Shown here: positions 1 to 64,000 of the stretch, one piece after another
How positions within the stretch are numbered: position 1 is the first letter of the stretch
Layout of the letters: every line of letters starts with the position of its first letter
NCBI GenBank assembly: GCA_016234485.1
Contig: JACRBL010000040.1
Coordinates: 124,001 to 188,000 of the forward strand
DNA length: 64,000 nucleotides
DNA from: Chloroflexota bacterium
Lineage (GTDB): Bacteria > Chloroflexota > Anaerolineae > Anaerolineales > Villigracilaceae
Direction of reading: 5' to 3'
The notes under the pieces: generated by a model
What the model saw: the letters and a program-made list of their open reading frames with translations, nothing else
Told to the model about the DNA's origin: nothing
Database searches by the model: none
Position numbers and translations under genes: made by a program

Positions 1-243
1 CAGGCCGATGCCCGTTATGGAGCATTCGCGGACTACGCCACTCGCAGGGAAATATTGGGGCTGGAACTGCCCGTCGCCCGCCTGGAAGATATTTTGCAGG
101 GAAAAATTTGGGCGCTCCAAGACCCCGACCGCAGGGCAAGCAAACGCCAAAAAGACCTGGCCGATGTTGCGCGGATTTTAGAGGCCTATCCCGAATTGAG
201 GGCGCGCGTTCCTGATGATGTTTTGTCACGGCTGATGATATAG
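1..243 (+). CDS. C-terminal part of a nucleotidyltransferase-like (AbiEii-type) protein, partial
   Basis: The reading frame is open from base 1 to a TAG stop, giving the last 80 residues of a protein that begins upstream of the window. The tail has the pattern 'LEDILQGKIWAL..DPDRRASKRQKDLADVARILEAYPEL', which resembles the C-terminal end of small bacterial proteins annotated as nucleotidyltransferase or AbiEii-like. In those proteins a conserved Lys and Asp-rich segment (KRQKDLADV) follows the catalytic core. The core itself is not in the window, so no catalytic residue can be checked. A TTG at base 55 is only an internal codon. Assignment to the family is by resemblance and is tentative. Confidence 0.6.
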   Translation, partial: QADARYGAFADYATRREILGLELPVARLEDILQGKIWALQDPDRRASKRQKDLADVARILEAYPELRARVPDDVLSRLMI

Positions 244-358
244 ACTCGTCGCCACAAACAACAACGACCTCGTAGACATTTTGTCCCGAGGCCGTTTTTC
301 ATTGCATGCGGAGTGGCGATTCCCTGGCATTATGTGACTGAAGCCATACCAGGCAGTA

Positions 359-733
359 TTAATCGCTCATCCCCATCGCCACCACCATCGCCACCGCGTG
401 GCTCTGGCTGTGACTCAAACTCAGCGACCAGGTCGTCAGTCCCTGTTCGCGCGCCATCCGTTCGGCCGCGCCGTGCAGGATAAGTTGCGGCGCGCCCGAT
501 TCGGCGCGCAGGATCTCGATCTCCTTCCACGAAACATCGCCGATACCGCAACCCAGCGCCTTCGCGGCCGCTTCCTTGGCGGCGAAACGTCCTGCCAGCG
601 ATTCGATCTTTTTCTGGTTGGCGTCCAACTCCTGCCGGGTGAAAATGCGATGCAGGAATTTTTCGCCGTGCGTTGCGATCGCGTCGCGCAGGCGTTCGAT
701 CTCGAGCAAGTCCACGCCCGTTGCCAGTTTCAT
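359..733 (-). CDS. acpS: Holo-[acyl-carrier-protein] synthase
   Basis: This 124-residue protein transfers 4'-phosphopantetheine from CoA to the serine of acyl carrier protein in the cytoplasm. It shows both AcpS signatures: GVDLLEIERL near the N-terminus, with the metal-binding Asp, and GRFAAKEAAAKALG in the middle, with the metal-binding Glu. Its length is normal for bacterial AcpS. The ATG lies one base after the TGA of the upstream peptidase homologue, so the gene is probably co-transcribed and translationally coupled as the last gene of a four-gene minus-strand run. No terminator with a clear T-run is visible downstream. Confidence 0.93.
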   Translation of the reverse strand: MKLATGVDLLEIERLRDAIATHGEKFLHRIFTRQELDANQKKIESLAGRFAAKEAAAKALGCGIGDVSWKEIEILRAESGAPQLILHGAAERMAREQGLTTWSLSLSHSQSHAVAMVVAMGMSD

Positions 734-734
734 G

Positions 735-2012
735 TCACGGCCCCGCGACGGCGATCACCAGTTTATCGGGGTCAATGAATTTCTCCGCCACGGCCTTCAC
801 CTGCGCGCGCGTTACGCCGCGCACCAGCCCTTCGTAGCGGCGGTAGTAATCCAGCCCCAGGTCAAAGCGCTCGATGTTGATCAACGAACCCGCCACGCCG
901 CCATTCGACTCGAACGAAAGCGGCAGGCGTCCAACGTAACTATTCTGACTATCGGACAGTTCCTGCGCCGACACGCCCTTCTGCACAAATCGCTTCATCT
1001 CCGAGACGATGAGATCCGCGGCCTTCTGGACGTTGAGCGGATTCACCCCCGCCGAAACTTCCCACGATCCCGGCCCCGTCCCCGCGCTCAAACTGCTCGA
1101 CGCGTAATACGCCAGCCCAGACTTTTCGCGCACGATGTCGCCGATGCGGCCCATCATGCCAAATTGACCGAGAACCGAGTTGCCCAGCGAGGCGGCCATG
1201 AAATCCGCATCTTTGCGACGCGGTCCGATCGTGCCGATGATGAGATCACTCTGCGTCTTCCCCGCGATCGGGTGGACGCGCTTCACCGTCTGCGCGGGCG
1301 CGGACTTGTCGGGGATGGCGGGGCGCTCCTCCTGCGCGGGATTCGTCCACGCGCCGAGCGCGCGTTGGACCGCTTCGACCGCCCGCTTCGGGTCCACCGC
1401 GCCGACGATGGAGATGACCATCCCGCGCGGACCGATCGTCCGCTGGTGGAAATTCTGCATGTCCTCGCGCGTGATGGACTGGATCGTCTCAGGCCAGCCG
1501 TCTTCGGGACGGGCGTACGGGTGTCCCTCGAACAGCGCATCGTTGAAAATCAGGTCGGCCATGTCGGAGGTATCCTGCGCGCGGATGGCGAGGCCCGTCA
1601 ACATTTGGGCGCGCAGGCGTTCGATCTGCTCGGCGGGAAAGGTCGGCACTTGAATCGTCTCGGCGAGAATATCGAGCAGGAGAGGCAGGTCTTCCGCGAG
1701 GGAGCGTCCGCTGAAGCCCGAAGTGTATGTGCCGGAGTCGTAGCCGAAACCTGCGCCTGCTGATTCGAGCGCATCGTACAGCCCTTGCATGTCACGCTTC
1801 TGCGTGCCACGCATCAAGGCGGCAAAGGTGAAGTCGGCCAGGCCGAGTTTTTCATCGGATTCAAAAAGACTACCCGAAGTGAAATATCCACTCACCACCA
1901 CCGACGGGCTGTTGAAGTTTGCGCGGCTGAGGACGGTGATCCCATTCGGGAGGACTTCGCGGTGGATATCTTCGGGGCCTGGCAGGCTGACGTTCATCGG
2001 TTTCTTAGCCAT
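735..2012 (-). CDS. M16-family peptidase-like subunit without the zinc motif
   Basis: A 425-residue M16-fold protein. The catalytic HxxEH is lost: the aligned segment reads LGLADFTFAALMRGT, with Asp60, Phe63 and Ala64 where the active paralogue has His, Glu and His. A C-terminal segment with an Arg/Tyr pair (INIERFDLGLDYYRRY) is typical of the non-catalytic partner in heterodimeric bacterial M16 enzymes, where it contributes to substrate binding. The start was set at ATG 2012 because GGGGAGG lies just upstream and the frame overlaps the preceding gene by the 8 bases ATGGCTAA. The longer frame to 2099 runs inside the neighbour and is unlikely. No signal peptide is seen, so a cytoplasmic location is inferred. 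Confidence 0.9.
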   Translation of the reverse strand: MAKKPMNVSLPGPEDIHREVLPNGITVLSRANFNSPSVVVSGYFTSGSLFESDEKLGLADFTFAALMRGTQKRDMQGLYDALESAGAGFGYDSGTYTSGFSGRSLAEDLPLLLDILAETIQVPTFPAEQIERLRAQMLTGLAIRAQDTSDMADLIFNDALFEGHPYARPEDGWPETIQSITREDMQNFHQRTIGPRGMVISIVGAVDPKRAVEAVQRALGAWTNPAQEERPAIPDKSAPAQTVKRVHPIAGKTQSDLIIGTIGPRRKDADFMAASLGNSVLGQFGMMGRIGDIVREKSGLAYYASSSLSAGTGPGSWEVSAGVNPLNVQKAADLIVSEMKRFVQKGVSAQELSDSQNSYVGRLPLSFESNGGVAGSLINIERFDLGLDYYRRYEGLVRGVTRAQVKAVAEKFIDPDKLVIAVAGP

Positions 2013-3300
2013 GAGCCGCCTCCCCATTTCCCGTCGGGACATACGTCCCGACCACGCGCGATTTCGGACGGTAATATTCGCGCGCCACGCGTTCCACATC
2101 CGCGGGCATGACAGCGGATAGTTTATCGAGATACGTTAAGAACCAGTTGTAATTTGCAAACATTTCAGAATAACCCATCCAGAAGGCTTGATTGGTGATG
2201 CTCTCGCTTCCATAGGCAAAGATGGCGCGCGCCTGCTTGATGGCGCGGTCAATCTCGGCCTGGCTGACGCGTTCGTTTTGGACGCGCTCGATCTCGGCGT
2301 CCAACGCGGCCAGCGCTTCCTGCGGCTTGCGATTCGGGTGAACGGTGATCGTAAAGGTATAAAGGAACGGGTCAATGGTAGCCGTCGCGCCGCCAGAGAT
2401 GCCCACCGCGTATTCCTTTTCCACCAGCGCGCGATAGAGACGCGAGGTGCGGTTCGAGATGCCGCCGCCGAACATATTCAAATTGCTCGGCCCGGCCAGC
2501 AAACTATCCAGCACGGACAGCGCAAAAAAGTCGGGGTGTGTCGCGGCAGGGAATCGGTACGCGGCCTGCACATAGGTCGTCTCGCCGGGGCCTTCCACGT
2601 TCAACTGAAGTTCGCCGTCCATCGGCAATTCGTGACGCGCCAGCCGCGGCGGAGTCTTGCCCTTGGGAATCCGCTCGAAGAGTTGGCGGATGCGCGCCAG
2701 CATTTCCTTCGAGTCGAAATCGCCCGCCACGGCCATGACCGCGTTGTTCGGGACGTAGTAGGTTTTGTAATGGCCGTAGAGGTCGTCGCGAGTCATCGTC
2801 CGCAGGTCGGCTTTGTCGCCGATGATCTCGTGGTGATAGGGATGGATGCGGAAGGCTGCGTGTTGAATGGCCTCGCCCAGGCGGAACATCGGCTCGTTCT
2901 CGCTTCCCTCGCGCTCGGAGATAATCACCGTCCGTTCCGACGCGACTTCCTTCGCGTCGAAGATGCTGTTCTTCATGCGATCCGCTTCGAGACGCAGGCC
3001 GAGATCAATTTTATCGGCGGGCATGGTCTCGAAGTAGGTCGTCCAATCCATGTAGGTGAAGGCGTTCCAATACCCGCCGTCGCGCGAGACGGACTTGTCC
3101 AACACCTTGGCAGGGAATTTGGGCGTGCCTTTAAATTGCATATGCTCCACCCAATGCGAAATGCCCGTCTTGCCCGTGGTCTCGTCCTTCGAGCCGACGC
3201 GATACCACACCCATGAAGAGACGAGCGGCGCGGTGTGAATCTCTTTCAGGAAGACGGTCAAGCCGTTATCGAGCGTTGTTTTCTTAAAGTCTTTTTTCAT
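2005..3300 (-). CDS. M16-family zinc metallopeptidase, catalytic subunit
   Basis: A 431-residue M16 peptidase of the PqqL/processing-peptidase type. The inverted zinc motif HxxEH is intact at His49, Glu52 and His53 (ISHWVEHMQFKGT), followed about 75 residues later by the conserved acidic segment (SEREGSENE) that supplies the third zinc ligand. There is no signal peptide. Its stop overlaps the start of the motif-less M16 partner, so the two subunits are made in a coupled fashion and very likely form one heterodimer. Its biological substrate cannot be read from the sequence; the family degrades peptides. Confidence 0.93.
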   Translation of the reverse strand: MKKDFKKTTLDNGLTVFLKEIHTAPLVSSWVWYRVGSKDETTGKTGISHWVEHMQFKGTPKFPAKVLDKSVSRDGGYWNAFTYMDWTTYFETMPADKIDLGLRLEADRMKNSIFDAKEVASERTVIISEREGSENEPMFRLGEAIQHAAFRIHPYHHEIIGDKADLRTMTRDDLYGHYKTYYVPNNAVMAVAGDFDSKEMLARIRQLFERIPKGKTPPRLARHELPMDGELQLNVEGPGETTYVQAAYRFPAATHPDFFALSVLDSLLAGPSNLNMFGGGISNRTSRLYRALVEKEYAVGISGGATATIDPFLYTFTITVHPNRKPQEALAALDAEIERVQNERVSQAEIDRAIKQARAIFAYGSESITNQAFWMGYSEMFANYNWFLTYLDKLSAVMPADVERVAREYYRPKSRVVGTYVPTGNGEAAHG

Positions 3301-3353
3301 TGAATCTATAATCCTTTCACCCCTTCGGGGTTTGGGTTTAGAGCGCTTTATTC

Positions 3354-4193
3354 TTAGGGCGTCTTTGCCTTTTCACAAATCGAAATCAGATCCTTATCCA
3401 CTGCATCAGGATTGAGCAGGCAGTAGAGCGGCTCGAGCGCGTCCATCAAGCCTGTGAACGCCGCTCCGAGATCGGTCTGCGCGAGGTCAATATCCACTGG
3501 CACTTGCAAACTGACAGGCACAGTCTTATCCACGGGGACAGTCAGCGCCAGGCGAATGGGCAGGCGCGTCCCCGCGGGCAGGATGATGTTGGCAGGCGCG
3601 CCCGCGATCTCGAGTCCGCCCGTCACCAACGTCACGCTCGCGCCGTTGATTCGCACAGGGGCGCTCAATTCCACTTCAATTTGCTGGTCTATCTGCAAGT
3701 CGAACTTCACGGGAATCTCGGTATTGAACGGGATGTTCGTGCGGATATGCGCGCCGTTCATCCGTTCAAAATTATCGTACAACTGACTCACCGCCGACAC
3801 AGGCATGTCCACCATTCCGAGCAACTCATTGTATTTGATGTTCAACCTGCGGACGTAAAACAACAGGATGATGACAACCGCGATCAGGACCGCGTCCACC
3901 GCGAGACTGACCCAGCTGGTGACATCCCAAAACGCGGGACGCAACGCCTCTCTTTGGACCTTGAAGCGGATTCCGCTTCCGAGGCGCGTTTTCCTCGCGG
4001 ACGGCGACGGCGCGGGAGTCGGCTCGGGCGGAGGAGACGCATCCACGGGCGCGCGCGGCAGACCGTCGAGAATGTTGCGAGCGGGGGCGGGTCGGCGCGA
4101 GGGACGGGGCTTCGGCGCGTCGTCCTCATCCTTGTCCCCGTCCATGATGGCGCGGAATCGTTTGGAAGAATCGTTGTTCGATGGGTTCGTCAT
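3354..4193 (-). CDS. Single-pass membrane protein of unknown function
   Basis: A 279-residue protein not assigned to a named family. Residues 1-85 are hydrophilic, with acidic (GDKDEDDAP) and proline-rich (PPPEPTPAPSPS) stretches. One transmembrane helix follows at about 92-113 (VSLAVDAVLIAVVIILLFYV), and residues 115-279 form a predicted extracytoplasmic, beta-rich domain of repeated short strands such as VKFDLQIDQQIEVEL. The topology is probably N-in. The start at ATG 4193 has GGAGG at a normal distance; the frame can be read 34 codons further upstream without SD support. It sits 53 bases upstream of the M16 pair on the same strand and may belong to the same operon. Confidence 0.8.
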   Translation of the reverse strand: MTNPSNNDSSKRFRAIMDGDKDEDDAPKPRPSRRPAPARNILDGLPRAPVDASPPPEPTPAPSPSARKTRLGSGIRFKVQREALRPAFWDVTSWVSLAVDAVLIAVVIILLFYVRRLNIKYNELLGMVDMPVSAVSQLYDNFERMNGAHIRTNIPFNTEIPVKFDLQIDQQIEVELSAPVRINGASVTLVTGGLEIAGAPANIILPAGTRLPIRLALTVPVDKTVPVSLQVPVDIDLAQTDLGAAFTGLMDALEPLYCLLNPDAVDKDLISICEKAKTP

Positions 4194-4394
4194 GGAGCCT
4201 CCAGAAATCGAGTTAATCGTAACACAAGTGAGGGGCGTTTGACCCATTTCGATGCCGCGTTTCAGGACAAATGACAGAAGAATTTGCAAGGGCATTTATG
4301 TATAATGAAAAGGAGTTTTCTGATCTTGCTCTTATCCAAGAGGCATAACTTCTTTTGGCAGGAAACGACCCCTGAGAAAGCGTTGAATTTTCGC

Positions 4395-4422
4395 TTGCCG
4401 AAACGTCATAAGCGATTATAAT
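4395..4422 (+). promoter_or_regulatory. Sigma-70-type promoter of the flavoprotein gene
   Basis: TTGCCG at 4395-4400 and TATAAT at 4417-4422 are separated by 16 bases. A start about 40 bases upstream of the ATG at 4463 fits. AAGGAG precedes that ATG by six bases. Confidence 0.6.
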
Positions 4423-4462
4423 TTGACGGTTTTGGTCTTATTTGAAAATCAAGGAGTAAACA

Positions 4463-5776
4463 ATGCAGAATCAATATTTCGTCGCAGTCGTCGGCGCTGG
4501 GCCAGCGGGCCTGTTTGGAGCGCGTGAACTCGCCAACGCGGGCGCGCGCGTGGTCATCTTCAATCGCGATATCAAACCTGGCGGGTTGGCCGAATATGGA
4601 ATTTATCCCGCCAAGCACACCATGAAAGAGGGATTGCGAAAGCAGTTCCGCGGCGTGTTGGACAACCCGAACATTGACTACTACGGCAACCTGACTGTGG
4701 GCGCGCAGGGCGATCTTTCGCTCGACGATTTGCGCGCGCTGGGATTCCAAGCCGTGCTCGTCACCGCGGGCGCGCAGGGGACGAAGTGGCTGGGACTGCC
4801 AGGCGAGCAATTCACGGGCGTGTATCACGCCAAGGACGTGGTGTATTTTTATAATCACCTTCCGCCTTTCGCGCAGAAACCGTATCGCTTTGGGAAACGC
4901 TGCGCGATTGTCGGCGCGGGCAACGTGATGATGGACATTGCGCGTTACTTGATCCGCGAGGAAAAAGTGGAGGAAGTGATCGCGGTGGTGCGCCGCGGTC
5001 CCGCCGAAGTGAAGTTCGATAAAAAGGAAATGGAACACGTCATCGCGAATCTCGACCTGGCTGCGCTCGATGAAGAAATCGCGCGCTGCGCGCCGATCAT
5101 GCAGGCCATCGGACAAGATCCCGAAGCGGCGAAGGCGATGATTTTAGAAGCGACGCCACGCGCCGAGGCGAAAATGTCTGAAACGAAATTCCGCTTCGAG
5201 TTTCTCGCCTCCCCCACACAGATGTTCGGCGATGCGGACGGCATGTTGACTCAACTCGAAATCGAAGACAACTCGCTGACGTTGAAAGACGGCGATACGA
5301 AGGCGCGCGGCACAGGCGTCAAACGCCTGCTGGATGTGGAGACGGTCATCTTCGCCATCGGTGATAAAGTGGACGAATCCTTCGGCCTGCCCGTGGAATG
5401 GAACGAATTCGTGAAGAGCAAGGAACCGAAATTCCCGATTGACAACATCTCGTTCGAATCCACCGTGGACGGCGTCTTCGTCGGCGGGTGGTCGCGCAAG
5501 GCCAGCGACGGTCTCGTGGGCTACGCGCGCAAGGACGGCACAAACGCGTCGAAGGCGGTCTGGCAGTATCTCCAGACGTTCTCCCCCATTCAGGCGAATG
5601 TGGAAGCGGTGGTCGCGAAGGTTCAATCGCTCAGCAAACCCATCGTGACAAAGGAAGATATCAAACGCCTGGAAGCAGTGGAAGCCGAAGAAGCCCAGAA
5701 GCGCGGGCTGGAGGAGTTCAAGTTCGATAGCAATGAGGATATGTTGAATGCAATGGGGTTGGCGATGATGGCGTAG
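4463..5776 (+). CDS. FAD/NAD(P)-dependent ferredoxin-NADP reductase-like oxidoreductase
   Basis: A 437-residue flavoprotein of the adrenodoxin reductase / glutamate-synthase-small-chain fold. Residues 6-25 hold the FAD dinucleotide motif (VVGAGPAGLFGARELA). A second Rossmann motif for NAD(P) is near residue 150 (CAIVGAGNVMMDIARYL), and a GG-W segment near 335 (FVGGWSRKASDG) is the usual C-terminal flavin contact. The first motif is followed by the 'PGGLAEYGIYPAKHTMK' pattern characteristic of this family. It has its own promoter and is flanked by a terminator hairpin, so it is probably monocistronic. It likely moves electrons between NAD(P)H and a ferredoxin; the physiological partner is not encoded next to it. 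Confidence 0.85.
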   Translation: MQNQYFVAVVGAGPAGLFGARELANAGARVVIFNRDIKPGGLAEYGIYPAKHTMKEGLRKQFRGVLDNPNIDYYGNLTVGAQGDLSLDDLRALGFQAVLVTAGAQGTKWLGLPGEQFTGVYHAKDVVYFYNHLPPFAQKPYRFGKRCAIVGAGNVMMDIARYLIREEKVEEVIAVVRRGPAEVKFDKKEMEHVIANLDLAALDEEIARCAPIMQAIGQDPEAAKAMILEATPRAEAKMSETKFRFEFLASPTQMFGDADGMLTQLEIEDNSLTLKDGDTKARGTGVKRLLDVETVIFAIGDKVDESFGLPVEWNEFVKSKEPKFPIDNISFESTVDGVFVGGWSRKASDGLVGYARKDGTNASKAVWQYLQTFSPIQANVEAVVAKVQSLSKPIVTKEDIKRLEAVEAEEAQKRGLEEFKFDSNEDMLNAMGLAMMA

Positions 5777-5779
5777 CGG

Positions 5780-5819
5780 CCCTCACCCCTGCCCCCTCTC
5801 CCAAGTACGGGAGAGGGGA
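5780..5819. repeat. C/G-rich inverted repeat (CTCACCCC...GAGAGGGG type)
   Basis: A short palindromic element with CCCCTCTCCC and GGGAGAGGGG as arms lies just after the flavoprotein stop. A related, larger copy is at 15057-15127. Confidence 0.55.
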
Positions 5820-5831
5820 AATGCGAAATGC

Positions 5832-5866
5832 AAAACTCCGAAGTCTGTGAGACTTCGGAGTTTTTG
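5832..5866 (+). terminator. Rho-independent terminator
   Basis: ACTCCGAAGTC and GACTTCGGAGT pair around TGTGA and are followed by TTTTT. It is placed to end the flavoprotein transcript. The A-run on the left may let it work in both directions. Confidence 0.75.
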
Positions 5867-5933
5867 ATTTACTAACGATGCATCTCGCCACTGCTGTAGC
5901 GCCAGGAGAAGGGGGAGAGGTAGGAGGAGAACA

Positions 5934-6326
5934 TTAGATTTTTAATACCGTTCTGAGACGATCCGATGACCAGGCAAATAACGCTCCTGCATAAAAGTAA
6001 TTTACTCCCGCAATTAATAAAAGCCGTATGAGAAAATGATCAGGAGTCTGGATACCTGCGATGAAGAGCGCAATTAACGGCAAAAATATGCCACAAACAA
6101 AAATCAAACGATGTCTTTTTGGGTTTTGCGCTGAAAACAATCTGACAAAATAACCAGCAATAAATGTGAAAGTCCCGAGAAAAGGAAGCCAACCGTAAAT
6201 ATAATGATTTACCTTGGGATCAGCAACAAAATCGATAACCATTAAATTACCCATGCTAAAGGAAATAATAGTAAAAACTACCAAAACGAACAAGCCGAAA
6301 TAATAAAAGGGGGATCGTTTTTCCAT
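5934..6326 (-). CDS. Small four-helix integral membrane protein, unknown function
   Basis: A 130-residue hydrophobic protein with four predicted transmembrane helices at about residues 7-32, 42-64, 73-93 and 99-119. No charged catalytic motif or known domain signature is recognised. The start at ATG 6326 (MEKRSPFYYF) is chosen because GGAGG lies five bases upstream; a start five codons earlier would put this site inside the gene. It is clearly richer in A+T than its neighbours, which may point to a different origin. It is divergently oriented from the next gene. Confidence 0.65.
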   Translation of the reverse strand: MEKRSPFYYFGLFVLVVFTIISFSMGNLMVIDFVADPKVNHYIYGWLPFLGTFTFIAGYFVRLFSAQNPKRHRLIFVCGIFLPLIALFIAGIQTPDHFLIRLLLIAGVNYFYAGALFAWSSDRLRTVLKI

Positions 6327-6360
6327 GCTTGCCTCCAGCAATTACGCTTGGCCTTACGGT

Positions 6361-6366
6361 TATAAT
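6361..6366 (+). promoter_or_regulatory. Candidate -10 box (TATAAT) upstream of the PyrD-like gene
   Basis: An exact TATAAT lies 15 bases before the ATG at 6381. No convincing -35 box is seen at the right distance, and the leader would be very short. Confidence 0.35.
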
Positions 6367-6380
6367 TATTTTACTACCAC

Positions 6381-7133
6381 ATGCCCAAACGTGACCTGTA
6401 CTTCCGCACTCCCATTCTAAACGCGGCGGGGATGCTGGATTTCACCCCAGATTTCCGCGAATTTCAGAAACCAGGTTTCTGGGATGAACTCGGCGCGTTC
6501 GTCACCAATCCTCTTTCGTGGAGGCCGCGGCGCGTCACGGCGCATCCTGCCGCAGTGGAGTATCCTGGCGGATTCCTGCTCCACACGGGGTTGCCGAATC
6601 CAGGCCTCAGCGCGGCGGTGAAGAAGTACGCGCGCAAGTGGGCGGATTCGTCCCTGCCGATCATTGTCCACTTGATGGCCGACCGTCCCGAAGAAACGGC
6701 GCGCATGGTCGAGTCGTTGGAGAATGTGGAAAACGTCATGGCCGCGGAGTTGGGTTTCGCTCCCCTCTTGACCGACGATATTATTTTGACTTCGCTGGAA
6801 ATGGCGATGGGCGAATTGCCGCTGATCGTTTCGCTTCCGATGGAGGACGCGGTACGCCTCGCTCCGCGCGTGATGGAGGCGGGCGCGGCGGCGGTGAGTC
6901 TCACGGCTCCACGCGGCTCACTGAACACTGATCACCGATCACTGATGACTGGCCGTCTCTACGGGCAGAGTCTCTTTCCCCAAAGTCTGGAAACGGTGCG
7001 AAGACTGGCGGGCGCGGGAGTTCCTGTCATTGGCGCGGGAGGCGTCTACACGCGCGAGCAGGCCGAGGTCATGAAAGAGGCGGGGGCGATGGCCGTCCAG
7101 GTGGATGCAGTGTTGTGGCGCGGGGGATTTTAG
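6381..7133 (+). CDS. Dihydroorotate dehydrogenase-like TIM-barrel protein
   Basis: A 250-residue protein that resembles the class 1 dihydroorotate dehydrogenase fold: an N-terminal 'TPILNAAGMLDF' segment, alternating strands and helices, and a C-terminal phosphate-binding part (VPVIGAGGVYTREQAEVMKEAGAMAVQVDAVLW) that would hold FMN. It is shorter than typical PyrD (about 300 residues), and the usual active-site loop cannot be recognised with confidence. Residues about 180-192 (SLNTDHRSLMTG) are encoded by a run of seven-base repeats at 6922-6952, which looks like a repeat arm accommodated in the coding sequence. Whether it acts in pyrimidine synthesis or on another substrate is open. Confidence 0.65.
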   Translation: MPKRDLYFRTPILNAAGMLDFTPDFREFQKPGFWDELGAFVTNPLSWRPRRVTAHPAAVEYPGGFLLHTGLPNPGLSAAVKKYARKWADSSLPIIVHLMADRPEETARMVESLENVENVMAAELGFAPLLTDDIILTSLEMAMGELPLIVSLPMEDAVRLAPRVMEAGAAAVSLTAPRGSLNTDHRSLMTGRLYGQSLFPQSLETVRRLAGAGVPVIGAGGVYTREQAEVMKEAGAMAVQVDAVLWRGGF

Positions 7134-7184
7134 TCAAACCGTCCTTCGACTGCGGGTCTCGACGGGTACGTCTCAACCCTCCGC

Positions 7185-7679
7185 TCAGGACTGCGAGACA
7201 ATCGGTTCCAAAACCCAGACAGAAATAATCCGCGGGGCGGCGCGTTTTTCGTAGAGGGCGTATCCCTTGTAATAGTCCAGCGCAAAGTCCAAACAGCGTT
7301 TGCGTTCCTCGCCTTCGGTTTCGCGGGCGAGATATTTTTTCGTCCCCCCGTGCGCGTGGACAGTGCACTCAGGATGCGCGCGCAGATTATGAACCCAGGC
7401 GGGATGGCGCTTGCCCCCAAAATTCGAGCCGATCAAAATATATTTGTTCCCATCCAAAAATCCGCCCAGCGGATGCGTACGGCGTTGCCCCGTGTGCGCG
7501 CCGATGGTTTCCACTTCGATGACAGGCAACACCAATTCAGCAACCGTGTGTTTGCCGCGCGTGAGAAATAACATGATCTCATCGGCGGGTTGAAGGATAT
7601 GAGATAAAAGCGCTGAAACAGGTTTCAGTGCGAAAATGCCCAGGAAAAATAATTGGGCGGCGTTGGGTTTGCGAATCAT
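7185..7679 (-). CDS. Nitroreductase-family deazaflavin (F420)-dependent oxidoreductase
   Basis: A 164-residue split-barrel protein of the Ddn type. The hallmark segment [22 protein letters not shown] is present at about residues 88-109, preceded by the [19 protein letters not shown] strand pair. Family members use reduced coenzyme F420 to reduce quinones or nitro compounds, often at the membrane. The first 40 residues are hydrophobic and may act as a membrane-associating helix. The gene starts within the stop codon of dtd (ATGA overlap), so the two are co-translated. F420 biosynthesis genes are not in the window. Confidence 0.8.
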
Positions 7680-8113
7680 TTTTCCAACCAGACGGTGACA
7701 GGCCCATCGTTGTGGATCTCGACCAGCATGTCCGCGCCGAAGACGCCCATCTGCGCGGGGACTCCCTGCTCGCGGAGCAGCGCGGCGAACCTGTCCACGA
7801 GTGGCGCGGCGACCTCGGGGTGGGCCGCGTCGATGTAGGAGGGGCGGCGTCCCTTCTGCGCGTCGGCGAAGAGCGTGAACTGCGAGACGACGATGACCTC
7901 GCCTTTCACGTCCAACACGGAGAGATTCATCTTTCCCTCCGCGTCGCTAAAGATGCGGAGCGTGGCGATTTTCTCCGCCAACCAGCGCGCCTGCTCCTCC
8001 CCGTCATTGTGACCAACGCCAAGCAAAACAACAAGACCATGTCCGATGGAGGAGATGGTCTTGTTGTCAACGGTGACGCTGGCGTGGGTAACTCGTTGAA
8101 TTAATGCGCGCAT
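7676..8113 (-). CDS. dtd: D-aminoacyl-tRNA deacylase
   Basis: A 145-residue enzyme that hydrolyses D-amino acids from mischarged tRNAs. Both family motifs are visible: SQFTLFAD near residue 78 and the C-terminal [11 protein letters not shown]. The start at ATG 8113 (MRALIQRV) matches the family N-terminus; the eight codons that could precede it do not. It overlaps the downstream deazaflavin oxidoreductase by four bases and lies 75 bases after trpS, separated from it by a heptamer-repeat hairpin. Confidence 0.93.
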
Positions 8114-8136
8114 AAGAGAAAACGATATCCAAAACA

Positions 8137-8191
8137 CGATACTCGATATTCGATAATCGGATACGGAAACCGAATATCGAGTATCGAATTA
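8137..8191. repeat. Heptamer-repeat hairpin element between trpS and dtd
   Basis: Consecutive seven-base units CGATACT, CGATATT, CGATAAT and CGGATAC are followed, after a six-base gap, by the complementary units CGAATAT, CGAGTAT and CGAATTA. The element overlaps the trpS stop codon (8189-8191). It has the same unit family as the element at 26129-26193. Confidence 0.75.
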
Positions 8192-9175
8192 CGGCAACTG
8201 CAATGCCTCGCGGACTTCCTTCATCGTCTCTTCGGCGATGGCGCGAGCGCGTTTGGCTCCATCGTGCAACACATCCCACACCTGTTCGGGCTTGGATGCG
8301 ATCTCGGAGCGTTTGGCGCGGAAGGGTTCGAGATTCTTGTTCAGGTTGGCGGCGAAGCGCTTCTTGCAGTCCACGCAACCGAGGGCGGCGGTGCGGCAAT
8401 CTCGATTGATCATCTCCACCTCTTCGGCGGACGAGAAAATTTTGTGCATCGAAAACACGTTGCAAACATCGGGGTTGCCTGGGTCATTGCGGCGCAAACG
8501 CGCGGGGTCGGTGACCATCTGCATCACGCGCTTGCCCGTCTCTTCGGGCGTGGAGGCGAGTTCGATGTGGTTGTTCAGGCTCTTGCCCATTTTGTCTTTG
8601 CCGTCAATGCCCAGCACTTTCGGAATTTCGGTGTTCTTCATCTGCGGCTCGATCAGCGCCTTGGTTCCAAACCGATAATTGAACGAGCGCACGATCTCGC
8701 GCGCAAACTCGATGTGCGGCGCCTGATCCACGCCGACGGGGACGACATCCGATTTGTAGAGCACGATGTCGGCCGTCATCAAAACGGGGTAGCCCACCAA
8801 ACCGTAATTCACGTTATCGGGTTGCTGGCGCACTTTTTCTTTGAAGGTCGGCAGGTCGGTCAACTTGCCAAGCGGCGTCACCATCGAAAGCAGAAGGTGC
8901 AGTTCCGTCACCTGTGGCACCTGCGATTGAACGAACATGATCGTCTCCGCGGGGCGGATGCCTGCGGCCAGCCAATCCAGCGCCATTTCGTAGGTGTTCT
9001 GGCGCAGATCCTGCGTGGATTCCACCGTGGTCAACGCGTGCAGATCCACAATACAATAAACGCAATTGTAGTCATCCTGCAACGCGACATAATTCTTGAT
9101 CGCGCCCAGATAATTTCCCAAATGCTGGCGCCCGGTGGGACGCGCTCCCGAAAACACTCTTCCTTTTTTTGCCAT
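8189..9175 (-). CDS. trpS: Tryptophanyl-tRNA synthetase
   Basis: A 328-residue class I aminoacyl-tRNA synthetase that charges tRNA-Trp. The HIGH-type motif appears as TGRQHLGNY at residues 14-22 and the KMSKS-type motif as DKMGKSLNN near residue 195, both standard for bacterial TrpS. The start at ATG 9175 has GGAG six bases upstream; a GTG four codons earlier would include that site. The last codons lie inside a heptamer-repeat element, so the exact C-terminus (LQLP) may be set by the repeat. Confidence 0.95.
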   Translation of the reverse strand: MAKKGRVFSGARPTGRQHLGNYLGAIKNYVALQDDYNCVYCIVDLHALTTVESTQDLRQNTYEMALDWLAAGIRPAETIMFVQSQVPQVTELHLLLSMVTPLGKLTDLPTFKEKVRQQPDNVNYGLVGYPVLMTADIVLYKSDVVPVGVDQAPHIEFAREIVRSFNYRFGTKALIEPQMKNTEIPKVLGIDGKDKMGKSLNNHIELASTPEETGKRVMQMVTDPARLRRNDPGNPDVCNVFSMHKIFSSAEEVEMINRDCRTAALGCVDCKKRFAANLNKNLEPFRAKRSEIASKPEQVWDVLHDGAKRARAIAEETMKEVREALQLP

Positions 9176-9192
9176 TCGATTCTCCACGTAGT

Positions 9193-9208
9193 AACGACTT
9201 CAGTCGTT
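9193..9208. repeat. Short palindrome AACGACT-TC-AGTCGTT
   Basis: A perfect 7-bp inverted repeat overlaps the stop of the SelW-like gene. Similar GACTGAAGTC sequence recurs at 10682-10749, suggesting a dispersed short palindrome. It may act as a transcript-end hairpin. Confidence 0.5.
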
Positions 9209-9450
9209 TATTTTTCGATCATCTTGCGGACGAGATCCACCACTTCCCCTGGCTCGGCGTGACGTCCCAACTCCTTCTTCGAGAAAACCAGCGTGTCATT
9301 CACGCTGACCTCGAAGCGGCCTCCGCTCACGGGAAGGATCTCGAGCGATTGAATATCATGCTCGAACTCACGCACCAACTCGCCTGCCAGGCTCACGGCC
9401 CGTTCGGTGTAGTGTCAGACCGCGCAATATTGGATGGAAATTTTTATCAT
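9208..9450 (-). CDS. SelW-like (Rdx family) selenoprotein with in-frame UGA
   Basis: Read through one TGA, the frame gives an 80-residue thioredoxin-like Rdx protein: MIKISIQYCAV-U-HYTERAVSLAGEL. Cys9 and the TGA at codon 12 (9415-9417) form the CxxU redox motif characteristic of SelW/SelT/SelH proteins; non-seleno homologues have CxxC there. The ATG at 9450 has GGAGG six bases upstream, so translation clearly begins before the TGA. The rest (residues 13-80) continues as one coherent domain to a TAA, ending in the helix EPGEVVDLVRKMIEK. A small GC hairpin (9382-9392) with a GGC loop lies 26 bases after the UGA, within the usual distance for a bacterial SECIS, but it is short. The role is presumed thiol redox. 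A sequencing error changing TGC to TGA is the main alternative. Confidence 0.8.
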
Positions 9451-9564
9451 GGCGTTCCTCCGCAAGGTTTGTAAGAAAATTATAACACGCGGCGTTTGAG
9501 TCTTGCAGTTGCCCACTGGCCGCGCTATAATCCCGCCCACTGAAAGAGAAAGAGGTAAAAAGAA

Positions 9565-9861
9565 ATGCCCGTTTATGCCTATCGTTGCGAATCGTGTGGA
9601 GTGCAATTCGAAAAACATCAATCCTTCCACGATGCCCCGCTCAAAGTCTGCCCCGAGTGCAGGAAGAAATCGCTCAGGAAAGTGATCGCCCCTGTGGGAA
9701 TCGTATTCAAGGGATCAGGCTTCTACGCCACCGACCACAAATCCCCCTCGGGACAGGTCTCGCACAAATCCAAAAAGGACAAGGAGGCTCCTGCCGCCGA
9801 GTCCAAAACTGAAACAGCGGAAAAGGAATCCAAGCCCGCGTCAAAGGACGGCGCGGAATAG
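9565..9861 (+). CDS. FmdB-type zinc-ribbon protein
   Basis: A 98-residue protein with an N-terminal zinc ribbon: MPVYAYRCESCG (Cys8, Cys11) and CPECRKK supply two CxxC pairs, followed by the family's 'LRKVIAPVGIVFKGSGFYATDH' strand. Residues 65-98 are a lysine/glutamate-rich disordered tail. Members are regulatory or hypothetical proteins; the name comes from a formamide/methanol dehydrogenase operon and does not define the role here. It has its own terminator just downstream. Confidence 0.88.
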   Translation: MPVYAYRCESCGVQFEKHQSFHDAPLKVCPECRKKSLRKVIAPVGIVFKGSGFYATDHKSPSGQVSHKSKKDKEAPAAESKTETAEKESKPASKDGAE

Positions 9862-9869
9862 CCGATAAA

Positions 9870-9897
9870 GCGACGCCCTTTACGGCGTCGCATTTTT
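9870..9897 (+). terminator. Rho-independent terminator after the FmdB-type gene
   Basis: GCGACGCC and GGCGTCGC pair around CTTTAC, followed by ATTTTT. Confidence 0.85.
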
Positions 9898-9925
9898 AAT
9901 TTGCCACAGAGAAAGGATCACGCTC

Positions 9926-10672
9926 ATGTCCATGGACGATATTTTGAAGGTACTGGTTGATTCCTGCAAGCAACAACCCTCCGCATCCCAGGGCGCGGAC
10001 CCGATGACCGAATTGATCGGCGGACTGCTAGGCGGCATTGGACAGACCTCAGGCGGACAATCATCCGATCCAATGGCAGGGATGCTTGGCAACCTGCTCG
10101 GCGGCGGAAGCGCTCCCTCGGGCGGATCCGCTTCACAGTCCGACGGGATGAGCGAGGCGCTGGGAAATCTGCTCGGCGGGCAGTCATCCAGCGGAGGTCA
10201 GCAGTCGGGACTCGGCGGCATGATGAGCTTGCTCGAGATGTTCACAGGCGCGGGCGGCGGCCAGTCTGCGCTGACGGGCAATCCGCTGGGTGGGTTGCTC
10301 CAGCCGCTGGTGAAGCCACTGGCAGAGAAGTTGAATATCTCGCCTGAGATCGCCACGGTGGTGATCTCGTTCGTGTTGCAGAAATTGCTGGCGCATCACC
10401 CCACCTCGGGACGCGACTCGACCCAATTCAACATTGACGACCTGTTCAACCAGTTGGGCTCGGGAAAATTTGACCCGACCACCCTCAAGAACAGCGGCAT
10501 GGCTGACGAACTCGCCAGCGTCACCGGCATGGACAAGGCGCAGGCGCGCAAGAGTTTGAACACCGCCTTCGCCATGGTCGGCCGGCGCGCGCTAAAAGCT
10601 TCGGCCAAGCCCGCGGGAGGAAGCCTGCGCGGCGCGGCGTCTTCGGGAAATCCGCAGATTTCGCGGGAATAA
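9926..10672 (+). CDS. Glycine/serine-rich protein with a DUF937/YidB-like pattern, unknown function
   Basis: A 248-residue low-complexity protein. Residues 25-115 consist of repeated 'GGLLGG', 'GNLLGG' and 'SGGQSS' units. Residues 130-160 form a hydrophobic helix pair (LLQPLVKPLAEKLNISPEIATVVISFVLQKLL). The C-terminal 90 residues are helical (DDLFNQLGSG, GMDKAQARKSLNTAFAMVG). The mixture of GG-L-GG repeats and a helical C-terminal half recalls the DUF937/YidB group, whose function is not established. There is no signal peptide. AGGA lies eight bases before the first ATG. Confidence 0.7.
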   Translation: MSMDDILKVLVDSCKQQPSASQGADPMTELIGGLLGGIGQTSGGQSSDPMAGMLGNLLGGGSAPSGGSASQSDGMSEALGNLLGGQSSSGGQQSGLGGMMSLLEMFTGAGGGQSALTGNPLGGLLQPLVKPLAEKLNISPEIATVVISFVLQKLLAHHPTSGRDSTQFNIDDLFNQLGSGKFDPTTLKNSGMADELASVTGMDKAQARKSLNTAFAMVGRRALKASAKPAGGSLRGAASSGNPQISRE

Positions 10673-10681
10673 TTTAGCCCG

Positions 10682-10749
10682 TGTAGTGGCGATTTCACGA
10701 AACGCTCTAACAGGGTCAATCACAGGAACGACTGAAGTCATCGCTACAT
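10682..10749. repeat. Imperfect inverted repeat (TGTAG...TGAAGTCATCGCTACA)
   Basis: Partly complementary arms at 10682-10697 and 10734-10749. The right arm shares GACTGAAGTC with the palindrome at 9193-9208. Confidence 0.4.
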
Positions 10750-10760
10750 GGATGGGAATC

Positions 10761-10792
10761 AAAAACTGCGCCTTTGTGGGCGCAGTTTTTTT
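10761..10792 (-). terminator. Terminator of tRNA-Asn (probably bidirectional)
   Basis: AAAAACTGCGCC pairs with GGCGCAGTTTTT around TTTGTG. On the minus strand it follows the tRNA CCA end within a few bases; on the plus strand it could end the 9926 transcript. Confidence 0.75.
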
Positions 10793-10794
10793 GC

Positions 10795-10870
10795 TGGCTC
10801 CTCGCAGAGGACTTGAACCTCTAACCTAGCGGTTAACAGCCGCTCGCTCTGCCGATTGAGCTAGCGAGGA
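10795..10870 (-). tRNA. tRNA-Asn (GTT)
   Basis: The minus strand folds as a complete 76-base tRNA with acceptor TCCTCGC/GCGAGGA, D-stem GCTC/GAGC, anticodon stem AGCGG/CCGCT with loop CTGTTAA (anticodon GTT), and T-stem AGAGG/CCTCT with loop TTCAAGT. The discriminator is G and CCA is encoded (10795-10797). Confidence 0.97.
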
Positions 10871-10917
10871 ATGCGGCGGGATTATATAAGCAAGGTTAGG
10901 ATGTGTCAAGCGGTTTT

Positions 10918-10957
10918 TGAAAAGAATTCCGAAGTCTTGTGGACTTCGGAATTCTCA
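10918..10957 (-). terminator. Terminator of glpX
   Basis: On the minus strand AGAATTCCGAAGTC and GACTTCGGAATTCT pair around CACAA, followed by TTTTC, four bases after the glpX stop. Confidence 0.75.
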
Positions 10958-10960
10958 ACT

Positions 10961-11947
10961 TTAATACTTGATCGCGCTCAACAAATGCAATTTATCTATG
11001 TGATGGCGCGCTTTGATCTGGCGGACGGTTCCCGTCAGCCCGCGGACGACGAGGCTGTCGCTGGTGGCGCCGTCGCCGTAGTAGCGCACACCTTGCAGGA
11101 GTTCGCCGTCGGTGATGCCCGTCGCGGCGAAGAAGACATCCTCCGAGGAGACCAGGTCGTCCATCGTCAGAATTTTTCCGAAGTCATAGCCCATATCACG
11201 GCCGCGGCGCATTTCGTTTTCATCGCGGGCGTAGAGTTTGCCCTGAATCTCGCCGCCCATGGCGCGCAACGCGCAGGCGGTGATCACGCCTTCGGGAGTG
11301 CCGCCCACGCCAAGCAACACGTCCACGCCTGTTTCGGGCATGGCGGTCATCAGGGCCGCGGCCACGTCGCCATCGGGAATCTGGCGGATGCGCGCGCCCG
11401 CCTTGCGGATTTCGGCGATCATGTCCAGGTGGCGGTCGCGATCCAGGATGATGGTGGTGAGGTCTTCGATAGATTTCCCTTTGGCTTTGGCGATGGCCTT
11501 GAGATTCTCGGTGATGGATTTTTCAATATTGATCCGCCCCTTCGCTTCGGGGCCGACCGCGATCTTGTTCATGTAGACGAACGGCCCGGGGTTGAACATG
11601 GCGCCGCGCGGGGCCAACGCCACCACCGCCAGCGAGTTGGCACGGCCAAACGCCAGCGGACGCGTCCCGTCAATGGGGTCCACCGCCACGTCCAGTTCAG
11701 GGAGCGAACCGTTGCCCACGCGTTCGCCGTTGTAGAGCATCGGGGCGTTGTCCTTCTCCCCCTCGCCAATGACGATGACGCCGTCCATTTCGACGGATCG
11801 CAAAACCAGGCGCATCGCCTCGACCGCGGCGTGGTCGGCGGCTTCCTTGTCGCCGCGGCCCATGAAACGTCCCGCGGCGAGCGCGGCGGCTTCGGTGACG
11901 CGTACGAGTTCAAGCGCCAGGTTGCGGGTGGGAATGTTATCCAGCAT
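10961..11947 (-). CDS. glpX: Class II fructose-1,6-bisphosphatase
   Basis: A 328-residue GlpX-type phosphatase that removes the 1-phosphate of fructose 1,6-bisphosphate in gluconeogenesis. The lithium-sensitive phosphatase motif DPIDGTRPLAFG (metal-binding Asp residues) is at about residue 85-96. Upstream, GRGDKEAADHAAVEAMR is the usual GlpX N-terminal metal-site segment. The start at ATG 11947 gives the family N-terminus (MLDNIPTRNLALELVRVTEAAALAAGR) and has GGAG nine bases before it; the frame extends 26 codons upstream without support. It is the last gene of the uppS-cdsA-glpX run. Confidence 0.95.
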   Translation of the reverse strand: MLDNIPTRNLALELVRVTEAAALAAGRFMGRGDKEAADHAAVEAMRLVLRSVEMDGVIVIGEGEKDNAPMLYNGERVGNGSLPELDVAVDPIDGTRPLAFGRANSLAVVALAPRGAMFNPGPFVYMNKIAVGPEAKGRINIEKSITENLKAIAKAKGKSIEDLTTIILDRDRHLDMIAEIRKAGARIRQIPDGDVAAALMTAMPETGVDVLLGVGGTPEGVITACALRAMGGEIQGKLYARDENEMRRGRDMGYDFGKILTMDDLVSSEDVFFAATGITDGELLQGVRYYGDGATSDSLVVRGLTGTVRQIKARHHIDKLHLLSAIKY

Positions 11948-11970
11948 GATAAATTGCTCCAGAAAAATGA

Positions 11971-12804
11971 CTACAGAAAAAACCAGCGGATCCAATACAC
12001 GCCAATGACGGCCGCCCAAATCCACGAGTCGATGCGGTCAAACGCGCCGCCGTGACCAGGGATGAGGTGACTGGAATCCTTGATTCCGCCCTGTCGTTTG
12101 AAGAGGCTTTCGCCGAGATCGCCGAGCGTGGTGATGACGCTGAGGACAAAGCCGAGCAAGATGCCGTCCCAAACGCTAATGGTGAGCGGCCCCAAGAGGG
12201 ATTGCCCGAACAGCGTGGTGTTCACGTTATAGGCCCAGGCGAAGAATGCGCCGAACAACGTGCCAGTGAACACGCCCGCGAAATACCCCTCCCACGATTT
12301 TTTGGGGCTGAGACGCGGCGCGAGTTTGTGTTTGCCGTAGGCCACGCCGAGGGTGTATGCGCCCGTGTCCGCGGCCCAGACGATGGGCAGGACGAGCATC
12401 AGCCACCAGCCACCGTTCGGCAGGGAGCGCAGGTCGTTGAGATACGCGCCGACCCAGCCGAGGTAGACCAGCCCACCCACGGTGACCGCGAAATCGAGCG
12501 CGGCCCCATCCCGTCCGCGTTCGTACGCGTAAAGGTGGACGGTTAGCGCGATCAACACCAGGAAGGTCAACGTCGCATCGGCCCATTCGGGACGGAAGGC
12601 GCGCGTGAGCAGAATCAAAATTGTCCCGCCGACCGTCACCCAGATGGAGGGTTGTTGATTGACGGCGCGGAACATCTGCACGTATTCGTACGACGCGACC
12701 ACAATGAAAAAACTGATGAGCAGAAAAAACCAAACGCCCCCCAACACAACCGCAGGCATGGCAACGAACAACAACGATAAGGCAGTGACGGTACGTTTAG
12801 CCAT
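11971..12804 (-). CDS. cdsA: Phosphatidate cytidylyltransferase (CDP-diglyceride synthase)
   Basis: A 277-residue membrane enzyme that makes CDP-diacylglycerol from phosphatidic acid and CTP for phospholipid synthesis. About seven hydrophobic helices are visible. The C-terminal CdsA signature is present as SLFKRQGGIKDSSHLIPGHGGAFDRIDS, with the conserved KD, PGHGG and DR-D residues. The start at ATG 12804 is inside the end of uppS (8-base overlap ATGGCTAA), so translation is coupled. Confidence 0.93.
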   Translation of the reverse strand: MAKRTVTALSLLFVAMPAVVLGGVWFFLLISFFIVVASYEYVQMFRAVNQQPSIWVTVGGTILILLTRAFRPEWADATLTFLVLIALTVHLYAYERGRDGAALDFAVTVGGLVYLGWVGAYLNDLRSLPNGGWWLMLVLPIVWAADTGAYTLGVAYGKHKLAPRLSPKKSWEGYFAGVFTGTLFGAFFAWAYNVNTTLFGQSLLGPLTISVWDGILLGFVLSVITTLGDLGESLFKRQGGIKDSSHLIPGHGGAFDRIDSWIWAAVIGVYWIRWFFL

Positions 12805-13546
12805 TGCGCGCTCTGTTGGCAACCGCCTCCGATATGCCGCCAAAGCGACGGTCGCGCTGGGCAAAGGTCTCCAGCGCGCGGCGGTATTCCTCCTTGTCGA
12901 AATCAGGCCAGTAGGTGGGCGTGATATACCACTCGGAATAGGCGGCCTGCCAGATCAGGAAATTGCTGACACGCAACTCACCCGAAGTGCGGATGATGAG
13001 ATCGGGGTCTGGCACGCCCGCAGTATAGAGATACCTGCCCACCATTTCGTCGGACACGTCTTCCGCAGGCACGCCGTCTCGGATGATGCGCTGGATGGCC
13101 TGCACGATCTCGTCGCGCCCGCCATAATTGAAGGCGATGTTCAACGTCAGGCGCGTGTTGTGTTTCGTCATGTCCACCGCGTCCAAGACCTTTTCCTGCA
13201 AGGACGGCGCGAGACGTTCCAGCCGACCGATGTGGCGGAGCTGGACTCCCTCCTTGTCCAGTTCGCTTAACTCGCGGTCTATCACATCTTCCAAAATTCG
13301 CATCAAGCCCTGGACCTCTTCGGGGGGGCGGCCCCAATTTTCGGTGGAGAAAGCGTAGATGGTCAGGTATGGAATCCCAAACTCCACGGTCGAGCGGATG
13401 ACGCGGCGCAGGTTCTCGGTGCCCGCTTTGTGTCCCGCGAGGCGCGGCAAGCCGCGTGAAAGCGCCCAACGTCCGTTGCCATCCATGATGATGGCGACGT
13501 GTTGGGGAATTTTCTCGAGCGGAAGGGCGACAGGTTGGTCGGTCAT
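12797..13546 (-). CDS. uppS: Isoprenyl transferase (undecaprenyl diphosphate synthase type)
   Basis: A 249-residue cis-prenyltransferase making the C55 lipid carrier for cell-wall synthesis. The active-site loop IIMDGNGRWA (catalytic Asp) is at residues 19-28, followed by the GHKAGTENLRR segment. The C-terminal substrate-binding RTSGELRVSNFLIWQAAYSEW region is complete. The gene is nine bases from frr and overlaps cdsA. It uses isopentenyl diphosphate, the end product of the mevalonate route whose early genes lie at 22-29 kb. Confidence 0.96.
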   Translation of the reverse strand: MTDQPVALPLEKIPQHVAIIMDGNGRWALSRGLPRLAGHKAGTENLRRVIRSTVEFGIPYLTIYAFSTENWGRPPEEVQGLMRILEDVIDRELSELDKEGVQLRHIGRLERLAPSLQEKVLDAVDMTKHNTRLTLNIAFNYGGRDEIVQAIQRIIRDGVPAEDVSDEMVGRYLYTAGVPDPDLIIRTSGELRVSNFLIWQAAYSEWYITPTYWPDFDKEEYRRALETFAQRDRRFGGISEAVANRARNG

Positions 13547-13555
13547 GGGACGCGA

Positions 13556-14125
13556 CTACACTTCCATGATCTCTTTTTCTTTGGCCTGTCCGTGCTTGTT
13601 GATATCCTCCACAAAGCGATCGGTCAGTTTTTGCAGTTGGTCTTCGCCGCGTTTGAGTTCATCCTCGGTGATGAGTTTTTCCTTCTCAAAGTCGCGCATG
13701 TCGTTATGCACGTCGCGGCGGATATTGCGGATGGCGACGCGGGCCTCTTCCAGGCGCGTGTGAGTGTGCTTCACCAGGTCGCGGCGGCGCTGTTCGGTGA
13801 GGGGCGGCAGGTTGAGGTGGATGTTCTTCCCGTCGTTGTTGGGAGTCAGCCCCAGGTCCGAGGCCAGAATCGCCTTCTCGATGGTCTTCATCGTGGACGG
13901 GTCGAAGGGTTTGATCATCAACGAGCGCGGCTCAGGGACGGAAATGGTCGCGAGTTGGATGAGGGGCGTGGGCGTATCGAAATAGTCCACCATCAAACGC
14001 TCCACGAGCGAGGGGCTGGCGCGTCCCGTGCGGACGGTGGATAAATCCTGCTCCAGCGCATGGATGGCTCCGTGCATACGGGCTTCCGCGTCTTTCAACA
14101 TGTCTTTTATGGTATCGTCGCTCAC
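13556..14125 (-). CDS. frr: Ribosome recycling factor
   Basis: A 189-residue protein that, with EF-G, splits post-termination ribosomes. The N-terminal DAEARMHGAIHALEQDLSTVRTGRASPSLVERL and the C-terminal DFEKEKLITEDELKRGEDQLQKLTDRF helices are the standard RRF three-helix bundle. It lies between pyrH and uppS. A 204-base gap containing a hairpin separates it from pyrH. Confidence 0.97.
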   Translation of the reverse strand: MSDDTIKDMLKDAEARMHGAIHALEQDLSTVRTGRASPSLVERLMVDYFDTPTPLIQLATISVPEPRSLMIKPFDPSTMKTIEKAILASDLGLTPNNDGKNIHLNLPPLTEQRRRDLVKHTHTRLEEARVAIRNIRRDVHNDMRDFEKEKLITEDELKRGEDQLQKLTDRFVEDINKHGQAKEKEIMEV

Positions 14126-14231
14126 CGTTGCCTCCAGGAAATTTGTTCTTCATAAGGATACCCTAAAACCTAAAAAAATGCCACAGATTGACGAATCAAG
14201 AGAGGAATCGGAGAGGAGATGAGAGGGAGAG

Positions 14232-14329
14232 AGAGTAGAGAACAGAGAGCAGTAGGCGGAAGGCAGAAAGCAAAAAGCAGAGAACAGTCCGTGACTATTC
14301 TCTGCTTTCTAATCCTCTATTCTCTTTCT

Positions 14330-14330
<1 letters not shown>
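14232..14330 (-). repeat. Heptamer-repeat hairpin between pyrH and frr, also a probable pyrH terminator
   Basis: The left arm reads in seven-base units (AGAGTAG, AGAACAG, AGAGCAG, TAGGCGG, AAGGCAG, AAAGCAA, AAAGCAG). The right arm is largely complementary (TTCTCTGCTTTC, CTATTCT, CTTTCTT). The inner 11-bp stem is perfect (14274-14284 with 14298-14308). Read on the minus strand it is followed by a T-run, so it can end the pyrH transcript. Confidence 0.7.
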
Positions 14331-15160
<830 letters not shown>

Positions 15161-15165
15161 AAAAA

Positions 15166-15771
15166 CTATTCGCCCAATTTCTCGCCCAGCTCCCAACGCT
15201 GGAAGCGGCGAATGATAACGTTCTCGCCAATGGCGGCGATGTTCTGCATGATCAACGCCTCCACCTTAACCGACTCGTCACGGATGTAAGCCTGGCGAAG
15301 CAAAACGACCTCGTCCTTAAACTTCTCCAAGCGTCCCGCCACGATCTTCTCGGCCACGGCCTCGGGCTTGCCCTCTTCCTTCGTGCGCGCCCGCGCGATC
15401 TCGGCCTCGTGATCCAACACGGCCTGCGGAATTTCATCCTCGCGCACATACTTCGGCGCGGCGGCCGCGATCTGCAACGCGATCTCGTGCGCCAAACTGC
15501 GGAATTGCTCCGAGCGCGCCACGAAATCGGTTTCGCAGTTCACTTCCACCATCACGCCCACGCGGCCCCCGCCGTGCGAATACAGTTCCACCGCGCCGTT
15601 CGACGCGTCGCGGTCGGCGCGCTTGGCTGCCGTCGCCATGCCCTTCTCGCGCAGAAAATCCACGGCCTTCTGATAATCGCCGCCCGCTTCCTGAAGCGCC
15701 TTGCGGCAATCCAACATGCCTGCGCCCGTCGCCGCGCGCAGTTCCTTGATCATCTCAGTTGTAATTTCCAT
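15166..15771 (-). CDS. tsf: Translation elongation factor Ts
   Basis: A 201-residue nucleotide-exchange factor for EF-Tu. The N-terminal UBA-like domain (EMIKELRAATGAGMLDCRKALQEAGGDYQKAVDFLREKG) and the conserved core VNCETDFVARSEQF are visible. It is of the short type, lacking the second dimerisation subdomain of the E. coli protein. The start at ATG 15771 has GAGGAAAG upstream. It follows rpsB by 28 bases, forming the classical rpsB-tsf operon. Confidence 0.96.
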   Translation of the reverse strand: MEITTEMIKELRAATGAGMLDCRKALQEAGGDYQKAVDFLREKGMATAAKRADRDASNGAVELYSHGGGRVGVMVEVNCETDFVARSEQFRSLAHEIALQIAAAAPKYVREDEIPQAVLDHEAEIARARTKEEGKPEAVAEKIVAGRLEKFKDEVVLLRQAYIRDESVKVEALIMQNIAAIGENVIIRRFQRWELGEKLGE

Positions 15772-15799
15772 TGCAAACTTTCCTCGATATGACTTGACT

Positions 15800-16747
15800 T
15801 TACTCAGCCGGCGCGGACTCTTCCGCCGCGCTCGCAACATCCTTGACCTCGGGCTGGGGCGCGGGGGCTTCGGCCTTTTCATCGGGCTTGCGCGTGACGT
15901 TCAACTTCGCCAGCGTAGATTCGCCCAACAGGGAGCCTTCACCCACCTCGTCCACATCCGCGGCTTCCACAACCTTCTTCGGTTTGCGGGCGCCGCGCGC
16001 AGGCCTGGCCTCAGCGGACCGTTCCGCGGTAGCGGCGGCGGCTTCGGCAGGTTCTTCTTCCTTGCGCATGGCCTTGCCTTCGAGGACAGCGTCAGCCATG
16101 CGAGCCACCAGTAATTTGATGGCGCGGATGGCGTCGTCGTTCGAGGGGATGACGTAATCAATATCCTGCGGATTGCAGTTCGTATCCACCAGCGCAACCA
16201 TCGGAATTTTCAACAGGTTGGCTTCGCGCACCGCCGCGACTTCGCGACCCACGTCCACAAGGAAGAGCAGGTCGGGCAGGCGCTTCATGTTGCGAACGCC
16301 TTCAAGACGGGTGAGCAGGCGGTCAATTTCGCGTCCAATCAACAGGCCTTCTTTTTTAGTGAGGCGGTTGATCTCGCCCGTCTCGCGCAACTTCTCGAGA
16401 CGATTCAATTCCTGGATACGGGCGTGCATGGTGGACCAGTTCGTGAGCATACCGCCCAGCCAGCGCTCCGTCACGTAGGGCATGCCCGCGCGGACAGCCT
16501 CTTCCTTGACGGTTTCCTGCGCCTGGCGCTTGGTGCCGACGAACAGGACAGTTCCGCCGTTCGCGACAGAATCGCGAATGACGTTGAAGGCCTGGTTCAA
16601 CAACTTGACGGTCTGTTGCAGGTCAATAATATGGATGCCGTTACGCTCCGTGAAGATGTACGGCTTCATGCGGGGGTCCCACTTGTTGGTACGGTGTCCG
16701 AAGTGGACGCCGCTCTCAAGCAGGGCTTTCATAGATACTGCGGCCAT
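15800..16747 (-). CDS. rpsB: Small ribosomal subunit protein uS2 with C-terminal extension
   Basis: The first 225 residues are a standard uS2 (MAAVSMKALLESGVHFGHRTNKWDPRMKPYIFTERNGIHIIDLQQT, ERWLGGMLTNWSTM, ALVDTNCNPQDIDYVIPSNDDAIRAIKLL). Residues about 230-315 form a low-complexity, Ala/Glu/Lys/Pro-rich extension (EEPAEAAAATAERS, RPARGARKPKKVVEA, EAPAPQPEVKD), making the 315-residue protein longer than the usual 230-260. Such tails occur in some lineages and are probably disordered at the ribosome surface. It heads the rpsB-tsf operon. Confidence 0.96.
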   Translation of the reverse strand: MAAVSMKALLESGVHFGHRTNKWDPRMKPYIFTERNGIHIIDLQQTVKLLNQAFNVIRDSVANGGTVLFVGTKRQAQETVKEEAVRAGMPYVTERWLGGMLTNWSTMHARIQELNRLEKLRETGEINRLTKKEGLLIGREIDRLLTRLEGVRNMKRLPDLLFLVDVGREVAAVREANLLKIPMVALVDTNCNPQDIDYVIPSNDDAIRAIKLLVARMADAVLEGKAMRKEEEPAEAAAATAERSAEARPARGARKPKKVVEAADVDEVGEGSLLGESTLAKLNVTRKPDEKAEAPAPQPEVKDVASAAEESAPAE

Positions 16748-16920
16748 GGGAAATTGTCTCCTTGCGTTTGGCCTCCGCTTGCATCATCCCCGCCAGCGAC
16801 CGCGTCCATTCGGTCCGCGGCACGCGCTGGAAGGTCCGCAAGCGTGCGAGATTGGGCATATGTTGCCTGCCCTGGCAAAATGCGCTTCCGTCTATTTTTG
16901 CCGGAAGCGGCGGGATTATA
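16748..16920 (-). promoter_or_regulatory. Promoter and structured leader of rpsB-tsf
   Basis: On the minus strand TATAAT is at 16920-16915, leaving a leader of about 160 bases before the rpsB ATG. Near its 5' end CGCTTCCG and CGGAAGCG (within 16883-16909) form a perfect 8-bp stem. A long structured leader is expected for autoregulation by uS2, but I cannot match it to a known S2-leader class by eye. No convincing -35 box was found. Confidence 0.5.
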
Positions 16921-16956
16921 ACACAGAAAAATTCAGGGCTTGGAAAACGCGCGGGG

Positions 16957-18105
16957 TCACGTGGACGCCTCGGGGTTCTGAATGATGCGCTCGGGGGGGA
17001 CTTCGAAGAAGCGGTCCTTGAGGTCTATGATCGGTTTTTCCATCAACTGATAACTGAGCGTCGCGACAATCCAGATAAATGTAAATGTTGCGAGCGCGAG
17101 TAATGGAGCGAAGGGCTCGGTGATATTTTGGCCAAAGAGCGTCGCCGCCAACCAAACTATGGCAAAGTGATAGACGTACATACCGTAGGAGATTTTTCCA
17201 AGATAGCGCAACGGAGGCCATTCGAGCAGGCGGGTAAACCAACCATGCCTTGCCACGCCATAGAGGAGAACCGCACACAGGCCATTGACGATGGTATAGC
17301 CCCAAATGAATTTATTCCCATCAGGCATTGTGATCGGCCAACCCAGGCTGGCAATGGAGATATCCTTCCATCGCCCGTTGACAATGTAATCGGCGGCAAG
17401 GCCGATCAGCGGGGACGCGATGATTGATGCGATGAAAATTCCTTTCGCTTTGGGGATGCGGATGAGGGTGAACAGGGCGCCCATTGCAAAGGCATCTAGA
17501 TGCGTGAACGGGAGGGAATAGACGACGAGGGCGACGTCATCGCGGAGGAACGAGAATGTCTCTGTGCTATGCAAGAGTAAGGTGATGAGGCGTAGAATGG
17601 GAGCAAGCGCAATCACAAACCAGAAGGCTTTTCGCATGTACTTGCGCGGGGTGATGAAAATGAACAGCGGCCAGAAAAGATAGAACTGCTCCTCCACCGC
17701 CAGCGTCCAGAAGTGGGTAAGGAAATAAGAGGGGATGTAGCGGTCGAGGGTGAAGTAGAAATCATAAACGTAAATGAGGGCATACTTCATCTCGCTTTGG
17801 TAAACAGTCATCGGATCGGGATGAAATCCACGAGAGAGCGCCCAGGCTGTGAGCGCCCACATGACGGCCAGATAAAAATAATAGAGCGGAAAGATACGAA
17901 GAACGCGGCGTCCATAGAACTTAATGAAGTAGGGCTTGGCAGGAAGCGCCTCCTTCATGTCCATCAGAATACCTGTGATAAGAAACCCCGAAAGCACAAA
18001 AAACAACTGAACACCCAGCCAACCCCACTGGACCCAGTGTATATGAAAGAAGAAAACCATCAAGAAAGCAATGCCTCGCAGGCCGTCCAGTCCTTTAATT
18101 CGCAT
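16957..18105 (-). CDS. Acyltransferase family 3 membrane protein (OafA/YrhL type)
   Basis: A 382-residue polytopic membrane protein with about ten hydrophobic helices. The family hallmark is visible at the N-terminus: RIKGLDGLRGIAFLMVFFFH, then LGVQLFFVLSGFLITGILM with the conserved FFVLSGF. Members O-acetylate or O-acylate cell-surface sugars using acyl-CoA. There is no C-terminal SGNH domain. No strong SD precedes either the ATG at 18105 or the GTG at 18111. Its substrate is unknown; it lies between dnaA and rpsB with no functional link evident. Confidence 0.88.
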   Translation of the reverse strand: MRIKGLDGLRGIAFLMVFFFHIHWVQWGWLGVQLFFVLSGFLITGILMDMKEALPAKPYFIKFYGRRVLRIFPLYYFYLAVMWALTAWALSRGFHPDPMTVYQSEMKYALIYVYDFYFTLDRYIPSYFLTHFWTLAVEEQFYLFWPLFIFITPRKYMRKAFWFVIALAPILRLITLLLHSTETFSFLRDDVALVVYSLPFTHLDAFAMGALFTLIRIPKAKGIFIASIIASPLIGLAADYIVNGRWKDISIASLGWPITMPDGNKFIWGYTIVNGLCAVLLYGVARHGWFTRLLEWPPLRYLGKISYGMYVYHFAIVWLAATLFGQNITEPFAPLLALATFTFIWIVATLSYQLMEKPIIDLKDRFFEVPPERIIQNPEAST

Positions 18106-18172
18106 TAGCACATATCACGCGGTGAAAGTTTGTTCGCGCGCCTCCGTTGGAATGGCTGGATTTTAAACCAAA

Positions 18173-18202
18173 AACCACGTTCCTGTGAAAGAACGTGGTT
18201 TA
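18173..18202 (-). terminator. Terminator after dnaA
   Basis: AAACCACGTTC and GAACGTGGTTT pair around TTTCACAG on the minus strand, followed by TTGGTTT, within ten bases of the dnaA stop. Confidence 0.8.
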
Positions 18203-18207
18203 TTTTT

Positions 18208-19557
18208 TTACGCGGCAACGGCTTGTCCGTATAACTGCTGGCGGATCTGCATCAACTGGCGTTGGAGCGTGGGATTGTCATTCCTTATATCGGCTTCGAT
18301 CTTTTTGATGCCGTGCATCACGGTAGTGTGGTCGCGTCCGCCGATGACTTCGCCGATCTGCGGGAGCGAGGCTTTCACGTCTTCGCGCAAGATGTACATG
18401 GCGAGTTGCCGCGGCAGGGAGACGTTCTTCGAGCGGTCGGCGCTGAGCAATTTCTCGGAGGATAAATTGAAGAAACGCGCCACCGCGTCGATCACGGCCT
18501 GCGGATGGACTTCGCCGCGCTGGGGAATCAGGTCGGCCAGCGCCACGTTAACGAGGCTGGCGTTGAGCGTGGAGCCGCTCAAATCGGCGAAGGCGACGAT
18601 GCGATTGAGCGCGCCTTCCAACTCGCGGATATTGGATTGGACGCGGCGGGCGATCTCTTGCAAAACTTCGTCGGGGACGTAGCGGCCTGAGCGTTCGGCC
18701 TTCGAGCGCAGGATGGCGAGACGGGTTTCGAGATCGGGAGCCTGAATGTCGGCGGCGAGCCCCCACTCGAAGCGCGAGCGCAGACGTTCTTCGAGCGTCA
18801 CCAACGACTTGGGCGGGCGGTCGGACGAGACGATGATCTGCTTGTCCTGTCCATGCAGGGTGTTGAAGGTGTGGAAGAACTCTTCCTGCGTGGACTCTTT
18901 GCCCGCGATGAATTGGATGTCGTCAATCAGCAACACGTCCGCAGAGCGATATTTTTCGCGGAAGGCCTGCGTCGTGTGGGTGCGGATGGCGGAGATCAGG
19001 TCGTTGGTAAATTCTTCGGAAGAGACGTACAACACGTTCAGCCCGCGCGCGTGGCAGGAGTTGCCGATGGCGTGAAGCAAATGGGTTTTTCCCAGCCCCA
19101 CTCCCCCGTAGAGGAAAAGCGGATTGTAGGCACGGGCGGGTTTTTCGGCCACGGCCATGCAAGCCGCGTGCGCGAGACGATTCCCCGCGCCGACGACGAA
19201 CGTGTCGAACACATAGCGTGGATTAAGCGCGACACTGCGCGGACGCGGCTCGGGGTGCATCGCGTCAGCCTGGACCTCGCGCGGGGTGGCCTCGCCCGCC
19301 TCCCCGTCCGCGTTGGATGCGACGACGAAGTTAACGGTCACGCTGGAATCGGTGGCGGTCATCAAGATGCGATTGACGGAGGCGGCGAGTCGAGTGTCGA
19401 GCCAGTCGCGCGCGTAGGCGTTGCGGACAGCGACGGTCATTACGCCCGAATCGAAAGAGACGGGTTTCGTATCGCGAACCCAGGTGTCGAAGGATGCCCT
19501 GGGCATTTCCATTTGTAGCTGGCCGAGGACGGTCTGCCAAGCGTGATCTGCATTCAT
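18208..19557 (-). CDS. dnaA: Chromosomal replication initiator DnaA
   Basis: A 449-residue AAA+ initiator protein. Domain I is at about residues 1-80 (WQTVLGQLQMEMPRASFDTWV). The AAA+ core has Walker A YGGVGLGKTHLLHAIG near 150 and Walker B LLIDDIQFIAGK near 210. The C-terminal DnaA-box-binding helix-turn-helix has its signature GGRDHTTVMHGIKKIEADI near 425. All domains are intact. It is followed by a terminator and preceded by about 700 bases without a gene. Confidence 0.97.
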   Translation of the reverse strand: MNADHAWQTVLGQLQMEMPRASFDTWVRDTKPVSFDSGVMTVAVRNAYARDWLDTRLAASVNRILMTATDSSVTVNFVVASNADGEAGEATPREVQADAMHPEPRPRSVALNPRYVFDTFVVGAGNRLAHAACMAVAEKPARAYNPLFLYGGVGLGKTHLLHAIGNSCHARGLNVLYVSSEEFTNDLISAIRTHTTQAFREKYRSADVLLIDDIQFIAGKESTQEEFFHTFNTLHGQDKQIIVSSDRPPKSLVTLEERLRSRFEWGLAADIQAPDLETRLAILRSKAERSGRYVPDEVLQEIARRVQSNIRELEGALNRIVAFADLSGSTLNASLVNVALADLIPQRGEVHPQAVIDAVARFFNLSSEKLLSADRSKNVSLPRQLAMYILREDVKASLPQIGEVIGGRDHTTVMHGIKKIEADIRNDNPTLQRQLMQIRQQLYGQAVAA

Positions 19558-20258
19558 AAACGGCTCCCGCGTGAGGGTGATAGGGTGTACTGAACTAACC
19601 CGCCTTGCATTCTGCGGCTTAGCAACGAACGGTTATCTAGTTTTGATTGTTATCTGGGTTTGGACGTTGTGTAGCGCGTCCACGTTTTATTTCAGCGTGA
19701 TTGTATTCTAGCAGAGAATCCTGATTATGAACAAACGCTCAGCCTACGGGATGTTAAAAGATTGCATTTTTTTAAGGTGGGTGAATGTTAAATATCGCGA
19801 TGGAAATAATGGAGTAAAAGGGTCATCTATCGAACACCTGTTTCAGCCAATGGCGCTTTCACGCGGCCTCGCGCCCCCCATATATAGGGCTTTCGCGAGT
19901 TCCACTCCCCCAAATGGCATATCTGCCTTAAAGATTCTCATTTGATAGGTTTTTACTTTGTGCGAAAGTGTCGCGCCAGATTTGGGGATTCGTTTTGCAA
20001 TTATTCCACGCGCGTAGGGGATTCGGTTTTTCGCGGCGTGCGCAGGGGTTTGAATCGCGATTTTGCTTGAAAGTCGGAGACTTTCGAGTCCGTAATCACG
20101 TTGAAAAAACTGGAAACAAACTACGGAGACATGGAGACGGAGAGTTTTAATTCTTCGTGACGCCGCGGTAAAAATATTTTTTCAGCGCTGTTACGCATTT
20201 TTGCGAATGGCTTCAGAAAATTCGTGCAAATTCGCGAAATTCGTGGCGGATTTCGCGT
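19558..20258. other. Gene-free stretch upstream of dnaA
   Basis: About 700 bases, partly A+T-rich, between the divergently placed dnaA start and the histidine kinase 3' end. Two weak DnaA-box-like words (TTATCTAG near 19632 and TTATCTGG near 19650) occur, but there is no cluster of TTATNCACA boxes, so I do not call an origin. A hairpin GAAAGTC-GGA-GACTTTC is at 20069-20085. The right end (about 20211-20262) holds nine-base repeats of the ATTCGCGAA type and runs into the kinase stop. The short open frames here lack SD sites and coding character. Confidence 0.55.
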
Positions 20259-21935
20259 TCACGCGCTGGTTTTTCGGGGAACCCACACGAGAACGGTGGT
20301 GCCTTCGCCTGATGCGGAGGAAATATCCACTTCGCCGCCCACCGCGCGGACGCGCGTCTGCATGTTGGCGAGACCGTGACCGAGCGATTTGCTTTTCTTA
20401 TCGAGATCGAAGCCCTTGCCGTTGTCGCGCACTTCCATGATGACGCGCTCGTCGGTCGTCCACACGTTGACAGAGACGCGTTTGGCCGCGGCATGCTTGG
20501 CCGCGTTCGCCAAGGCCTCCTGGCAGATGTGGAACAAGACCATGCTGTGGCTCTGCGGAAGCGAATCGAGCTTGGCCTTTGCCCCGTTGACGGTGGCCGA
20601 GGCGAGCGTGTGGGCGCGATATTCCGAAGCCAGCCGCCTGAGGCCATCCATCAGATTCTCGTTGTTCATCTGGCGCGGACGGAGGTCGAGGATGTAGGAG
20701 CGGATGTCGCGAATGACCTGATTCAAGTCTTCGATCACGTGTTTCACGCGGTTCTTCGCCTGCCCCTCCCCCTCTCCCAGCATGTGCTGGACGTTTTCCA
20801 TCGCCAGCCCAACGCCATAAATGGATTGGATGATGCCGTCGTGCAAGTCCATGCCGATGCGCTCGCGCTCCTCCAGCACGGCCAGGCGGCGCGCGTTCGA
20901 GTGCAGTCGCGCATTTTCGATGGCGAGTCCCGCCCAATTGCCCACCGCCGAGAGCAATTGCACGTCACGCGCGTCGAAGGGAGATTGTCCGCGCGTGGCT
21001 ACGCCCAGCACGCCCACCAAGTTTCCCGAGGCCTTCAACGGAACGCAGGCCAGTTGATGGAATCCCGCCTTCACCACGGCCTCGCGCAGAAAACGCGTAT
21101 CGTTTGGCAGGTCATCGCTCAATACAGGTTCGCCCGATTTCGCGGCCAGGCCAGGAAACCCCTCGCCCACGCGAAAACGGTTTTGAGTCCAGAAGGCTTC
21201 GGCGGCCTGCCCGCGATGGAGAACCATCCGCAGTGTCTGTTTATCGTCTTCGAGCAAAAAGATTTCGCCCGCCTCCACTTTCATGTAATTCATCACCAGC
21301 GCCAGCGTGCGATTCAAAATTTCGTCCAACTCCAGCGAGGAGGTCAGCGTGGAGCCGATGTCGTTCAGCAGAGACGCGTCCTCGTTGCGACGCGTCAGGG
21401 CGGTGTCGCGTTCGCGCAAATGTTCATAAAGACGCGCATTCTGAATCGCCGCGGCGGCATAGGCGGCCAGCATTTGAATAATCTTCTCGTCGTCGGCGGT
21501 GAATTCGTTCTGTCCGATCTTCTCGGTCAGGTAGATTTGCCCCAACTGAATATCGGCGGCGCGGATCGGCACGCCCAAAAACGATTTCATGCGCGGATGG
21601 TTGGCGGGGTAGCCCACCGCGCGCGGGTCACGCGTCAAGTCCGCCAGTCGAATGGGGTGCGCTGCGTTCATCAACACGCCGATCATCCCATGTCCGTGCG
21701 GCGAGTGCGGCATGCGTTTCACCTCTTCATCCGACATACCCACTGTTAAAAATTGCTTCAACTTGCCATCGTCATCCAACACCCCCACAGCGGCATAGCG
21801 CGCGTCCGATTGCTCGCAAGCCACTGTGGCGATCTTTTTCAGCAACGTCTCCAGAGAGACATCCTTCACGAGTTCCAGGCTGGCTTGGTGCAGAGCAATG
21901 AGACGTTCTTGAAGTTCTTCGCGAGTTAACAGCAT
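20259..21935 (-). CDS. GAF-domain sensor histidine kinase (NarL-type, HisKA_3)
   Basis: A 558-residue soluble kinase with no transmembrane helix. Two GAF domains cover about residues 10-170 and 190-345 (the second starts SLLNDIGSTLTSSLELDEILNRTLALVMNYM). The HisKA_3 dimerisation domain carries the phospho-accepting His in ERIGMDLHDGIIQSIYGVGLA at about 370. The HATPase_c domain has its N-box near 440 and ends with VRDNGKGFD and GHGLANMQTRVRAVGGE. The partner NarL/LuxR-type response regulator is not adjacent, so this is an orphan kinase. ATG 21935 is preferred (AAGGA nine bases upstream). The ligand is unknown. Confidence 0.9.
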   Translation of the reverse strand: MLLTREELQERLIALHQASLELVKDVSLETLLKKIATVACEQSDARYAAVGVLDDDGKLKQFLTVGMSDEEVKRMPHSPHGHGMIGVLMNAAHPIRLADLTRDPRAVGYPANHPRMKSFLGVPIRAADIQLGQIYLTEKIGQNEFTADDEKIIQMLAAYAAAAIQNARLYEHLRERDTALTRRNEDASLLNDIGSTLTSSLELDEILNRTLALVMNYMKVEAGEIFLLEDDKQTLRMVLHRGQAAEAFWTQNRFRVGEGFPGLAAKSGEPVLSDDLPNDTRFLREAVVKAGFHQLACVPLKASGNLVGVLGVATRGQSPFDARDVQLLSAVGNWAGLAIENARLHSNARRLAVLEERERIGMDLHDGIIQSIYGVGLAMENVQHMLGEGEGQAKNRVKHVIEDLNQVIRDIRSYILDLRPRQMNNENLMDGLRRLASEYRAHTLASATVNGAKAKLDSLPQSHSMVLFHICQEALANAAKHAAAKRVSVNVWTTDERVIMEVRDNGKGFDLDKKSKSLGHGLANMQTRVRAVGGEVDISSASGEGTTVLVWVPRKTSA

Positions 21936-22013
21936 GACATTTGTCCTTTTGGGGTGTGACAATTATATCCAGAAATTCATTAAATCACGATTTTACAGAA
22001 ACACTATGGCAAC

Positions 22014-22099
22014 CGTCATTGCGAGCGCTCTTCGCGAAGCAATCCCCTCCGCGTCGCGGAGATTGCTTCGTCGGGAAGAACACCCTCCTCGCAATGACG
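22014..22099. repeat. Palindromic dispersed repeat (CGTCATTGCGAG...CGCAATGACG)
   Basis: An 86-base element with ends CGTCATTGCGAG and CTCGCAATGACG and internal complementary GAAGCAATC and GATTGCTTC. It lies between the divergent kinase and HMG-CoA reductase genes. Closely similar palindromes are common dispersed elements in many bacterial genomes. Confidence 0.8.
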
Positions 22100-22201
22100 A
22101 TGTTAAAACCAAAACCTCGATACTGACCGTGCAAACTGGCAAACTTTCTGATAGGATTTGAAAGAAGCCTCCCATACAATACACCCTGCAAGGAAAACGC
22201 C

Positions 22202-23500
22202 ATGACAAACTCCCGAATCGCCGGATTTTACAACCAGACTCTCGCCCAACGCCGCGCCAACCTACTGGACGCAACGCATCTGACCGACCGCGAGCTGGCC
22301 GCGTGGACCTCGGGCGGACTCTCCCCCGAATCCGCCGACCACATGATCGAAAACGTAATCGGCCTGCACTCGCTCCCCCTCGGCATTGGACTCAACTTCC
22401 AGGTGAACGGCCGCGATGTCCTCGTCCCGATGGCAATCGAGGAACCGTCCGTCGTGGCGGGCGCCTCGTTCATGGCGAAACTCGCACGCGCGGGCGGCGG
22501 ATTCCATGCCACCGTCTCTGCCCCGCACATGATCGGACAGATGCAGGTTATCAACCTGCCGAATATCAATGAAGCACGCCTGAAAATATATGAGCACAGA
22601 GCCGAACTGCTGGCCGAAGCGGACACGATTGACCCCGTCCTCAAAAAATTCGGCGGAGGAGCAAGAGACCTCGAAGTTCGAATTATCGAATCATCGCCCA
22701 TCGGAGCGTTCCTCGTTGTTCATCTAATCTACGATGTGCGCGACGCGATGGGCGCAAACGCCGTTAATACCGCCTGCGAAAAACTCGCCCCACAAATTGA
22801 AGCCATCACGCGCGGAAAAGTTCATCTCAAGATTTTGTCCAACCTCGCCGATCGCAGACTGGCCCGCGCCCGTTGCACTATCCCCGTCAGCCAGTTGACC
22901 GTGGGATTCGAATCCTTCAAAGGCGAGACCGTCCGCGACGGCATCATCGCCGCCTGGGCGTTCGCGGACTCTGACCCGTACCGCGCCGCCACGCACAACA
23001 AAGGCATCATGAACGGCGTGGACGCGGTCGTTATCGCCACGGGCAATGACTGGCGCGCCATCGAAGCGGGCGCGCACGCCTACGCCGTGAAGAACGGCAA
23101 GTACACGTCACTTTCCACCTGGGGCAAGGACGCGGACGGCAACCTGGTGGGCACGCTCGAAATGCCGATGGCCGTGGGAATCGTCGGCGGCGCGACCAAA
23201 GTCCACCCTGCCGCGCAAGCCGCGGTGAAACTGATGGGCGTGAAGACCGCCAACGAACTGGCCGAGATCATCGTCTCGGTGGGACTGGCGCAAAACCTGG
23301 CCGCCCTGCGCGCCCTCGCCACCGAAGGCATCCAACGCGGACACATGTCCCTGCACGCGCGTCAAGTCGCCATCGCCGCAGGCGCGAGCGGTGACATGAT
23401 CGATAAGGTTGCGGCGCAGATGGTGGCGGAGAAGGTGGTGCGGAGTGATCGAGCGGAGGAGATATTGAAAACGTACACAGGTACACACGTAAACACGTAA
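22202..23500 (+). CDS. mvaA: Hydroxymethylglutaryl-CoA reductase, class II (MvaA type)
   Basis: A 432-residue enzyme that reduces HMG-CoA to mevalonate (or the reverse). Class II features are visible: the N-terminal ENVIGLHSLPLGIGLNFQVNGRDVLVPMAIEEPSVVA (ENVIG and the catalytic Glu), DAMGANAVNTACE (the DAMG-N motif), and a C-terminal QNLAALRALATEGIQRGHMSLHARQVA with the catalytic His. Degradative and biosynthetic class II enzymes cannot be told apart here, but HMG-CoA synthase and a thiolase homologue lie 1.5-4 kb downstream, favouring isoprenoid synthesis. The last codons (GTHVNT) and the stop lie inside an octamer-repeat element. Confidence 0.93.
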   Translation: MTNSRIAGFYNQTLAQRRANLLDATHLTDRELAAWTSGGLSPESADHMIENVIGLHSLPLGIGLNFQVNGRDVLVPMAIEEPSVVAGASFMAKLARAGGGFHATVSAPHMIGQMQVINLPNINEARLKIYEHRAELLAEADTIDPVLKKFGGGARDLEVRIIESSPIGAFLVVHLIYDVRDAMGANAVNTACEKLAPQIEAITRGKVHLKILSNLADRRLARARCTIPVSQLTVGFESFKGETVRDGIIAAWAFADSDPYRAATHNKGIMNGVDAVVIATGNDWRAIEAGAHAYAVKNGKYTSLSTWGKDADGNLVGTLEMPMAVGIVGGATKVHPAAQAAVKLMGVKTANELAEIIVSVGLAQNLAALRALATEGIQRGHMSLHARQVAIAAGASGDMIDKVAAQMVAEKVVRSDRAEEILKTYTGTHVNT

Positions 23501-23543
23501 ACACATCCCTGTATACTTGTATACCTGTTTACCTGTATACTTC
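23471..23543. repeat. Octamer-repeat inverted element at the 3' end of mvaA
   Basis: The left arm has units ACGTACAC, AGGTACAC, ACGTAAAC and ACGTAAAC. After ACATCCCTG the right arm has TATACTTG, TATACCTG, TTTACCTG and TATACTTC. The arms are imperfectly complementary. The element contains the mvaA stop (23498-23500) and ends six bases before the next start codon. Confidence 0.7.
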
Positions 23544-23548
23544 CACCC

Positions 23549-24265
23549 ATGACCACCGCCCTCCTCTGGCAAGTACGCCACTTCATTTACTCCCACCTCG
23601 TGGACACGACCCTTCCCCCGAGCGTGGACGAGACCGCGCGTCACTTTAACATCAGCGCAGAAGAGGCAGGCGCGCTTTACAAAGAATTAGCGGATCGCCA
23701 TGCCATCTTCCTCGAGCCAGAGACCCTCACCGTCCGCATGGCGTGGCCATTCTCAGGAGCGCCGACAGATTTCAAAGTCCACGCGGACGGAAAGACCTAC
23801 TTCGCCAACTGCGCCTGGGATATGCTCGGCATCCCCGCCGCGCTTCACACGGACGCGGTCATCGAAGCCGTGTTCACCGAAAGCAACGAACCTGTCCAAC
23901 TCGAAATCAAAAACGGACAAATCGCCAATTCCCAATCTACCGATTCCCAATTTACCAACTACCAATCTACCAATCCCCAACCCCTCGTCCACTTCCCCCT
24001 CCCCTTCGCCCGCTGGTACGATGACCTGGTCTTCACCTGAGCGACCATGCTTCTCTTCCAGTCGGAAGAATGGATCGAAACGTGGAGCTTACGAAACCAT
24101 CTCGAACGCGGAGAAATTCTCACGCTCCATCAAGTTTGGGAACTGTCCAAACTCTGGTACGGCAACCGCCTGTCCGTGGATTATCATGGCAGAAGCAAGG
24201 AACAGGTTGCAGAGATTTTCAAGCAGGTTGGTTTGACGTCAAAGTTTTGGGATGTGTCACAATAA
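23549..24265 (+). CDS. Organomercurial-lyase (MerB)-like selenoprotein with in-frame UGA
   Basis: Two open frames in the same phase, 163 and 72 residues, are separated by one TGA at 24038-24040 and join into a 238-residue MerB-family protein. The N-terminus is a winged-helix-like domain (SVDETARHFNISAEEAGALYKELADRHAI). Cys88 and Asp91 in ANCAWDMLGI match the catalytic CxxD of MerB (Cys96, Asp99). The TGA is codon 164 in RWYDDLVFT-U-ATMLLF, where relatives have the second catalytic cysteine. The distal part (LLFQSEEWIETW...LHQVWELSKLWYGNRL) is the normal C-terminus of the family and has no SD of its own. A hairpin with a normal SECIS position follows the TGA. Residues 126-146 come from a heptamer-repeat insertion. 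A plain nonsense mutation is the main alternative. Confidence 0.8.
24041..24075 (+). promoter_or_regulatory. Candidate bacterial SECIS element
   Basis: Directly after the UGA, TCTTCC (24054-24059) pairs with GGAAGA (24064-24069) around the loop AGTC. The loop starts 19 bases after the UGA and has G in its second position, both within the known bacterial SECIS limits. A C-bulge below the stem allows one more pair. Confidence 0.55.
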
Positions 24266-24359
24266 ACCTGACATGTCTCATCCGCACCACAATTGACAAG
24301 AACCATCGCGTGGACACAGGCTACAATCAATCAACCTCTCTCGGAGACATGTCAGGTTT
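24264..24359. repeat. Perfect 16-bp inverted repeat around a 64-base loop
   Basis: AAACCTGACATGTCTC at 24264-24279 and its exact complement at 24344-24359 bracket the gap between the selenoprotein stop and the next gene. Each arm contains the palindrome GACATGTC, a possible regulator site. No transposase is present; it could be a small MITE or a paired operator. Confidence 0.75.
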
Positions 24360-24377
24360 TTCAGAGGCAAGCATCGA

Positions 24378-25028
24378 ATGGAAACTCGCGAATTTATCGA
24401 ACACCTAACCGATTACGCCGCCAAATACAAAATCTGGTGGTGTGAGCCTTTTGAAAAATTCCGCGAACAATATAAACATAAAGGCTATTCGCGCCATGAG
24501 ATGGAGCAATATCGGAAAGCATTAAATGAGTTTCGAGAAAGCCTCCGACGAGAAAACGATCTTCTTGGCGAGATTCACCAGTTCCTCGACCAAAACTACA
24601 GAGTTTATATCGACGCAACATCTGAAGAACGAATTGAGATCAGGAAAATAGTCAACGAGAGCGAATACCCAGCTCTAAAAGGCGGCAAATTCCATTTTCT
24701 GGAAGATTTGCTCTTCAATTACACCAATGATTGGGCTTTGAAAAACCTGAAAGAAACTGGTGACAAAATTTGGTTGGTACGCGGCCTTGTTTCAATATCT
24801 ATGGAAAATTGCGGCATTGATTATCGAGACACAATAACTCAAATCACTTACCTTTACATTGCCGCTCAAGAAAAAGGAATAGATCCAGAAATAGAATTCC
24901 AAACTGTCGCCCAAGTTTCAAGTGATGAAAAAACTCGTGGCGGTTGCGATTCGCTTAGCCACATGATGGCTACTACTCGCAATTTAGCATATTATCGCGA
25001 AAGAACAAAATCCTTCTCCAAAAAGTAA
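24378..25028 (+). CDS. Hypothetical protein, A+T-rich, unknown function
   Basis: A 216-residue soluble protein that I cannot assign to a family. It is rich in charged and aromatic residues (YAAKYKIWWCEPFEKFREQYKHKGYSRHEMEQYRK) and looks mostly alpha-helical throughout. There is no signal peptide or membrane segment. Its codons are much richer in A and T than both neighbours, and it sits beside a perfect 16-bp inverted repeat, which suggests acquisition by transfer into the mevalonate gene run. AGAGG lies about eleven bases before the ATG. It ends nine bases before HMG-CoA synthase and could be co-transcribed with it. Confidence 0.65.
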   Translation: METREFIEHLTDYAAKYKIWWCEPFEKFREQYKHKGYSRHEMEQYRKALNEFRESLRRENDLLGEIHQFLDQNYRVYIDATSEERIEIRKIVNESEYPALKGGKFHFLEDLLFNYTNDWALKNLKETGDKIWLVRGLVSISMENCGIDYRDTITQITYLYIAAQEKGIDPEIEFQTVAQVSSDEKTRGGCDSLSHMMATTRNLAYYRERTKSFSKK

Positions 25029-25037
25029 CAGGACTTT

Positions 25038-26111
25038 ATGACTCCCTCCTCCCCCACCCTCCTCCGTCCCTCCCGCCCCGTCGGGTTCATCGGCTACGGC
25101 GCGTACGTGCCGCGCTATCGTTTGCCCGCCAAGGAAGTTGCCCGCGTATGGACAGGCGGCAAATCTGCTGGCCTGCCGATCAAAGAGAAAGCCGTCCCTG
25201 GCTTCGACGAAGACGTGATCACCATGTCCATCGAAGCGGCCAAGAACGCCATCCTGCGCGCGGGTATCGACCCGACCGAGTTGCGCGCCATCTGGGTCGG
25301 GTCTGAGTCGCACCCGTATGCGGTCAAACCTACCTCCACCGTTGTCGCGGAAGCGATCGGCGCGTCGGCCAGCATCCAGGCAGGTGACTGGGAATTCGCC
25401 TGCAAAGCGGGAACGGAGGCCATCGTCGCCGCGATGGGATTCGTCGGTTCGAAGATGGCCGACTACGCCCTCGCCATCGGCATGGACACCGCCCAGGGCA
25501 AGCCAGGCGACGCGCTCGAGTACACCGCCGCAGCGGGCGGCGCGGCCTTCATCATCGGAGCCGCCGAGGACGCGCTGACCACCATCAACGCCTCGTACTC
25601 CTACGTCACCGACACGCCCGACTTCTGGCGGCGCGAATACCAGAAGTACCCTGAGCACGGCGTCCGCTTCACAGGCGAGCCCGCCTACTTCCACCACATC
25701 ACCTCGTCATCGAAGGTGCTGATGGAAGCGCTCGGCGTCACCGCCAAGGACTACAAGTGGGCGGTCTTCCACCAGCCCAACACCAAGTTCCCGCAACGCG
25801 CCGCCCAAATGCTCGGATTCACCCCCGAACAGATCGCGCCTGGACTGCTCGTCCCCGTCATCGGCAACACCTACTCGGGATCATCCATTATCGGACTGAC
25901 AGCGGTTCTCGACATCGCCCAGCCTGGTGACCGTATCCTGCTCGCCTCCTTCGGATCTGGGGCTGGTTCCGACGCCTTCGACCTGACCGTCACCGACAAG
26001 ATCACCGAACGTCAAGGCAAAGCCACAAAGACACAGGAATACATCGCGCGACGAACGGAGATCGATTACGCAACGTACGCGCGGATGAGGGGCAAGATTA
26101 CGATGAAGTAG
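25038..26111 (+). CDS. Hydroxymethylglutaryl-CoA synthase, archaeal type
   Basis: A 357-residue thiolase-fold enzyme condensing acetyl-CoA with acetoacetyl-CoA to HMG-CoA. The archaeal-type N-terminus [17 protein letters not shown] is clear. The nucleophile is Cys122 in [10 protein letters not shown], the catalytic Glu lies earlier in the [11 protein letters not shown] region, and the FHQPN motif supplies His. [17 protein letters not shown] is the C-terminal Asn segment. All catalytic positions are intact, unlike the thiolase gene that follows. AGGA lies five bases before the ATG. In archaea this enzyme forms a complex with an acetoacetyl-CoA thiolase and a DUF35 protein; relatives of both are downstream here. 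Confidence 0.92.
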
Positions 26112-26128
26112 GGACGCTATTCGTTTTA

Positions 26129-26193
26129 CGATATTCGATATTCGGAAATTAACTCCGAATATCGAATTATCGAATATCGAGTTTCGAATATCG
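26129..26193. repeat. Heptamer-repeat hairpin between HMG-CoA synthase and thiolase
   Basis: Units CGATATT and CGATATT on the left face CGAATAT, CGAATTAT, CGAATAT, CGAGTTT and CGAATAT on the right, around CGGAAATTAACTC. It has the same unit family as 8137-8191. Confidence 0.75.
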
Positions 26194-26215
26194 TCTCTCC
26201 CACAGGAATTTATCC

Positions 26216-27373
26216 ATGACCGACATCATCCTCGCAGGCCTCGGCCAAACAGACGTCGGCGAACACTGGGACATTGGTCTCCGTGAACTCGCCTTCACCG
26301 CCATCGAAGCCGCGCTCAACGACGCGGGCAGATTGAAACCCCAAGCCATGTACGTGGGCAACATGCTCGCTCCCAACCTCTCGCGGCAGGCACACCTCGG
26401 CGCGCTGCTCACCGACTTCGCGGGGCTGACGGGCATCGAAGCCGTCACCGTGGAAGCCGCGGGCGCGTCGGGCGGCGCGGCGCTTCGTCAAGGCTACCTC
26501 GCCGTCAAAAGCGGACTCGTCGACGTGGCGCTCGTTGTCGGCGTGGAGAAGATGACCGACCAGGTCGGCGCAGGCGTGGAGGAAGCGCTCGCCACCGCCG
26601 CCGACAGCGACTACGAATCCGTGCAGGGTCTCACCCCCACCGCGCAGGCCGCGCTGCTCATGCAACGCTACATGTACGAATACAACGTCCCCGCCGACGG
26701 CTTCGCGGGCTTCGCCCTCACCGCCCATGCCAACGGCGCGGGCAATCCGCACGCTATGTTCCGCAAGGCTATCAAACTTGAGACGTATCAGAAAGCCGAG
26801 CCGATGAGCGCGCCGATCAACATGTTCGACGCCGCCCCTCCCGCCGACGGCGCCGCCGCTCTCGTCCTCACCCGCCGCGACCTGCTCCCCGCCGACTGGC
26901 CTCATCCTCTCGTCCGCATCGCCGCATCCGCTACCGCCTCCGACACGCTCGCCCTGCACGACCGCAAGGATCCGCTCTTCTTCGAAGCGGCCTACCTCGC
27001 CACGGGTCGCGCCATCAAACAGGCGGGCATCACCCTCGATCAAATTGACTTCTTCGAATATCACGACTCGTTCAGCATCTACGCCGCGATGTCACTCGAA
27101 TCTTCTGGATTTGCGATTCGCGGCCACGGCTGGAAAATGGCCGCCGACGGTCGCATCGCGCGTGACGGGAATCTGCCCTGCGCCACCTTCGGCGGACTCA
27201 AAGCCCGCGGCTTCCCCGGTGGCGCCACGGGCGTGTATCAAGCCGTGGAAGCTGCCCTGCAATTACGTGGTCAAGCTGGCAAATGCCAGGTGACCGACCC
27301 GCGCTACGGGATGATCCAATCGCTCGGAGGTCCCGCGTCTACGGCGGTGGTCCACATTTTGGAAAAAATCTGA
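26216..27373 (+). CDS. Thiolase-family protein lacking the catalytic Cys and His
   Basis: A 385-residue protein of the archaeal/SCP2 thiolase type, related to the intact enzyme at 52839. The nucleophile segment reads VEAAGASGGAALRQG, with Gly83 in place of Cys. The C-terminal GHP motif reads GGLKARGFPGGATG, with Phe333 in place of His. The His of YHDSF (283) is kept. Loss of two of the key residues argues against ordinary thiolase chemistry, although the fold appears complete (the VVGVEKMTD, DAAPPADGAAALVL and TAVVHIL segments are normal). Its place right after HMG-CoA synthase suggests a structural or substrate-handling partner in a thiolase/HMGCS/DUF35 complex. This role is inferred. Confidence 0.88.
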   Translation: MTDIILAGLGQTDVGEHWDIGLRELAFTAIEAALNDAGRLKPQAMYVGNMLAPNLSRQAHLGALLTDFAGLTGIEAVTVEAAGASGGAALRQGYLAVKSGLVDVALVVGVEKMTDQVGAGVEEALATAADSDYESVQGLTPTAQAALLMQRYMYEYNVPADGFAGFALTAHANGAGNPHAMFRKAIKLETYQKAEPMSAPINMFDAAPPADGAAALVLTRRDLLPADWPHPLVRIAASATASDTLALHDRKDPLFFEAAYLATGRAIKQAGITLDQIDFFEYHDSFSIYAAMSLESSGFAIRGHGWKMAADGRIARDGNLPCATFGGLKARGFPGGATGVYQAVEAALQLRGQAGKCQVTDPRYGMIQSLGGPASTAVVHILEKI

Positions 27374-27389
27374 ACAAGAAAAATCTTTA

Positions 27390-27467
27390 AACACGAAGGT
27401 CACCAAGGAGACAAAGGAAAAGCCTTAATGCATTTTTCGTTTGTGCACTTTGTGTCCTTTGTGTTTA
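27390..27467. repeat. Nonamer-repeat inverted element after the thiolase gene
   Basis: Nine-base units AACACGAAG, GTCACCAAG and GAGACAAAG on the left face GTTTGTGCA, CTTTGTGTC and CTTTGTGTT on the right. Confidence 0.7.
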
Positions 27468-27483
27468 AGATCTTCCCCCACCC

Positions 27484-27528
27484 GCACAAAGACTCAAAGT
27501 TTTATCGCTTTGAGTCTTTGTGCTTTTG
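27484..27528 (+). terminator. Strong hairpin terminator, built from the nonamer-repeat family
   Basis: GCACAAAGACTCAAAG pairs perfectly (16 bp) with CTTTGAGTCTTTGTGC around an eight-base loop and is followed by TTTTGTG. It separates the mevalonate run from the flavoprotein gene. Confidence 0.7.
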
Positions 27529-27555
27529 TGTCTTCGTGGTATTCTCTTTTTCGAT

Positions 27556-28809
27556 ATGACTACATCATCTTCATCTTCCTGGGACGTTATCATCGCCGGC
27601 GGAGGCCCGGCGGGATTTTTCGCGGCCATTCGTTGCGCCGAACTCAATCAGCGCCTGCGCGTGCTCATCATCGAGAAATCCAGCCAGACGCTCAGCAAAG
27701 TTCTTGTCTCTGGCGGCGGGCGTTGCAATGTGACACACGCCTGCTTCGACCCCGCGCAACTCATTACGTTTTATCCGCGCGGCGGGCGGGAACTGCGCGG
27801 GGCGTTCAGTCGCTTTCAACCGCGCGACACCGTCGAGTGGTTCGAAGCGCGCGGCGAGACGCTCAAAACCGAATCCGATGGGCGCATGTTTCCCGTCACC
27901 GATTCGTCGGCCACGATCGCGGACTGTTTGCGCGGGGCGGCGAAAAAGGCGGGGGTGATGACGATGCTGGGGACGAAATTGCTGGCGGTGGAAAAAAGCC
28001 CGCGAGGTGGATTCCGACTCAACGTCAGAAATGAAGCGCAGGAGTCCTTCATCAAAACGAATCGTCTCGTCATCGCCACGGGCAGTGATTCGCAAACGCG
28101 CGCCATCGTCGAATCGCTTGGGCATAGCGTCGAAGAACCCGTCCCGTCGCTGTTCACGTTCAACGTGCGCGACCCGCGCATTGACGGGCTGGCGGGCGTG
28201 GCGGTGGAAAACGTCACGCTGACGATGGGTGCGCTCACCCAACGCGGCCCGCTGTTGATCACGCACTGGGGACTGAGCGGCCCGGCTGTGTTGCGACTTT
28301 CGGCCTGGGGCGCGCGCCAACTTTTTGCGACGAAGTACCGCTCCCCCCTGACCGTGAACTGGCTCGGCGACCTCGGGCTGGAGAGGACACTGGAAGTTTT
28401 ACAGCGCAACAAAGATTGGCATGAGAACGCGCGGCGCAAGGTGGGCGCGCAACCGGCGTTCACGCAAATTCCGATTCGACTGTGGAAGCAGTTGACGCAA
28501 TTTGTCGGCGACAAAAATTGGGCGGACATTTCGAAGCAAGAGTTGCGGCGGCTGGCAAGCGAGTTGAGCGAGGGCGAATTTAAAATTGACGGCAAGGGAC
28601 AATTCAAAGAAGAGTTTGTGACCTGCGGCGGCGTGCGGCTGGATGAGGTGGATTTTAAAACCATGCAAAGCCGCCGCGTGGACGGTCTGTTTTTCGCGGG
28701 GGAGGTTCTGGATATTGACGGCGTGACGGGCGGATTCAACTTCCAATCTGCCTGGACAACTGGCTGGCTGGCGGGGACGGCGCTCAGCCAAAAGCTATCA
28801 AACCCCTAA
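27556..28809 (+). CDS. BaiN/HI0933-family NAD(P)/FAD-dependent oxidoreductase
   Basis: A 417-residue flavoprotein. The N-terminal FAD motif is WDVIIAGGGPAGFFAAIRCAE, followed by the family marker KVLVSGGGRCNVTHA at about residue 52-66. The C-terminal flavin segment is DGLFFAGEVLDIDGVTGGFNFQSAWTTGWLAG, also diagnostic of this group. Members include BaiN-type bile-acid reductases and many uncharacterised proteins, so substrate assignment is not possible. ATG 27556 (MTTSSSSS) is preferred because the upstream extension runs into a repeat. It has no clear functional tie to the flanking mevalonate genes. Confidence 0.88.
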   Translation: MTTSSSSSWDVIIAGGGPAGFFAAIRCAELNQRLRVLIIEKSSQTLSKVLVSGGGRCNVTHACFDPAQLITFYPRGGRELRGAFSRFQPRDTVEWFEARGETLKTESDGRMFPVTDSSATIADCLRGAAKKAGVMTMLGTKLLAVEKSPRGGFRLNVRNEAQESFIKTNRLVIATGSDSQTRAIVESLGHSVEEPVPSLFTFNVRDPRIDGLAGVAVENVTLTMGALTQRGPLLITHWGLSGPAVLRLSAWGARQLFATKYRSPLTVNWLGDLGLERTLEVLQRNKDWHENARRKVGAQPAFTQIPIRLWKQLTQFVGDKNWADISKQELRRLASELSEGEFKIDGKGQFKEEFVTCGGVRLDEVDFKTMQSRRVDGLFFAGEVLDIDGVTGGFNFQSAWTTGWLAGTALSQKLSNP

Positions 28810-28895
28810 CAGAGAGCCAAAACCCGTTTTTTGATAGGTCTTGAGAGTCCCCCTGGATAGAATTACGCTTGCACTATCAACCAAGGAGTACTCTC

Positions 28896-29306
28896 ATGGA
28901 AATACCTCGACACTGGCGACTCAAAAAACAACGCTATGCTTTAGTGGGTGAAGTTTGTCCGCATTGCGACGCGAAAATTTTCCCGCCCCGCGACGTTTGC
29001 CCCGAATGCAAGGGCGAAGCGAAAGAACCTTTTGCCTTCAGCGGCAAGGGCGAAATTTATTCCTACACCACCATCTATGAAGCCCCCAGCGGCTACGACT
29101 CAAACGCTCCCTACACCGTGGCGCTGGTGAAGTTGAACGAAGGCCCGATGGTCACCGCGCAGTTGACGGACGTGGACGCGGCGCATTTGCAGATCGGCAT
29201 GCCCGTGGAGATGGTCACACGGAAGATGAGGGATGATGGGGATGAGCGGGGGATGATTGTGTACGGATACAAATTTAGACCCGCCGGCCTTATACCAACA
29301 AGCTAA
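28896..29306 (+). CDS. Zn-ribbon/OB-fold protein (DUF35 family)
   Basis: A 136-residue acyl-CoA-associated protein. The N-terminal rubredoxin-like zinc ribbon has the two CxxC pairs of CPHCDAKIFPPRDVCPEC (residues 21-38), and the OB-fold follows (GKGEIYSYTTIYEAPSGY...YTVALVKLNEGPMVTAQLTDV). In archaea DUF35 proteins bridge acetoacetyl-CoA thiolase and HMG-CoA synthase and share a CoA site. Here the likely partners are the HMGCS and thiolase homologue 1.5-4 kb upstream, although a terminator and the flavoprotein gene lie between. AAGGAG is nine bases before ATG 28896. Confidence 0.9.
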   Translation: MEIPRHWRLKKQRYALVGEVCPHCDAKIFPPRDVCPECKGEAKEPFAFSGKGEIYSYTTIYEAPSGYDSNAPYTVALVKLNEGPMVTAQLTDVDAAHLQIGMPVEMVTRKMRDDGDERGMIVYGYKFRPAGLIPTS

Positions 29307-29324
29307 TAGACAACTGGAAAAACG

Positions 29325-29358
29325 AAAAAACGTCCCGAGAATTCGGGGCGTTTTTTGT
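29325..29358 (+). terminator. Rho-independent terminator after the DUF35 gene
   Basis: ACGTCCCGA pairs with TCGGGGCGT (one G-T pair) and is followed by TTTTTT; an A-run lies on the other side. Confidence 0.8.
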
Positions 29359-29388
29359 GATGTAATCTCACCGCGCTTATTTTTCAAA

Positions 29389-29592
29389 TCAGTCGACGCT
29401 CCCCGAAGAGTAAACAAGGCCACCTGCATTCGGTGGCAAGATGTAATTTTCCAAGGATAATTCACACTTGGATGCGGGCAGTCCTCTCATTAAATTGAGT
29501 CGCTCCACGATTTCCTGGCTGGTCAGTCCTTGTACGTTCAACTTCAATACGCTCAGTTTCCGCTGAGTAAGTAGGTTTTCCACCATCGGCAA
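29389..29592 (-). pseudogene. Remnant of a LuxR-type helix-turn-helix domain
   Basis: A 67-residue frame contains LLTQRKLSVLKLNVQGLTSQEIVERL, a decayed form of the LuxR HTH pattern (LTxRExxVLxLxAxGLxxxEIAxxL). No sensor domain, SD or plausible start lies upstream, and the frame runs on into unrelated residues. The rest of the gap 29359-29719 shows no gene and no clear regulatory site except the tail of the terminator. Confidence 0.4.
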
Positions 29593-29719
29593 ATTCGTTG
29601 CGCCATTATCAGTGCGTCCTGAAAATCACGCTAACGATGGCGGATTTGGCTGGGAGCGATGAGAGCAAACCCGCACATCTGGCCAAGACGCCGTAGTAAC
29701 CTTCAGAAATCATAATGAG

Positions 29720-34536
<4,817 letters not shown>

Positions 34537-34557
34537 GGGATTACCGGAGTCTCAACT

Positions 34558-35352
34558 TTAGGGTTGGGTGGCTTGTACCCAATCGACCTGCAATTTGATT
34601 TCGTTATTCTGGATGGACGCGACAGTGCTTTCGGGCAGGCCGTAGTAGGGGGTGCGGACACCATTGGTCTTGAATGGATAAATGCCGCCCAAGGCGAAAT
34701 TGAGGATAATAAATTTAGAGCTATCAAATGCCCATTTGCCAACAAAATCCACCAAGGGGCGAGTAACGCGGTAGACAAGTTCATTATCGATCTCAAAGAC
34801 AAAGCAATCCTCCAGGCAGTGGAAGGAATATTCGTGCCATTGCGTAACATCCTGAGGCGCGGAAAAATATTTTTTATTGACAAGAGCGCCTTCACCAGAA
34901 TAGCCAGGGCCATGAATGGCAACGCTGACCCAGTCGGGTTCGCCAACATTTTCCATAATGTCGATCTCGCCGCAGGCAGGCCAGGGAGCGGATGCGCCAA
35001 GCGCCCAAAACGCGGGCCACAATCCCGCCCCGGCGGGGATGCGCATGCGAGCCGAGACGCAGGCCCGGTTGAACTCAAATTTGGAACGGGTATTGATCCG
35101 CCCGGACAACAAGTCGAAAACACGCCCTTGCGGGGTAAGGTACCCCTTTGCGTAGCGTGGCTGGATCACCAGGACACCGTTGGCCGAGTCGTCGCCTTTT
35201 TCCAAATAAATGGTTTCAGGAGCGTCCACGTAGGCTTGTTGTTCGTGGTTGTGAATCTCGCCAGTGATTTCTACATTCCATTTCGAACGGTCAAGAACCG
35301 GCGCGGTAAAGTCATCGAAGAATAGCTCTGTGTTCTTGTGCAAGTGTTCCAT
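34558..35352 (-). CDS. GH16-family beta-glucanase without signal peptide
   Basis: A 264-residue GH16 enzyme. The catalytic signature ExDxxE is intact as Glu129, Asp131 and Glu134 (CGEIDIMENVG), and substrate-cleft segments (PAGAGLWPAFWALG, IHGPGYSGEG, FIILNFALGG) match laminarinase-type members. Unlike most GH16 endoglucanases it starts directly with the catalytic domain (MEHLHKNTELFFDDF), so it should act inside the cell on imported beta-glucan chains. It lies 21 bases before the phosphorylase gene and 32 after the secreted GH16, in one operon. Confidence 0.92.
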   Translation of the reverse strand: MEHLHKNTELFFDDFTAPVLDRSKWNVEITGEIHNHEQQAYVDAPETIYLEKGDDSANGVLVIQPRYAKGYLTPQGRVFDLLSGRINTRSKFEFNRACVSARMRIPAGAGLWPAFWALGASAPWPACGEIDIMENVGEPDWVSVAIHGPGYSGEGALVNKKYFSAPQDVTQWHEYSFHCLEDCFVFEIDNELVYRVTRPLVDFVGKWAFDSSKFIILNFALGGIYPFKTNGVRTPYYGLPESTVASIQNNEIKLQVDWVQATQP

Positions 35353-35384
35353 TCGGGATTTTCCAGCGAAACCAAGGAGTAGGA

Positions 35385-36245
35385 TTACGGTACCGCCTGG
35401 TATACGCGCACGTAATCAACCAAATATTGCGACGGGAAGGGAGTGTCTGGGGTGACCAAACCGCCAAGGGTGCCGCCAATTGCCAGATTGAGGATGATGA
35501 AGAAAGGCTGGTCAAAAACCCATTGGCGCGTACCAACGTCTTCGCGTGTATACGTGCTGTATTTCTCTCCATCGAAGAACCAACTAATCTGGTTCGTATC
35601 CCATTCAATGGCATAGGTGTGGAAATCCTCGGCCGCATTGAAACCGAGGCGGTTCCATTTGCTCAATCCAACCGCGCCGGAATAGCCGGGGCCGTGCATG
35701 GTGCCGATGATCAGGTCTGGCTCCCTGCCGACATATTCCATGATGTCGATCTCACCGCAATCGGGCCAACCGGCCAACGGGAAATTCTCACCGAGCATCC
35801 AGAAGGCGGGCCAAAGTCCTTTCCCGGCCGGGAGTTTGATGTGCGCTTCGATGCGTCCATATTGGAAGGTCTGCAATCCCTGGGTTTTGAGCCGGGCGGA
35901 GGTGAACTTAAAACCGCCCTGGCCATTATCTTCTTTGCGGGCCTCGATGACCAGCAGGCCATTTTCAACGCGAGCATTTTCAGGGGCGTTGGTGTAGATT
36001 TCCATCTCGCCGTTGCCCCATCCGCCGCCGCCTAGATCGTACGTCCAGTTAGATGCGTCGATGGCGCTGCCGTCAAATTCGTCGTGCCAGATCAATTGAA
36101 AGCCACTTGGCGGAACGATTGGCGTAGGAACTGAAGTCGGAGAGGACGGGGGCTGAAACGGGGCGCAGGCCGACCAGACCAAAGAGAATATGACAATAAC
36201 TACAATGATACGGAGTCGTTGAGACAAAGAAGTTAACACATTCAC
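35385..36245 (-). CDS. GH16-family beta-glucanase, lipoprotein
   Basis: A 286-residue GH16 enzyme with a lipoprotein signal: a hydrophobic stretch at residues 11-24 and lipobox VWSAC with acylated Cys27, then a Pro/Ser/Thr linker (PPSSPTSVPTPIVPPS). The catalytic signature is Glu165, Asp167 and Glu170 (CGEIDIMEYVG). The beta-1,3-glucanase markers HDEFDGS and FHTYAIEWDTNQISWFFDG are present. It is surface-anchored and probably cuts laminarin or a similar glucan into oligosaccharides for the ABC importer encoded just upstream in the operon. Confidence 0.93.
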   Translation of the reverse strand: MNVLTSLSQRLRIIVVIVIFSLVWSACAPFQPPSSPTSVPTPIVPPSGFQLIWHDEFDGSAIDASNWTYDLGGGGWGNGEMEIYTNAPENARVENGLLVIEARKEDNGQGGFKFTSARLKTQGLQTFQYGRIEAHIKLPAGKGLWPAFWMLGENFPLAGWPDCGEIDIMEYVGREPDLIIGTMHGPGYSGAVGLSKWNRLGFNAAEDFHTYAIEWDTNQISWFFDGEKYSTYTREDVGTRQWVFDQPFFIILNLAIGGTLGGLVTPDTPFPSQYLVDYVRVYQAVP

Positions 36246-36321
36246 ACTCGCAAAAAACTAAAATTCCAACTGAGGAGTTCAACATCTAAGGCCGAACTCC
36301 CCAGCGTTTGTCGCCATCCCT

Positions 36322-37170
36322 CTATCCTTTTACGGATCCCTGGGTCAGGCCCGAGATAATGTATCGTTGGAGGAATATGAACAGGATCAACATCGGGAAA
36401 GTCAACATCAGCACTGCGGCGGCCAGAGTCGGCCAATTGCTTCCGTACACGCCCTGGAATACGATCAATCCGCGGGTGATGGGGTAGTAATCCTTGTTGG
36501 TTAAGTAGATGGTCGGTGCAATAATCTCGTTCCAGATGCCGATGGCATGTAGGACAACCACCGTGGCGATGGCTGGTTTGCTGAGCGGAATAACAACCGA
36601 CCAGACGAAGCGGAAATATCCGCAGCCGTCCAAAGCCGCCGCTTCATCCAACTCTTTTGGCAGGGTTTTGATGTAGTTGACCAGGATGACGATCCCGATG
36701 GGGTTGACTAGGAATAGCATGATGTACCCGATGGGATTGTTGTACAGCCCCAGGTGCAGGATCAGTTGGAACTGTGGGATCAGCGCCGGGGGGAGGAAGA
36801 GGGCGATCACGAACATGGTCAGAACAACACCGGAATGTTTGATGTAGCCCCGCGCAATCGGGAAGGCCACAAAGATCGCGGTCAAGATATAGATCGCGGT
36901 GGCCGAAACAGTGTAGAGCAGCGAGTTGAGGATGTATTTTGGGAAGTTCGCTTTCGTCCAGGCATCGACAAAGTTTTTAAAGTTCAGTTCGGTCGCAAAG
37001 CTGGTAGCATCTTTCATGAAGGACGGCATAGTCTTCAAAGATGTATTGAACAGCATCAGCAAAGGTCCCAGATAGATCACCGCAAGCAAGATCAAGACGG
37101 CATATGAGAGGACTCTGCCCCAGTTGATGCGTCTGTTCGTGGATGTTTTTGGGCTGGTTATGGCGCTCAT
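36322..37170 (-). CDS. Carbohydrate ABC transporter permease (MalG type)
   Basis: A 282-residue inner-membrane permease with six helices. The EAA loop that contacts the ATPase is clear: ELDEAAALDGCGYFRFVWSVVIPLSKPA. The C-terminus ends QRYIISGLTQGSVKG, the typical MalG tail. It overlaps the MalF-type gene by ATGA, so the two are co-translated and form the heterodimeric channel. No ATP-binding subunit is encoded in the locus; a shared MsmK/MalK-type ATPase elsewhere must energise it. Confidence 0.93.
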   Translation of the reverse strand: MSAITSPKTSTNRRINWGRVLSYAVLILLAVIYLGPLLMLFNTSLKTMPSFMKDATSFATELNFKNFVDAWTKANFPKYILNSLLYTVSATAIYILTAIFVAFPIARGYIKHSGVVLTMFVIALFLPPALIPQFQLILHLGLYNNPIGYIMLFLVNPIGIVILVNYIKTLPKELDEAAALDGCGYFRFVWSVVIPLSKPAIATVVVLHAIGIWNEIIAPTIYLTNKDYYPITRGLIVFQGVYGSNWPTLAAAVLMLTFPMLILFIFLQRYIISGLTQGSVKG

Positions 37171-38093
37171 TCCATGATCCTCGCTTCCCTGCGCTGCAGG
37201 ATATAGTTAGTTGTCATACCGAGCACAAGCACCAGCAAAAACAGGATGATCGAGGCTGACGCGGCATATCCCTGGCGGAAACTGCTGGTCACACTGCCAG
37301 AAGTTTGCCCGAAGCCAGTGGCATAGATCAGGTAGCCCAGAACCTGGGTCCCGTTTCTGTAACCGATCAGGATCAGGAATAGTTGCCAGGCTTGCAGGCT
37401 GCCGATGATGTTGAGGGTCAGATTGGTATTGACGCTGGGGGTCAGAAGGGGCCAGGTGACGTTCGAGAATACCTGCCACGGATTGGCGCCGTCAATGCGG
37501 GCCGCCTCGTACAGTTCGGATGGGATGGTTTGCAGCCCGGCCAGGAAGATGATCATGGTGGTTCCCATGTTCGCCCAAATCTGGATGGCGATCACCCACG
37601 CAAAGGCGACGAATGGCGGACCTCCCAGAAATTCAGAACGAGCGCCAAACAACGCAAGGAATTTTGCCATTGGGCCGCCCAGCGGATAGAGGAACAGCGA
37701 CCAGACCAAGCCTTGAATGACTGCTCCCAGGATGATGGGCATGAAGTACAGGGTGCGGAAAAAATTCCGCCCTTTTAGGTTCTGGTTGACGATCATCGCT
37801 ACCAGCAGACCCAAGCCAAACTGAATTGTGGTCACGAAGAAACAAAAAACCAGGGTCCGCCCCAGGGCGCTTAGATTATCCTTAGATGCCTGGCCCATTA
37901 ATAAAAATTCTTTGTAGTTCGCCAGGCCCACCCAATTAACAGTGGCGCCCTTGATCCCGGTGGCGTCGGTGAACGAGTAGACTGTCGTCGCAAGGGACGG
38001 ACCCAGAGCGATGACAAAGTAGAAAAGGATTCCCGGCAGGAGCAGTAGATAGGGACTCCACCTGGTCCAGCCACGGCCAAAGTGATAGTTCAT
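37167..38093 (-). CDS. Carbohydrate ABC transporter permease (MalF type)
   Basis: A 308-residue six-helix permease. The EAA loop reads ELYEAARIDGANPWQVFSNVTWPLLTPS. The N-terminal P-loop-free cytosolic segment is short (RWSPYLLLLPGILFYFVIALGP). It pairs with the MalG-type protein whose start overlaps its stop. It follows the binding-protein gene after a 76-base gap containing a strong hairpin, which probably keeps permease levels below binding-protein levels. Confidence 0.93.
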   Translation of the reverse strand: MNYHFGRGWTRWSPYLLLLPGILFYFVIALGPSLATTVYSFTDATGIKGATVNWVGLANYKEFLLMGQASKDNLSALGRTLVFCFFVTTIQFGLGLLVAMIVNQNLKGRNFFRTLYFMPIILGAVIQGLVWSLFLYPLGGPMAKFLALFGARSEFLGGPPFVAFAWVIAIQIWANMGTTMIIFLAGLQTIPSELYEAARIDGANPWQVFSNVTWPLLTPSVNTNLTLNIIGSLQAWQLFLILIGYRNGTQVLGYLIYATGFGQTSGSVTSSFRQGYAASASIILFLLVLVLGMTTNYILQRREARIME

Positions 38094-38123
38094 AAATTGT
38101 TCCTCCTGTCTGGTTGAAAGGGT

Positions 38124-38156
38124 ATCGGCTTCCCGCGTGGTTAGCGGGAAGCCGAT
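38124..38156 (-). promoter_or_regulatory. Perfect 13-bp hairpin between binding protein and permease genes
   Basis: ATCGGCTTCCCGC and its complement surround a seven-base loop. There is no T-run on the minus strand, so it more likely stabilises the upstream mRNA or causes partial termination than ends transcription outright. Confidence 0.65.
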
Positions 38157-38169
38157 TGCGATATTGGTG

Positions 38170-39492
38170 TTATTTTACAGCATTGAGCCCGGCTTGCAAG
38201 TCGCCCTGAACTTTATCAGCGAGCGTCTTGGGATCATCATCGGTGCCGAACGGCTTGAAGTAGGTAGCCCACGGGTTGGCGAACTGGCCAGCACCCTTGG
38301 GGGCGATCCAGTACTGTTCGTAACCAACACGGAAGTTGGCCAAGTAGGGAGCTACTTCGGCGCCAATGCCAGTACTCAATTTGGCGGTCGGTTGGGTGGG
38401 GATGAAACCGACGGCATCCACGAAGGCCTGGTAATTGGCGGGATCGGAGAATTCGGTCAGGTACAGCAAGGCCGCATCCTTGTTGGGGGTCTTGGCCGCA
38501 ACAACCCAACCCTGATCGTACTTGCCGAACAGGTACTTATTGTCATCGGCGTTGTCCGAGCCTGGGAAGGGGATGTAGCCCCATTTGAAGGCGGGCTGGG
38601 CTGCGTCGATGGCCGGGCCGTACCAGGTTCCGCCAGGGAACATGGCAACCGCGCCAGATGCGAAGCGACCAGGAGCTGCGTCACCGGCGATACCGCTGGC
38701 GCCTTCCTCCATCATGTCGCGGGCGTACACCTGCATGCGCTCCCACATAACCAGTGAATTGGCGTCATTCCACTTGATCGAGCCGGTCCACAGGCCTTCC
38801 ACGAGGGCGGCCTGATCTGGATAAATCGAGCCGAGCAAGCCATAGGCACCCACGAAGATCGGCCAGCCGTCTTTCCCACCGGCGGTCATGCAGGGGATGC
38901 CGGCAGTCTTGAAGGTTTCGCAAGCAGTGACAAGTTCAGTCCAGGTTGTGGGGACTTTAACGTTGTTGGCGGTGAACAAGTCCTTGTTGTAGTAAATGCC
39001 GCTGTAGGAAACACGTCCTAGATTGATCTCGTACACCTTGCCGTTGTAGGTGCCAGCATCCTGGATCGCGGAAGCATCATAGTTCTTCAGGAATGGCTGG
39101 CCGGTCAGATCCATCAGCAAGCCAGCGTCGATCAACTGCTGCCAGTTGGGCGGGTCAACCTGCTTCATGTAGGGCTGGGCCCCATTGGCAAAGCCAAACA
39201 TATCCACCACATCAACATCGTTGGCGGTCAGACGGGTCTGGGTGACGGTGCTCAATTCATTGGCGTTTACGACTGCCATATCCACCGTGATGTTGGGATA
39301 TTTTTCCTGGAACTTCTTGTTGAATTCTTCCATGAACGCCACCATCGGCGGGTTCTGGTGGACAAGGACGCGCAGGGTGACCTTCTCAGCCGCGGGGGGC
39401 TGGGAGGTGGGAGTGGCTTTTGCGCCGCAAGCGGTCAGCAGCATCGAAAGGGCGACCACGATGGTCAAAACCAGGTACAGTTTCTTGCTCAT
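38170..39492 (-). CDS. Extracellular sugar-binding lipoprotein of an ABC importer
   Basis: A 440-residue family 1 solute-binding protein. The signal ends in lipobox LLTAC with Cys22, followed by the short linker GAKATPTSQPPAAEK. The mature protein has the standard two-lobe pattern (VTLRVLVHQNPPMVAFMEEFNKKF, VDVVDMFGFANGAQPYMKQ, GAVAMFPGGTWYGPAI, AALLYLTEFSDPANYQAF). It delivers oligosaccharide, by context beta-glucan fragments, to the MalF/MalG-type channel. A LacI-type operator lies about 160 bases upstream. Confidence 0.93.
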   Translation of the reverse strand: MSKKLYLVLTIVVALSMLLTACGAKATPTSQPPAAEKVTLRVLVHQNPPMVAFMEEFNKKFQEKYPNITVDMAVVNANELSTVTQTRLTANDVDVVDMFGFANGAQPYMKQVDPPNWQQLIDAGLLMDLTGQPFLKNYDASAIQDAGTYNGKVYEINLGRVSYSGIYYNKDLFTANNVKVPTTWTELVTACETFKTAGIPCMTAGGKDGWPIFVGAYGLLGSIYPDQAALVEGLWTGSIKWNDANSLVMWERMQVYARDMMEEGASGIAGDAAPGRFASGAVAMFPGGTWYGPAIDAAQPAFKWGYIPFPGSDNADDNKYLFGKYDQGWVVAAKTPNKDAALLYLTEFSDPANYQAFVDAVGFIPTQPTAKLSTGIGAEVAPYLANFRVGYEQYWIAPKGAGQFANPWATYFKPFGTDDDPKTLADKVQGDLQAGLNAVK

Positions 39493-39650
39493 ACGGATTA
39501 TCTCTCCTTATCGTTAGGAAATTGTTTCGAATGGATTGAACAATCTTTCATCGAGGCATGAAGAATTACGGACAGTATGTTTCGGATACACCTCCGGAGA
39601 CGTTTAGGTCAACACTTTTGGAGACCATGCCAGAACCAGATAGCCAAGTT

Positions 39651-39664
39651 TGGAAGCGCTTGCA
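39651..39664 (-). promoter_or_regulatory. LacI-type operator upstream of the binding protein gene
   Basis: TGGAAGCGCTTGCA is a near-perfect dyad around AAGCGCTT and matches the LacI/CcpA-family operator consensus TGNAANCGNTTNCA. Confidence 0.65.
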
Positions 39665-39684
39665 TTAACAGGCATAAAAAACGA

Positions 39685-39876
39685 CTACTTCCTTGGGGCA
39701 CGCCGCGAGGCAAGCGAGCGAGCGGCCTGATTTGGCTGGTATCCACTTTCGTTGATAACCTGCCACACGCGCTCACGGACTTGGGAACTCACATTGGCGT
39801 GGCCGTTAATGACACGTGAGGCTGTCGTTAGAGAGACACCTGACAATTTTGCCACCTGCTTCAATGTGATCGGCAT
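39685..39876 (-). CDS. Free-standing LacI-type DNA-binding domain
   Basis: From ATG 39876 the frame gives 63 residues: MPITLKQVAKLSGVSLTTASRVINGHANVSSQVRERVWQVINESGYQPNQAARSLASRR, which is the complete LacI helix-turn-helix plus hinge helix, and then stops. The roughly 270-residue sugar-binding domain that normally follows is missing, and the downstream sequence does not encode it in any frame. A LacI-type sugar-binding domain without an HTH is instead the N-terminus of the large regulator encoded next door. The frame extends to 39921, but that part overlaps an operator. No good SD is seen for either start. It could be a functional mini-repressor or a truncated gene. Confidence 0.7.
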   Translation of the reverse strand: MPITLKQVAKLSGVSLTTASRVINGHANVSSQVRERVWQVINESGYQPNQAARSLASRRAPRK

Positions 39877-39897
39877 AACTTTTGAACCATCTCTGGT

Positions 39898-39911
39898 AGA
39901 AAGCGCTTCCA
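39898..39911 (-). promoter_or_regulatory. Second LacI-type operator, at the 5' end of the LacI HTH gene
   Basis: AGAAAGCGCTTCCA shares the AAGCGCTT core with the site at 39651 and is bracketed by GGTAGA and TCTACC. Its position suggests autoregulation. Confidence 0.55.
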
Positions 39912-40135
39912 TATCTACCATTCATTCTAGCGAATCGAGCAGGGCAGGTCTTGGAGAAAAGAGCGATTTGCATGGACATTTCATAGGGGTTGACCAGAGC
40001 TGTCCAAAATGGCCGAGTTTTCCTTATCAGGCAGCCCAAAGTGGAAAGAAATTCAAAAAAATGTGTTTCACTTAATTGGTAATGACCCGCTAAAACCAAA
40101 AAACGCGTACCAAAATAGGCGTCCAGTGGAAAACA

Positions 40136-40164
40136 ATAAAGGTTGTCCACCTTTTGGGACAACC
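40136..40164 (-). terminator. Terminator after the hybrid regulator gene
   Basis: GGTTGTCC and GGACAACC pair around an eight-base loop; on the minus strand TTTATTGTTTT follows. The rest of 39922-40190 shows no gene. Confidence 0.65.
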
Positions 40165-40190
40165 CTTACGTTTTTTGTATTGGTCGCAGT

Positions 40191-43100
40191 TCAGGAATGC
40201 CGGAATTTCTCCGGAGAAGTACCAGCCTCGCGATGGAAAATACGACTGAAATACCCGCTGTCTGAAAACCCCACATCCAGCGCAATTTCTGTAATGGTTT
40301 TCTGGCTTTCTTTAAGCTGAAGTTTGGCCTGGTTTACACGATAGCGTTGAAGATATTTTATTGGGGTTGTCCCCAACTCCTGACGGAAACAATAAGTCAG
40401 ATAATCCTCAGAAATGTTGATGTGCTGGGCGATATCCTGGCGCGTGATCGGATCAACATAATGCTCATGAATGTACGCCATAGCCTGTCGGACCAGGCGC
40501 TGAGTCTCTACGCCCAAGTTGCGTTTCCGCTCCAATGTGGACCCGATATGGGCCACCGTCTCCTCCATGCTGAACAGACCTTTTTTTAGCACCACTGCAA
40601 CACCCTTGGTCAGGCGGGACATGTCTTCTTCGGTCAAAACCTTTCCAGTCACCACAATCACCGGCACATCGCGCGTCGCTTCCTGTTCGCGCATGGCTTC
40701 TAGGACTTCAAATCCATCCATCTCAGGCATCTGGAGGTCCAAAAGAACCAGATCCACCTTCTCCTGTTGGAGGATTTGCACCGCTTTACTGCCATTGCTG
40801 GCCAACAGAACCCGGTTGGATGAGGATTGCGACTGTACGATACGGGCATGCAATTCGAGGGTGTTCGGTTCATCGTCCACCACAAGGATGGTGCGCAGCG
40901 GATGGGCAGCATCCAGAGGGATCCATTGCTGGCCCAGCGCCTGTGACAATTCACTTAGTTCGATGGGTTTGGTCAGATAATCCAACCTCAACAGCGACTC
41001 GCCCTTTGACGATGAGGCGTACAACATGGTGGGAATATTGCGGGTGACCGGGTTGCTTTTGAGCGCCTTCAATGTTTTCCAACTCAGATCAGATTGGATG
41101 GTCATATCCAGCACAATGATGCCGGGCATGAAGTCGTTTAATTGCGTTTCCCAGTTTGAATGTTTTCCAATCGATACTTCTTTCACTTTCATGCCATGCT
41201 GTTCCAAGAGCGTACAGAACCGGGCATTGGCGCCGAGTTGATCAGACAGAACCAAAACAGATTGCCTGCTTGCAGTTTGTGAACCGCTCTCCGCTTGTTG
41301 TTCCTTGGGGATGGGCTGCACAGGGAGTGTCAGGTAAAACACAGAACCTTCACCATCAATTCCTGTGGAGTGCAATCCCATCGTACCATCTTGCATTTCC
41401 ACCAACATTTTACAAATGGCAAGGCCCAATCCCAAACCCGGATAACCGAGGGCAATGCTACGTTCGGAGCGGCGGAACGCATCAAAGATGACCTCTTGTT
41501 CTTCTAGGGGAATGCCGAGGCCGGTATCCCGCACCAAAACGGTGAGCAGCCCCTTGTCCTCGGTGAGCGAAAGGCTGACCTCGCCGCGACTGGTGAATTT
41601 AATGGCGTTGTTGATCAGGTTCAATACCACTTGCCGCAGGCGAGTCCGATCGCCCCACACCCAAGGTCCATGTTCAGGAATGTTTGTCCGCCACGACAAC
41701 CCTTTGTCTGCGGTTAACTGGCTGCCGCTATTTACAACCATTTGCAGGGTCTCCCCCAGGTCGACCAACTCCATGTTCAGCCGCAGTTGACCGGCGTCTA
41801 GGGTGGCGAGGTCGATCACGTCTCCGATCAATCCGCCGAGGTGCTGGGCATAGGCATAGATGCGTTCGATGTCTTTTCGGGTTGTATCGTGGATCCGCAA
41901 CGGCCCTTCCTCGGTTTCTTTAAGCACAACACTGCTCAGCCCAACGATCAAGTTAAGCGGCGTGCGAAGTTCATGGCTGATCGTTGAAAGGAAACGGGTT
42001 TTCACCCGGTTGGCTTCTTCTGCCAGGCGGCGGCCTTCGGTTGCCTGGCGGTATAACCGGACAGTATTGAGGGCGCTACTCAATTGCTGTACGATGGAGC
42101 CATAAAGATCAAGGTGCTCGGTATCGAAGGCCATGAAGCCCAATTGCCCGGTTTGGTCTGTAACTGGTATCAAAGTTAGGCTAAAAGGTTGTTCTCCAGC
42201 AAACAAGCCCGAGGGAGGAAAATCGCGGCTGGCAAACCGCATGGGTTCCTGCACCGATAACGCAAGGTTGCGAACCGTGCTCCACGCCAACGGATCCTCT
42301 TCGTTTGGTTCGAACAAAACCATCAATGCGGTATGGATGTTCATCTCCGGCAGATGCTTCAGCAGGATGGCGTAGATCTGGGCTTCGTCAAGTGCGGTGA
42401 GTAATTCGGCAGTCAATAAACTCAAGCGGCTGGATGTCCAGCGTTCCCGCACGACATAACGGCGGTGTTGTTTCTGCATCCGGGCACTGATGGTCTGCCT
42501 GGCTTCATCCAGAATGGTCTTTGACAAGGGCGAGGATGGAATGACATCCTTGCACGCTCCGATTTCCAAAATGGAAATGGCTTCTTGCCACAGGTGGACA
42601 TCATCGTTGCCTTCTTCTGTGCGCCGGAGAACCTCATCCAATGTTTCCTGAAATAGCGTACCGTCACCTGACTGCGCGCCCAAAATGCATGCATCCACCA
42701 ATCGTTTCCCGAAGGATAAGCTCTCACTTTCAGTCAGGTCTTGCGCCTGACTCATGATGGTTCTGGAAATGGATTCAGCCAATTGCGCCGTTCGCTTATC
42801 CATGCTTTTACTTTTGGGATCGTCCGCCTGGTTGACGGCGCCAGCCAGCAATTTGCCCCGGCTGCACCCACAAGATTGGCGCACAACCAACCGAGTCTTT
42901 AATTTACTTTCTTCAGCCAACGGGGAGTTTTCTTTTATATGCCTGAGGATCAATTCAACCGCCCGGTAGCCGATATCGAATAGCGGAACATGAACGCTGC
43001 TCAATCCCGGTTCCTGGACGGCATCCTCGAGTCGATTATCGAACCCGATGACTGCCACGTCATCGGGAATTTTTCTCCCGCTTGCAGTTAACGCATCCAT

Positions 43101-43769
43101 CGCCCCCAAGGCGGATTCATCGTTGCTGGCCAGGACTGCCGTAAATTCAACCCCGGAAGCCATGATTTTCTTCATGGCAAGGTAACCACCGCTGTAAATA
43201 TGCTGGCTATAGGCTACCAGGCGGGAATCTTTTCCCAAATGATGCCTTTCGCAAAAATCTTGATATGCCCGCAGGCGCTCCCCGGTGTCACCTTGCATAT
43301 CATCCTCAGACCCGGCAATGAACACGATTTTCCGATGCCCATGTTGAAATAAATGGAACATCGCTTGCATGATGCCCCCTGCGTTATCCACAACAATCGA
43401 CGGGCCGCTTTCCCCCGATCCAATAAAGAGTATTGGATGCCCCGTATTGATCAGTTCCTGAACATACCTTGAGCGCGATTGAGAATGAAGCGGTACGGCA
43501 ACAATCAAGCCATCCGTATTCCACCGGTCGATGGGGATATAATCCTGATCTGGCAAAAGAACGGGCCAGACAGGTTTTAGAGGGTCTACTGGGCTGGCAG
43601 ATGGCCCCATTCCGCATCCAAGGAGCAGATTGCATCTCAAATCCCGTGCAGCCTTACTGATGCCGCGATACATTGGCGCGAGATAACTGAGGTTCGTTGC
43701 TGTCCTATAAAATTGCCAGCCGGCCAAGACGCCGATGGTTGGTTGTCCGTGCCGATAAGTTGATACCAT
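40191..43769 (-). CDS. Soluble LacI-type sensor / hybrid histidine kinase / AraC regulator
   Basis: A 1192-residue one-protein signalling chain. Residues 5-305 are a LacI/PBP1-type sugar-binding domain (PTIGVLAGWQFY, GSGESGPSIVVDN, AVLASNDESALGAMDAL, DDVAVIGFDN, ending RQSCGCSRG) with no HTH. A helical linker and GAF-like domain cover about 330-570. HisKA has its phospho-accepting His at 599 (STISHELRTPLN). HATPase_c is at about 700-815 (NLINNAIKF, DTGLGIP, GLGLGLAICKMLVE). REC1 at about 836-945 is degenerate; REC2 at about 959-1080 is canonical (VVDDEP, LLDLQMPEMDG). An AraC double HTH ends the protein (1097-1192). No signal peptide or membrane segment is present, so a cytoplasmic sugar is sensed. 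It presumably activates the adjacent beta-glucan genes. Confidence 0.92.
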   Translation of the reverse strand: MVSTYRHGQPTIGVLAGWQFYRTATNLSYLAPMYRGISKAARDLRCNLLLGCGMGPSASPVDPLKPVWPVLLPDQDYIPIDRWNTDGLIVAVPLHSQSRSRYVQELINTGHPILFIGSGESGPSIVVDNAGGIMQAMFHLFQHGHRKIVFIAGSEDDMQGDTGERLRAYQDFCERHHLGKDSRLVAYSQHIYSGGYLAMKKIMASGVEFTAVLASNDESALGAMDALTASGRKIPDDVAVIGFDNRLEDAVQEPGLSSVHVPLFDIGYRAVELILRHIKENSPLAEESKLKTRLVVRQSCGCSRGKLLAGAVNQADDPKSKSMDKRTAQLAESISRTIMSQAQDLTESESLSFGKRLVDACILGAQSGDGTLFQETLDEVLRRTEEGNDDVHLWQEAISILEIGACKDVIPSSPLSKTILDEARQTISARMQKQHRRYVVRERWTSSRLSLLTAELLTALDEAQIYAILLKHLPEMNIHTALMVLFEPNEEDPLAWSTVRNLALSVQEPMRFASRDFPPSGLFAGEQPFSLTLIPVTDQTGQLGFMAFDTEHLDLYGSIVQQLSSALNTVRLYRQATEGRRLAEEANRVKTRFLSTISHELRTPLNLIVGLSSVVLKETEEGPLRIHDTTRKDIERIYAYAQHLGGLIGDVIDLATLDAGQLRLNMELVDLGETLQMVVNSGSQLTADKGLSWRTNIPEHGPWVWGDRTRLRQVVLNLINNAIKFTSRGEVSLSLTEDKGLLTVLVRDTGLGIPLEEQEVIFDAFRRSERSIALGYPGLGLGLAICKMLVEMQDGTMGLHSTGIDGEGSVFYLTLPVQPIPKEQQAESGSQTASRQSVLVLSDQLGANARFCTLLEQHGMKVKEVSIGKHSNWETQLNDFMPGIIVLDMTIQSDLSWKTLKALKSNPVTRNIPTMLYASSSKGESLLRLDYLTKPIELSELSQALGQQWIPLDAAHPLRTILVVDDEPNTLELHARIVQSQSSSNRVLLASNGSKAVQILQQEKVDLVLLDLQMPEMDGFEVLEAMREQEATRDVPVIVVTGKVLTEEDMSRLTKGVAVVLKKGLFSMEETVAHIGSTLERKRNLGVETQRLVRQAMAYIHEHYVDPITRQDIAQHINISEDYLTYCFRQELGTTPIKYLQRYRVNQAKLQLKESQKTITEIALDVGFSDSGYFSRIFHREAGTSPEKFRHS

Positions 43770-43821
43770 TTGAAAGACTCTTTCGTGTGTTTTAATTATA
43801 CACTCGGTATAAGCAATAAAG

Positions 43822-43915
43822 TTAGGACTTACTCAAAACTACCCATATATGCCGTTTCACGGTCTTATTTAACACCATATTTGGTGGTTTTGCGTTCATT
43901 TTGCGTAAGTCCTAA
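43822..43915. mobile_element. MITE-like element with TTAGGACTTAC ends
   Basis: A 94-base segment starts TTAGGACTTACTCAAAA and ends TTTTGCGTAAGTCCTAA, near-perfect terminal inverted repeats of about 17 bases. It has no coding capacity. A second element with related ends follows at 43952-44072. Confidence 0.6.
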
Positions 43916-43951
43916 AAGTGTATGATGTCATTCGCATCTAACCATTACATT

Positions 43952-44072
43952 TTAGGATTTACGCAAAACCCAAAAGCAAGCCGCGAATTTCGCGAATTCA
44001 CACGAATTTTTAAAAAATTAGCGAAAATTCGCGGAATTCGTGGCAAAGGATTTTGAACTGCGTAAGTCCTAA
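43952..44072. mobile_element. Second MITE-like element, carrying nonamer repeats
   Basis: The ends are TTAGGATTTACGCAAAA and ACTGCGTAAGTCCTAA. The interior (43981-44045) consists of nine-base repeats (CGCGAATTT, CGCGAATTC, ACACGAATT and complements), as if a repeat hairpin were inside the MITE or the MITE ends flanked it. Confidence 0.55.
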
Positions 44073-44189
44073 TTTCTTAAATTGCCTTCCAAAGCTTAAT
44101 TTTCGGCAATTCTTCAATACCCATTAGAATTTTGGGTCACAATGGCCTATGAATATCACCAAAATATGCGTTACAAAACTACAAAGATC

Positions 44190-44285
44190 TGACACGCGCG
44201 GTATATATCTGATATACGGGTATAAATTTCGTAGAGCGTAGGCGGCAACGTAGGCGGCGGAGAGCATTCTCCGCCGTTTTTTTAT
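44190..44285 (+). ncRNA. Candidate small RNA with its own terminator
   Basis: GGCGGAGA-GCA-TTCTCCGCC followed by TTTTTTT (44256-44287) is an excellent plus-strand terminator with no open reading frame before it. Upstream, CTGACA (near 44190) and TATACG/TATAAA (near 44209-44222) could form a promoter. The transcript would include two copies of CGTAGGCGGC and be roughly 60-70 bases. It is a prediction only; a remnant terminator is the alternative. Confidence 0.35.
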
Positions 44286-44287
44286 TT

Positions 44288-44601
44288 TACGTACTTTGCA
44301 ATTTAGAATCAGACATCAAGGGTGGGCTTTACAAAATTGAGTAATAAGTGACTCAAAGTCAGTTGCCATGTGTAAATTTACGCCAGGAAGTATGACCATT
44401 TCGCAATCTGGTAGTCAAAGCCTAGCGAGGATGTCAATGAAGCAACTCACCTTTGCAGGCCGCGCCAATTTATATCTGGCGGGAAGGGGCGCTGTCTAAC
44501 AGGCGCATATCGCTAAAGCGTTGCAGAGTCGTCCGAAGTTGATGGTGATTTACACTTTCGATCATTTCCACTGCTTTTCATAATCGGATAAAATTGCAGG
44601 G
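44288..44601. other. Gene-free stretch upstream of the STAND regulator
   Basis: About 310 bases of moderately A+T-rich sequence with no coding frame, tRNA or hairpin that I can support. TAAAAT near 44589 could be part of the regulator's promoter, but no matching -35 box is evident. Confidence 0.4.
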
Positions 44602-47600
44602 ATGGCTCAAGCAATCCTCCGCACCAAGATCATTCCTCCGCCGCGCCACGCGCGGACCCTGGCGCGGCCGCGCGTCACAGACCTGTTGACGCACGCGTTG
44701 GAATATCGTCTCACAATTTTACAAGCCGAAGCTGGGTACGGAAAAAGCACGGCGCTCTCCGAACTGGTGACGGCGGTGAAGCCGCTGGCCTGGTATCAAG
44801 TCAACGAAGAAGACAACGACCCCGTCGTCTTTCTTCTTCACTTGTGTCATGCATTTTTACGCGCGGTTCCCGAACTGAAAGAGTTGCCCTTGCGCTTTCT
44901 CGAAACCTGGGACGGCTCGCAGGGACCGCTTCCCTGGCGAAGTGTGACCGACCAAATCATCAACGCGCTCAGCGCGCAATTGGAAGAACCCACCCTGCTC
45001 GTCCTGGACGACGCTCACATCGTCATCGAGGGCGGCGAGACCGCCTTCATTGTTGACCGTCTCTTCGGCATGGCGCCTGCCAATTTACACGTCCTGCTTT
45101 CGGGGCGTCCCGTCATCACCCTGCCAACCCTGGCGCGCTGGCGTTCGCAGGGTGAAGTGCTGGAAATTGACCAATCCGCGCTCACGTTCAACGCCCAGGA
45201 AATCACCGTGCTTTTTTCCACGCACTACGAACTCGAACTCAGCGCTGAAGAAGCCGCCGCGCTCCTCTCCTACACCGAAGGCTGGGCGATTGCCCTGCAA
45301 CTGATCTGGCAGAGCATTCGCTCGCTATCCGCCTCGGCTGTCCAATTCCCGCTTCACTGGCAGACCGATTCGCTCGAAGCGCTGTTCGACGTTCTCGCCC
45401 GCGAAGTGTTCGAACGACAACCCGCCGACGTGCGCGATTTCCTCCTGACCACCGCCACACTGCGCGACCTTCGATCCGAAGCCTGCGACGCGCTCCGAAG
45501 CGTCTCTGGTTCCGCCCACGCCGATTCCGCCTCCATGCTCGCCTATCTGCAAAGACAGGACCTGTTCATCATCGAAACCGCCGAGGGCGACCTTCGCTAT
45601 CACCACATCTTTCACAATTTTCTGCGCGAGCAATCCACAGCCGAGCAACGCGTCCAATGGCACCGCGCCGCGGCAGACTATTTCATTCAACAAAAAGAAT
45701 CCGAGTCTGCCATCCACCATTTGCTCGAAGCCCGCGCCTGGGACGCGGTGGCCGACCTGCTCGACGCGTACTCGCCGACGCTCCTCTCCAGCGGCAGGCT
45801 GGACACGCTTTCGACCTACATCGCCTCCCTTCCGCCCTCCAGCCTGGGTCAACATCCCATGCTGGTTTTCACCCTCGGAGAGTTGGCGCGCCTCCACTCC
45901 CGCTTCGACGAGGCCCAGGGCTGGTACAAGCAGGCCGAAACAATCTGGCGCGCCCGCGGCCAGCAGGATGGAGTTGCCCGCTCCCTGCGTGGACAGGCGC
46001 GCGTCTACCTCGATACGGTCAACCCCGCCCAAGCCGAACGCCTGCTCGAAGAATCCCTCCGCCTCAGCGATGGATTCGAAGACCGCGAAGTCCAGGTGCG
46101 CCTTTACGAACTGCTGGCCGAAAACAAATTAAACTCAGGCCACGTGGAGGAAGCCGAGCGCCTGCGCCGACGCGCGGAGGAACTTAACGCCGAGGGCCCC
46201 TCCAACGACCAGTTGCGATTCCGCGTCCTCCTGCGCACAGGCCGACTCGAAGAAGCCCGCCGCGGCCTCGAAGAACTGGCGGAGGCCGAAAAGCGCAATC
46301 CCGTCCAAATGCCGCGCGCCCATCGCGAAACCATGCTCCTGCTCTCGCTCATTTATTCGATGATGGGCATGAGCAACCACGCCTATCAGGCCGCGCTCGA
46401 AGGCACGCGTCGCGGCGATGAGTTGAAGTCCCCGTTCGTCACCGCCGTTGGTCACATGCGGCAGGGACACGCGCTTAATCTCGGAGTCGTGCGGAGCGGT
46501 TTTCCGCAAACACAGGGTTTGGCGGAATTTCATCCTGCTCCACAAGAAAACATCTCGCGCTCCCGCGATGAATTCGAAAAAAGCATCGCCATCAGCCGCA
46601 CGCTCGAAGTCCCGCGCCTGCTCGTCGAGGCCGATTGGGGCTTGTGCCGATCCTATGGCTATCATGGCGACCTGAAAAACGCGCAAGCCCGCGCGCAGGA
46701 AGCCATCGAAATCGCCTCGCAGGCTGGCGACGAATGGATCGCCTCTCTCACGCGCCTGACCCTGGGCGCGAGTTTCGTGCTGGCCGCGCGTTACGAGGCC
46801 GCCGAAAACTGGCTGGCACGCGCGGTGGCTGGCTTTCAAGAGTGCAGTGATTCCTTCGGCCGCGTGGCCGCGCGTCTCTGGCTGGCCTACGGAAGTTTCA
46901 AGCAAAAGAAATTCGAGCGTCTCGAAAAATTCCTGCCAGAGATGCTCCTCACCTGCCAGCAATATGGATACTACTTTCTCTTCACGCGTCCCTCCCTGCT
47001 CGGCGCGCCAGACGAACGCATCTTCGTCCCGTTGTTGCTGCACGCCCGCGCCCGCGACTGGGAATCCGCTTACGTTAATCGCCTGTTGGAGATCATGGGC
47101 ATCGCCAACGTCACGCTCCACCCTGGGTTTCAGTTACGCGTCAGAACGCTGGGCGCGTTTCAAGTCTGGAGGGGAAGCGAGGAGATTCCCTCCAACGGCT
47201 GGCGGCGCGAGAAGTCGCGTCAACTCTTCCAACTGCTCCTCACCCATCGTCAATCCCCGCTCGACCGCGATCAGATCTGCGACCTGCTCTGGCCTGAAGC
47301 CGACTCTGCCACCGCGCAACGCAATTTCAAAATCACGCTGAACACGCTCTACCACGTTTTGGAACCCGACCGCGACGCGGGAAGCGACTCGGCCTTCATC
47401 CTGCGGGACGGAGCCACCTACACCCTGCGCTTCGGCGCGGACCTCTGGCTGGACTCTGACCATCTTGCGCGTCTCACCCGTGAGGGACTCAAACCCACCT
47501 CCGTCTCGATATCGCTCCTCGAACAGGCCGTCACGCTCTACCGCGGCGACTACCTGCCCGACTCGCTGTATGAATCGTGGGCCGCGGAGGAACGCGAGCG

Positions 47601-47880
47601 ACTCTCCACTCTCTTCCTCGAGGCCGCCGATAAACTGTGCGAGCAATATATCCAAAGTGGAAAGTACATCGAAGGCATAGACCTGTGCCAGCGCGTGCTC
47701 ACCAAAGATAACTGCTGGGAGCGCGCCTACCGCCACCTTATGGTCGCCTACAATCATCTGGGCGATCGCGGCCAACTGGCGCGCGCCTATCAGCGCTGTC
47801 TCCAAACCTTGAAAGACGAATTGGATGTCGCCCCCTCCCCCGAAACGCAGGATTTGTACAAGGAATTGATTCGAAAGTAA
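44602..47880 (+). CDS. STAND-ATPase transcriptional regulator with C-terminal winged helix and BTAD domain
   Basis: A 1092-residue MalT-like regulator. Walker A is AEAGYGKST (residues 43-50) and Walker B is LLVLDDAH (near 135), followed by the MalT-type NTPase helices to about 370. Residues 370-830 are TPR-like helical repeats (GWYKQAETIWRARGQQDG, AERLLEESLRLSDG). From about 843, VRTLGAFQVWRGSEEI starts an OmpR/SARP-type winged helix (REKSRQLFQLLLTHRQSPLDRDQICDLLWPEAD), and a BTAD domain completes the C-terminus. In SARP proteins these two domains usually come first; here they follow the ATPase and TPRs, and there is no LuxR HTH. It stands at the head of the CoA-metabolism cluster and may control it. 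Confidence 0.9.
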   Translation: MAQAILRTKIIPPPRHARTLARPRVTDLLTHALEYRLTILQAEAGYGKSTALSELVTAVKPLAWYQVNEEDNDPVVFLLHLCHAFLRAVPELKELPLRFLETWDGSQGPLPWRSVTDQIINALSAQLEEPTLLVLDDAHIVIEGGETAFIVDRLFGMAPANLHVLLSGRPVITLPTLARWRSQGEVLEIDQSALTFNAQEITVLFSTHYELELSAEEAAALLSYTEGWAIALQLIWQSIRSLSASAVQFPLHWQTDSLEALFDVLAREVFERQPADVRDFLLTTATLRDLRSEACDALRSVSGSAHADSASMLAYLQRQDLFIIETAEGDLRYHHIFHNFLREQSTAEQRVQWHRAAADYFIQQKESESAIHHLLEARAWDAVADLLDAYSPTLLSSGRLDTLSTYIASLPPSSLGQHPMLVFTLGELARLHSRFDEAQGWYKQAETIWRARGQQDGVARSLRGQARVYLDTVNPAQAERLLEESLRLSDGFEDREVQVRLYELLAENKLNSGHVEEAERLRRRAEELNAEGPSNDQLRFRVLLRTGRLEEARRGLEELAEAEKRNPVQMPRAHRETMLLLSLIYSMMGMSNHAYQAALEGTRRGDELKSPFVTAVGHMRQGHALNLGVVRSGFPQTQGLAEFHPAPQENISRSRDEFEKSIAISRTLEVPRLLVEADWGLCRSYGYHGDLKNAQARAQEAIEIASQAGDEWIASLTRLTLGASFVLAARYEAAENWLARAVAGFQECSDSFGRVAARLWLAYGSFKQKKFERLEKFLPEMLLTCQQYGYYFLFTRPSLLGAPDERIFVPLLLHARARDWESAYVNRLLEIMGIANVTLHPGFQLRVRTLGAFQVWRGSEEIPSNGWRREKSRQLFQLLLTHRQSPLDRDQICDLLWPEADSATAQRNFKITLNTLYHVLEPDRDAGSDSAFILRDGATYTLRFGADLWLDSDHLARLTREGLKPTSVSISLLEQAVTLYRGDYLPDSLYESWAAEERERLSTLFLEAADKLCEQYIQSGKYIEGIDLCQRVLTKDNCWERAYRHLMVAYNHLGDRGQLARAYQRCLQTLKDELDVAPSPETQDLYKELIRK

Positions 47881-47947
47881 TTCTCAGTACCGCAACATTT
47901 TTTGCATTTCCAAATTAACCGAGCAATCTCAGTTGTGGCATTTTTAA

Positions 47948-48034
47948 CGCAAATACCGCGAATGAAGCGAATGCCGCGAATTTTTCTAGTTTTCATTCGC
48001 GAAATTCGCGTTATTCGCGCCATTCGCGATGAAA
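47948..48034. repeat. Nonamer-repeat inverted element
   Basis: Nine-base units CGCAAATAC, CGCGAATGA, AGCGAATGC and CGCGAATTT on the left face CGCGAAATT, CGCGTTATT, CGCGCCATT and CGCGATGAA on the right, around a TTCTAG-containing centre. It belongs to the same unit family as the copies at 20211 and 43981. Confidence 0.75.
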
Positions 48035-48113
48035 TTTTTTGCTCGGTTTAATTGTTAATCTGCAATATGGCGCTCGCGGGGCGGGATAAATATTGCGATT
48101 TACGTTGACCGAA

Positions 48114-48141
48114 AAAGCAGGCCCTGCGCCTGCTTTTTTAT
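48114..48141 (+). terminator. Rho-independent terminator
   Basis: AAAAAGCAGG and CCTGCTTTTTT pair around CCCTGCG. It is probably bidirectional and sits about 235 bases after the STAND regulator stop. Confidence 0.75.
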
Positions 48142-48228
48142 TTTGTCGGCTCACCTGAGTTTTGGCAAACCACGACACCCTTCAAGGTTGTAACTGCCTT
48201 GTTACTCCCCTCTGGTATCTTACGCTCG

Positions 48229-48450
48229 ATGGACAACCAGACCCCGCCGCTGATTTCATCCTTCATTGTCCGCTTTGTGCTGGAAGGCCAGGCATCCCCA
48301 TCGTCCGCCTTACACGGCACAATACGCCACATCCAAAGCGCGGAAGAACTCAACTTCAATGAATGGCGCGAAGCCCTCGAATTCATGCACCGCTTCGTTC
48401 ATCTGGATGAACTCCAACCCCCCTCTGCTCCTCAAACTCCAATTACCTGA
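48229..48450 (+). CDS. Small hypothetical protein
   Basis: A 73-residue frame (MDNQTPPLISSFIVRFVLEGQA...GTIRHIQSAEELNFNEWREALEFMHRFV) with protein-like composition: a beta pair followed by an amphipathic helix, and a disordered tail. No known family is recognised. It ends 44 bases before the KAS III-like gene and is on the same strand, so it may be the first gene of that cluster. SD support is weak (no AGGAG near ATG 48229), which lowers confidence. Confidence 0.5.
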   Translation: MDNQTPPLISSFIVRFVLEGQASPSSALHGTIRHIQSAEELNFNEWREALEFMHRFVHLDELQPPSAPQTPIT

Positions 48451-48494
48451 TTCTCCAATAACGATTTCCAATCTCTTCCCCCAGGAAAATATCA

Positions 48495-49499
48495 ATGACC
48501 CGCAATGTCCAAATTCTCTCCACAGGAAGTTACGTCCCCGAACGCGTCGTCACCAACGCCGAAGTGGACTCGCTCATGGGCGAATCCACCAGCGACTGGT
48601 TGCTCGCCAACGTCGGCATCAAAGAGCGCCGCTGGATGGCTCCCGATCAGGTGACCTCCGACCTGATCGTGGAAGCCTCGAAGAAAGCGCTCCAACGCGC
48701 GGGAATTTCCGCCGCCGACCTCGACCTGATCATCATCTCCACTGATACGCCCGATTACCTCTCCCCCAGCACCTCCATCGTGGTGCAGAACAAACTCGGC
48801 GCGGACAAGGCTGGTTGCTACGATGTCAACTCGGCCTGCGCGGGCTGGGTCACCGCGCTCGACCAGGGCGCGAAATATCTGACGACCGAGCCGACGATGA
48901 AGTACATCCTCGTGGCGGGCGGATACGGCATGAGCCGCTATATTGACATCAAGGACAAGAAGACCGCCAACCTGTTCGCCGATGGCGCGGGCGCGGTGAT
49001 TTTGGGAACAGGCAAGGAACAGGGTTTCCTCGGCACAAACCTGCTGGCGGTGGGAACCTTCCACGACGCGCTGGGCATTTACACGGGCGGCACGTACCGT
49101 CCCTGCACGCCTGAAAACCTGGCGCAGTTCGGAGCGCCGAAAGTGGAGTTCGTCAAGAAATTCCCCAAGACCTTCAACACCGAATACTGGCCGAAACTCA
49201 TGCAGGGCGCGCTCGACAAGGCCGGCCTGACCTTTGACGATGTGGATCATTATTACTTCACCCAATTAAATCTCCGCACCATCGAATTTATGATGGATCT
49301 GCTCAAACAGCCCATCGAAAAGACACACTGGGTCATGGACAAATGGGGCTACACGGGTTCTCCCTGCGTGGCTATGGCGCTCGATGATTCCATCGCACAG
49401 GGCAGAGGACCCAAGCCAGGGGATGTGATCCTTTTCTGTGCCAGCGGCGGCGGGATCACGATGGCGTCATCGGTGTGGAAGTGGACAAGCAGTGGATAG
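48495..49499 (+). CDS. KAS III (FabH)-like enzyme with altered catalytic triad
   Basis: A 334-residue thiolase-superfamily protein. The FabH N-terminus (VQILSTGSYVPERVVTNAEVDSL, GIKERRWM) and the nucleophile Cys115 (DVNSACAGWVTAL) are present. The two residues that catalyse decarboxylation in FabH are changed: the HQAN motif reads TQLN (Thr256 for His) and the GNT motif reads GYT (Tyr286 for Asn). It can still form an acyl-cysteine, but Claisen condensation with malonyl-ACP seems unlikely; acyl transfer or hydrolysis is more plausible. No ACP or other fatty-acid synthesis gene is adjacent. The C-terminal codons run into a heptamer-repeat arm. Confidence 0.85.
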   Translation: MTRNVQILSTGSYVPERVVTNAEVDSLMGESTSDWLLANVGIKERRWMAPDQVTSDLIVEASKKALQRAGISAADLDLIIISTDTPDYLSPSTSIVVQNKLGADKAGCYDVNSACAGWVTALDQGAKYLTTEPTMKYILVAGGYGMSRYIDIKDKKTANLFADGAGAVILGTGKEQGFLGTNLLAVGTFHDALGIYTGGTYRPCTPENLAQFGAPKVEFVKKFPKTFNTEYWPKLMQGALDKAGLTFDDVDHYYFTQLNLRTIEFMMDLLKQPIEKTHWVMDKWGYTGSPCVAMALDDSIAQGRGPKPGDVILFCASGGGITMASSVWKWTSSG

Positions 49500-49536
49500 T
49501 GGGAAGTGGGAAGTGTGTAGTTAAAAAGGAGGCGCC

Positions 49537-50050
49537 ATGACAGAAACAGTTAGAAGTTATCGTGAGTTGAAGGTTTGGCAGAAAGGCATTGAACTGGTTA
49601 AGTTGGTTTATGGTTTGACGCAAGGGTTTCCAAAATCTGAGATTTATGGCCTTGCAAGTCAAATGCAACGGGCGGCAGTTTCTGTTCCATCCAATATTGC
49701 AGAAGGACAAGGCAGACAACACACAGGCGAGTTCCGTCAATTTCTTTACATCGCACTTGGCTCTGCCGCCGAACTGGATACGCAATTGATCGTGGCGGTT
49801 GAGCTCGGTTACGCCACCGCTGAAATCGCCCAGCCTATCTTCGACCTCATCCTAGTGCAAGAACAAGGGCCAGTTTAGGATAGGCTCAGCTAGGCGGTGA
49901 AAAGTGGCTCAAACGGCAGATATAAAGGTAGTCCAAGGCTGTTTCTGTCGGTTTTTCGTTAGGTTCGTCTTCTATCCTATTCTCTCTATTGTTGTTGCAC
50001 TAGAAATCCGTAAAATGACATACGCCCTCATCAACAAACTTCCTCGTTAG
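49537..50050 (+). pseudogene. Four-helix-bundle (S23-type) protein gene, interrupted by a 144-bp element
   Basis: The first 105 residues are a typical S23/IVP four-helix bundle (YRELKVWQKGIELVKLVYGLT, QMQRAAVSVPSNIAEGQGRQ, FRQFLYIALGSAAELDTQL). The frame then enters foreign sequence and stops at 49878. If the bases 49856-50003 (element plus one target copy) are removed, it continues LIL-EIRKMTYALINKLPR and stops at 50050, giving the 121-residue length and C-terminal helix normal for the family. SD AAGGAGG precedes the ATG. The family occurs in 23S rRNA intervening sequences and near other mobile DNA; its function is unknown. Confidence 0.85.
49856..49999. mobile_element. 144-bp MITE with 4-bp CTAG target duplications
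   Basis: The element begins TGCAAGAACAA and ends TTGTTGTTGCA (10 of 11 terminal bases complementary). Inner TAGGATAG and CTATCCTA extend the inverted repeats to about 28 bases. CTAG flanks both ends (49852-49855 and 50000-50003). A YTAR target fits IS5-group transposition. It encodes no protein. Confidence 0.85.
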
Positions 50051-50098
50051 CGCTTTTCGCTATCCACCACCCACTGTCCACTTCCCACTGGAGGTTCA

Positions 50099-51619
<1,521 letters not shown>

Positions 51620-51622
<3 letters not shown>

Positions 51623-51683
51623 TGGGAAGTGGTCAGTATTTGCTCTTACTATCCACTATCCACTATCCACCACCCACCATTCC
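51620..51683. repeat. Heptamer-repeat arms after the first ligase gene
   Basis: AGTGGGA and AGTGGTC on the left face a run of ATCCACT units (three copies) and CACCCAC on the right. It overlaps the ligase stop codon. Confidence 0.7.
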
Positions 51684-51696
51684 AAAGGAGAGAAAC

Positions 51697-52758
51697 ATGT
51701 CAACAGTCCCAACTTTACCAGGTATCACATCCACGGTTGTTGATACCCCCCGCTTGAAAATGCATGCGCTCGTCAGTGGACCTGAAAACGGCGTTCCTGT
51801 TTTATTCATCCACGGCAACGCGTCCTCCGCGACGTATTGGGAGGAGATCATGCTCAAACTGCCGACAGGATTCCGCAGCATCGCCCTCGACCTGCGCGGC
51901 TACGGCGACACCCAAGACAAACTCATCGACGCGACGCGCGGCATGGGCGATTGGGTGGATGACATCGCCGCCCTGCTCGATGCGCTCAAGATTGACAAAA
52001 CGCACCTCGTTGGACATTCGATGGGCGGGACGATCGTCTTTGGGCTGATCGGCGCAATGGGCGGACGCGTGTTGAGCGGCACGGTCGTCAACCCTGGCTC
52101 GATCTACGGCTTCGGCGGCTCGAAAACCGTGGACGGGCAACCCTGCTACGATGACTTTGCAGGGTCGGGCGGCGGAGTCGTCAACCCCGAATTTCCCAAG
52201 TTGATGGCCGCGGGGGATCGCTCGATGGACAACCCGCAGGCCTCGCCGCGCGTGGTGATGAACAGTTTTTACTGGAAGCCGCCCTTCAAGCCCGCGCGCG
52301 AAGAAGACCTGCTCTCCTCGTTGATGAGCGAAAAGATCGGCGAGCAAAAGTATCCTGGCGATTTCGTCCCCTCCGCCAACTGGCCGAACGTGGCGCCTGG
52401 CAGGTTCGGTCCGATCAACGCGCTTTCGCCCAAGTACGTCGGCGACAGCGTGGAAAAATTCCTCGGCGCGGCGAACAAGCCTGCCGTCCTGTGGGTGCGC
52501 GGCGACTCGGACATGATCGTCTCGGATAATTCCTTCTTCGACTTCGGCACGCTGGGCAAACTGGGTTACGTCCCAGGCTGGCCTGGCGAGGAAGTCTATC
52601 CGCCCCAGCCGATGGTGGGACAGACGCGCCACTTGCTGGATAAGTACGCGTCGAGTGGCGGCTCGTACGAGGAAGTCGTCATTGCAGATACAGGCCACAC
52701 TCCTTACGTCGAAAAACCCGAGGAGTTCATGGCAGCGCTTGCGAAAGTTCTAAAATAA
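51697..52758 (+). CDS. Alpha/beta hydrolase
   Basis: A 353-residue alpha/beta-hydrolase-fold protein. The oxyanion segment is VLFIHGNASSATYW and the nucleophile elbow is LVGHSMGGTIVFG (Ser in GHSMG). An acidic residue lies in VRGDSDMIVSDN, and the catalytic His is in VVIADTGHTPYVEKPEEF. A large insert (about 135-260, including EFPKLMAAGDRSMDNPQASPRV) forms a lid domain. Probably an esterase, thioesterase or C-C hydrolase acting in the same pathway as the adjacent ligases. The ATG at 51697 has AAAGGAGAG upstream; the frame can be read 25 codons further upstream, but only through heptamer repeats. Confidence 0.9.
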   Translation: MSTVPTLPGITSTVVDTPRLKMHALVSGPENGVPVLFIHGNASSATYWEEIMLKLPTGFRSIALDLRGYGDTQDKLIDATRGMGDWVDDIAALLDALKIDKTHLVGHSMGGTIVFGLIGAMGGRVLSGTVVNPGSIYGFGGSKTVDGQPCYDDFAGSGGGVVNPEFPKLMAAGDRSMDNPQASPRVVMNSFYWKPPFKPAREEDLLSSLMSEKIGEQKYPGDFVPSANWPNVAPGRFGPINALSPKYVGDSVEKFLGAANKPAVLWVRGDSDMIVSDNSFFDFGTLGKLGYVPGWPGEEVYPPQPMVGQTRHLLDKYASSGGSYEEVVIADTGHTPYVEKPEEFMAALAKVLK

Positions 52759-52828
52759 GTGGATGGCGGGTGGTGGGTAGTGGACAGAAAAATCCCTACC
52801 CGCTACCCACTATCCACTATCCACTAGA
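52757..52828. repeat. Heptamer-repeat hairpin before the thiolase gene
   Basis: AGTGGAT, GGCGGGT, GGTGGGT and AGTGGAC face CTACCCG, CTACCCA, CTATCCA, CTATCCA and CTAGAAG. Confidence 0.75.
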
Positions 52829-52838
52829 AGGAGGCTTT

Positions 52839-54107
52839 ATGCCTAAATCCAAATCCCTCCCGCGCGGCGTCGTCGTGGTCGGAGCGGGAATGTCCAAGTT
52901 CGGGGCGTTCGCTGAAAAGAACAGCCGCGATCTTTTTGTTGAAGCGTTCAAAGAGATGACCAAGTCGGTGGATAAAGGCCTCGACCCGTCCATCATCGAA
53001 ACGCTCTACATCGGAAATTTCACCAGCGACCAGTTCGAGCGCCAGGCGCACATCGCCCCGATCCTGACCGACGCGGTGGGTCTGTTGCCGCGTCCCGCCC
53101 TGCGCGTGGAGGACGCCTGCGCTTCGGGCGGCGTCGCGCTCCGTCAGGGCGTGATGGCCATCGCCTCGGGCATGGTTGATGTGGCGCTGGTCGGCGGCGC
53201 GGAAAAGATGACCGCGCTCAAAACGGCGGAGGTCACCGAAGCGCTCGCCACCGCCGCGGACGTCTCCTACGAAATCCCCGCGGGCTTCACCTTCCCAGGC
53301 TTTTACGCGGCCATGGCCACGGCTTATATGCACCGCTATGGGATGAAGCCTGAGCATTTGATGAACGTGGCGATCAAGAACCACGACAACGCCGCGCTCA
53401 ATCCGTACGCGCAGTTTGGCGTCACCATCCAAAAGTGGATGGAAGGACGCATCGAGGCCGCCATCAAGAAGGGAAAGCCCGCCCCCACCTGGTCCACCAT
53501 CTGGGACTTTCTCCACGACGAGGCGGGCAACCCGACCGTGGCCTGGCCTCTGCGACTGTTCGATTGCTCGCCCGTCTCAGACGGCGCGGCGGCGATCCTG
53601 CTCGTAGCCGCGGAACGCGCCCACGAATTCACCGACCACCCGATCCACATCATCGGCTCGGGTCAAGCCTCCGACTCGGCCTTGCATGACCGCCCCGAGT
53701 TGACGGCCATCCCTGCCGCGAAGATCGCCGCGCAGACGGCCTACGAGATGGCAGGCGTGACCGCCAAAGACATCCGCATCGCGGAAGTCCACGATTGTTT
53801 CACCATCGCGGAAATCATCGCGAGCGAAGACCTCGGTTTCTTCGCGCCAGGCGAGGGCTTCAAAGCCGCCGAAGATGGCGTGACGGCGCGCAACGGCGCC
53901 AAACCCATCAACACATCGGGCGGACTGAAGGCCAAGGGACATCCCGTCGGCGCTTCGGGCGTGGCGCAAGCCGTCGAGGTGTTCAAGCAGATGCGAGGTC
54001 AGGCAGGGGAGCGGCAGGTGGCGGGCGATGTCCCCGTGGCGTTGACGCACAACGTCGGCGCGACGGGTTCCACCTGCGTCGTCCACGTCTACGAGCGGAG
54101 AAATTAA
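52839..54107 (+). CDS. Thiolase (acetyl-CoA acetyltransferase family), intact active site
   Basis: A 422-residue thiolase of the archaeal/SCP2-like type. The nucleophile is Cys94 in EDACASGGVALRQG. VHDCFTIAE carries the NEAF-position His, and GGLKAKGHPVGASG carries the catalytic GHP His; all are intact, in contrast to the homologue at 26216. VGGAEKMTALKTAEVTEALATAADV is shared with that homologue, showing close relationship. It lies 40 bases before a DUF35 gene, the usual partner, so the two probably form a complex. The reaction is either thiolytic cleavage of a 3-oxoacyl-CoA or acetoacetyl-CoA formation; context favours cleavage. AAGGAGG precedes the ATG at 52839. Confidence 0.92.
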   Translation: MPKSKSLPRGVVVVGAGMSKFGAFAEKNSRDLFVEAFKEMTKSVDKGLDPSIIETLYIGNFTSDQFERQAHIAPILTDAVGLLPRPALRVEDACASGGVALRQGVMAIASGMVDVALVGGAEKMTALKTAEVTEALATAADVSYEIPAGFTFPGFYAAMATAYMHRYGMKPEHLMNVAIKNHDNAALNPYAQFGVTIQKWMEGRIEAAIKKGKPAPTWSTIWDFLHDEAGNPTVAWPLRLFDCSPVSDGAAAILLVAAERAHEFTDHPIHIIGSGQASDSALHDRPELTAIPAAKIAAQTAYEMAGVTAKDIRIAEVHDCFTIAEIIASEDLGFFAPGEGFKAAEDGVTARNGAKPINTSGGLKAKGHPVGASGVAQAVEVFKQMRGQAGERQVAGDVPVALTHNVGATGSTCVVHVYERRN

Positions 54108-54113
54108 TTGGTT

Positions 54114-54132
54114 GGCGGAATGCCATTCCGCC
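54114..54132 (+). repeat. Short intra-operon hairpin (GGCGGAAT-GCC-ATTCCGCC)
   Basis: A perfect 8-bp stem without T-run lies between the thiolase and DUF35 genes; it may protect the mRNA. Confidence 0.5.
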
Positions 54133-54147
54133 TTACAAGGAGAAATT

Positions 54148-54576
54148 ATGAGCGAACCAACCATCCCCGTCCGCCCGTTCACTGCGGCGGCATTTAATCA
54201 ATATCTGGGCGAGAAAAAATTGATGGCCGCGAAGTGTAAAAAGTGCGGAGGCGCTTTCGTCCCGCCGCGCGCCATCTGTCCCAAATGTCACAGCGAAGAC
54301 ATCGAATGGGTGGAGACCAGCGGCAAGGGCAAACTGGCGGCATTCACTGTCATCTACAGCGGCCCGACTTTCATGGTCGAGCAGGGCTTCGACAAAAAGA
54401 ATCCCTATGTTTCGGGCATCGTCGAACTCGAAGAAGGCACGAACATCAGCGCCCGCATTACTGGGCTGGATGTGTCCAAGCCAGCCGAGATCAAGATCGG
54501 CTCTCCTTTGAAGGTTGATTTCGTTAAGTTCGGCGAAGGCGAAGCCAGGAAGACCTATCTGGCGTTTAAGGCGTAG
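54148..54576 (+). CDS. Zn-ribbon/OB-fold protein (DUF35 family), thiolase partner
   Basis: A 142-residue protein with the zinc ribbon CKKCGGAFVPPRAICPKC (two CxxC pairs, residues 28-45) and an OB-fold (GKGKLAAFTVIYSGPTFM...YVSGIVELEEGTNISARITGLDV). It is paralogous to the protein at 28896. Its direct position after the thiolase gene matches the thiolase-DUF35 pairs in archaea and Actinobacteria, where DUF35 is needed for a stable, active thiolase. ATG 54148 has AAGGAG upstream; the frame can be read 12 codons further upstream without support. Confidence 0.92.
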   Translation: MSEPTIPVRPFTAAAFNQYLGEKKLMAAKCKKCGGAFVPPRAICPKCHSEDIEWVETSGKGKLAAFTVIYSGPTFMVEQGFDKKNPYVSGIVELEEGTNISARITGLDVSKPAEIKIGSPLKVDFVKFGEGEARKTYLAFKA

Positions 54577-54719
54577 GTCGGGTTTTCAATCTGCCCGATC
54601 GTCCTGTGGTGTAACTCGCAAGTAACTGCGGGATGATAAAAGTCAACATGTGAATGGCGGATAGAGCGTCCAGTCAGCATCCTACCCATGTCCGCCTTCA
54701 CTTCCAAGGAGATTTTGCC

Positions 54720-55484
54720 ATGCGTATGAAAGATAAGGTTGTGCTCGTCACGGGTGGCGCGGCGGGGATCGGAAAAGCCGCCGCCCTGCGCTTTGCTGAA
54801 GAGGGCGCGAAAGTCGTCATTTGTGATGTGAATGAAACCGTCGGGCAGGAGACAGCGCAACTGCTCGGGGCGGACGCCGCGTTCTACAAAGTGAACGTGA
54901 CCAGCCGCGCAGACGTTCAAAAGTGGATTGACGATGTGGTCGCCAAATACGGCCGTGTGGACGTGATCGTCAACAACGCGGGCATTTTGCGCGATGGACA
55001 ACTCATCAAGTTTAAGGAAGGCCAGTTGGTCGGTCAGATGTCCGAAGCGGATTTCGACCTGGTGATCTCGGTCAACTTGAAGGGTGTGTTCAACTGCACG
55101 CAGGCGGTCGCGCCTGTGATGGCCAAACAGGGCGGCGGCGTGATCCTCAACGCCACCTCCATCGTCGGCCTGGACGGCAACTTCGGCCAGACCAATTACG
55201 TCGCCACCAAATCTGGCGTGATCGGCATGACCAAGGTCTGGTCGCGCGAATTGGGCAAATTTGGCATCCGCGTCAACGCGGTGGCGCCTGGGTTTACCGC
55301 GACAGAAATGGTGACCTCCATGCCCGAAAAGGTTTTGGATGGCATGAAGGCGCGCACGCCGCTGGGACGTCTCGGCGACCCGCGCGACATCGCCAACGCG
55401 TACCTGTTCCTCGCGTCGGACGAGGCCTCGTTCATCACAGGCGAAACCCTGCGCGTGGACGGCGGCATTGTAGTCGGAACCTAA
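54720..55484 (+). CDS. Short-chain dehydrogenase/reductase (FabG-like)
   Basis: A 254-residue SDR. The cofactor motif is VTGGAAGIGKAAALRF with a following acidic residue (VVICDVNE) that favours NAD(H). NNAG is at residue 83-86, the catalytic Ser lies in ILNATSIVG, and the Tyr/Lys are in NYVATKSG. The C-terminal GETLRVDGGIVVG matches 3-oxoacyl-ACP or 3-hydroxyacyl-CoA dehydrogenases. In this cluster it would oxidise a 3-hydroxyacyl-CoA to feed the thiolase. CCAAGGAG lies upstream of ATG 54720. Confidence 0.92.
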   Translation: MRMKDKVVLVTGGAAGIGKAAALRFAEEGAKVVICDVNETVGQETAQLLGADAAFYKVNVTSRADVQKWIDDVVAKYGRVDVIVNNAGILRDGQLIKFKEGQLVGQMSEADFDLVISVNLKGVFNCTQAVAPVMAKQGGGVILNATSIVGLDGNFGQTNYVATKSGVIGMTKVWSRELGKFGIRVNAVAPGFTATEMVTSMPEKVLDGMKARTPLGRLGDPRDIANAYLFLASDEASFITGETLRVDGGIVVGT

Positions 55485-55545
55485 ATCAGTGGACAGTGGT
55501 TAGTGGGTGGTGGATAGATTCCACTTCCCACTATCCACTTCCTAC
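55485..55545. repeat. Heptamer-repeat hairpin after the SDR gene
   Basis: AGTGGAC, AGTGGTT, AGTGGGT and GGTGGAT face TTCCACT, TCCCACT, ATCCACT and TCCTACT. Confidence 0.75.
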
Positions 55546-55556
55546 TTTCCGCCATC

Positions 55557-57086
55557 ATGCTTGATATTCTCGCCACCCGCGCCAGATTAACTCCCAACCG
55601 TGAAGCCCTGTTCGATACAACGAGCGAGGTTCGATACACCTTCGCGCAAATCAACGAACGCGCCAGCCGTGCAGCGAATTTTTTGCGTGAGAAATACAAG
55701 ATCGAAAAAGGGGATCGCGTGTCCATTCTGGCGCACAATAACATTGCCTATGTGGACCTTTTATTTGGTTTGGGAAAACTTGGCGCCATCCTCGCCCCCT
55801 TGAACTGGAGATTAACCAGCCGCGAGTTGATGTACATCGTCAATGACTGCCAGCCGAAATTAATGATTGTTGGGTCAGATTTTGTTCCCGTGTATGAAGA
55901 AATGCGCGGCGAAATCTGTGTCGAGTATGTCATCTCGGTCGAAGGAGCAAATATCGAGGGGGCTGAGTCGTACGAAATATTGTTGGACCAGGCCCCGAGT
56001 TCCGAACCGACGCGGCCCGCCATCGCGGAGGATGACGCCTGGTGCATCCTCTACACATCTGGCACAACGGGACGTCCGAAGGGCGCGGTCCTTCCGCATC
56101 GGCAGGTTTTGTGGAACGCCATCAACACGGTCGTTTCGTGGGGCCTGAGCGAGAAGGATGTCTCGCCAATCCTCACGCCGATGTTTCATTCAGGCGGGCT
56201 ATTTGTTTTTCTTGTGCCGCTGTTCTACGCGGGCGGACAGATCGTGCTGGCGCGCAATTTCGACGCCGATGCATCGCTCGACCTGATCGTGAAGGAAAAA
56301 TGCACGGTCATCCTGGGCGTGCCGACACTCTTCCAGGTGTGGATGAATTCGCCGAAGTTCGCCGAGACGGATTTCAGCCACGTTCATTTTTTCATCAGCG
56401 GCGGCGCGCCCTGCCCGCCCTCGTTGATCGAGGCGTGGAGCAAAGCCAAAGGCGTGACAATGCGCCAGGGATATGGCCTGACCGAAGTGGGCGTGAACTG
56501 CTTCTCGATGACCGACGAGGACGCGTTGCGAAAACGCGGCTCAGTGGGCAAGCCCATCTTTCACAGCGAGATGCGGCTCGTGAACGCGGACGGCAATGAT
56601 GTGGCTGTTGGCGATACTGGCGAGTTGATCATCAAGGGACCGCATGTGTGCGCGGGCTATTGGAATAATCCCGAAGCCACCGCGCAATCTTTGAAGGATG
56701 GCTGGTTCCACACGGGCGACATGGCGCGGCAGGATGAGGAAGGTTACTTTTATATCGCGGGCCGCTTCAAGGACATGATTATCAGTGGTGGGGAAAACGT
56801 TTACGCCGCCGAAGTGGAAGCCGTATTCCGCGAGCACGACGCGGTGGCCGACGCGGCGTTGATCGGCCAGCCCGATGAAAAATGGGGCGAGGTCGGTCTA
56901 GTGATCGTGGCCTGCAAACCGAACCAGTCCGCGAGCGCGCAGGAGTTGTTGCAGTTTTGCCAGGGACGATTGGCGAAATACAAAATTCCGAAGCGCGTTG
57001 AGTTTGTAGAGTCCCTGCCGTATTCACCGTATGGAAAGGTGATCAAGGCTGAGTTACGAAAACAGTGGATAGTGGGTAGTGGGTAG
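55557..57086 (+). CDS. AMP-dependent acyl-CoA synthetase (second ligase)
   Basis: A 509-residue adenylate-forming ligase, paralogue of the one at 50099. The A3 motif is CILYTSGTTGRPKGAVL near residue 163, A5 is MRQGYGLTEVGVNCFS, A7 is WFHTGDMARQDEEGYFYIAGRFKDMIISGGENV, and the C-terminal catalytic Lys is in YSPYGKVIKAEL. Both ligases keep all catalytic motifs, so two different acids, or two steps, may be activated. There is no SD before ATG 55557, which follows directly on a repeat. The C-terminus (QWIVGSG) is encoded by a heptamer arm. Confidence 0.92.
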   Translation: MLDILATRARLTPNREALFDTTSEVRYTFAQINERASRAANFLREKYKIEKGDRVSILAHNNIAYVDLLFGLGKLGAILAPLNWRLTSRELMYIVNDCQPKLMIVGSDFVPVYEEMRGEICVEYVISVEGANIEGAESYEILLDQAPSSEPTRPAIAEDDAWCILYTSGTTGRPKGAVLPHRQVLWNAINTVVSWGLSEKDVSPILTPMFHSGGLFVFLVPLFYAGGQIVLARNFDADASLDLIVKEKCTVILGVPTLFQVWMNSPKFAETDFSHVHFFISGGAPCPPSLIEAWSKAKGVTMRQGYGLTEVGVNCFSMTDEDALRKRGSVGKPIFHSEMRLVNADGNDVAVGDTGELIIKGPHVCAGYWNNPEATAQSLKDGWFHTGDMARQDEEGYFYIAGRFKDMIISGGENVYAAEVEAVFREHDAVADAALIGQPDEKWGEVGLVIVACKPNQSASAQELLQFCQGRLAKYKIPKRVEFVESLPYSPYGKVIKAELRKQWIVGSG

Positions 57087-57150
57087 ATTGCTGTCCACTG
57101 TCCAATTCCCACTGTCCACTTCCTACTGTCCACCTCCCACTACCCACTTC
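57064..57150. repeat. Longest heptamer-repeat hairpin of the cluster
   Basis: Units AGTGGAT, AGTGGGT, AGTGGGT and AGATTGC are followed by TGTCCAC, TGTCCAA, TTCCCAC, TGTCCAC, TTCCTAC, TGTCCAC, CTCCCAC and TACCCAC. The seven-base phase is unbroken across all units. The ligase stop codon lies in the left arm. Confidence 0.85.
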
Positions 57151-57161
57151 TGGAGATTGAT

Positions 57162-57965
57162 ATGCCAAAAGTACAAACAAACGGAATCGAACTCTACTAC
57201 GAGACCCACGGCACAGGCAAACCGCTTGTGTTGATCTCGGGGCTTGGGTATCCGCTCTGGCAGTGGCACAAGATGGTTCCGTTTCTGGCGGAGCAGTTTC
57301 AGGTCATCACGTTCGATAACCGCGGCGTTGGTCAAAGCGACAAGCCCGCGGGGCCGTACGCCGCGCAGATGCTGGCCGCGGACACGGCAGGTCTGATGGA
57401 GGCGCTCGGCATCGAGAAAGCCGTCATCATGGGACATTCCATGGGCGGATTCATCGCGCAAGCCATCGCGCTCGACTTTCCGCAGAGGGTGGAGAAACTC
57501 GTCCTGTGCTCCACCAACTTCGGCGGTCCGCGCCACGTCCCCGTCACGCCCGAAGCGATGGCCGTCCTGATGGATATGACCAGCGACCCGCTCACCCGTT
57601 TCAAGAACGGGCTCAAGGTCAGTACAGCGCCCGGTTGGTCGGAGAAAAATCCAGAAATGATCGATGAATGGGTCAAGTGGCGCGTTGCCAACCCCATCGA
57701 GCCAATCCCCTATCAGGCGCAATTGGCGATTGGAATGGCGCTCATGCCCGAAGCCGCGTCGTTCGAATCAAAACTACCTCGCCTCGCCATACCGACGCTG
57801 ATCCTGTTTGGCGCGCACGATAAGGTTGTCCCCCCCGCGAACGCTTCTCTATTATCAGGGAAGATCGCGGGGAGCAAAGCAGTGATATTCGCGGATGCGG
57901 GGCATTTCTTCCCGATCGAGATCGCGGAAGCCGCCTCGCGGACTGTAATTGAATTTGCAAGATAG
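57162..57965 (+). CDS. Alpha/beta hydrolase (3-oxoadipate enol-lactonase-like)
   Basis: A 267-residue alpha/beta hydrolase. The oxyanion segment is LVLISGLGYPLWQW, the nucleophile elbow is VIMGHSMGGFIAQAIAL (GHSMGG), the acid is in LILFGAHDKVVPP, and the catalytic His is in FADAGHFFPIEI. Size and the pattern ITFDNRGVGQSDKP resemble enol-lactonases and meta-cleavage hydrolases of aromatic degradation, but specificity cannot be assigned. TGGAG precedes the ATG. It lies between the second ligase and the transporter. Confidence 0.9.
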   Translation: MPKVQTNGIELYYETHGTGKPLVLISGLGYPLWQWHKMVPFLAEQFQVITFDNRGVGQSDKPAGPYAAQMLAADTAGLMEALGIEKAVIMGHSMGGFIAQAIALDFPQRVEKLVLCSTNFGGPRHVPVTPEAMAVLMDMTSDPLTRFKNGLKVSTAPGWSEKNPEMIDEWVKWRVANPIEPIPYQAQLAIGMALMPEAASFESKLPRLAIPTLILFGAHDKVVPPANASLLSGKIAGSKAVIFADAGHFFPIEIAEAASRTVIEFAR

Positions 57966-58040
57966 GAGGCTCCCCAATCTAAAAATACCTTGTCCGTTTT
58001 CAAAACCAATCCTTCAAAATTCTACAGGAGAAGAAATCAA

Positions 58041-59423
58041 ATGAAACCGTTCCGAACTCTGGCATTTGCGCTGGTCGTTTTGACCCTCATATTGGCCGCC
58101 TGCGCGCCCGCCACTCCCGAACCGACCGAAGCCCCCGTTATCACCGAAGCGCCCACCGAAATCCCCACCGAAGCGCCGACTGCCGCGCCCACCGAGGCGC
58201 CTGGCCTGACCTGCGCTGAACCCGTCAAAGTCGGCCTCATCACCGACGCTTCGGGCCCGCTCGCCATCTACGGCGCGCACATCCTCCGCTCCTTCATGCT
58301 CGGCATGGAATATGCCACGGGCGCGGCTGGTTCTGCAGGCGAGAAATTCGACCTGACCCAGACCCAGGAAAACACCTTCAAGATTGACGATTGCGAGATC
58401 GTTGTCTACGTGCGCGATGACGGCAGTAACCCCGAGAACACCGCCACCGTGGCCCGCGAACTAATTGATGTTCAGAAGGTCAACATCCTGGTTGGCACCG
58501 TCTCTTCGGGCGCCACCGCCACCCTGCAGGGCATCGCGCTCGAAAGCAAGATCCCGCTCATCGTCGCGCCCGCCGCGGCGAACGACATCACGGGCGTGAA
58601 CTTCAACGAGTACACCTTCCGCGTCAGCCGCAACAATTACCAGGACGCCATCAACGAGTGCTCCGCCCTGACCGAGCAGTACACGAACTTCGTCCAGATC
58701 GCGCCCGACTACGCGTTTGGCCGCGGTTCCGCCGCCGCCTTCCGCGACGCCTGCACGCTCGATGGCGCGACCTTCGTGGCGGACGACATCTTCGCCCCGC
58801 TGGATACCACCGATTTCACTCCCTACATGGAACAGATCGCCAACTCTGGCGCGGAAGCCTACATCGTGACGTGGGCTGGTTCTGGCTTCGTCTCGCTGAT
58901 GCAGGCCGCCAAGGATCAGGGCGTGACCGAGACCATGTCCCTGGGCGCGACCTTCATTGACAACGTATTGATGCCCACCTTCTTCGCCAACGCGGTCGGC
59001 TCCACCGCAGGCATCCTGTATCACTACAGCGCGCCGAACAATCCTGCCAACGATTTCCTCAAGGCGCAGGATAAGGCCCGCTACGGTGTGATGCCCGACC
59101 TGTTCGACGCGGACGGCATGAACGCGGCCATCTTCCTCGTGGAAGCCATCAAAGCCGCCAACGGCGACGTCAACGGCGACGCGCTCAAGGCTGTCATGGA
59201 AGGCATGACCTTCGAAGGCCCCAAAGGCACGATCTTCATCCGCCCCGAAGATCACGTGGCCATCCAGGATATGTACGTCCTCAAACTCGTCAGCGTGACC
59301 GACCCCGACGCCAACTTCTACGAGTACGTCAACACCACCCGCCCCGAGCCGCCCTGCCTTCTGCCCGAAACCCTCAAGGATCGCTGTGGCTCCCTGCCTT
59401 ACGGCACACTGAGCGGACAGTAA
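58041..59423 (+). CDS. LIV-type ABC transporter substrate-binding lipoprotein
   Basis: A 460-residue branched-chain-amino-acid-type (Peripla_BP_6) binding protein. The signal ends in lipobox LILAAC with Cys21, and a Thr/Glu/Ala/Pro-rich spacer follows (residues 25-53, TEAP repeats). The binding domain starts CAEPVKVGLITDASGPLAIYG and includes RDDGSNPENTATVARELIDVQKVNILVGTVSSGATATLQG and TFRVSRNNYQDAI. Such proteins also bind aromatic acids, amides and urea; given the ligase genes, an organic acid is likely. A terminator-like hairpin follows, so the binding protein is probably made in excess over the other subunits. Confidence 0.92.
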   Translation: MKPFRTLAFALVVLTLILAACAPATPEPTEAPVITEAPTEIPTEAPTAAPTEAPGLTCAEPVKVGLITDASGPLAIYGAHILRSFMLGMEYATGAAGSAGEKFDLTQTQENTFKIDDCEIVVYVRDDGSNPENTATVARELIDVQKVNILVGTVSSGATATLQGIALESKIPLIVAPAAANDITGVNFNEYTFRVSRNNYQDAINECSALTEQYTNFVQIAPDYAFGRGSAAAFRDACTLDGATFVADDIFAPLDTTDFTPYMEQIANSGAEAYIVTWAGSGFVSLMQAAKDQGVTETMSLGATFIDNVLMPTFFANAVGSTAGILYHYSAPNNPANDFLKAQDKARYGVMPDLFDADGMNAAIFLVEAIKAANGDVNGDALKAVMEGMTFEGPKGTIFIRPEDHVAIQDMYVLKLVSVTDPDANFYEYVNTTRPEPPCLLPETLKDRCGSLPYGTLSGQ

Positions 59424-59438
59424 TTCCGTAATACAATG

Positions 59439-59473
59439 AATCCCTGAGAGCGTTTGGTTCTCAGGGATTTTCC
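59439..59473 (+). terminator. Hairpin terminator after the LIV binding protein
   Basis: AATCCCTGAGA and TCTCAGGGATT pair around GCGTTTGGT, followed by TTCC. It is probably partial, since livG follows. Confidence 0.65.
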
Positions 59474-59474
59474 C

Positions 59475-59550
59475 AAGACCGACCATGGACCGTGGACGGT
59501 AGACCGCGAAATTGAACGATGGTCTACCGTCTGCGGTCAACGGTCAAGAT
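59475..59550. repeat. Heptamer-repeat hairpin with a different unit (GACCGTGG type)
   Basis: Units ACCGACC, ATGGACC, GTGGACG and GTAGACC face GATGGTC, TACCGTC, TGCGGTC and AACGGTC. The seven-base period is the same as its neighbours, but the unit sequence is unrelated to the TCCACTA family nearby. Confidence 0.75.
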
Positions 59551-59561
59551 TGGAAGGCGCT

Positions 59562-60332
59562 ATGAACACCGATATCATTTTCGAGACAAAGAACCTCACC
59601 AAAGCATTCGGCGCGCTGGTCGCGGTGGACGATGTCAGTATCAAAGTCCGAAAGAACTCATTGCATGCCATCATCGGCCCGAACGGAGCGGGGAAGACCA
59701 CTTTTTTTAATTTATTGAGCGGCAACATCGAGCCAACCAGCGGCCGCGTCATTTTCAAGGGGCGCGATATCACCCATCAACCTGTCCACCGCACCATCCA
59801 TTTCGGCATTGGGCGTTCCTTCCAGATCACGAACATTTTTCCCAACCTGACTGTCTTCGAAAATATCCGCCTCGCCTCCCAGGCATTGGGACGCGATAAC
59901 TTCAAGTTTTGGGCGAATTCATCCCGTTTCAAACTCTACGAAGAGCGCGCCTGGAACGTGATCGAGAGGGTCGGCCTGAAGGAACGCGCCTACGCTCCCG
60001 CCCGCACCCTTCCGCATGGCGACCAGCGCAAACTGGAACTTGGCATGATCCTGGCTCCCGACCCCGAAGTGCTCCTGCTCGACGAACCGACCGCGGGCAT
60101 GGCGGCGGAACAAGTGCCCGAGTTGATCGCGTTGATCCAGGAAATTCAAAAGGCGGGCGACAAAACCGTCATGCTGGTGGAACACAACATGAACGTGGTG
60201 ATGAGCGTTTCCGACGCCATCACAGTCATGCATCAGGGCAAGGTTCTGGCCGAGGGCGCCCCTTCCCAAATTGCCGTCAATAAAGAAGTGCAGACTGCCT
60301 ATCTCGGCGGATTGTATGAGTTGAATGTGTAA
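59562..60332 (+). CDS. livG: LIV-type ABC transporter ATP-binding protein (LivG)
   Basis: A 256-residue ATPase subunit. Walker A is GPNGAGKTTFF (39-49), the Q-loop region is NLFPN-like (FQITNIFPNLTVFENI), the signature is LPHGDQRKLELGMIL (the LSGGQ-equivalent used in LivG) and Walker B is VLLLDEPTAGM, followed by the H-loop VEHNMNVVMSVSD. Its C-terminal GGLYELNV is normal. It energises uptake together with LivF. The start at ATG 59562 excludes the repeat-encoded upstream extension. Confidence 0.93.
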   Translation: MNTDIIFETKNLTKAFGALVAVDDVSIKVRKNSLHAIIGPNGAGKTTFFNLLSGNIEPTSGRVIFKGRDITHQPVHRTIHFGIGRSFQITNIFPNLTVFENIRLASQALGRDNFKFWANSSRFKLYEERAWNVIERVGLKERAYAPARTLPHGDQRKLELGMILAPDPEVLLLDEPTAGMAAEQVPELIALIQEIQKAGDKTVMLVEHNMNVVMSVSDAITVMHQGKVLAEGAPSQIAVNKEVQTAYLGGLYELNV

Positions 60333-60333
60333 G

Positions 60334-60412
60334 AGCAGTGGATAGTGGCTGGTGGGTAGTGGACAGTATCAGCGCCTCTACCCACTGTCCACTTCTAACT
60401 ATCCACTGATCT
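60334..60412. repeat. Heptamer-repeat hairpin between livG and livF
   Basis: AGTGGAT, AGTGGCT, GGTGGGT and AGTGGAC face TACCCAC, TGTCCAC, TTCTAAC and TATCCAC. Confidence 0.75.
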
Positions 60413-60420
60413 GAGGTCTC

Positions 60421-61125
60421 ATGGAACATATCCTCGAAGTTCAAAACATCCACACCTTTATTGGTCAATATCACATCCTGCAAGGGGTGGATGTGCGCGT
60501 GCCCAAAGGCTCCATCACTGCATTACTTGGACGGAATGGCGCGGGCAAAACCACCACGCTCAAATCCATCCTCGGGCTCACGCCTCCGCGCGAAGGCAAG
60601 GTGATCTTTGAAGGACGCGAAGTGCGGGGCATGAAATCCTTCGACATTGCCGCGCAGGGAATTGGATTTGTTCCCGAGCATCGCGCCATTTTCCGCGACC
60701 TGACCGTGGAGGAGAATCTCAAGATCGCGGAACGCGTCAAAGGCGAATATCTCCGCAAGCGCGATTTTATTTTCAATCTCTTTCCCGATCTCAGCCGTTT
60801 AATCGCCCTGTCTGGCGCAAGCCTCTCGGGCGGACAACAGCAAATGCTCGCCATCGCCCGCGCCCTCGTCGCCGACAACCGCCTGCTCCTCATTGACGAA
60901 CCCAGCGAAGGCCTCGCGCCTGTCATCATCGAACACATGATGGCCGCCATTCGCCAACTTTCGCAGGACAGCACCGTCGTTCTGGTGGAGCAAAACTTCC
61001 TCGTGGCGAGTCAACTGGCCGAAAATTACGTCATCATCGAAGAGGGGCATTCGGTCAAAGCGGGCGCAATGAAAGACCTCGTCAACGACAAGGCCACCAT
61101 CCATCGTTATTTGGGAGCCGCGTAG
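60421..61125 (+). CDS. livF: LIV-type ABC transporter ATP-binding protein (LivF)
   Basis: A 234-residue ATPase. Walker A is GRNGAGKTTTL, the signature is ASLSGGQQQMLAIARAL, Walker B is RLLLIDEPSEGLAP and the H-loop is VLVEQNFLVASQLA. Length and order match LivF. GAGG lies upstream of ATG 60421. A small palindrome CGAAATTAATTTCG (61128-61142) follows before livH. Confidence 0.93.
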   Translation: MEHILEVQNIHTFIGQYHILQGVDVRVPKGSITALLGRNGAGKTTTLKSILGLTPPREGKVIFEGREVRGMKSFDIAAQGIGFVPEHRAIFRDLTVEENLKIAERVKGEYLRKRDFIFNLFPDLSRLIALSGASLSGGQQQMLAIARALVADNRLLLIDEPSEGLAPVIIEHMMAAIRQLSQDSTVVLVEQNFLVASQLAENYVIIEEGHSVKAGAMKDLVNDKATIHRYLGAA

Positions 61126-61156
61126 CACGAAATTAATTTCGCCCTACTAATAACCT

Positions 61157-62704
61157 ATGAACACATTCCTCCGCAAAAACCTCGTGCTTACCATCACCCT
61201 TTCCGTGATCGTCGGTCTCTTCGCGGCCGCCGCGCAAGGCATGGAAAGCAAAGACTTTGTCATCACCCTCCTGCGCGGGCTTTCGGTCGGGTCGCTGACC
61301 TTCCTCGTCGCATCGGGCTTCTCGCTCATCTTCGGCCTGCTCGACGTGCTTAACCTGGCGCACGGCACGCTCTTTATGATCGGCGCGTACATCGGTTGGA
61401 CGGTCTTCGTCCGACCCGATACGTTCGTGGATTTGCTGACGCCGTTCATCCTGACGGTGAGCGGGTTCGCGCTTCGGGATGTGTACCCGCTTCTTTCGGA
61501 CCGAATACGGCTCGGCTTAAGAATGAGGCGGATTCTCCCCTGGGCGCTGATCCTCGTCTCCGTCATCCTGTTCAGCGTCATCCTGCCTCGTTATCCCATC
61601 TCTATTTGGAGTGTGGAAAACTACGGGCAAAGCCCCGTCACCTTCGCCTTCATGGCAGACCAGGCGACGCGCCTGCCGACGGTCAACGCCGCCTTTGAAG
61701 AGATCGCCGCTCCGCTCGCGCTGGGCGGGCTTTTGCTTGCCAGCCTGATCGGCGCCTTTGGCATTTCGCTCCTCGGACAGACGGTTCAATCGGCCTCGCG
61801 CATTTCCTGGAAAAACCTGGTCGGCTTCATTCTGCTTTTGATCGTGGCGGGTCTGACCTTTATCTTCAACGAATCCCTGACTGGTTTTCTGCTGGGCATC
61901 AACTCCAACTGGCTGTTCCTGATCTCCGTGCTGGTGGCTGTGGCCTGCGGCGTGGGATTGGGCGCGTTGATGGAGGCCACGCTCATCCGTCCGTTATACA
62001 GCCGCCCAATCTATCAACTCATGCTCACGCTCGGCATGTCTGCCATCGGCATCGAGATGGTGCGCGCCGTGTGGGGACGTCCAGAATTTGTGATGCCCAA
62101 ACCCGCGCTGTTCAACGGCTCAGGCGATAGTTGCCCCGCGGTCACGTTCGCCGATTGGTGGAATCACCACTGTTCCACCATTCTTCTTCTGGATGGACGC
62201 GTGCGCATCTACAACGAGATATTCATCCCGATCATCGGATTGATCGTCTTGATCTCGATCTGGATCCTGCTCCAGCGCACGCGGCTGGGCATGATCATCC
62301 GCGCGGGCGTGCAGGATCGTGAAATGGTGGAAGCGCTCGGCATCAACGTGCAGCGCGTCTTCACCATGGTCTTTGCCCTCGGGGTGGGGCTGGCCGCCCT
62401 CGGCGGCGCGCTGGCCGCGCCATCCATGGGACTCTCCAACGGCATGGGCGAGAGTCTCTTCCTAAACGCGCTGATCGCCCTCGCCATCGGCGGCCTGACG
62501 AATTATCCAGGCGCGGCGCTCGGCTCGGTGTTGGTGGGACTCATCCAGCAGTTCATCATCAAATATGGGCAGATCGGCATTGCCATCCCCTTCACAGACA
62601 TCGTCTTCAAACCCACGCCGCCGCTTGTGCCCGCCTCCACAGTTTTGATGATGGTGATCATTCTGCTGATCCTGCCGAACGGCCTGCTTGGCAAAAAGGA
62701 ATAG
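61157..62704 (+). CDS. livH: LIV-type ABC transporter permease (LivH) with a large insertion
   Basis: A 515-residue permease; typical LivH is about 290-310. The LivH core is split. The N-terminal part (GLSVGSLTFLVASGFSLIFGLLDVLNLAHGTLFMIGAYIG, residues 41-80) has the usual NLAHG motif, and the rest resumes at about 250 (VAVACGVGLGALMEATLIRPLYSRPIYQLMLTLGMS) and runs to a normal C-terminus. Residues about 85-250 are extra, with three or so more hydrophobic helices (PWALILVSVILFSVILP, LALGGLLLASLIGAFGISLLG, LVGFILLLIVAGLTFIF). The EAA-like loop (DREMVEALGINVQRVFTMVFALGVGLAALGG) is intact, so it should be functional. Confidence 0.9.
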   Translation: MNTFLRKNLVLTITLSVIVGLFAAAAQGMESKDFVITLLRGLSVGSLTFLVASGFSLIFGLLDVLNLAHGTLFMIGAYIGWTVFVRPDTFVDLLTPFILTVSGFALRDVYPLLSDRIRLGLRMRRILPWALILVSVILFSVILPRYPISIWSVENYGQSPVTFAFMADQATRLPTVNAAFEEIAAPLALGGLLLASLIGAFGISLLGQTVQSASRISWKNLVGFILLLIVAGLTFIFNESLTGFLLGINSNWLFLISVLVAVACGVGLGALMEATLIRPLYSRPIYQLMLTLGMSAIGIEMVRAVWGRPEFVMPKPALFNGSGDSCPAVTFADWWNHHCSTILLLDGRVRIYNEIFIPIIGLIVLISIWILLQRTRLGMIIRAGVQDREMVEALGINVQRVFTMVFALGVGLAALGGALAAPSMGLSNGMGESLFLNALIALAIGGLTNYPGAALGSVLVGLIQQFIIKYGQIGIAIPFTDIVFKPTPPLVPASTVLMMVIILLILPNGLLGKKE

Positions 62705-62707
62705 AAC

Positions 62708-63793
62708 ATGACCACGAAACCATCTTCACGCCTGGCGGCCTTTTTTGCCAACCAGCGCGGCGCGCTGATCGCCCTCTTATTGCTGGCGCTCCTGCCCTTC
62801 ATCGTCGGCCTGTTCGACGGGGCTTCGCTTGCGGCGGTCTGGGTCAATGGAAGCGGACAATCGAAATTCATTCAAGGGCTGGCGATCGAGATCATCATCC
62901 TTTCGATCTACGCCCTGAGTTTTGACGTGATCTTCGGCATTACGGGCATGCTCTCGTTCGGTCACTCGATGTTCTTCGCCGTGGGCGCGTATCTGACGGG
63001 CATTTCCATCAAAAGCTTCGAACTGGGACTCCCCGCCACGTTGGGAATTGTGTTCGCGGCGGCCATTGTGCAGGCTCTGCTTTTCGGCGTTGTCCTCCCC
63101 CGCGTCAAGGGCATCACCTTCGCGCTGGTCACGCTTGGCATCGCCTCGGTGTTCCACATTGTGGTCATGTCGAGCGAACTGGGAAAATACACGGGCGCGG
63201 ACGTTGGTTTGCAGGGGATGGTTGTGCCTGCTTTCATCAGTCCAGCCAATGAACGCTTGCGCTTCTATTTCATCGCGTTGACTATCCTGGCGCTGGTCTA
63301 CCTGCTCTACAAACGCTTCGTTGATTCGCCCACGGGACGCGTCTGCATTGCCATCCGCGAGAACGAAGGCCGCGCCCGCATGTTGGGCTACAACACCTTC
63401 TACTTCAAACTCGCCGCGTTGACCCTGTCCTCGTTCACCGCCGCGTTGGCAGGAATGATGCACGCGCTCTACCAGCCGATCGTCTCGCCTAACGTGGCGG
63501 GGATGGGATTCACCGTCACGGCGCTGTTGATCGTCCTCATCGGCGGCGTGGGTTCTTTGGAAGGCGCGCTGGTGGGCGCGCTGGTTTATCGTCTGCTGGA
63601 TTTCGGCCTGCGTCGCTACATTGGCGAAAGCGCCAGTTTCATCAACGGCGCGATCTATGTGGTCTTCGTGCTTTTCGTCCCGTATGGCATTGTCGGCACG
63701 TGGCGGCTGAAATCGTTCCAGATCAAGCAGGGCTGGGCGCGCATGACGGGCTGGTTGACGGGGAAACCTTCGAGCGAGGATTCGGCGCGTTGA
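62708..63793 (+). CDS. livM: LIV-type ABC transporter permease (LivM)
   Basis: A 361-residue permease with about ten helices. Markers are IYALSFDVIFGITGMLSFGHSMFFAVGAYLTG (SFGH motif), RENEGRARMLGYNTFYFKLAALTLSSFTAALAGMMHAL (the EAA-type loop) and IGGVGSLEGALVGALVY. It follows livH by three bases with AAGGA as SD. The five transporter genes (binding protein, livG, livF, livH, livM) complete a functional importer. Confidence 0.94.
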   Translation: MTTKPSSRLAAFFANQRGALIALLLLALLPFIVGLFDGASLAAVWVNGSGQSKFIQGLAIEIIILSIYALSFDVIFGITGMLSFGHSMFFAVGAYLTGISIKSFELGLPATLGIVFAAAIVQALLFGVVLPRVKGITFALVTLGIASVFHIVVMSSELGKYTGADVGLQGMVVPAFISPANERLRFYFIALTILALVYLLYKRFVDSPTGRVCIAIRENEGRARMLGYNTFYFKLAALTLSSFTAALAGMMHALYQPIVSPNVAGMGFTVTALLIVLIGGVGSLEGALVGALVYRLLDFGLRRYIGESASFINGAIYVVFVLFVPYGIVGTWRLKSFQIKQGWARMTGWLTGKPSSEDSAR

Positions 63794-63837
63794 GCAGAAT
63801 CCAGCCAAAGGTCGGTTGAAGCGGTTCGTCCATCCAC

Positions 63838-63867
63838 AAGGTGACAGTCCTCAAAACTGTCACCTTG
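63838..63867 (+). terminator. Hairpin after livM
   Basis: AAGGTGACAGT and ACTGTCACCTT pair perfectly (11 bp) around CCTCAAA, followed by GAATTTTG. It likely ends the transporter transcript and lies immediately before the next promoter. Confidence 0.65.
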
Positions 63868-63874
63868 AATTTTG

Positions 63875-63880
63875 TATAAT
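63875..63880 (+). promoter_or_regulatory. Candidate -10 box of the last gene
   Basis: An exact TATAAT lies only seven bases before ATG 63888, which would give a leaderless or nearly leaderless mRNA. No -35 box is convincing. Confidence 0.4.
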
Positions 63881-63887
63881 CACCATC

Positions 63888-64000
63888 ATGTCAAAACCAA
63901 CCACTTCCCTCAAATCCATTCTGGCAGAATTTTTGAATCTCAACCGCACGCTGGTTTCTGACGATATGAACAAGACGTTGTCCATCATCGGTTCGTACTT
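63888..64000 (+). CDS. Start of an unidentified protein, cut by the window end
   Basis: Thirty-seven codons are visible: MSKPTTSLKSILAEFLNLN, then RTLVSDDMNKTLSIIGSY. The 'VSDxxxxxLxxIxSY' pattern is reminiscent of the N-terminus of DUF4910-type aminopeptidase-like proteins, but the sequence is too short to assign. No SD is seen before the ATG. Confidence 0.4.
   Translation, partial: MSKPTTSLKSILAEFLNLNRTLVSDDMNKTLSIIGSY

Follow-up and report, generated by a model that had tools for sequence, protein, structure and literature searches.

The closest described relatives of the protein presented here are the organomercurial lyase MerB and MerB2 (PF03243; solved structures 3f0o and 5c17), with which it shares the fold, the order of the domains and the positions of Cys96, Asp99 and Cys159. 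It differs from them in having a predicted selenocysteine (Sec) at the 159 position, and its identity to plasmid MerB is 18-19%. In contrast to the organomercurial lyase, it also scored far below the cut-offs of both MerB equivalog models (NF009710, 36.7 bits against 193; NF033555, 28.9 bits against 200), and its gene does not lie beside merA.

Predicted selenoproteins have already been listed in this family. One table line of PMC7435645 gives 'Organic mercuric lyase MerB2' among predicted selenoproteins, one of PMC9312934 gives 'Alkylmercury lyase MerB-like protein', and SaoL (NF040728) appears in the available text of PMC13188914 as a predicted selenoprotein with the motif CU. The earlier note on this DNA had not regarded the family as an established selenoprotein, and these entries correct that statement. 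The MerB2 and MerB-like entries are predicted Sec-containing MerB relatives and may include members of the clade described here. They were compared by a table line each, and those lines do not describe the clade, its SECIS element or a form with two Sec residues. SaoL (e.g. WP_238493467.1), a MerB-like organometallic lyase, has the MerB family and a predicted Sec in common with our protein. Its model was the nearest NCBIfam model, but our protein reached 57.9 bits where the cut-off is 140 and was therefore not filed as SaoL (the other Sec forms scanned reached 25-48 bits). The motif also differs, being TU here and CU in SaoL as given in the available text of PMC13188914, and the match to the SaoL model ends before the Sec site.

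A MerB-fold protein with one in-frame TGA

The window (i.e. the whole stretch of 64,000 nucleotides that was analysed) contains a frame at 23549-24265 on the + strand that is open except for a single TGA at 24038-24040, in agreement with the earlier description of two in-phase frames split by one TGA. When this TGA is read as U, it gives U164 within VFT-U-ATMLLF. The features of the locus are as follows.

22202-23500, + strand: HMG-CoA reductase, upstream neighbour, outside the Sec system (conserved neighbour in close relatives)
23549-24265, + strand: predicted Sec-containing MerB-family gene, 238 residues, TAA stop (frame read with TGA as U; continuous across the TGA in >100 relatives)
23549-23743, + strand: residues 1-65, an N-terminal part resembling the winged helix of MerB and LexA-type folds (seen in the AlphaFold model and its structural matches)
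23810-23812, + strand: Cys88 codon, counterpart of MerB Cys96 (alignment with E. coli plasmid MerB; invariant in the alignment of relatives, A1)
23819-23821, + strand: Asp91 codon, counterpart of MerB Asp99 (alignment A1 and alignment to MerB)
23925-23980, + strand: in-frame minisatellite, 15-bp unit, 3.7 copies, encoding a disordered insert (absent or partial in the relatives of alignment A1)
24038-24040, + strand: UGA with strongly supported reading as Sec164, counterpart of MerB Cys159 (column comparison, SECIS comparison, MerB alignment)
24054-24069, + strand: bacterial SECIS hairpin TCTTCC-AGTC-GGAAGA (pairing comparison of Sec and Cys forms)

The Pfam MerB domain (PF03243) was found to run from residue 68 to residue 205, across the TGA, with E 7e-25 and 87.9 bits (cut-off 27). 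This match above the gathering score, together with the MerB fold, bore out the assignment to the MerB family. The Pfam scan did not detect HTH_15 in the protein. An AlphaFold model built with 22 relatives had a mean pLDDT of 92.4 and a pTM of 0.89. Its best match among solved structures was MerB2 (5c17; Z 18.7 over 192 residues, 3.3 A), which was also the only sequence match in the PDB, and MerB (3f0o) was matched with Z 15.6. In an alignment with four plasmid MerB sequences, Cys88 fell on Cys96, Asp91 on Asp99 and the TGA exactly on the Cys159 column (in the established numbering of MerB residues). Both claims made earlier, that Cys88 and Asp91 are kept and that the TGA occupies the Cys159 position, were thus confirmed. 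The TGA column is the first of two adjacent cysteines in E. coli MerB. Asp91 was kept in 100 of the 101 distinct relatives that carry Cys88 and Sec164.

In close relatives (Anaerolineales) the gene sits after HMG-CoA reductase, and in others it lies among unrelated housekeeping genes; another group has neighbours that resemble rpsB, tsf and pyrH, as judged by their first residues. Clustering of the recurrent neighbours gave no theme common to the groups that could serve as a clue to function. Two 8-bp tandem arrays precede the window gene, within 23471-23540.

Selenocysteine as the probable reading of the TGA

Within the window TGA also terminates, as an ordinary stop, at least three other genes (for a thiolase, a histidine kinase and an acyltransferase). 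A changed genetic code is thereby ruled out, and we rejected that reading.

Relatives were read from 396 searched genomes of the class, from 80 named contig loci and from a phylum search. Presence within the class was patchy (any match in 44 of the 396 genomes, about 11%), and nearly all full-length matches of this search had one in-frame TGA. We observed that the TGA always stood at the MerB Cys159 column in 110 distinct TGA-bearing relatives. All other complete relatives read had Cys at this column, as the earlier note had anticipated for homologues (with UGA in other Chloroflexota), and no third residue occurred. A sequencing error, another objection that the note had raised, is excluded because the TGA recurs in over 100 distinct relatives. 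The pooled dN/dS over 16 pairs of relatives was 0.17 before the TGA and 0.18 after it; by this sequence comparison, selection on the part downstream of the TGA is purifying. Truncated copies of the gene, in which the C-terminal part alone matches, were seen in two relatives of the window genome (L052, G148:C10; L058, G179:C11).

The 5' arm of the hairpin (24054-24059) starts 13 nt after the UGA, and the AGTC loop (24060-24063) starts 19 nt after it. The earlier note had let the hairpin itself start at 19 bases, so the hairpin and the place of its loop stood, but not the start of the arm. Taken alone, the window hairpin was weak and unremarkable (fold z-score -1.75), and it becomes significant only when compared with its homologues. 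The 110 distinct Sec forms had a stem of CTTCC-loop-GGAAG, the loop being GGTC in 83, AGTC in 22 and GTGA in four. The six inner pairs were 90-100% paired in these Sec forms, as against 32-68% in 25 Cys forms, and compensatory changes from C-G to T-A were seen on both sides of the stem in Sec forms. In the Cys forms the loop varied freely and the conserved hairpin was lost. SECIS was not among the entries of an Rfam scan of the window at gathering thresholds, and nothing was concluded from that scan.

The window genome encodes SelA (558 bits), SelB (343 bits), a tRNA-Sec (anticodon TCA) and a Sec-containing SelD, whose own gene has an in-frame TGA. All four components for which the earlier note had proposed a search (selA, selB, selC and selD) were therefore present, including SelB and tRNA-Sec, whose absence it had named as counter-evidence. 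SelB was found in 50 of 54 Sec-form genomes and in none of five close Cys-form genomes (Fisher P 2.5e-5). SelA was tested in 16 genomes and was found in all ten with the Sec form and in none of the six with the Cys form (Fisher P 1.2e-4). The four Sec-form genomes in which SelB was not found (three of them 64-85% complete, and G612, 98% complete) all have SelA.

Two readings would do without Sec. One takes the TGA as a true stop in a gene broken by decay or by a sequencing error; in its favour, a separate ribosome-binding site is lacking for the stretch downstream of the TGA, and G148 and G179 carry fragmentary copies. The same TGA, however, stands in the more than 100 distinct relatives with the reading frame conserved and with dN/dS at 0.18 beyond it, and we rejected both the pseudogene and the sequencing error, with next to no probability left to them, as already refuted by conservation. 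The other reading supposes two proteins, the first ended by the TGA and the second started at the in-frame ATG (24047) two codons past it. The MerB core domain would thereby be divided. Since the Cys-bearing homologues each have one unsplit open frame, and since the hairpin goes with the TGA, this reading was also rejected as extremely improbable. Together, conservation, SECIS, machinery, co-occurrence and selection agree with the claim of selenocysteine made earlier. On this comparative evidence from sequences, the reading of the UGA at 24038 as Sec is strongly supported, and the product of the window gene is very probably a real selenoprotein, as predicted.

Distribution, history and double-Sec relatives

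The Sec forms were found mainly in Chloroflexota, with a few elsewhere in MAGs recorded as Acidobacteriota (two), Gemmatimonadota (one), Myxococcota (one) and Thermomicrobiota (two). Among the viral contigs searched there were zero relatives. A tree of 75 proteins (careful search, 200 bootstrap trees) grouped the Sec forms apart from plasmid MerB (support 99/96). Six Cys sequences fell inside the Sec group, and four of these formed a clade of one family (f67) that was sister to a Sec form (100/95). The source genomes of all six had no SelA or SelB match. The simplest reading is that Sec would be ancestral and that Cys came later, upon loss of the machinery, although the tree alone leaves the root unset. 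One Cys form, from a genome without detected SelA/SelB (L048, G270:C3), has Cys at the Asp91 column as well (GNCAWC).

Eight distinct sequences from 6 genomes had a TGA at both catalytic cysteine columns. In one lineage (L050, L051, L175, L185, L188 and L189) the first site reads UGxE or UGxD, and the second site then MNLFRSEEH or MHLFRSEEH. The other lineage (L190 and L191) has YAAUAIDAIA, then FURxSxFFWSEEH. The two lineages were joined in 0 of 200 bootstrap trees. The second TGA of these double-Sec forms is accompanied by the same kind of SECIS as in the single-Sec forms. A hairpin can also be drawn after the first TGA and is a candidate SECIS, not a proven one, because its conservation may stem from the protein sequence. 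On balance we lean towards a MerB family that includes predicted Sec/Sec enzymes, in two lineages, beside the broad one-Sec clade that holds the window gene. To our knowledge, double-Sec MerB proteins have not been described before, the key SaoL papers lying outside our coverage.

Several other unusual relatives were seen. The genome that carries L191 (G387) belongs to the same family as the window genome. The double-Sec frame of L050/L151 (G173:C67) continues without a stop into AAA-type ATPase-like sequence, possibly as a fusion. L192 (G454:C14:13679-14038) has a single Sec in LUCKIYYFAS, with UC at the 159/160 positions, and is seemingly another, separate Sec form. Finally, L034 and L117 (G181:C102) have a further in-frame TGA (GWUQAH), at a column that is Cys in most relatives; it was seen in this one genome only, with no clear SECIS downstream.

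Proposed function

We consider it probable that the window gene encodes a MerB-fold protein with a SECIS-aided Sec164, made with the genome's own Sec machinery, that would act as an organometal lyase by analogy with MerB. The UGA at 24038 would be decoded as Sec through the downstream SECIS by SelA, SelB, SelD and tRNA-Sec of the genome, and the set Cys88, Asp91 and Sec164 would replace Cys96, Asp99 and Cys159 in the MerB fold. If the analogy holds, the Cys88 thiolate and the Sec164 selenolate would grip the metal of an organometal cation, while Asp91 would give a proton to the carbon, and the hydrocarbon would then leave. Selenium has a far higher affinity for mercury than sulfur has. Compared with Cys, Sec would bind soft metals (e.g. 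mercury) more tightly and be ionised at lower pH, and it would perhaps release the product more slowly.

A MerA search (threshold E 1e-120) gave no match above threshold in the window genome. MerA exceeded the cut-off in 3 of 39 Sec carriers and in 45 of the 357 other genomes of the class, i.e. without enrichment in the carriers, and a link to the mer operon via MerA was rejected, as no association was found. A link to mercury methylation was likewise rejected, since HgcA was above cut-off in only 2 of 53 carriers. Cys-type MerB was seen within a few kb of merA in G326, G171 and G046 (the last a weak partial match). In G171, the Cys-type MerB lies beside merA on C140 and the Sec form on a separate contig, C89. 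The window enzyme is stand-alone, chromosomal and outside a mer operon. Mercury is unproven as its substrate, because the clade is unlinked to merA, and for a stand-alone, non-mer gene the natural substrate may be organomercury traces or another organometal(loid). Classical mercury resistance fits less well than background demethylation of mercury, or than a role on another organometal(loid).

It seems rather doubtful to us that a MerB-fold selenoprotein would have other chemistry here, with Cys88 and Sec164 paired for redox work (selenenyl sulfide) or for binding metal in a sink or chaperone role. Asp91, kept almost without exception, would be needless for a pure redox or binding role, and the match to MerB folds extends over the whole protein; these points stand against the missing link to merA or HgcA, the unrelated housekeeping neighbours that differ between families, and the redox activity thought usual for most known selenoprotein families in the available text of PMC9312934. 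The enzyme might also be an organometal lyase with a natural substrate other than mercury (e.g. an organotin, organoarsenic or organoselenium compound), though we would not expect this. The gene is stand-alone, and the arrangement in G171 suggests a separate job for the Sec form; on the other hand, no substrate-specific partner gene was found, and the affinity of selenium for mercury would be the simplest reason for Sec.

Evolution has seemingly put selenium where an organometal lyase grips its metal. With this locus a group of MerB relatives comes into view that is chromosomal and lies outside mer operons, and whose genes are cut in two when annotation takes TGA only as a stop. What is new, within a family already listed among selenoproteins, is the predicted Sec at one catalytic cysteine here and at both in some distant relatives, the eight double-TGA sequences being the newest point. 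If the double-Sec reading is true, one and the same active site exists in this family in natural Cys/Cys, Cys/Sec and Sec/Sec versions. With these versions, and with the closest Cys forms residing in genomes where no machinery was found, it would become possible to test directly how Sec is used outside redox chemistry.

Follow-up and report, generated by a model that had tools for sequence, protein, structure and literature searches.

A candidate cytoplasmic hybrid two-component regulator with a LacI-type core, and a stand-alone LacI headpiece, at a beta-1,3-glucan operon of Chloroflexota

Results

The regulator locus

The window that we analysed, the whole stretch of 64,000 nucleotides from a Chloroflexota bacterium, carries on its minus strand a regulator gene and, downstream of it on the same strand, genes for a sugar-binding lipoprotein (SBP), two permeases, a pair of GH16 enzymes, a GH149 phosphorylase and a GH1 glucosidase:

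40191-43769, minus: regulator with LacI core, GAF-fold, histidine kinase, REC1, REC2 and AraC domains, 1192 aa (open reading frame, Pfam, AlphaFold2 model)
40136-40169, minus: weak terminator-like hairpin directly 3' of the regulator gene (2 found against 1.0 expected in shuffles)
38170-39492, minus: ABC sugar-binding lipoprotein, SBP (open reading frame, Pfam)
37167-38093, minus: ABC permease 1 (open reading frame; conserved cassette)
36322-37170, minus: ABC permease 2 (open reading frame; conserved cassette)
34558-35352 and 35385-36245, minus: two GH16 genes (Pfam)
31093-34536, minus: GH149 1,3-beta-glucan phosphorylase (1570 bits, cut-off 1150)
29720-31051, minus: GH1 beta-glucosidase (Pfam and profile match)

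The divergent neighbour (44602-47880, plus strand) encodes a protein of 1092 aa that matches MalT- and AfsR-type regulators.

A preliminary description of this DNA had suggested surveying the regulator's architecture next to glycan loci, and in 17 other genomes the regulator does lie with a same-strand ABC sugar importer and GH16 and/or GH149 genes. At two further loci, L187 and L191, GH16 and GH149 genes stand near the regulator without the transporter, and the relative in L063 adjoins a GH53 gene.

Domain anatomy of the regulator

The protein divides into the following parts, all encoded on the minus strand:

42870-43739, minus: PBP1/LacI ligand core, aa 11-300 (Pfam, fold comparison, 35-sequence conservation)
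42399-42803, minus: helical domain and long coil, aa 323-457 (AlphaFold2 model, alignment)
42054-42386, minus: probable GAF-fold domain, aa 462-572 (AlphaFold2 model, PDB comparison)
41316-42002, minus: HisKA (His599) and HATPase_c (Asn721), aa 590-818 (Pfam, conservation)
40926-41261, minus: REC1, predicted pseudo-receiver, aa 837-948 (AlphaFold2 model, conservation)
40533-40892, minus: REC2, intact (D965/D966, D1011, T1041, K1063), aa 960-1079 (Pfam, conservation)
40197-40511, minus: AraC-type HTH, aa 1087-1191 (Pfam, AlphaFold2 model)

Pfam matched Peripla_BP_3 (aa 139-300, 1e-30), HisKA (590-660), HATPase_c (706-818), a single REC (961-1064, 2e-25) and HTH_18 (1113-1191). An AlphaFold2 model that drew on 11 family members has a mean pLDDT of 78. 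Beyond the Pfam domains it shows helices at 323-457, an alpha/beta domain spanning 462-572 and, at 837-948, another REC-like fold; its kinase region covers 553-818, with REC1, REC2 and the HTH behind it. When the whole model was compared with the PDB, the matches listed all fell on the N-terminal part, which has the LacI-core fold (Z 27.9 to AscG; LacI-family cores Z 25-28, PurR and CcpA among them). The segment 318-582, modelled separately, reached a pLDDT of 90, and its best PDB matches were mostly GAF domains, with a probability of 1.0, E values of only 2e-3 to 1e-2 and identities of roughly 9-17%. The Pfam search gave no GAF match in the regulator, and residues 462-572 of the model are likely to form a GAF fold.

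The N-terminal HTH that LacI regulators join to their core is absent: the protein begins at the core, and no such domain can be fused ahead of it since the open frame leaves only about 21 residues before the start. No membrane segment was found, the peak of 19-residue hydropathy being 1.67 and lying within the ATP-binding domain, nor was an export signal. A single cytoplasmic chain with a LacI core, a kinase and an AraC output, free of a LacI HTH and of membrane spans, as initially described, is thus what Pfam, fold comparison, open frame and hydropathy agree on; the domain order also stands for the core, the kinase, both receivers and the AraC domain, but the GAF-like linker is a match of fold with no Pfam counterpart.

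Relatives and conservation

We aligned 34 relatives with the same domain plan (40-61% identity), all from Chloroflexota, which together with the window protein form a comparison set of 35 sequences with kinase, REC2 and AraC. The relatives are collinear, measure 1070-1258 aa and occur in the same order as well as in other groups of the phylum; an assembly fusion, which had been named as one finding that would overturn the initial reading, is ruled out by so many collinear proteins. Among the matches listed, the named genomes that cover most of the query are likewise all from Chloroflexota, and the family is, judged by these sequences, likely to be restricted to this phylum.

The ligand-pocket residues R165, N216, D217 and D244 of the core are invariant across the 35 sequences, and H599, E600, N721 and D1011 are kept in 35/35; K1063 of REC2 is invariant in 11 sequences. 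In E. coli XylR and Vibrio XylRA, a LacI core joined to an AraC HTH works with no kinase (PMC12125979), and one might suppose that here, too, the ligand acts allosterically on the AraC domain, phosphorylation being secondary or lost. We regard such a one-component switch as highly improbable, as none of the kinase residues or REC2 acceptor residues varies among the 35 divergent sequences, and idle residues would not persist in this way.

The helical linker is the most variable part of the regulator (28% mean identity to the window copy over 320-412). In one relative (L065:7811-11152) the helical domain between core and GAF-fold is mostly deleted (query 305-420) and the protein is otherwise complete. 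In another (L200:4465-8004) the regulator frame lies in four pieces, which could be a sequencing error or decay, and headpiece, operator and operon are kept.

REC1 and the route of the phosphate

REC1 is among the fastest-changing parts: its mean identity to the window copy, 35%, compares with 60% for REC2 and is undercut by the helical linker alone. Its acidic pair is lost, and position 888 is D in 21 sequences, E in 4, N in 6, H in 1 and S in 1, REC1 being missing from the other 2 (L064 and L187). The suspicion that REC1 lacks its phospho-acceptor is borne out for the 12 of 35 sequences in which position 888 is replaced, but not for the window copy, in which Asp888 is present. Its sequence marks REC1 as a pseudo-receiver.

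The preliminary description had spoken of a complete hybrid phosphorelay. The sequence does not bear this wording out: the catalytic REC1 and the HPt of multi-step kinases of the ArcB/BarA type are lacking, as Pfam found no HPt domain in the regulator, the catalytic residues of REC1 are not conserved, and two relatives do without REC1. A true four-step relay would have to run from REC1 through an HPt protein encoded elsewhere to REC2, and the retention of REC1 in 33/35 members, 21 of them with Asp888, could be read in its favour; given the lost acid pair, the replaced acceptors and the deletions, we hold it to be highly unlikely. Since HPt is absent from the regulator and the REC1 active site is not conserved, one direct transfer from His599 to Asp1011 is the likelier route on sequence grounds.

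A candidate operator and promoter

Between regulator and operon lie a putative AraC-type operator, a -10-like element, a short LacI-type gene and two LacI-type palindromes:

39952-39985, minus: candidate AraC operator, half-sites CTATGAAATGTCCA and CNCKCTTTTCTCCA-like (direct repeat at 21 bp)
39924-39929, minus: -10-like TAGAAT, 22 bp beyond the operator (read by eye)
39898-39911, minus: LacI-type operator 1, TGGAAGCGCTTTCT, shortly after the -10 (palindrome search)
39685-39876, minus: stand-alone LacI headpiece gene, 63 aa (PF00356, E 2e-18; conserved in 8 loci)
39651-39664, minus: LacI-type operator 2, TGCAAGCGCTTCCA, after the headpiece gene (palindrome search)

The operator has two half-sites of 14 bp each at 21-bp spacing. 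Of 22 linked loci, 21 carry it between regulator and operon with a score of at least 13/18, though it is weaker in a few; in the remaining one, L193, a site scoring 13/18 lies ahead of the SBP gene and is followed by TATAAT. At 15/18 or better, 18 matches occur in 1.74 Mb of strand sequence, 18/18 of them at the regulator-operon promoter, and none in shuffled sequence, the loci used for this scoring being those in which the pattern had been spotted by eye. The position of the site and the AraC-like spacing of its repeats suggest that the regulator's AraC domain binds it. No operator was found ahead of the regulator's own gene, where the best match is 11/18. A scan of 39480-40300 for consensus sigma-70 promoters found nothing, so that the -10 rests on reading by eye. 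In three regulator-operon gaps (L188, L190, L194) there are three tandem half-sites at 21-bp spacing, not two.

Relatives in genus g59 of family f23 lie away from the ABC/GH16/GH149 cassette and have no operator nearby at 14/18 or more, so that not every member of the regulator family has beta-glucan as its target. The kinase could sense something other than a glucan fragment, such as glucose, a phosphorylated sugar or a purine-like compound, and act as a switch for carbon status, the more so as LacI cores take diverse ligands, PurR and CcpA being among the structural matches, and as relatives adjoin other carbohydrate loci such as that with the GH53 gene. We nevertheless consider this unlikely, because the regulator is so closely linked to one beta-1,3-glucan cassette in the 17 other genomes and because the whole own genome holds a single zero-mismatch copy of the operator, at the regulator-operon promoter. 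The conserved R165, N216, D217 and D244, together with the beta-1,3-glucan operon, favour a sugar as the ligand of the LacI core.

A stand-alone LacI headpiece

The headpiece gene is the strongest feature beyond the preliminary description, which also missed the conserved operator. LacI regulators are normally head-plus-core proteins, and a conserved headpiece that stands alone with its own candidate operators is therefore unusual. The gene ends in a stop codon at 63 aa, and a ligand and dimerisation core is neither part of it nor follows it. Headpieces of 64-76 aa with 57-68% identity occupy the same position at seven other loci, and silent substitutions are far more frequent than replacements (pS 0.60-0.97 against pN 0.07-0.27), a pattern that indicates strong purifying selection.

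At 8/8 loci that have the headpiece gene, and at 0/13 that lack it, a LacI-type palindrome follows the AraC site at a distance of 33-57 bp (Fisher 5e-6, with loci treated as independent despite their relatedness and the consensus derived from the same loci on which it was scored). The whole window holds only two such palindromes, one on each side of the headpiece gene. On the kinase tree the gene is scattered, a pattern that takes four changes or more, and several branches lack gene and site together. It is also conceivable that a full-length LacI regulator from another locus recognises such palindromes, relatives in the order having many of these regulators, and that the headpiece gene is a decaying relic; the strong purifying selection, the near-constant short length in eight loci and the presence of the site wherever the gene is present make this distinctly unlikely.

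Searching 400 genomes of the order, we found six short proteins at the regulator locus at the top of the best-scoring matches, as favoured by a search model built from the short proteins themselves; the other best-scoring matches were full-length LacI proteins, one frame at a contig end and a few frames of 203-301 aa. The contig-end case, a 74-aa stop-to-stop LacI frame in G676, was ruled out as a further stand-alone headpiece.

Discussion

Like E. coli XylR and Vibrio XylRA, the regulator unites a LacI-type core and an AraC HTH in one cytoplasmic chain, with a direct-repeat operator in those systems and a candidate site of this kind here (PMC12125979), but between them it carries a probable GAF-fold domain, HisKA, HATPase and two REC domains, whereas the XylR type is a one-component system. 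With the hybrid two-component systems (HTCS) of Bacteroides it shares HisKA-HATPase-REC-AraC in one chain and the linkage to glycan loci; HTCS, however, are membrane proteins that detect oligosaccharides on the periplasmic side, and the regulator, as initially contrasted with them, has a cytoplasmic LacI core and neither a membrane span nor a periplasmic sensor (PMC10766802). It resembles a cross of both and is, by their defining features, a member of neither. LacI/GalR repressors have the same core fold (Z 25-28), but here core and headpiece are on different proteins, the headpiece in a separate 63-aa gene and the core joined to a kinase. A literature search mostly confined to papers outside subscription, which does not imply absence, gave no match for this architecture or for a stand-alone LacI headpiece.

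We consider it probable, with moderate confidence, that the regulator works in the cytoplasm as a hybrid two-component activator akin to XylR, that it switches on a beta-1,3-glucan (laminarin-type) operon, and that the headpiece is a local repressor. GH16 enzymes would cut the glucan outside the cell, oligosaccharides would enter through the ABC importer, and an intracellular sugar, either an imported oligosaccharide or a breakdown product, would bind the LacI core. The signal may then pass through the linker and the GAF-fold domain to the kinase, where His599 would be phosphorylated and hand its phosphate directly to Asp1011 of REC2, REC1 serving as a non-catalytic spacer or docking domain. 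Binding of the AraC domain to the direct repeat, beside the -35 position, would activate the operon. In the window and at the seven other loci the first gene of the operon would be the headpiece, which could occupy the LacI-type site that closely follows the promoter, damping operon expression in a negative feedback. A lone headpiece without a dimerisation core is expected to bind DNA weakly. That headpiece and kinase-borne LacI core act in trans as a split LacI repressor seems very unlikely to us; if true, a single sugar-binding core would have charge of an activator driven by phosphorylation and of a repressor, both acting at one promoter.

If the preferred reading of an activator with a local repressor is true, the hybrid two-component regulators so far described at glycan loci gain a branch with cytoplasmic sensing, and this in a phylum in which control of this kind has received little study. 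The locus offers a defined promoter for testing and, with a head-only gene beside a headless core, lets the splitting and reuse of LacI parts be tested directly.

Proteins of the same order with a LacI core and GGDEF (L061, L062, L198, L199) are homologous to the regulator over the N-terminal 580 residues (36-40% identity); in L061 and L062 the output is GGDEF by Pfam, not kinase-REC-AraC, and L198 and L199 are placed here by their similar short length. In three of these proteins (L061:2844-5153, L062:5515-7806 and L062:11640-13970) the module of LacI core, helical domain and GAF-fold is joined to GGDEF, and such proteins sometimes occur in several neighbouring copies.
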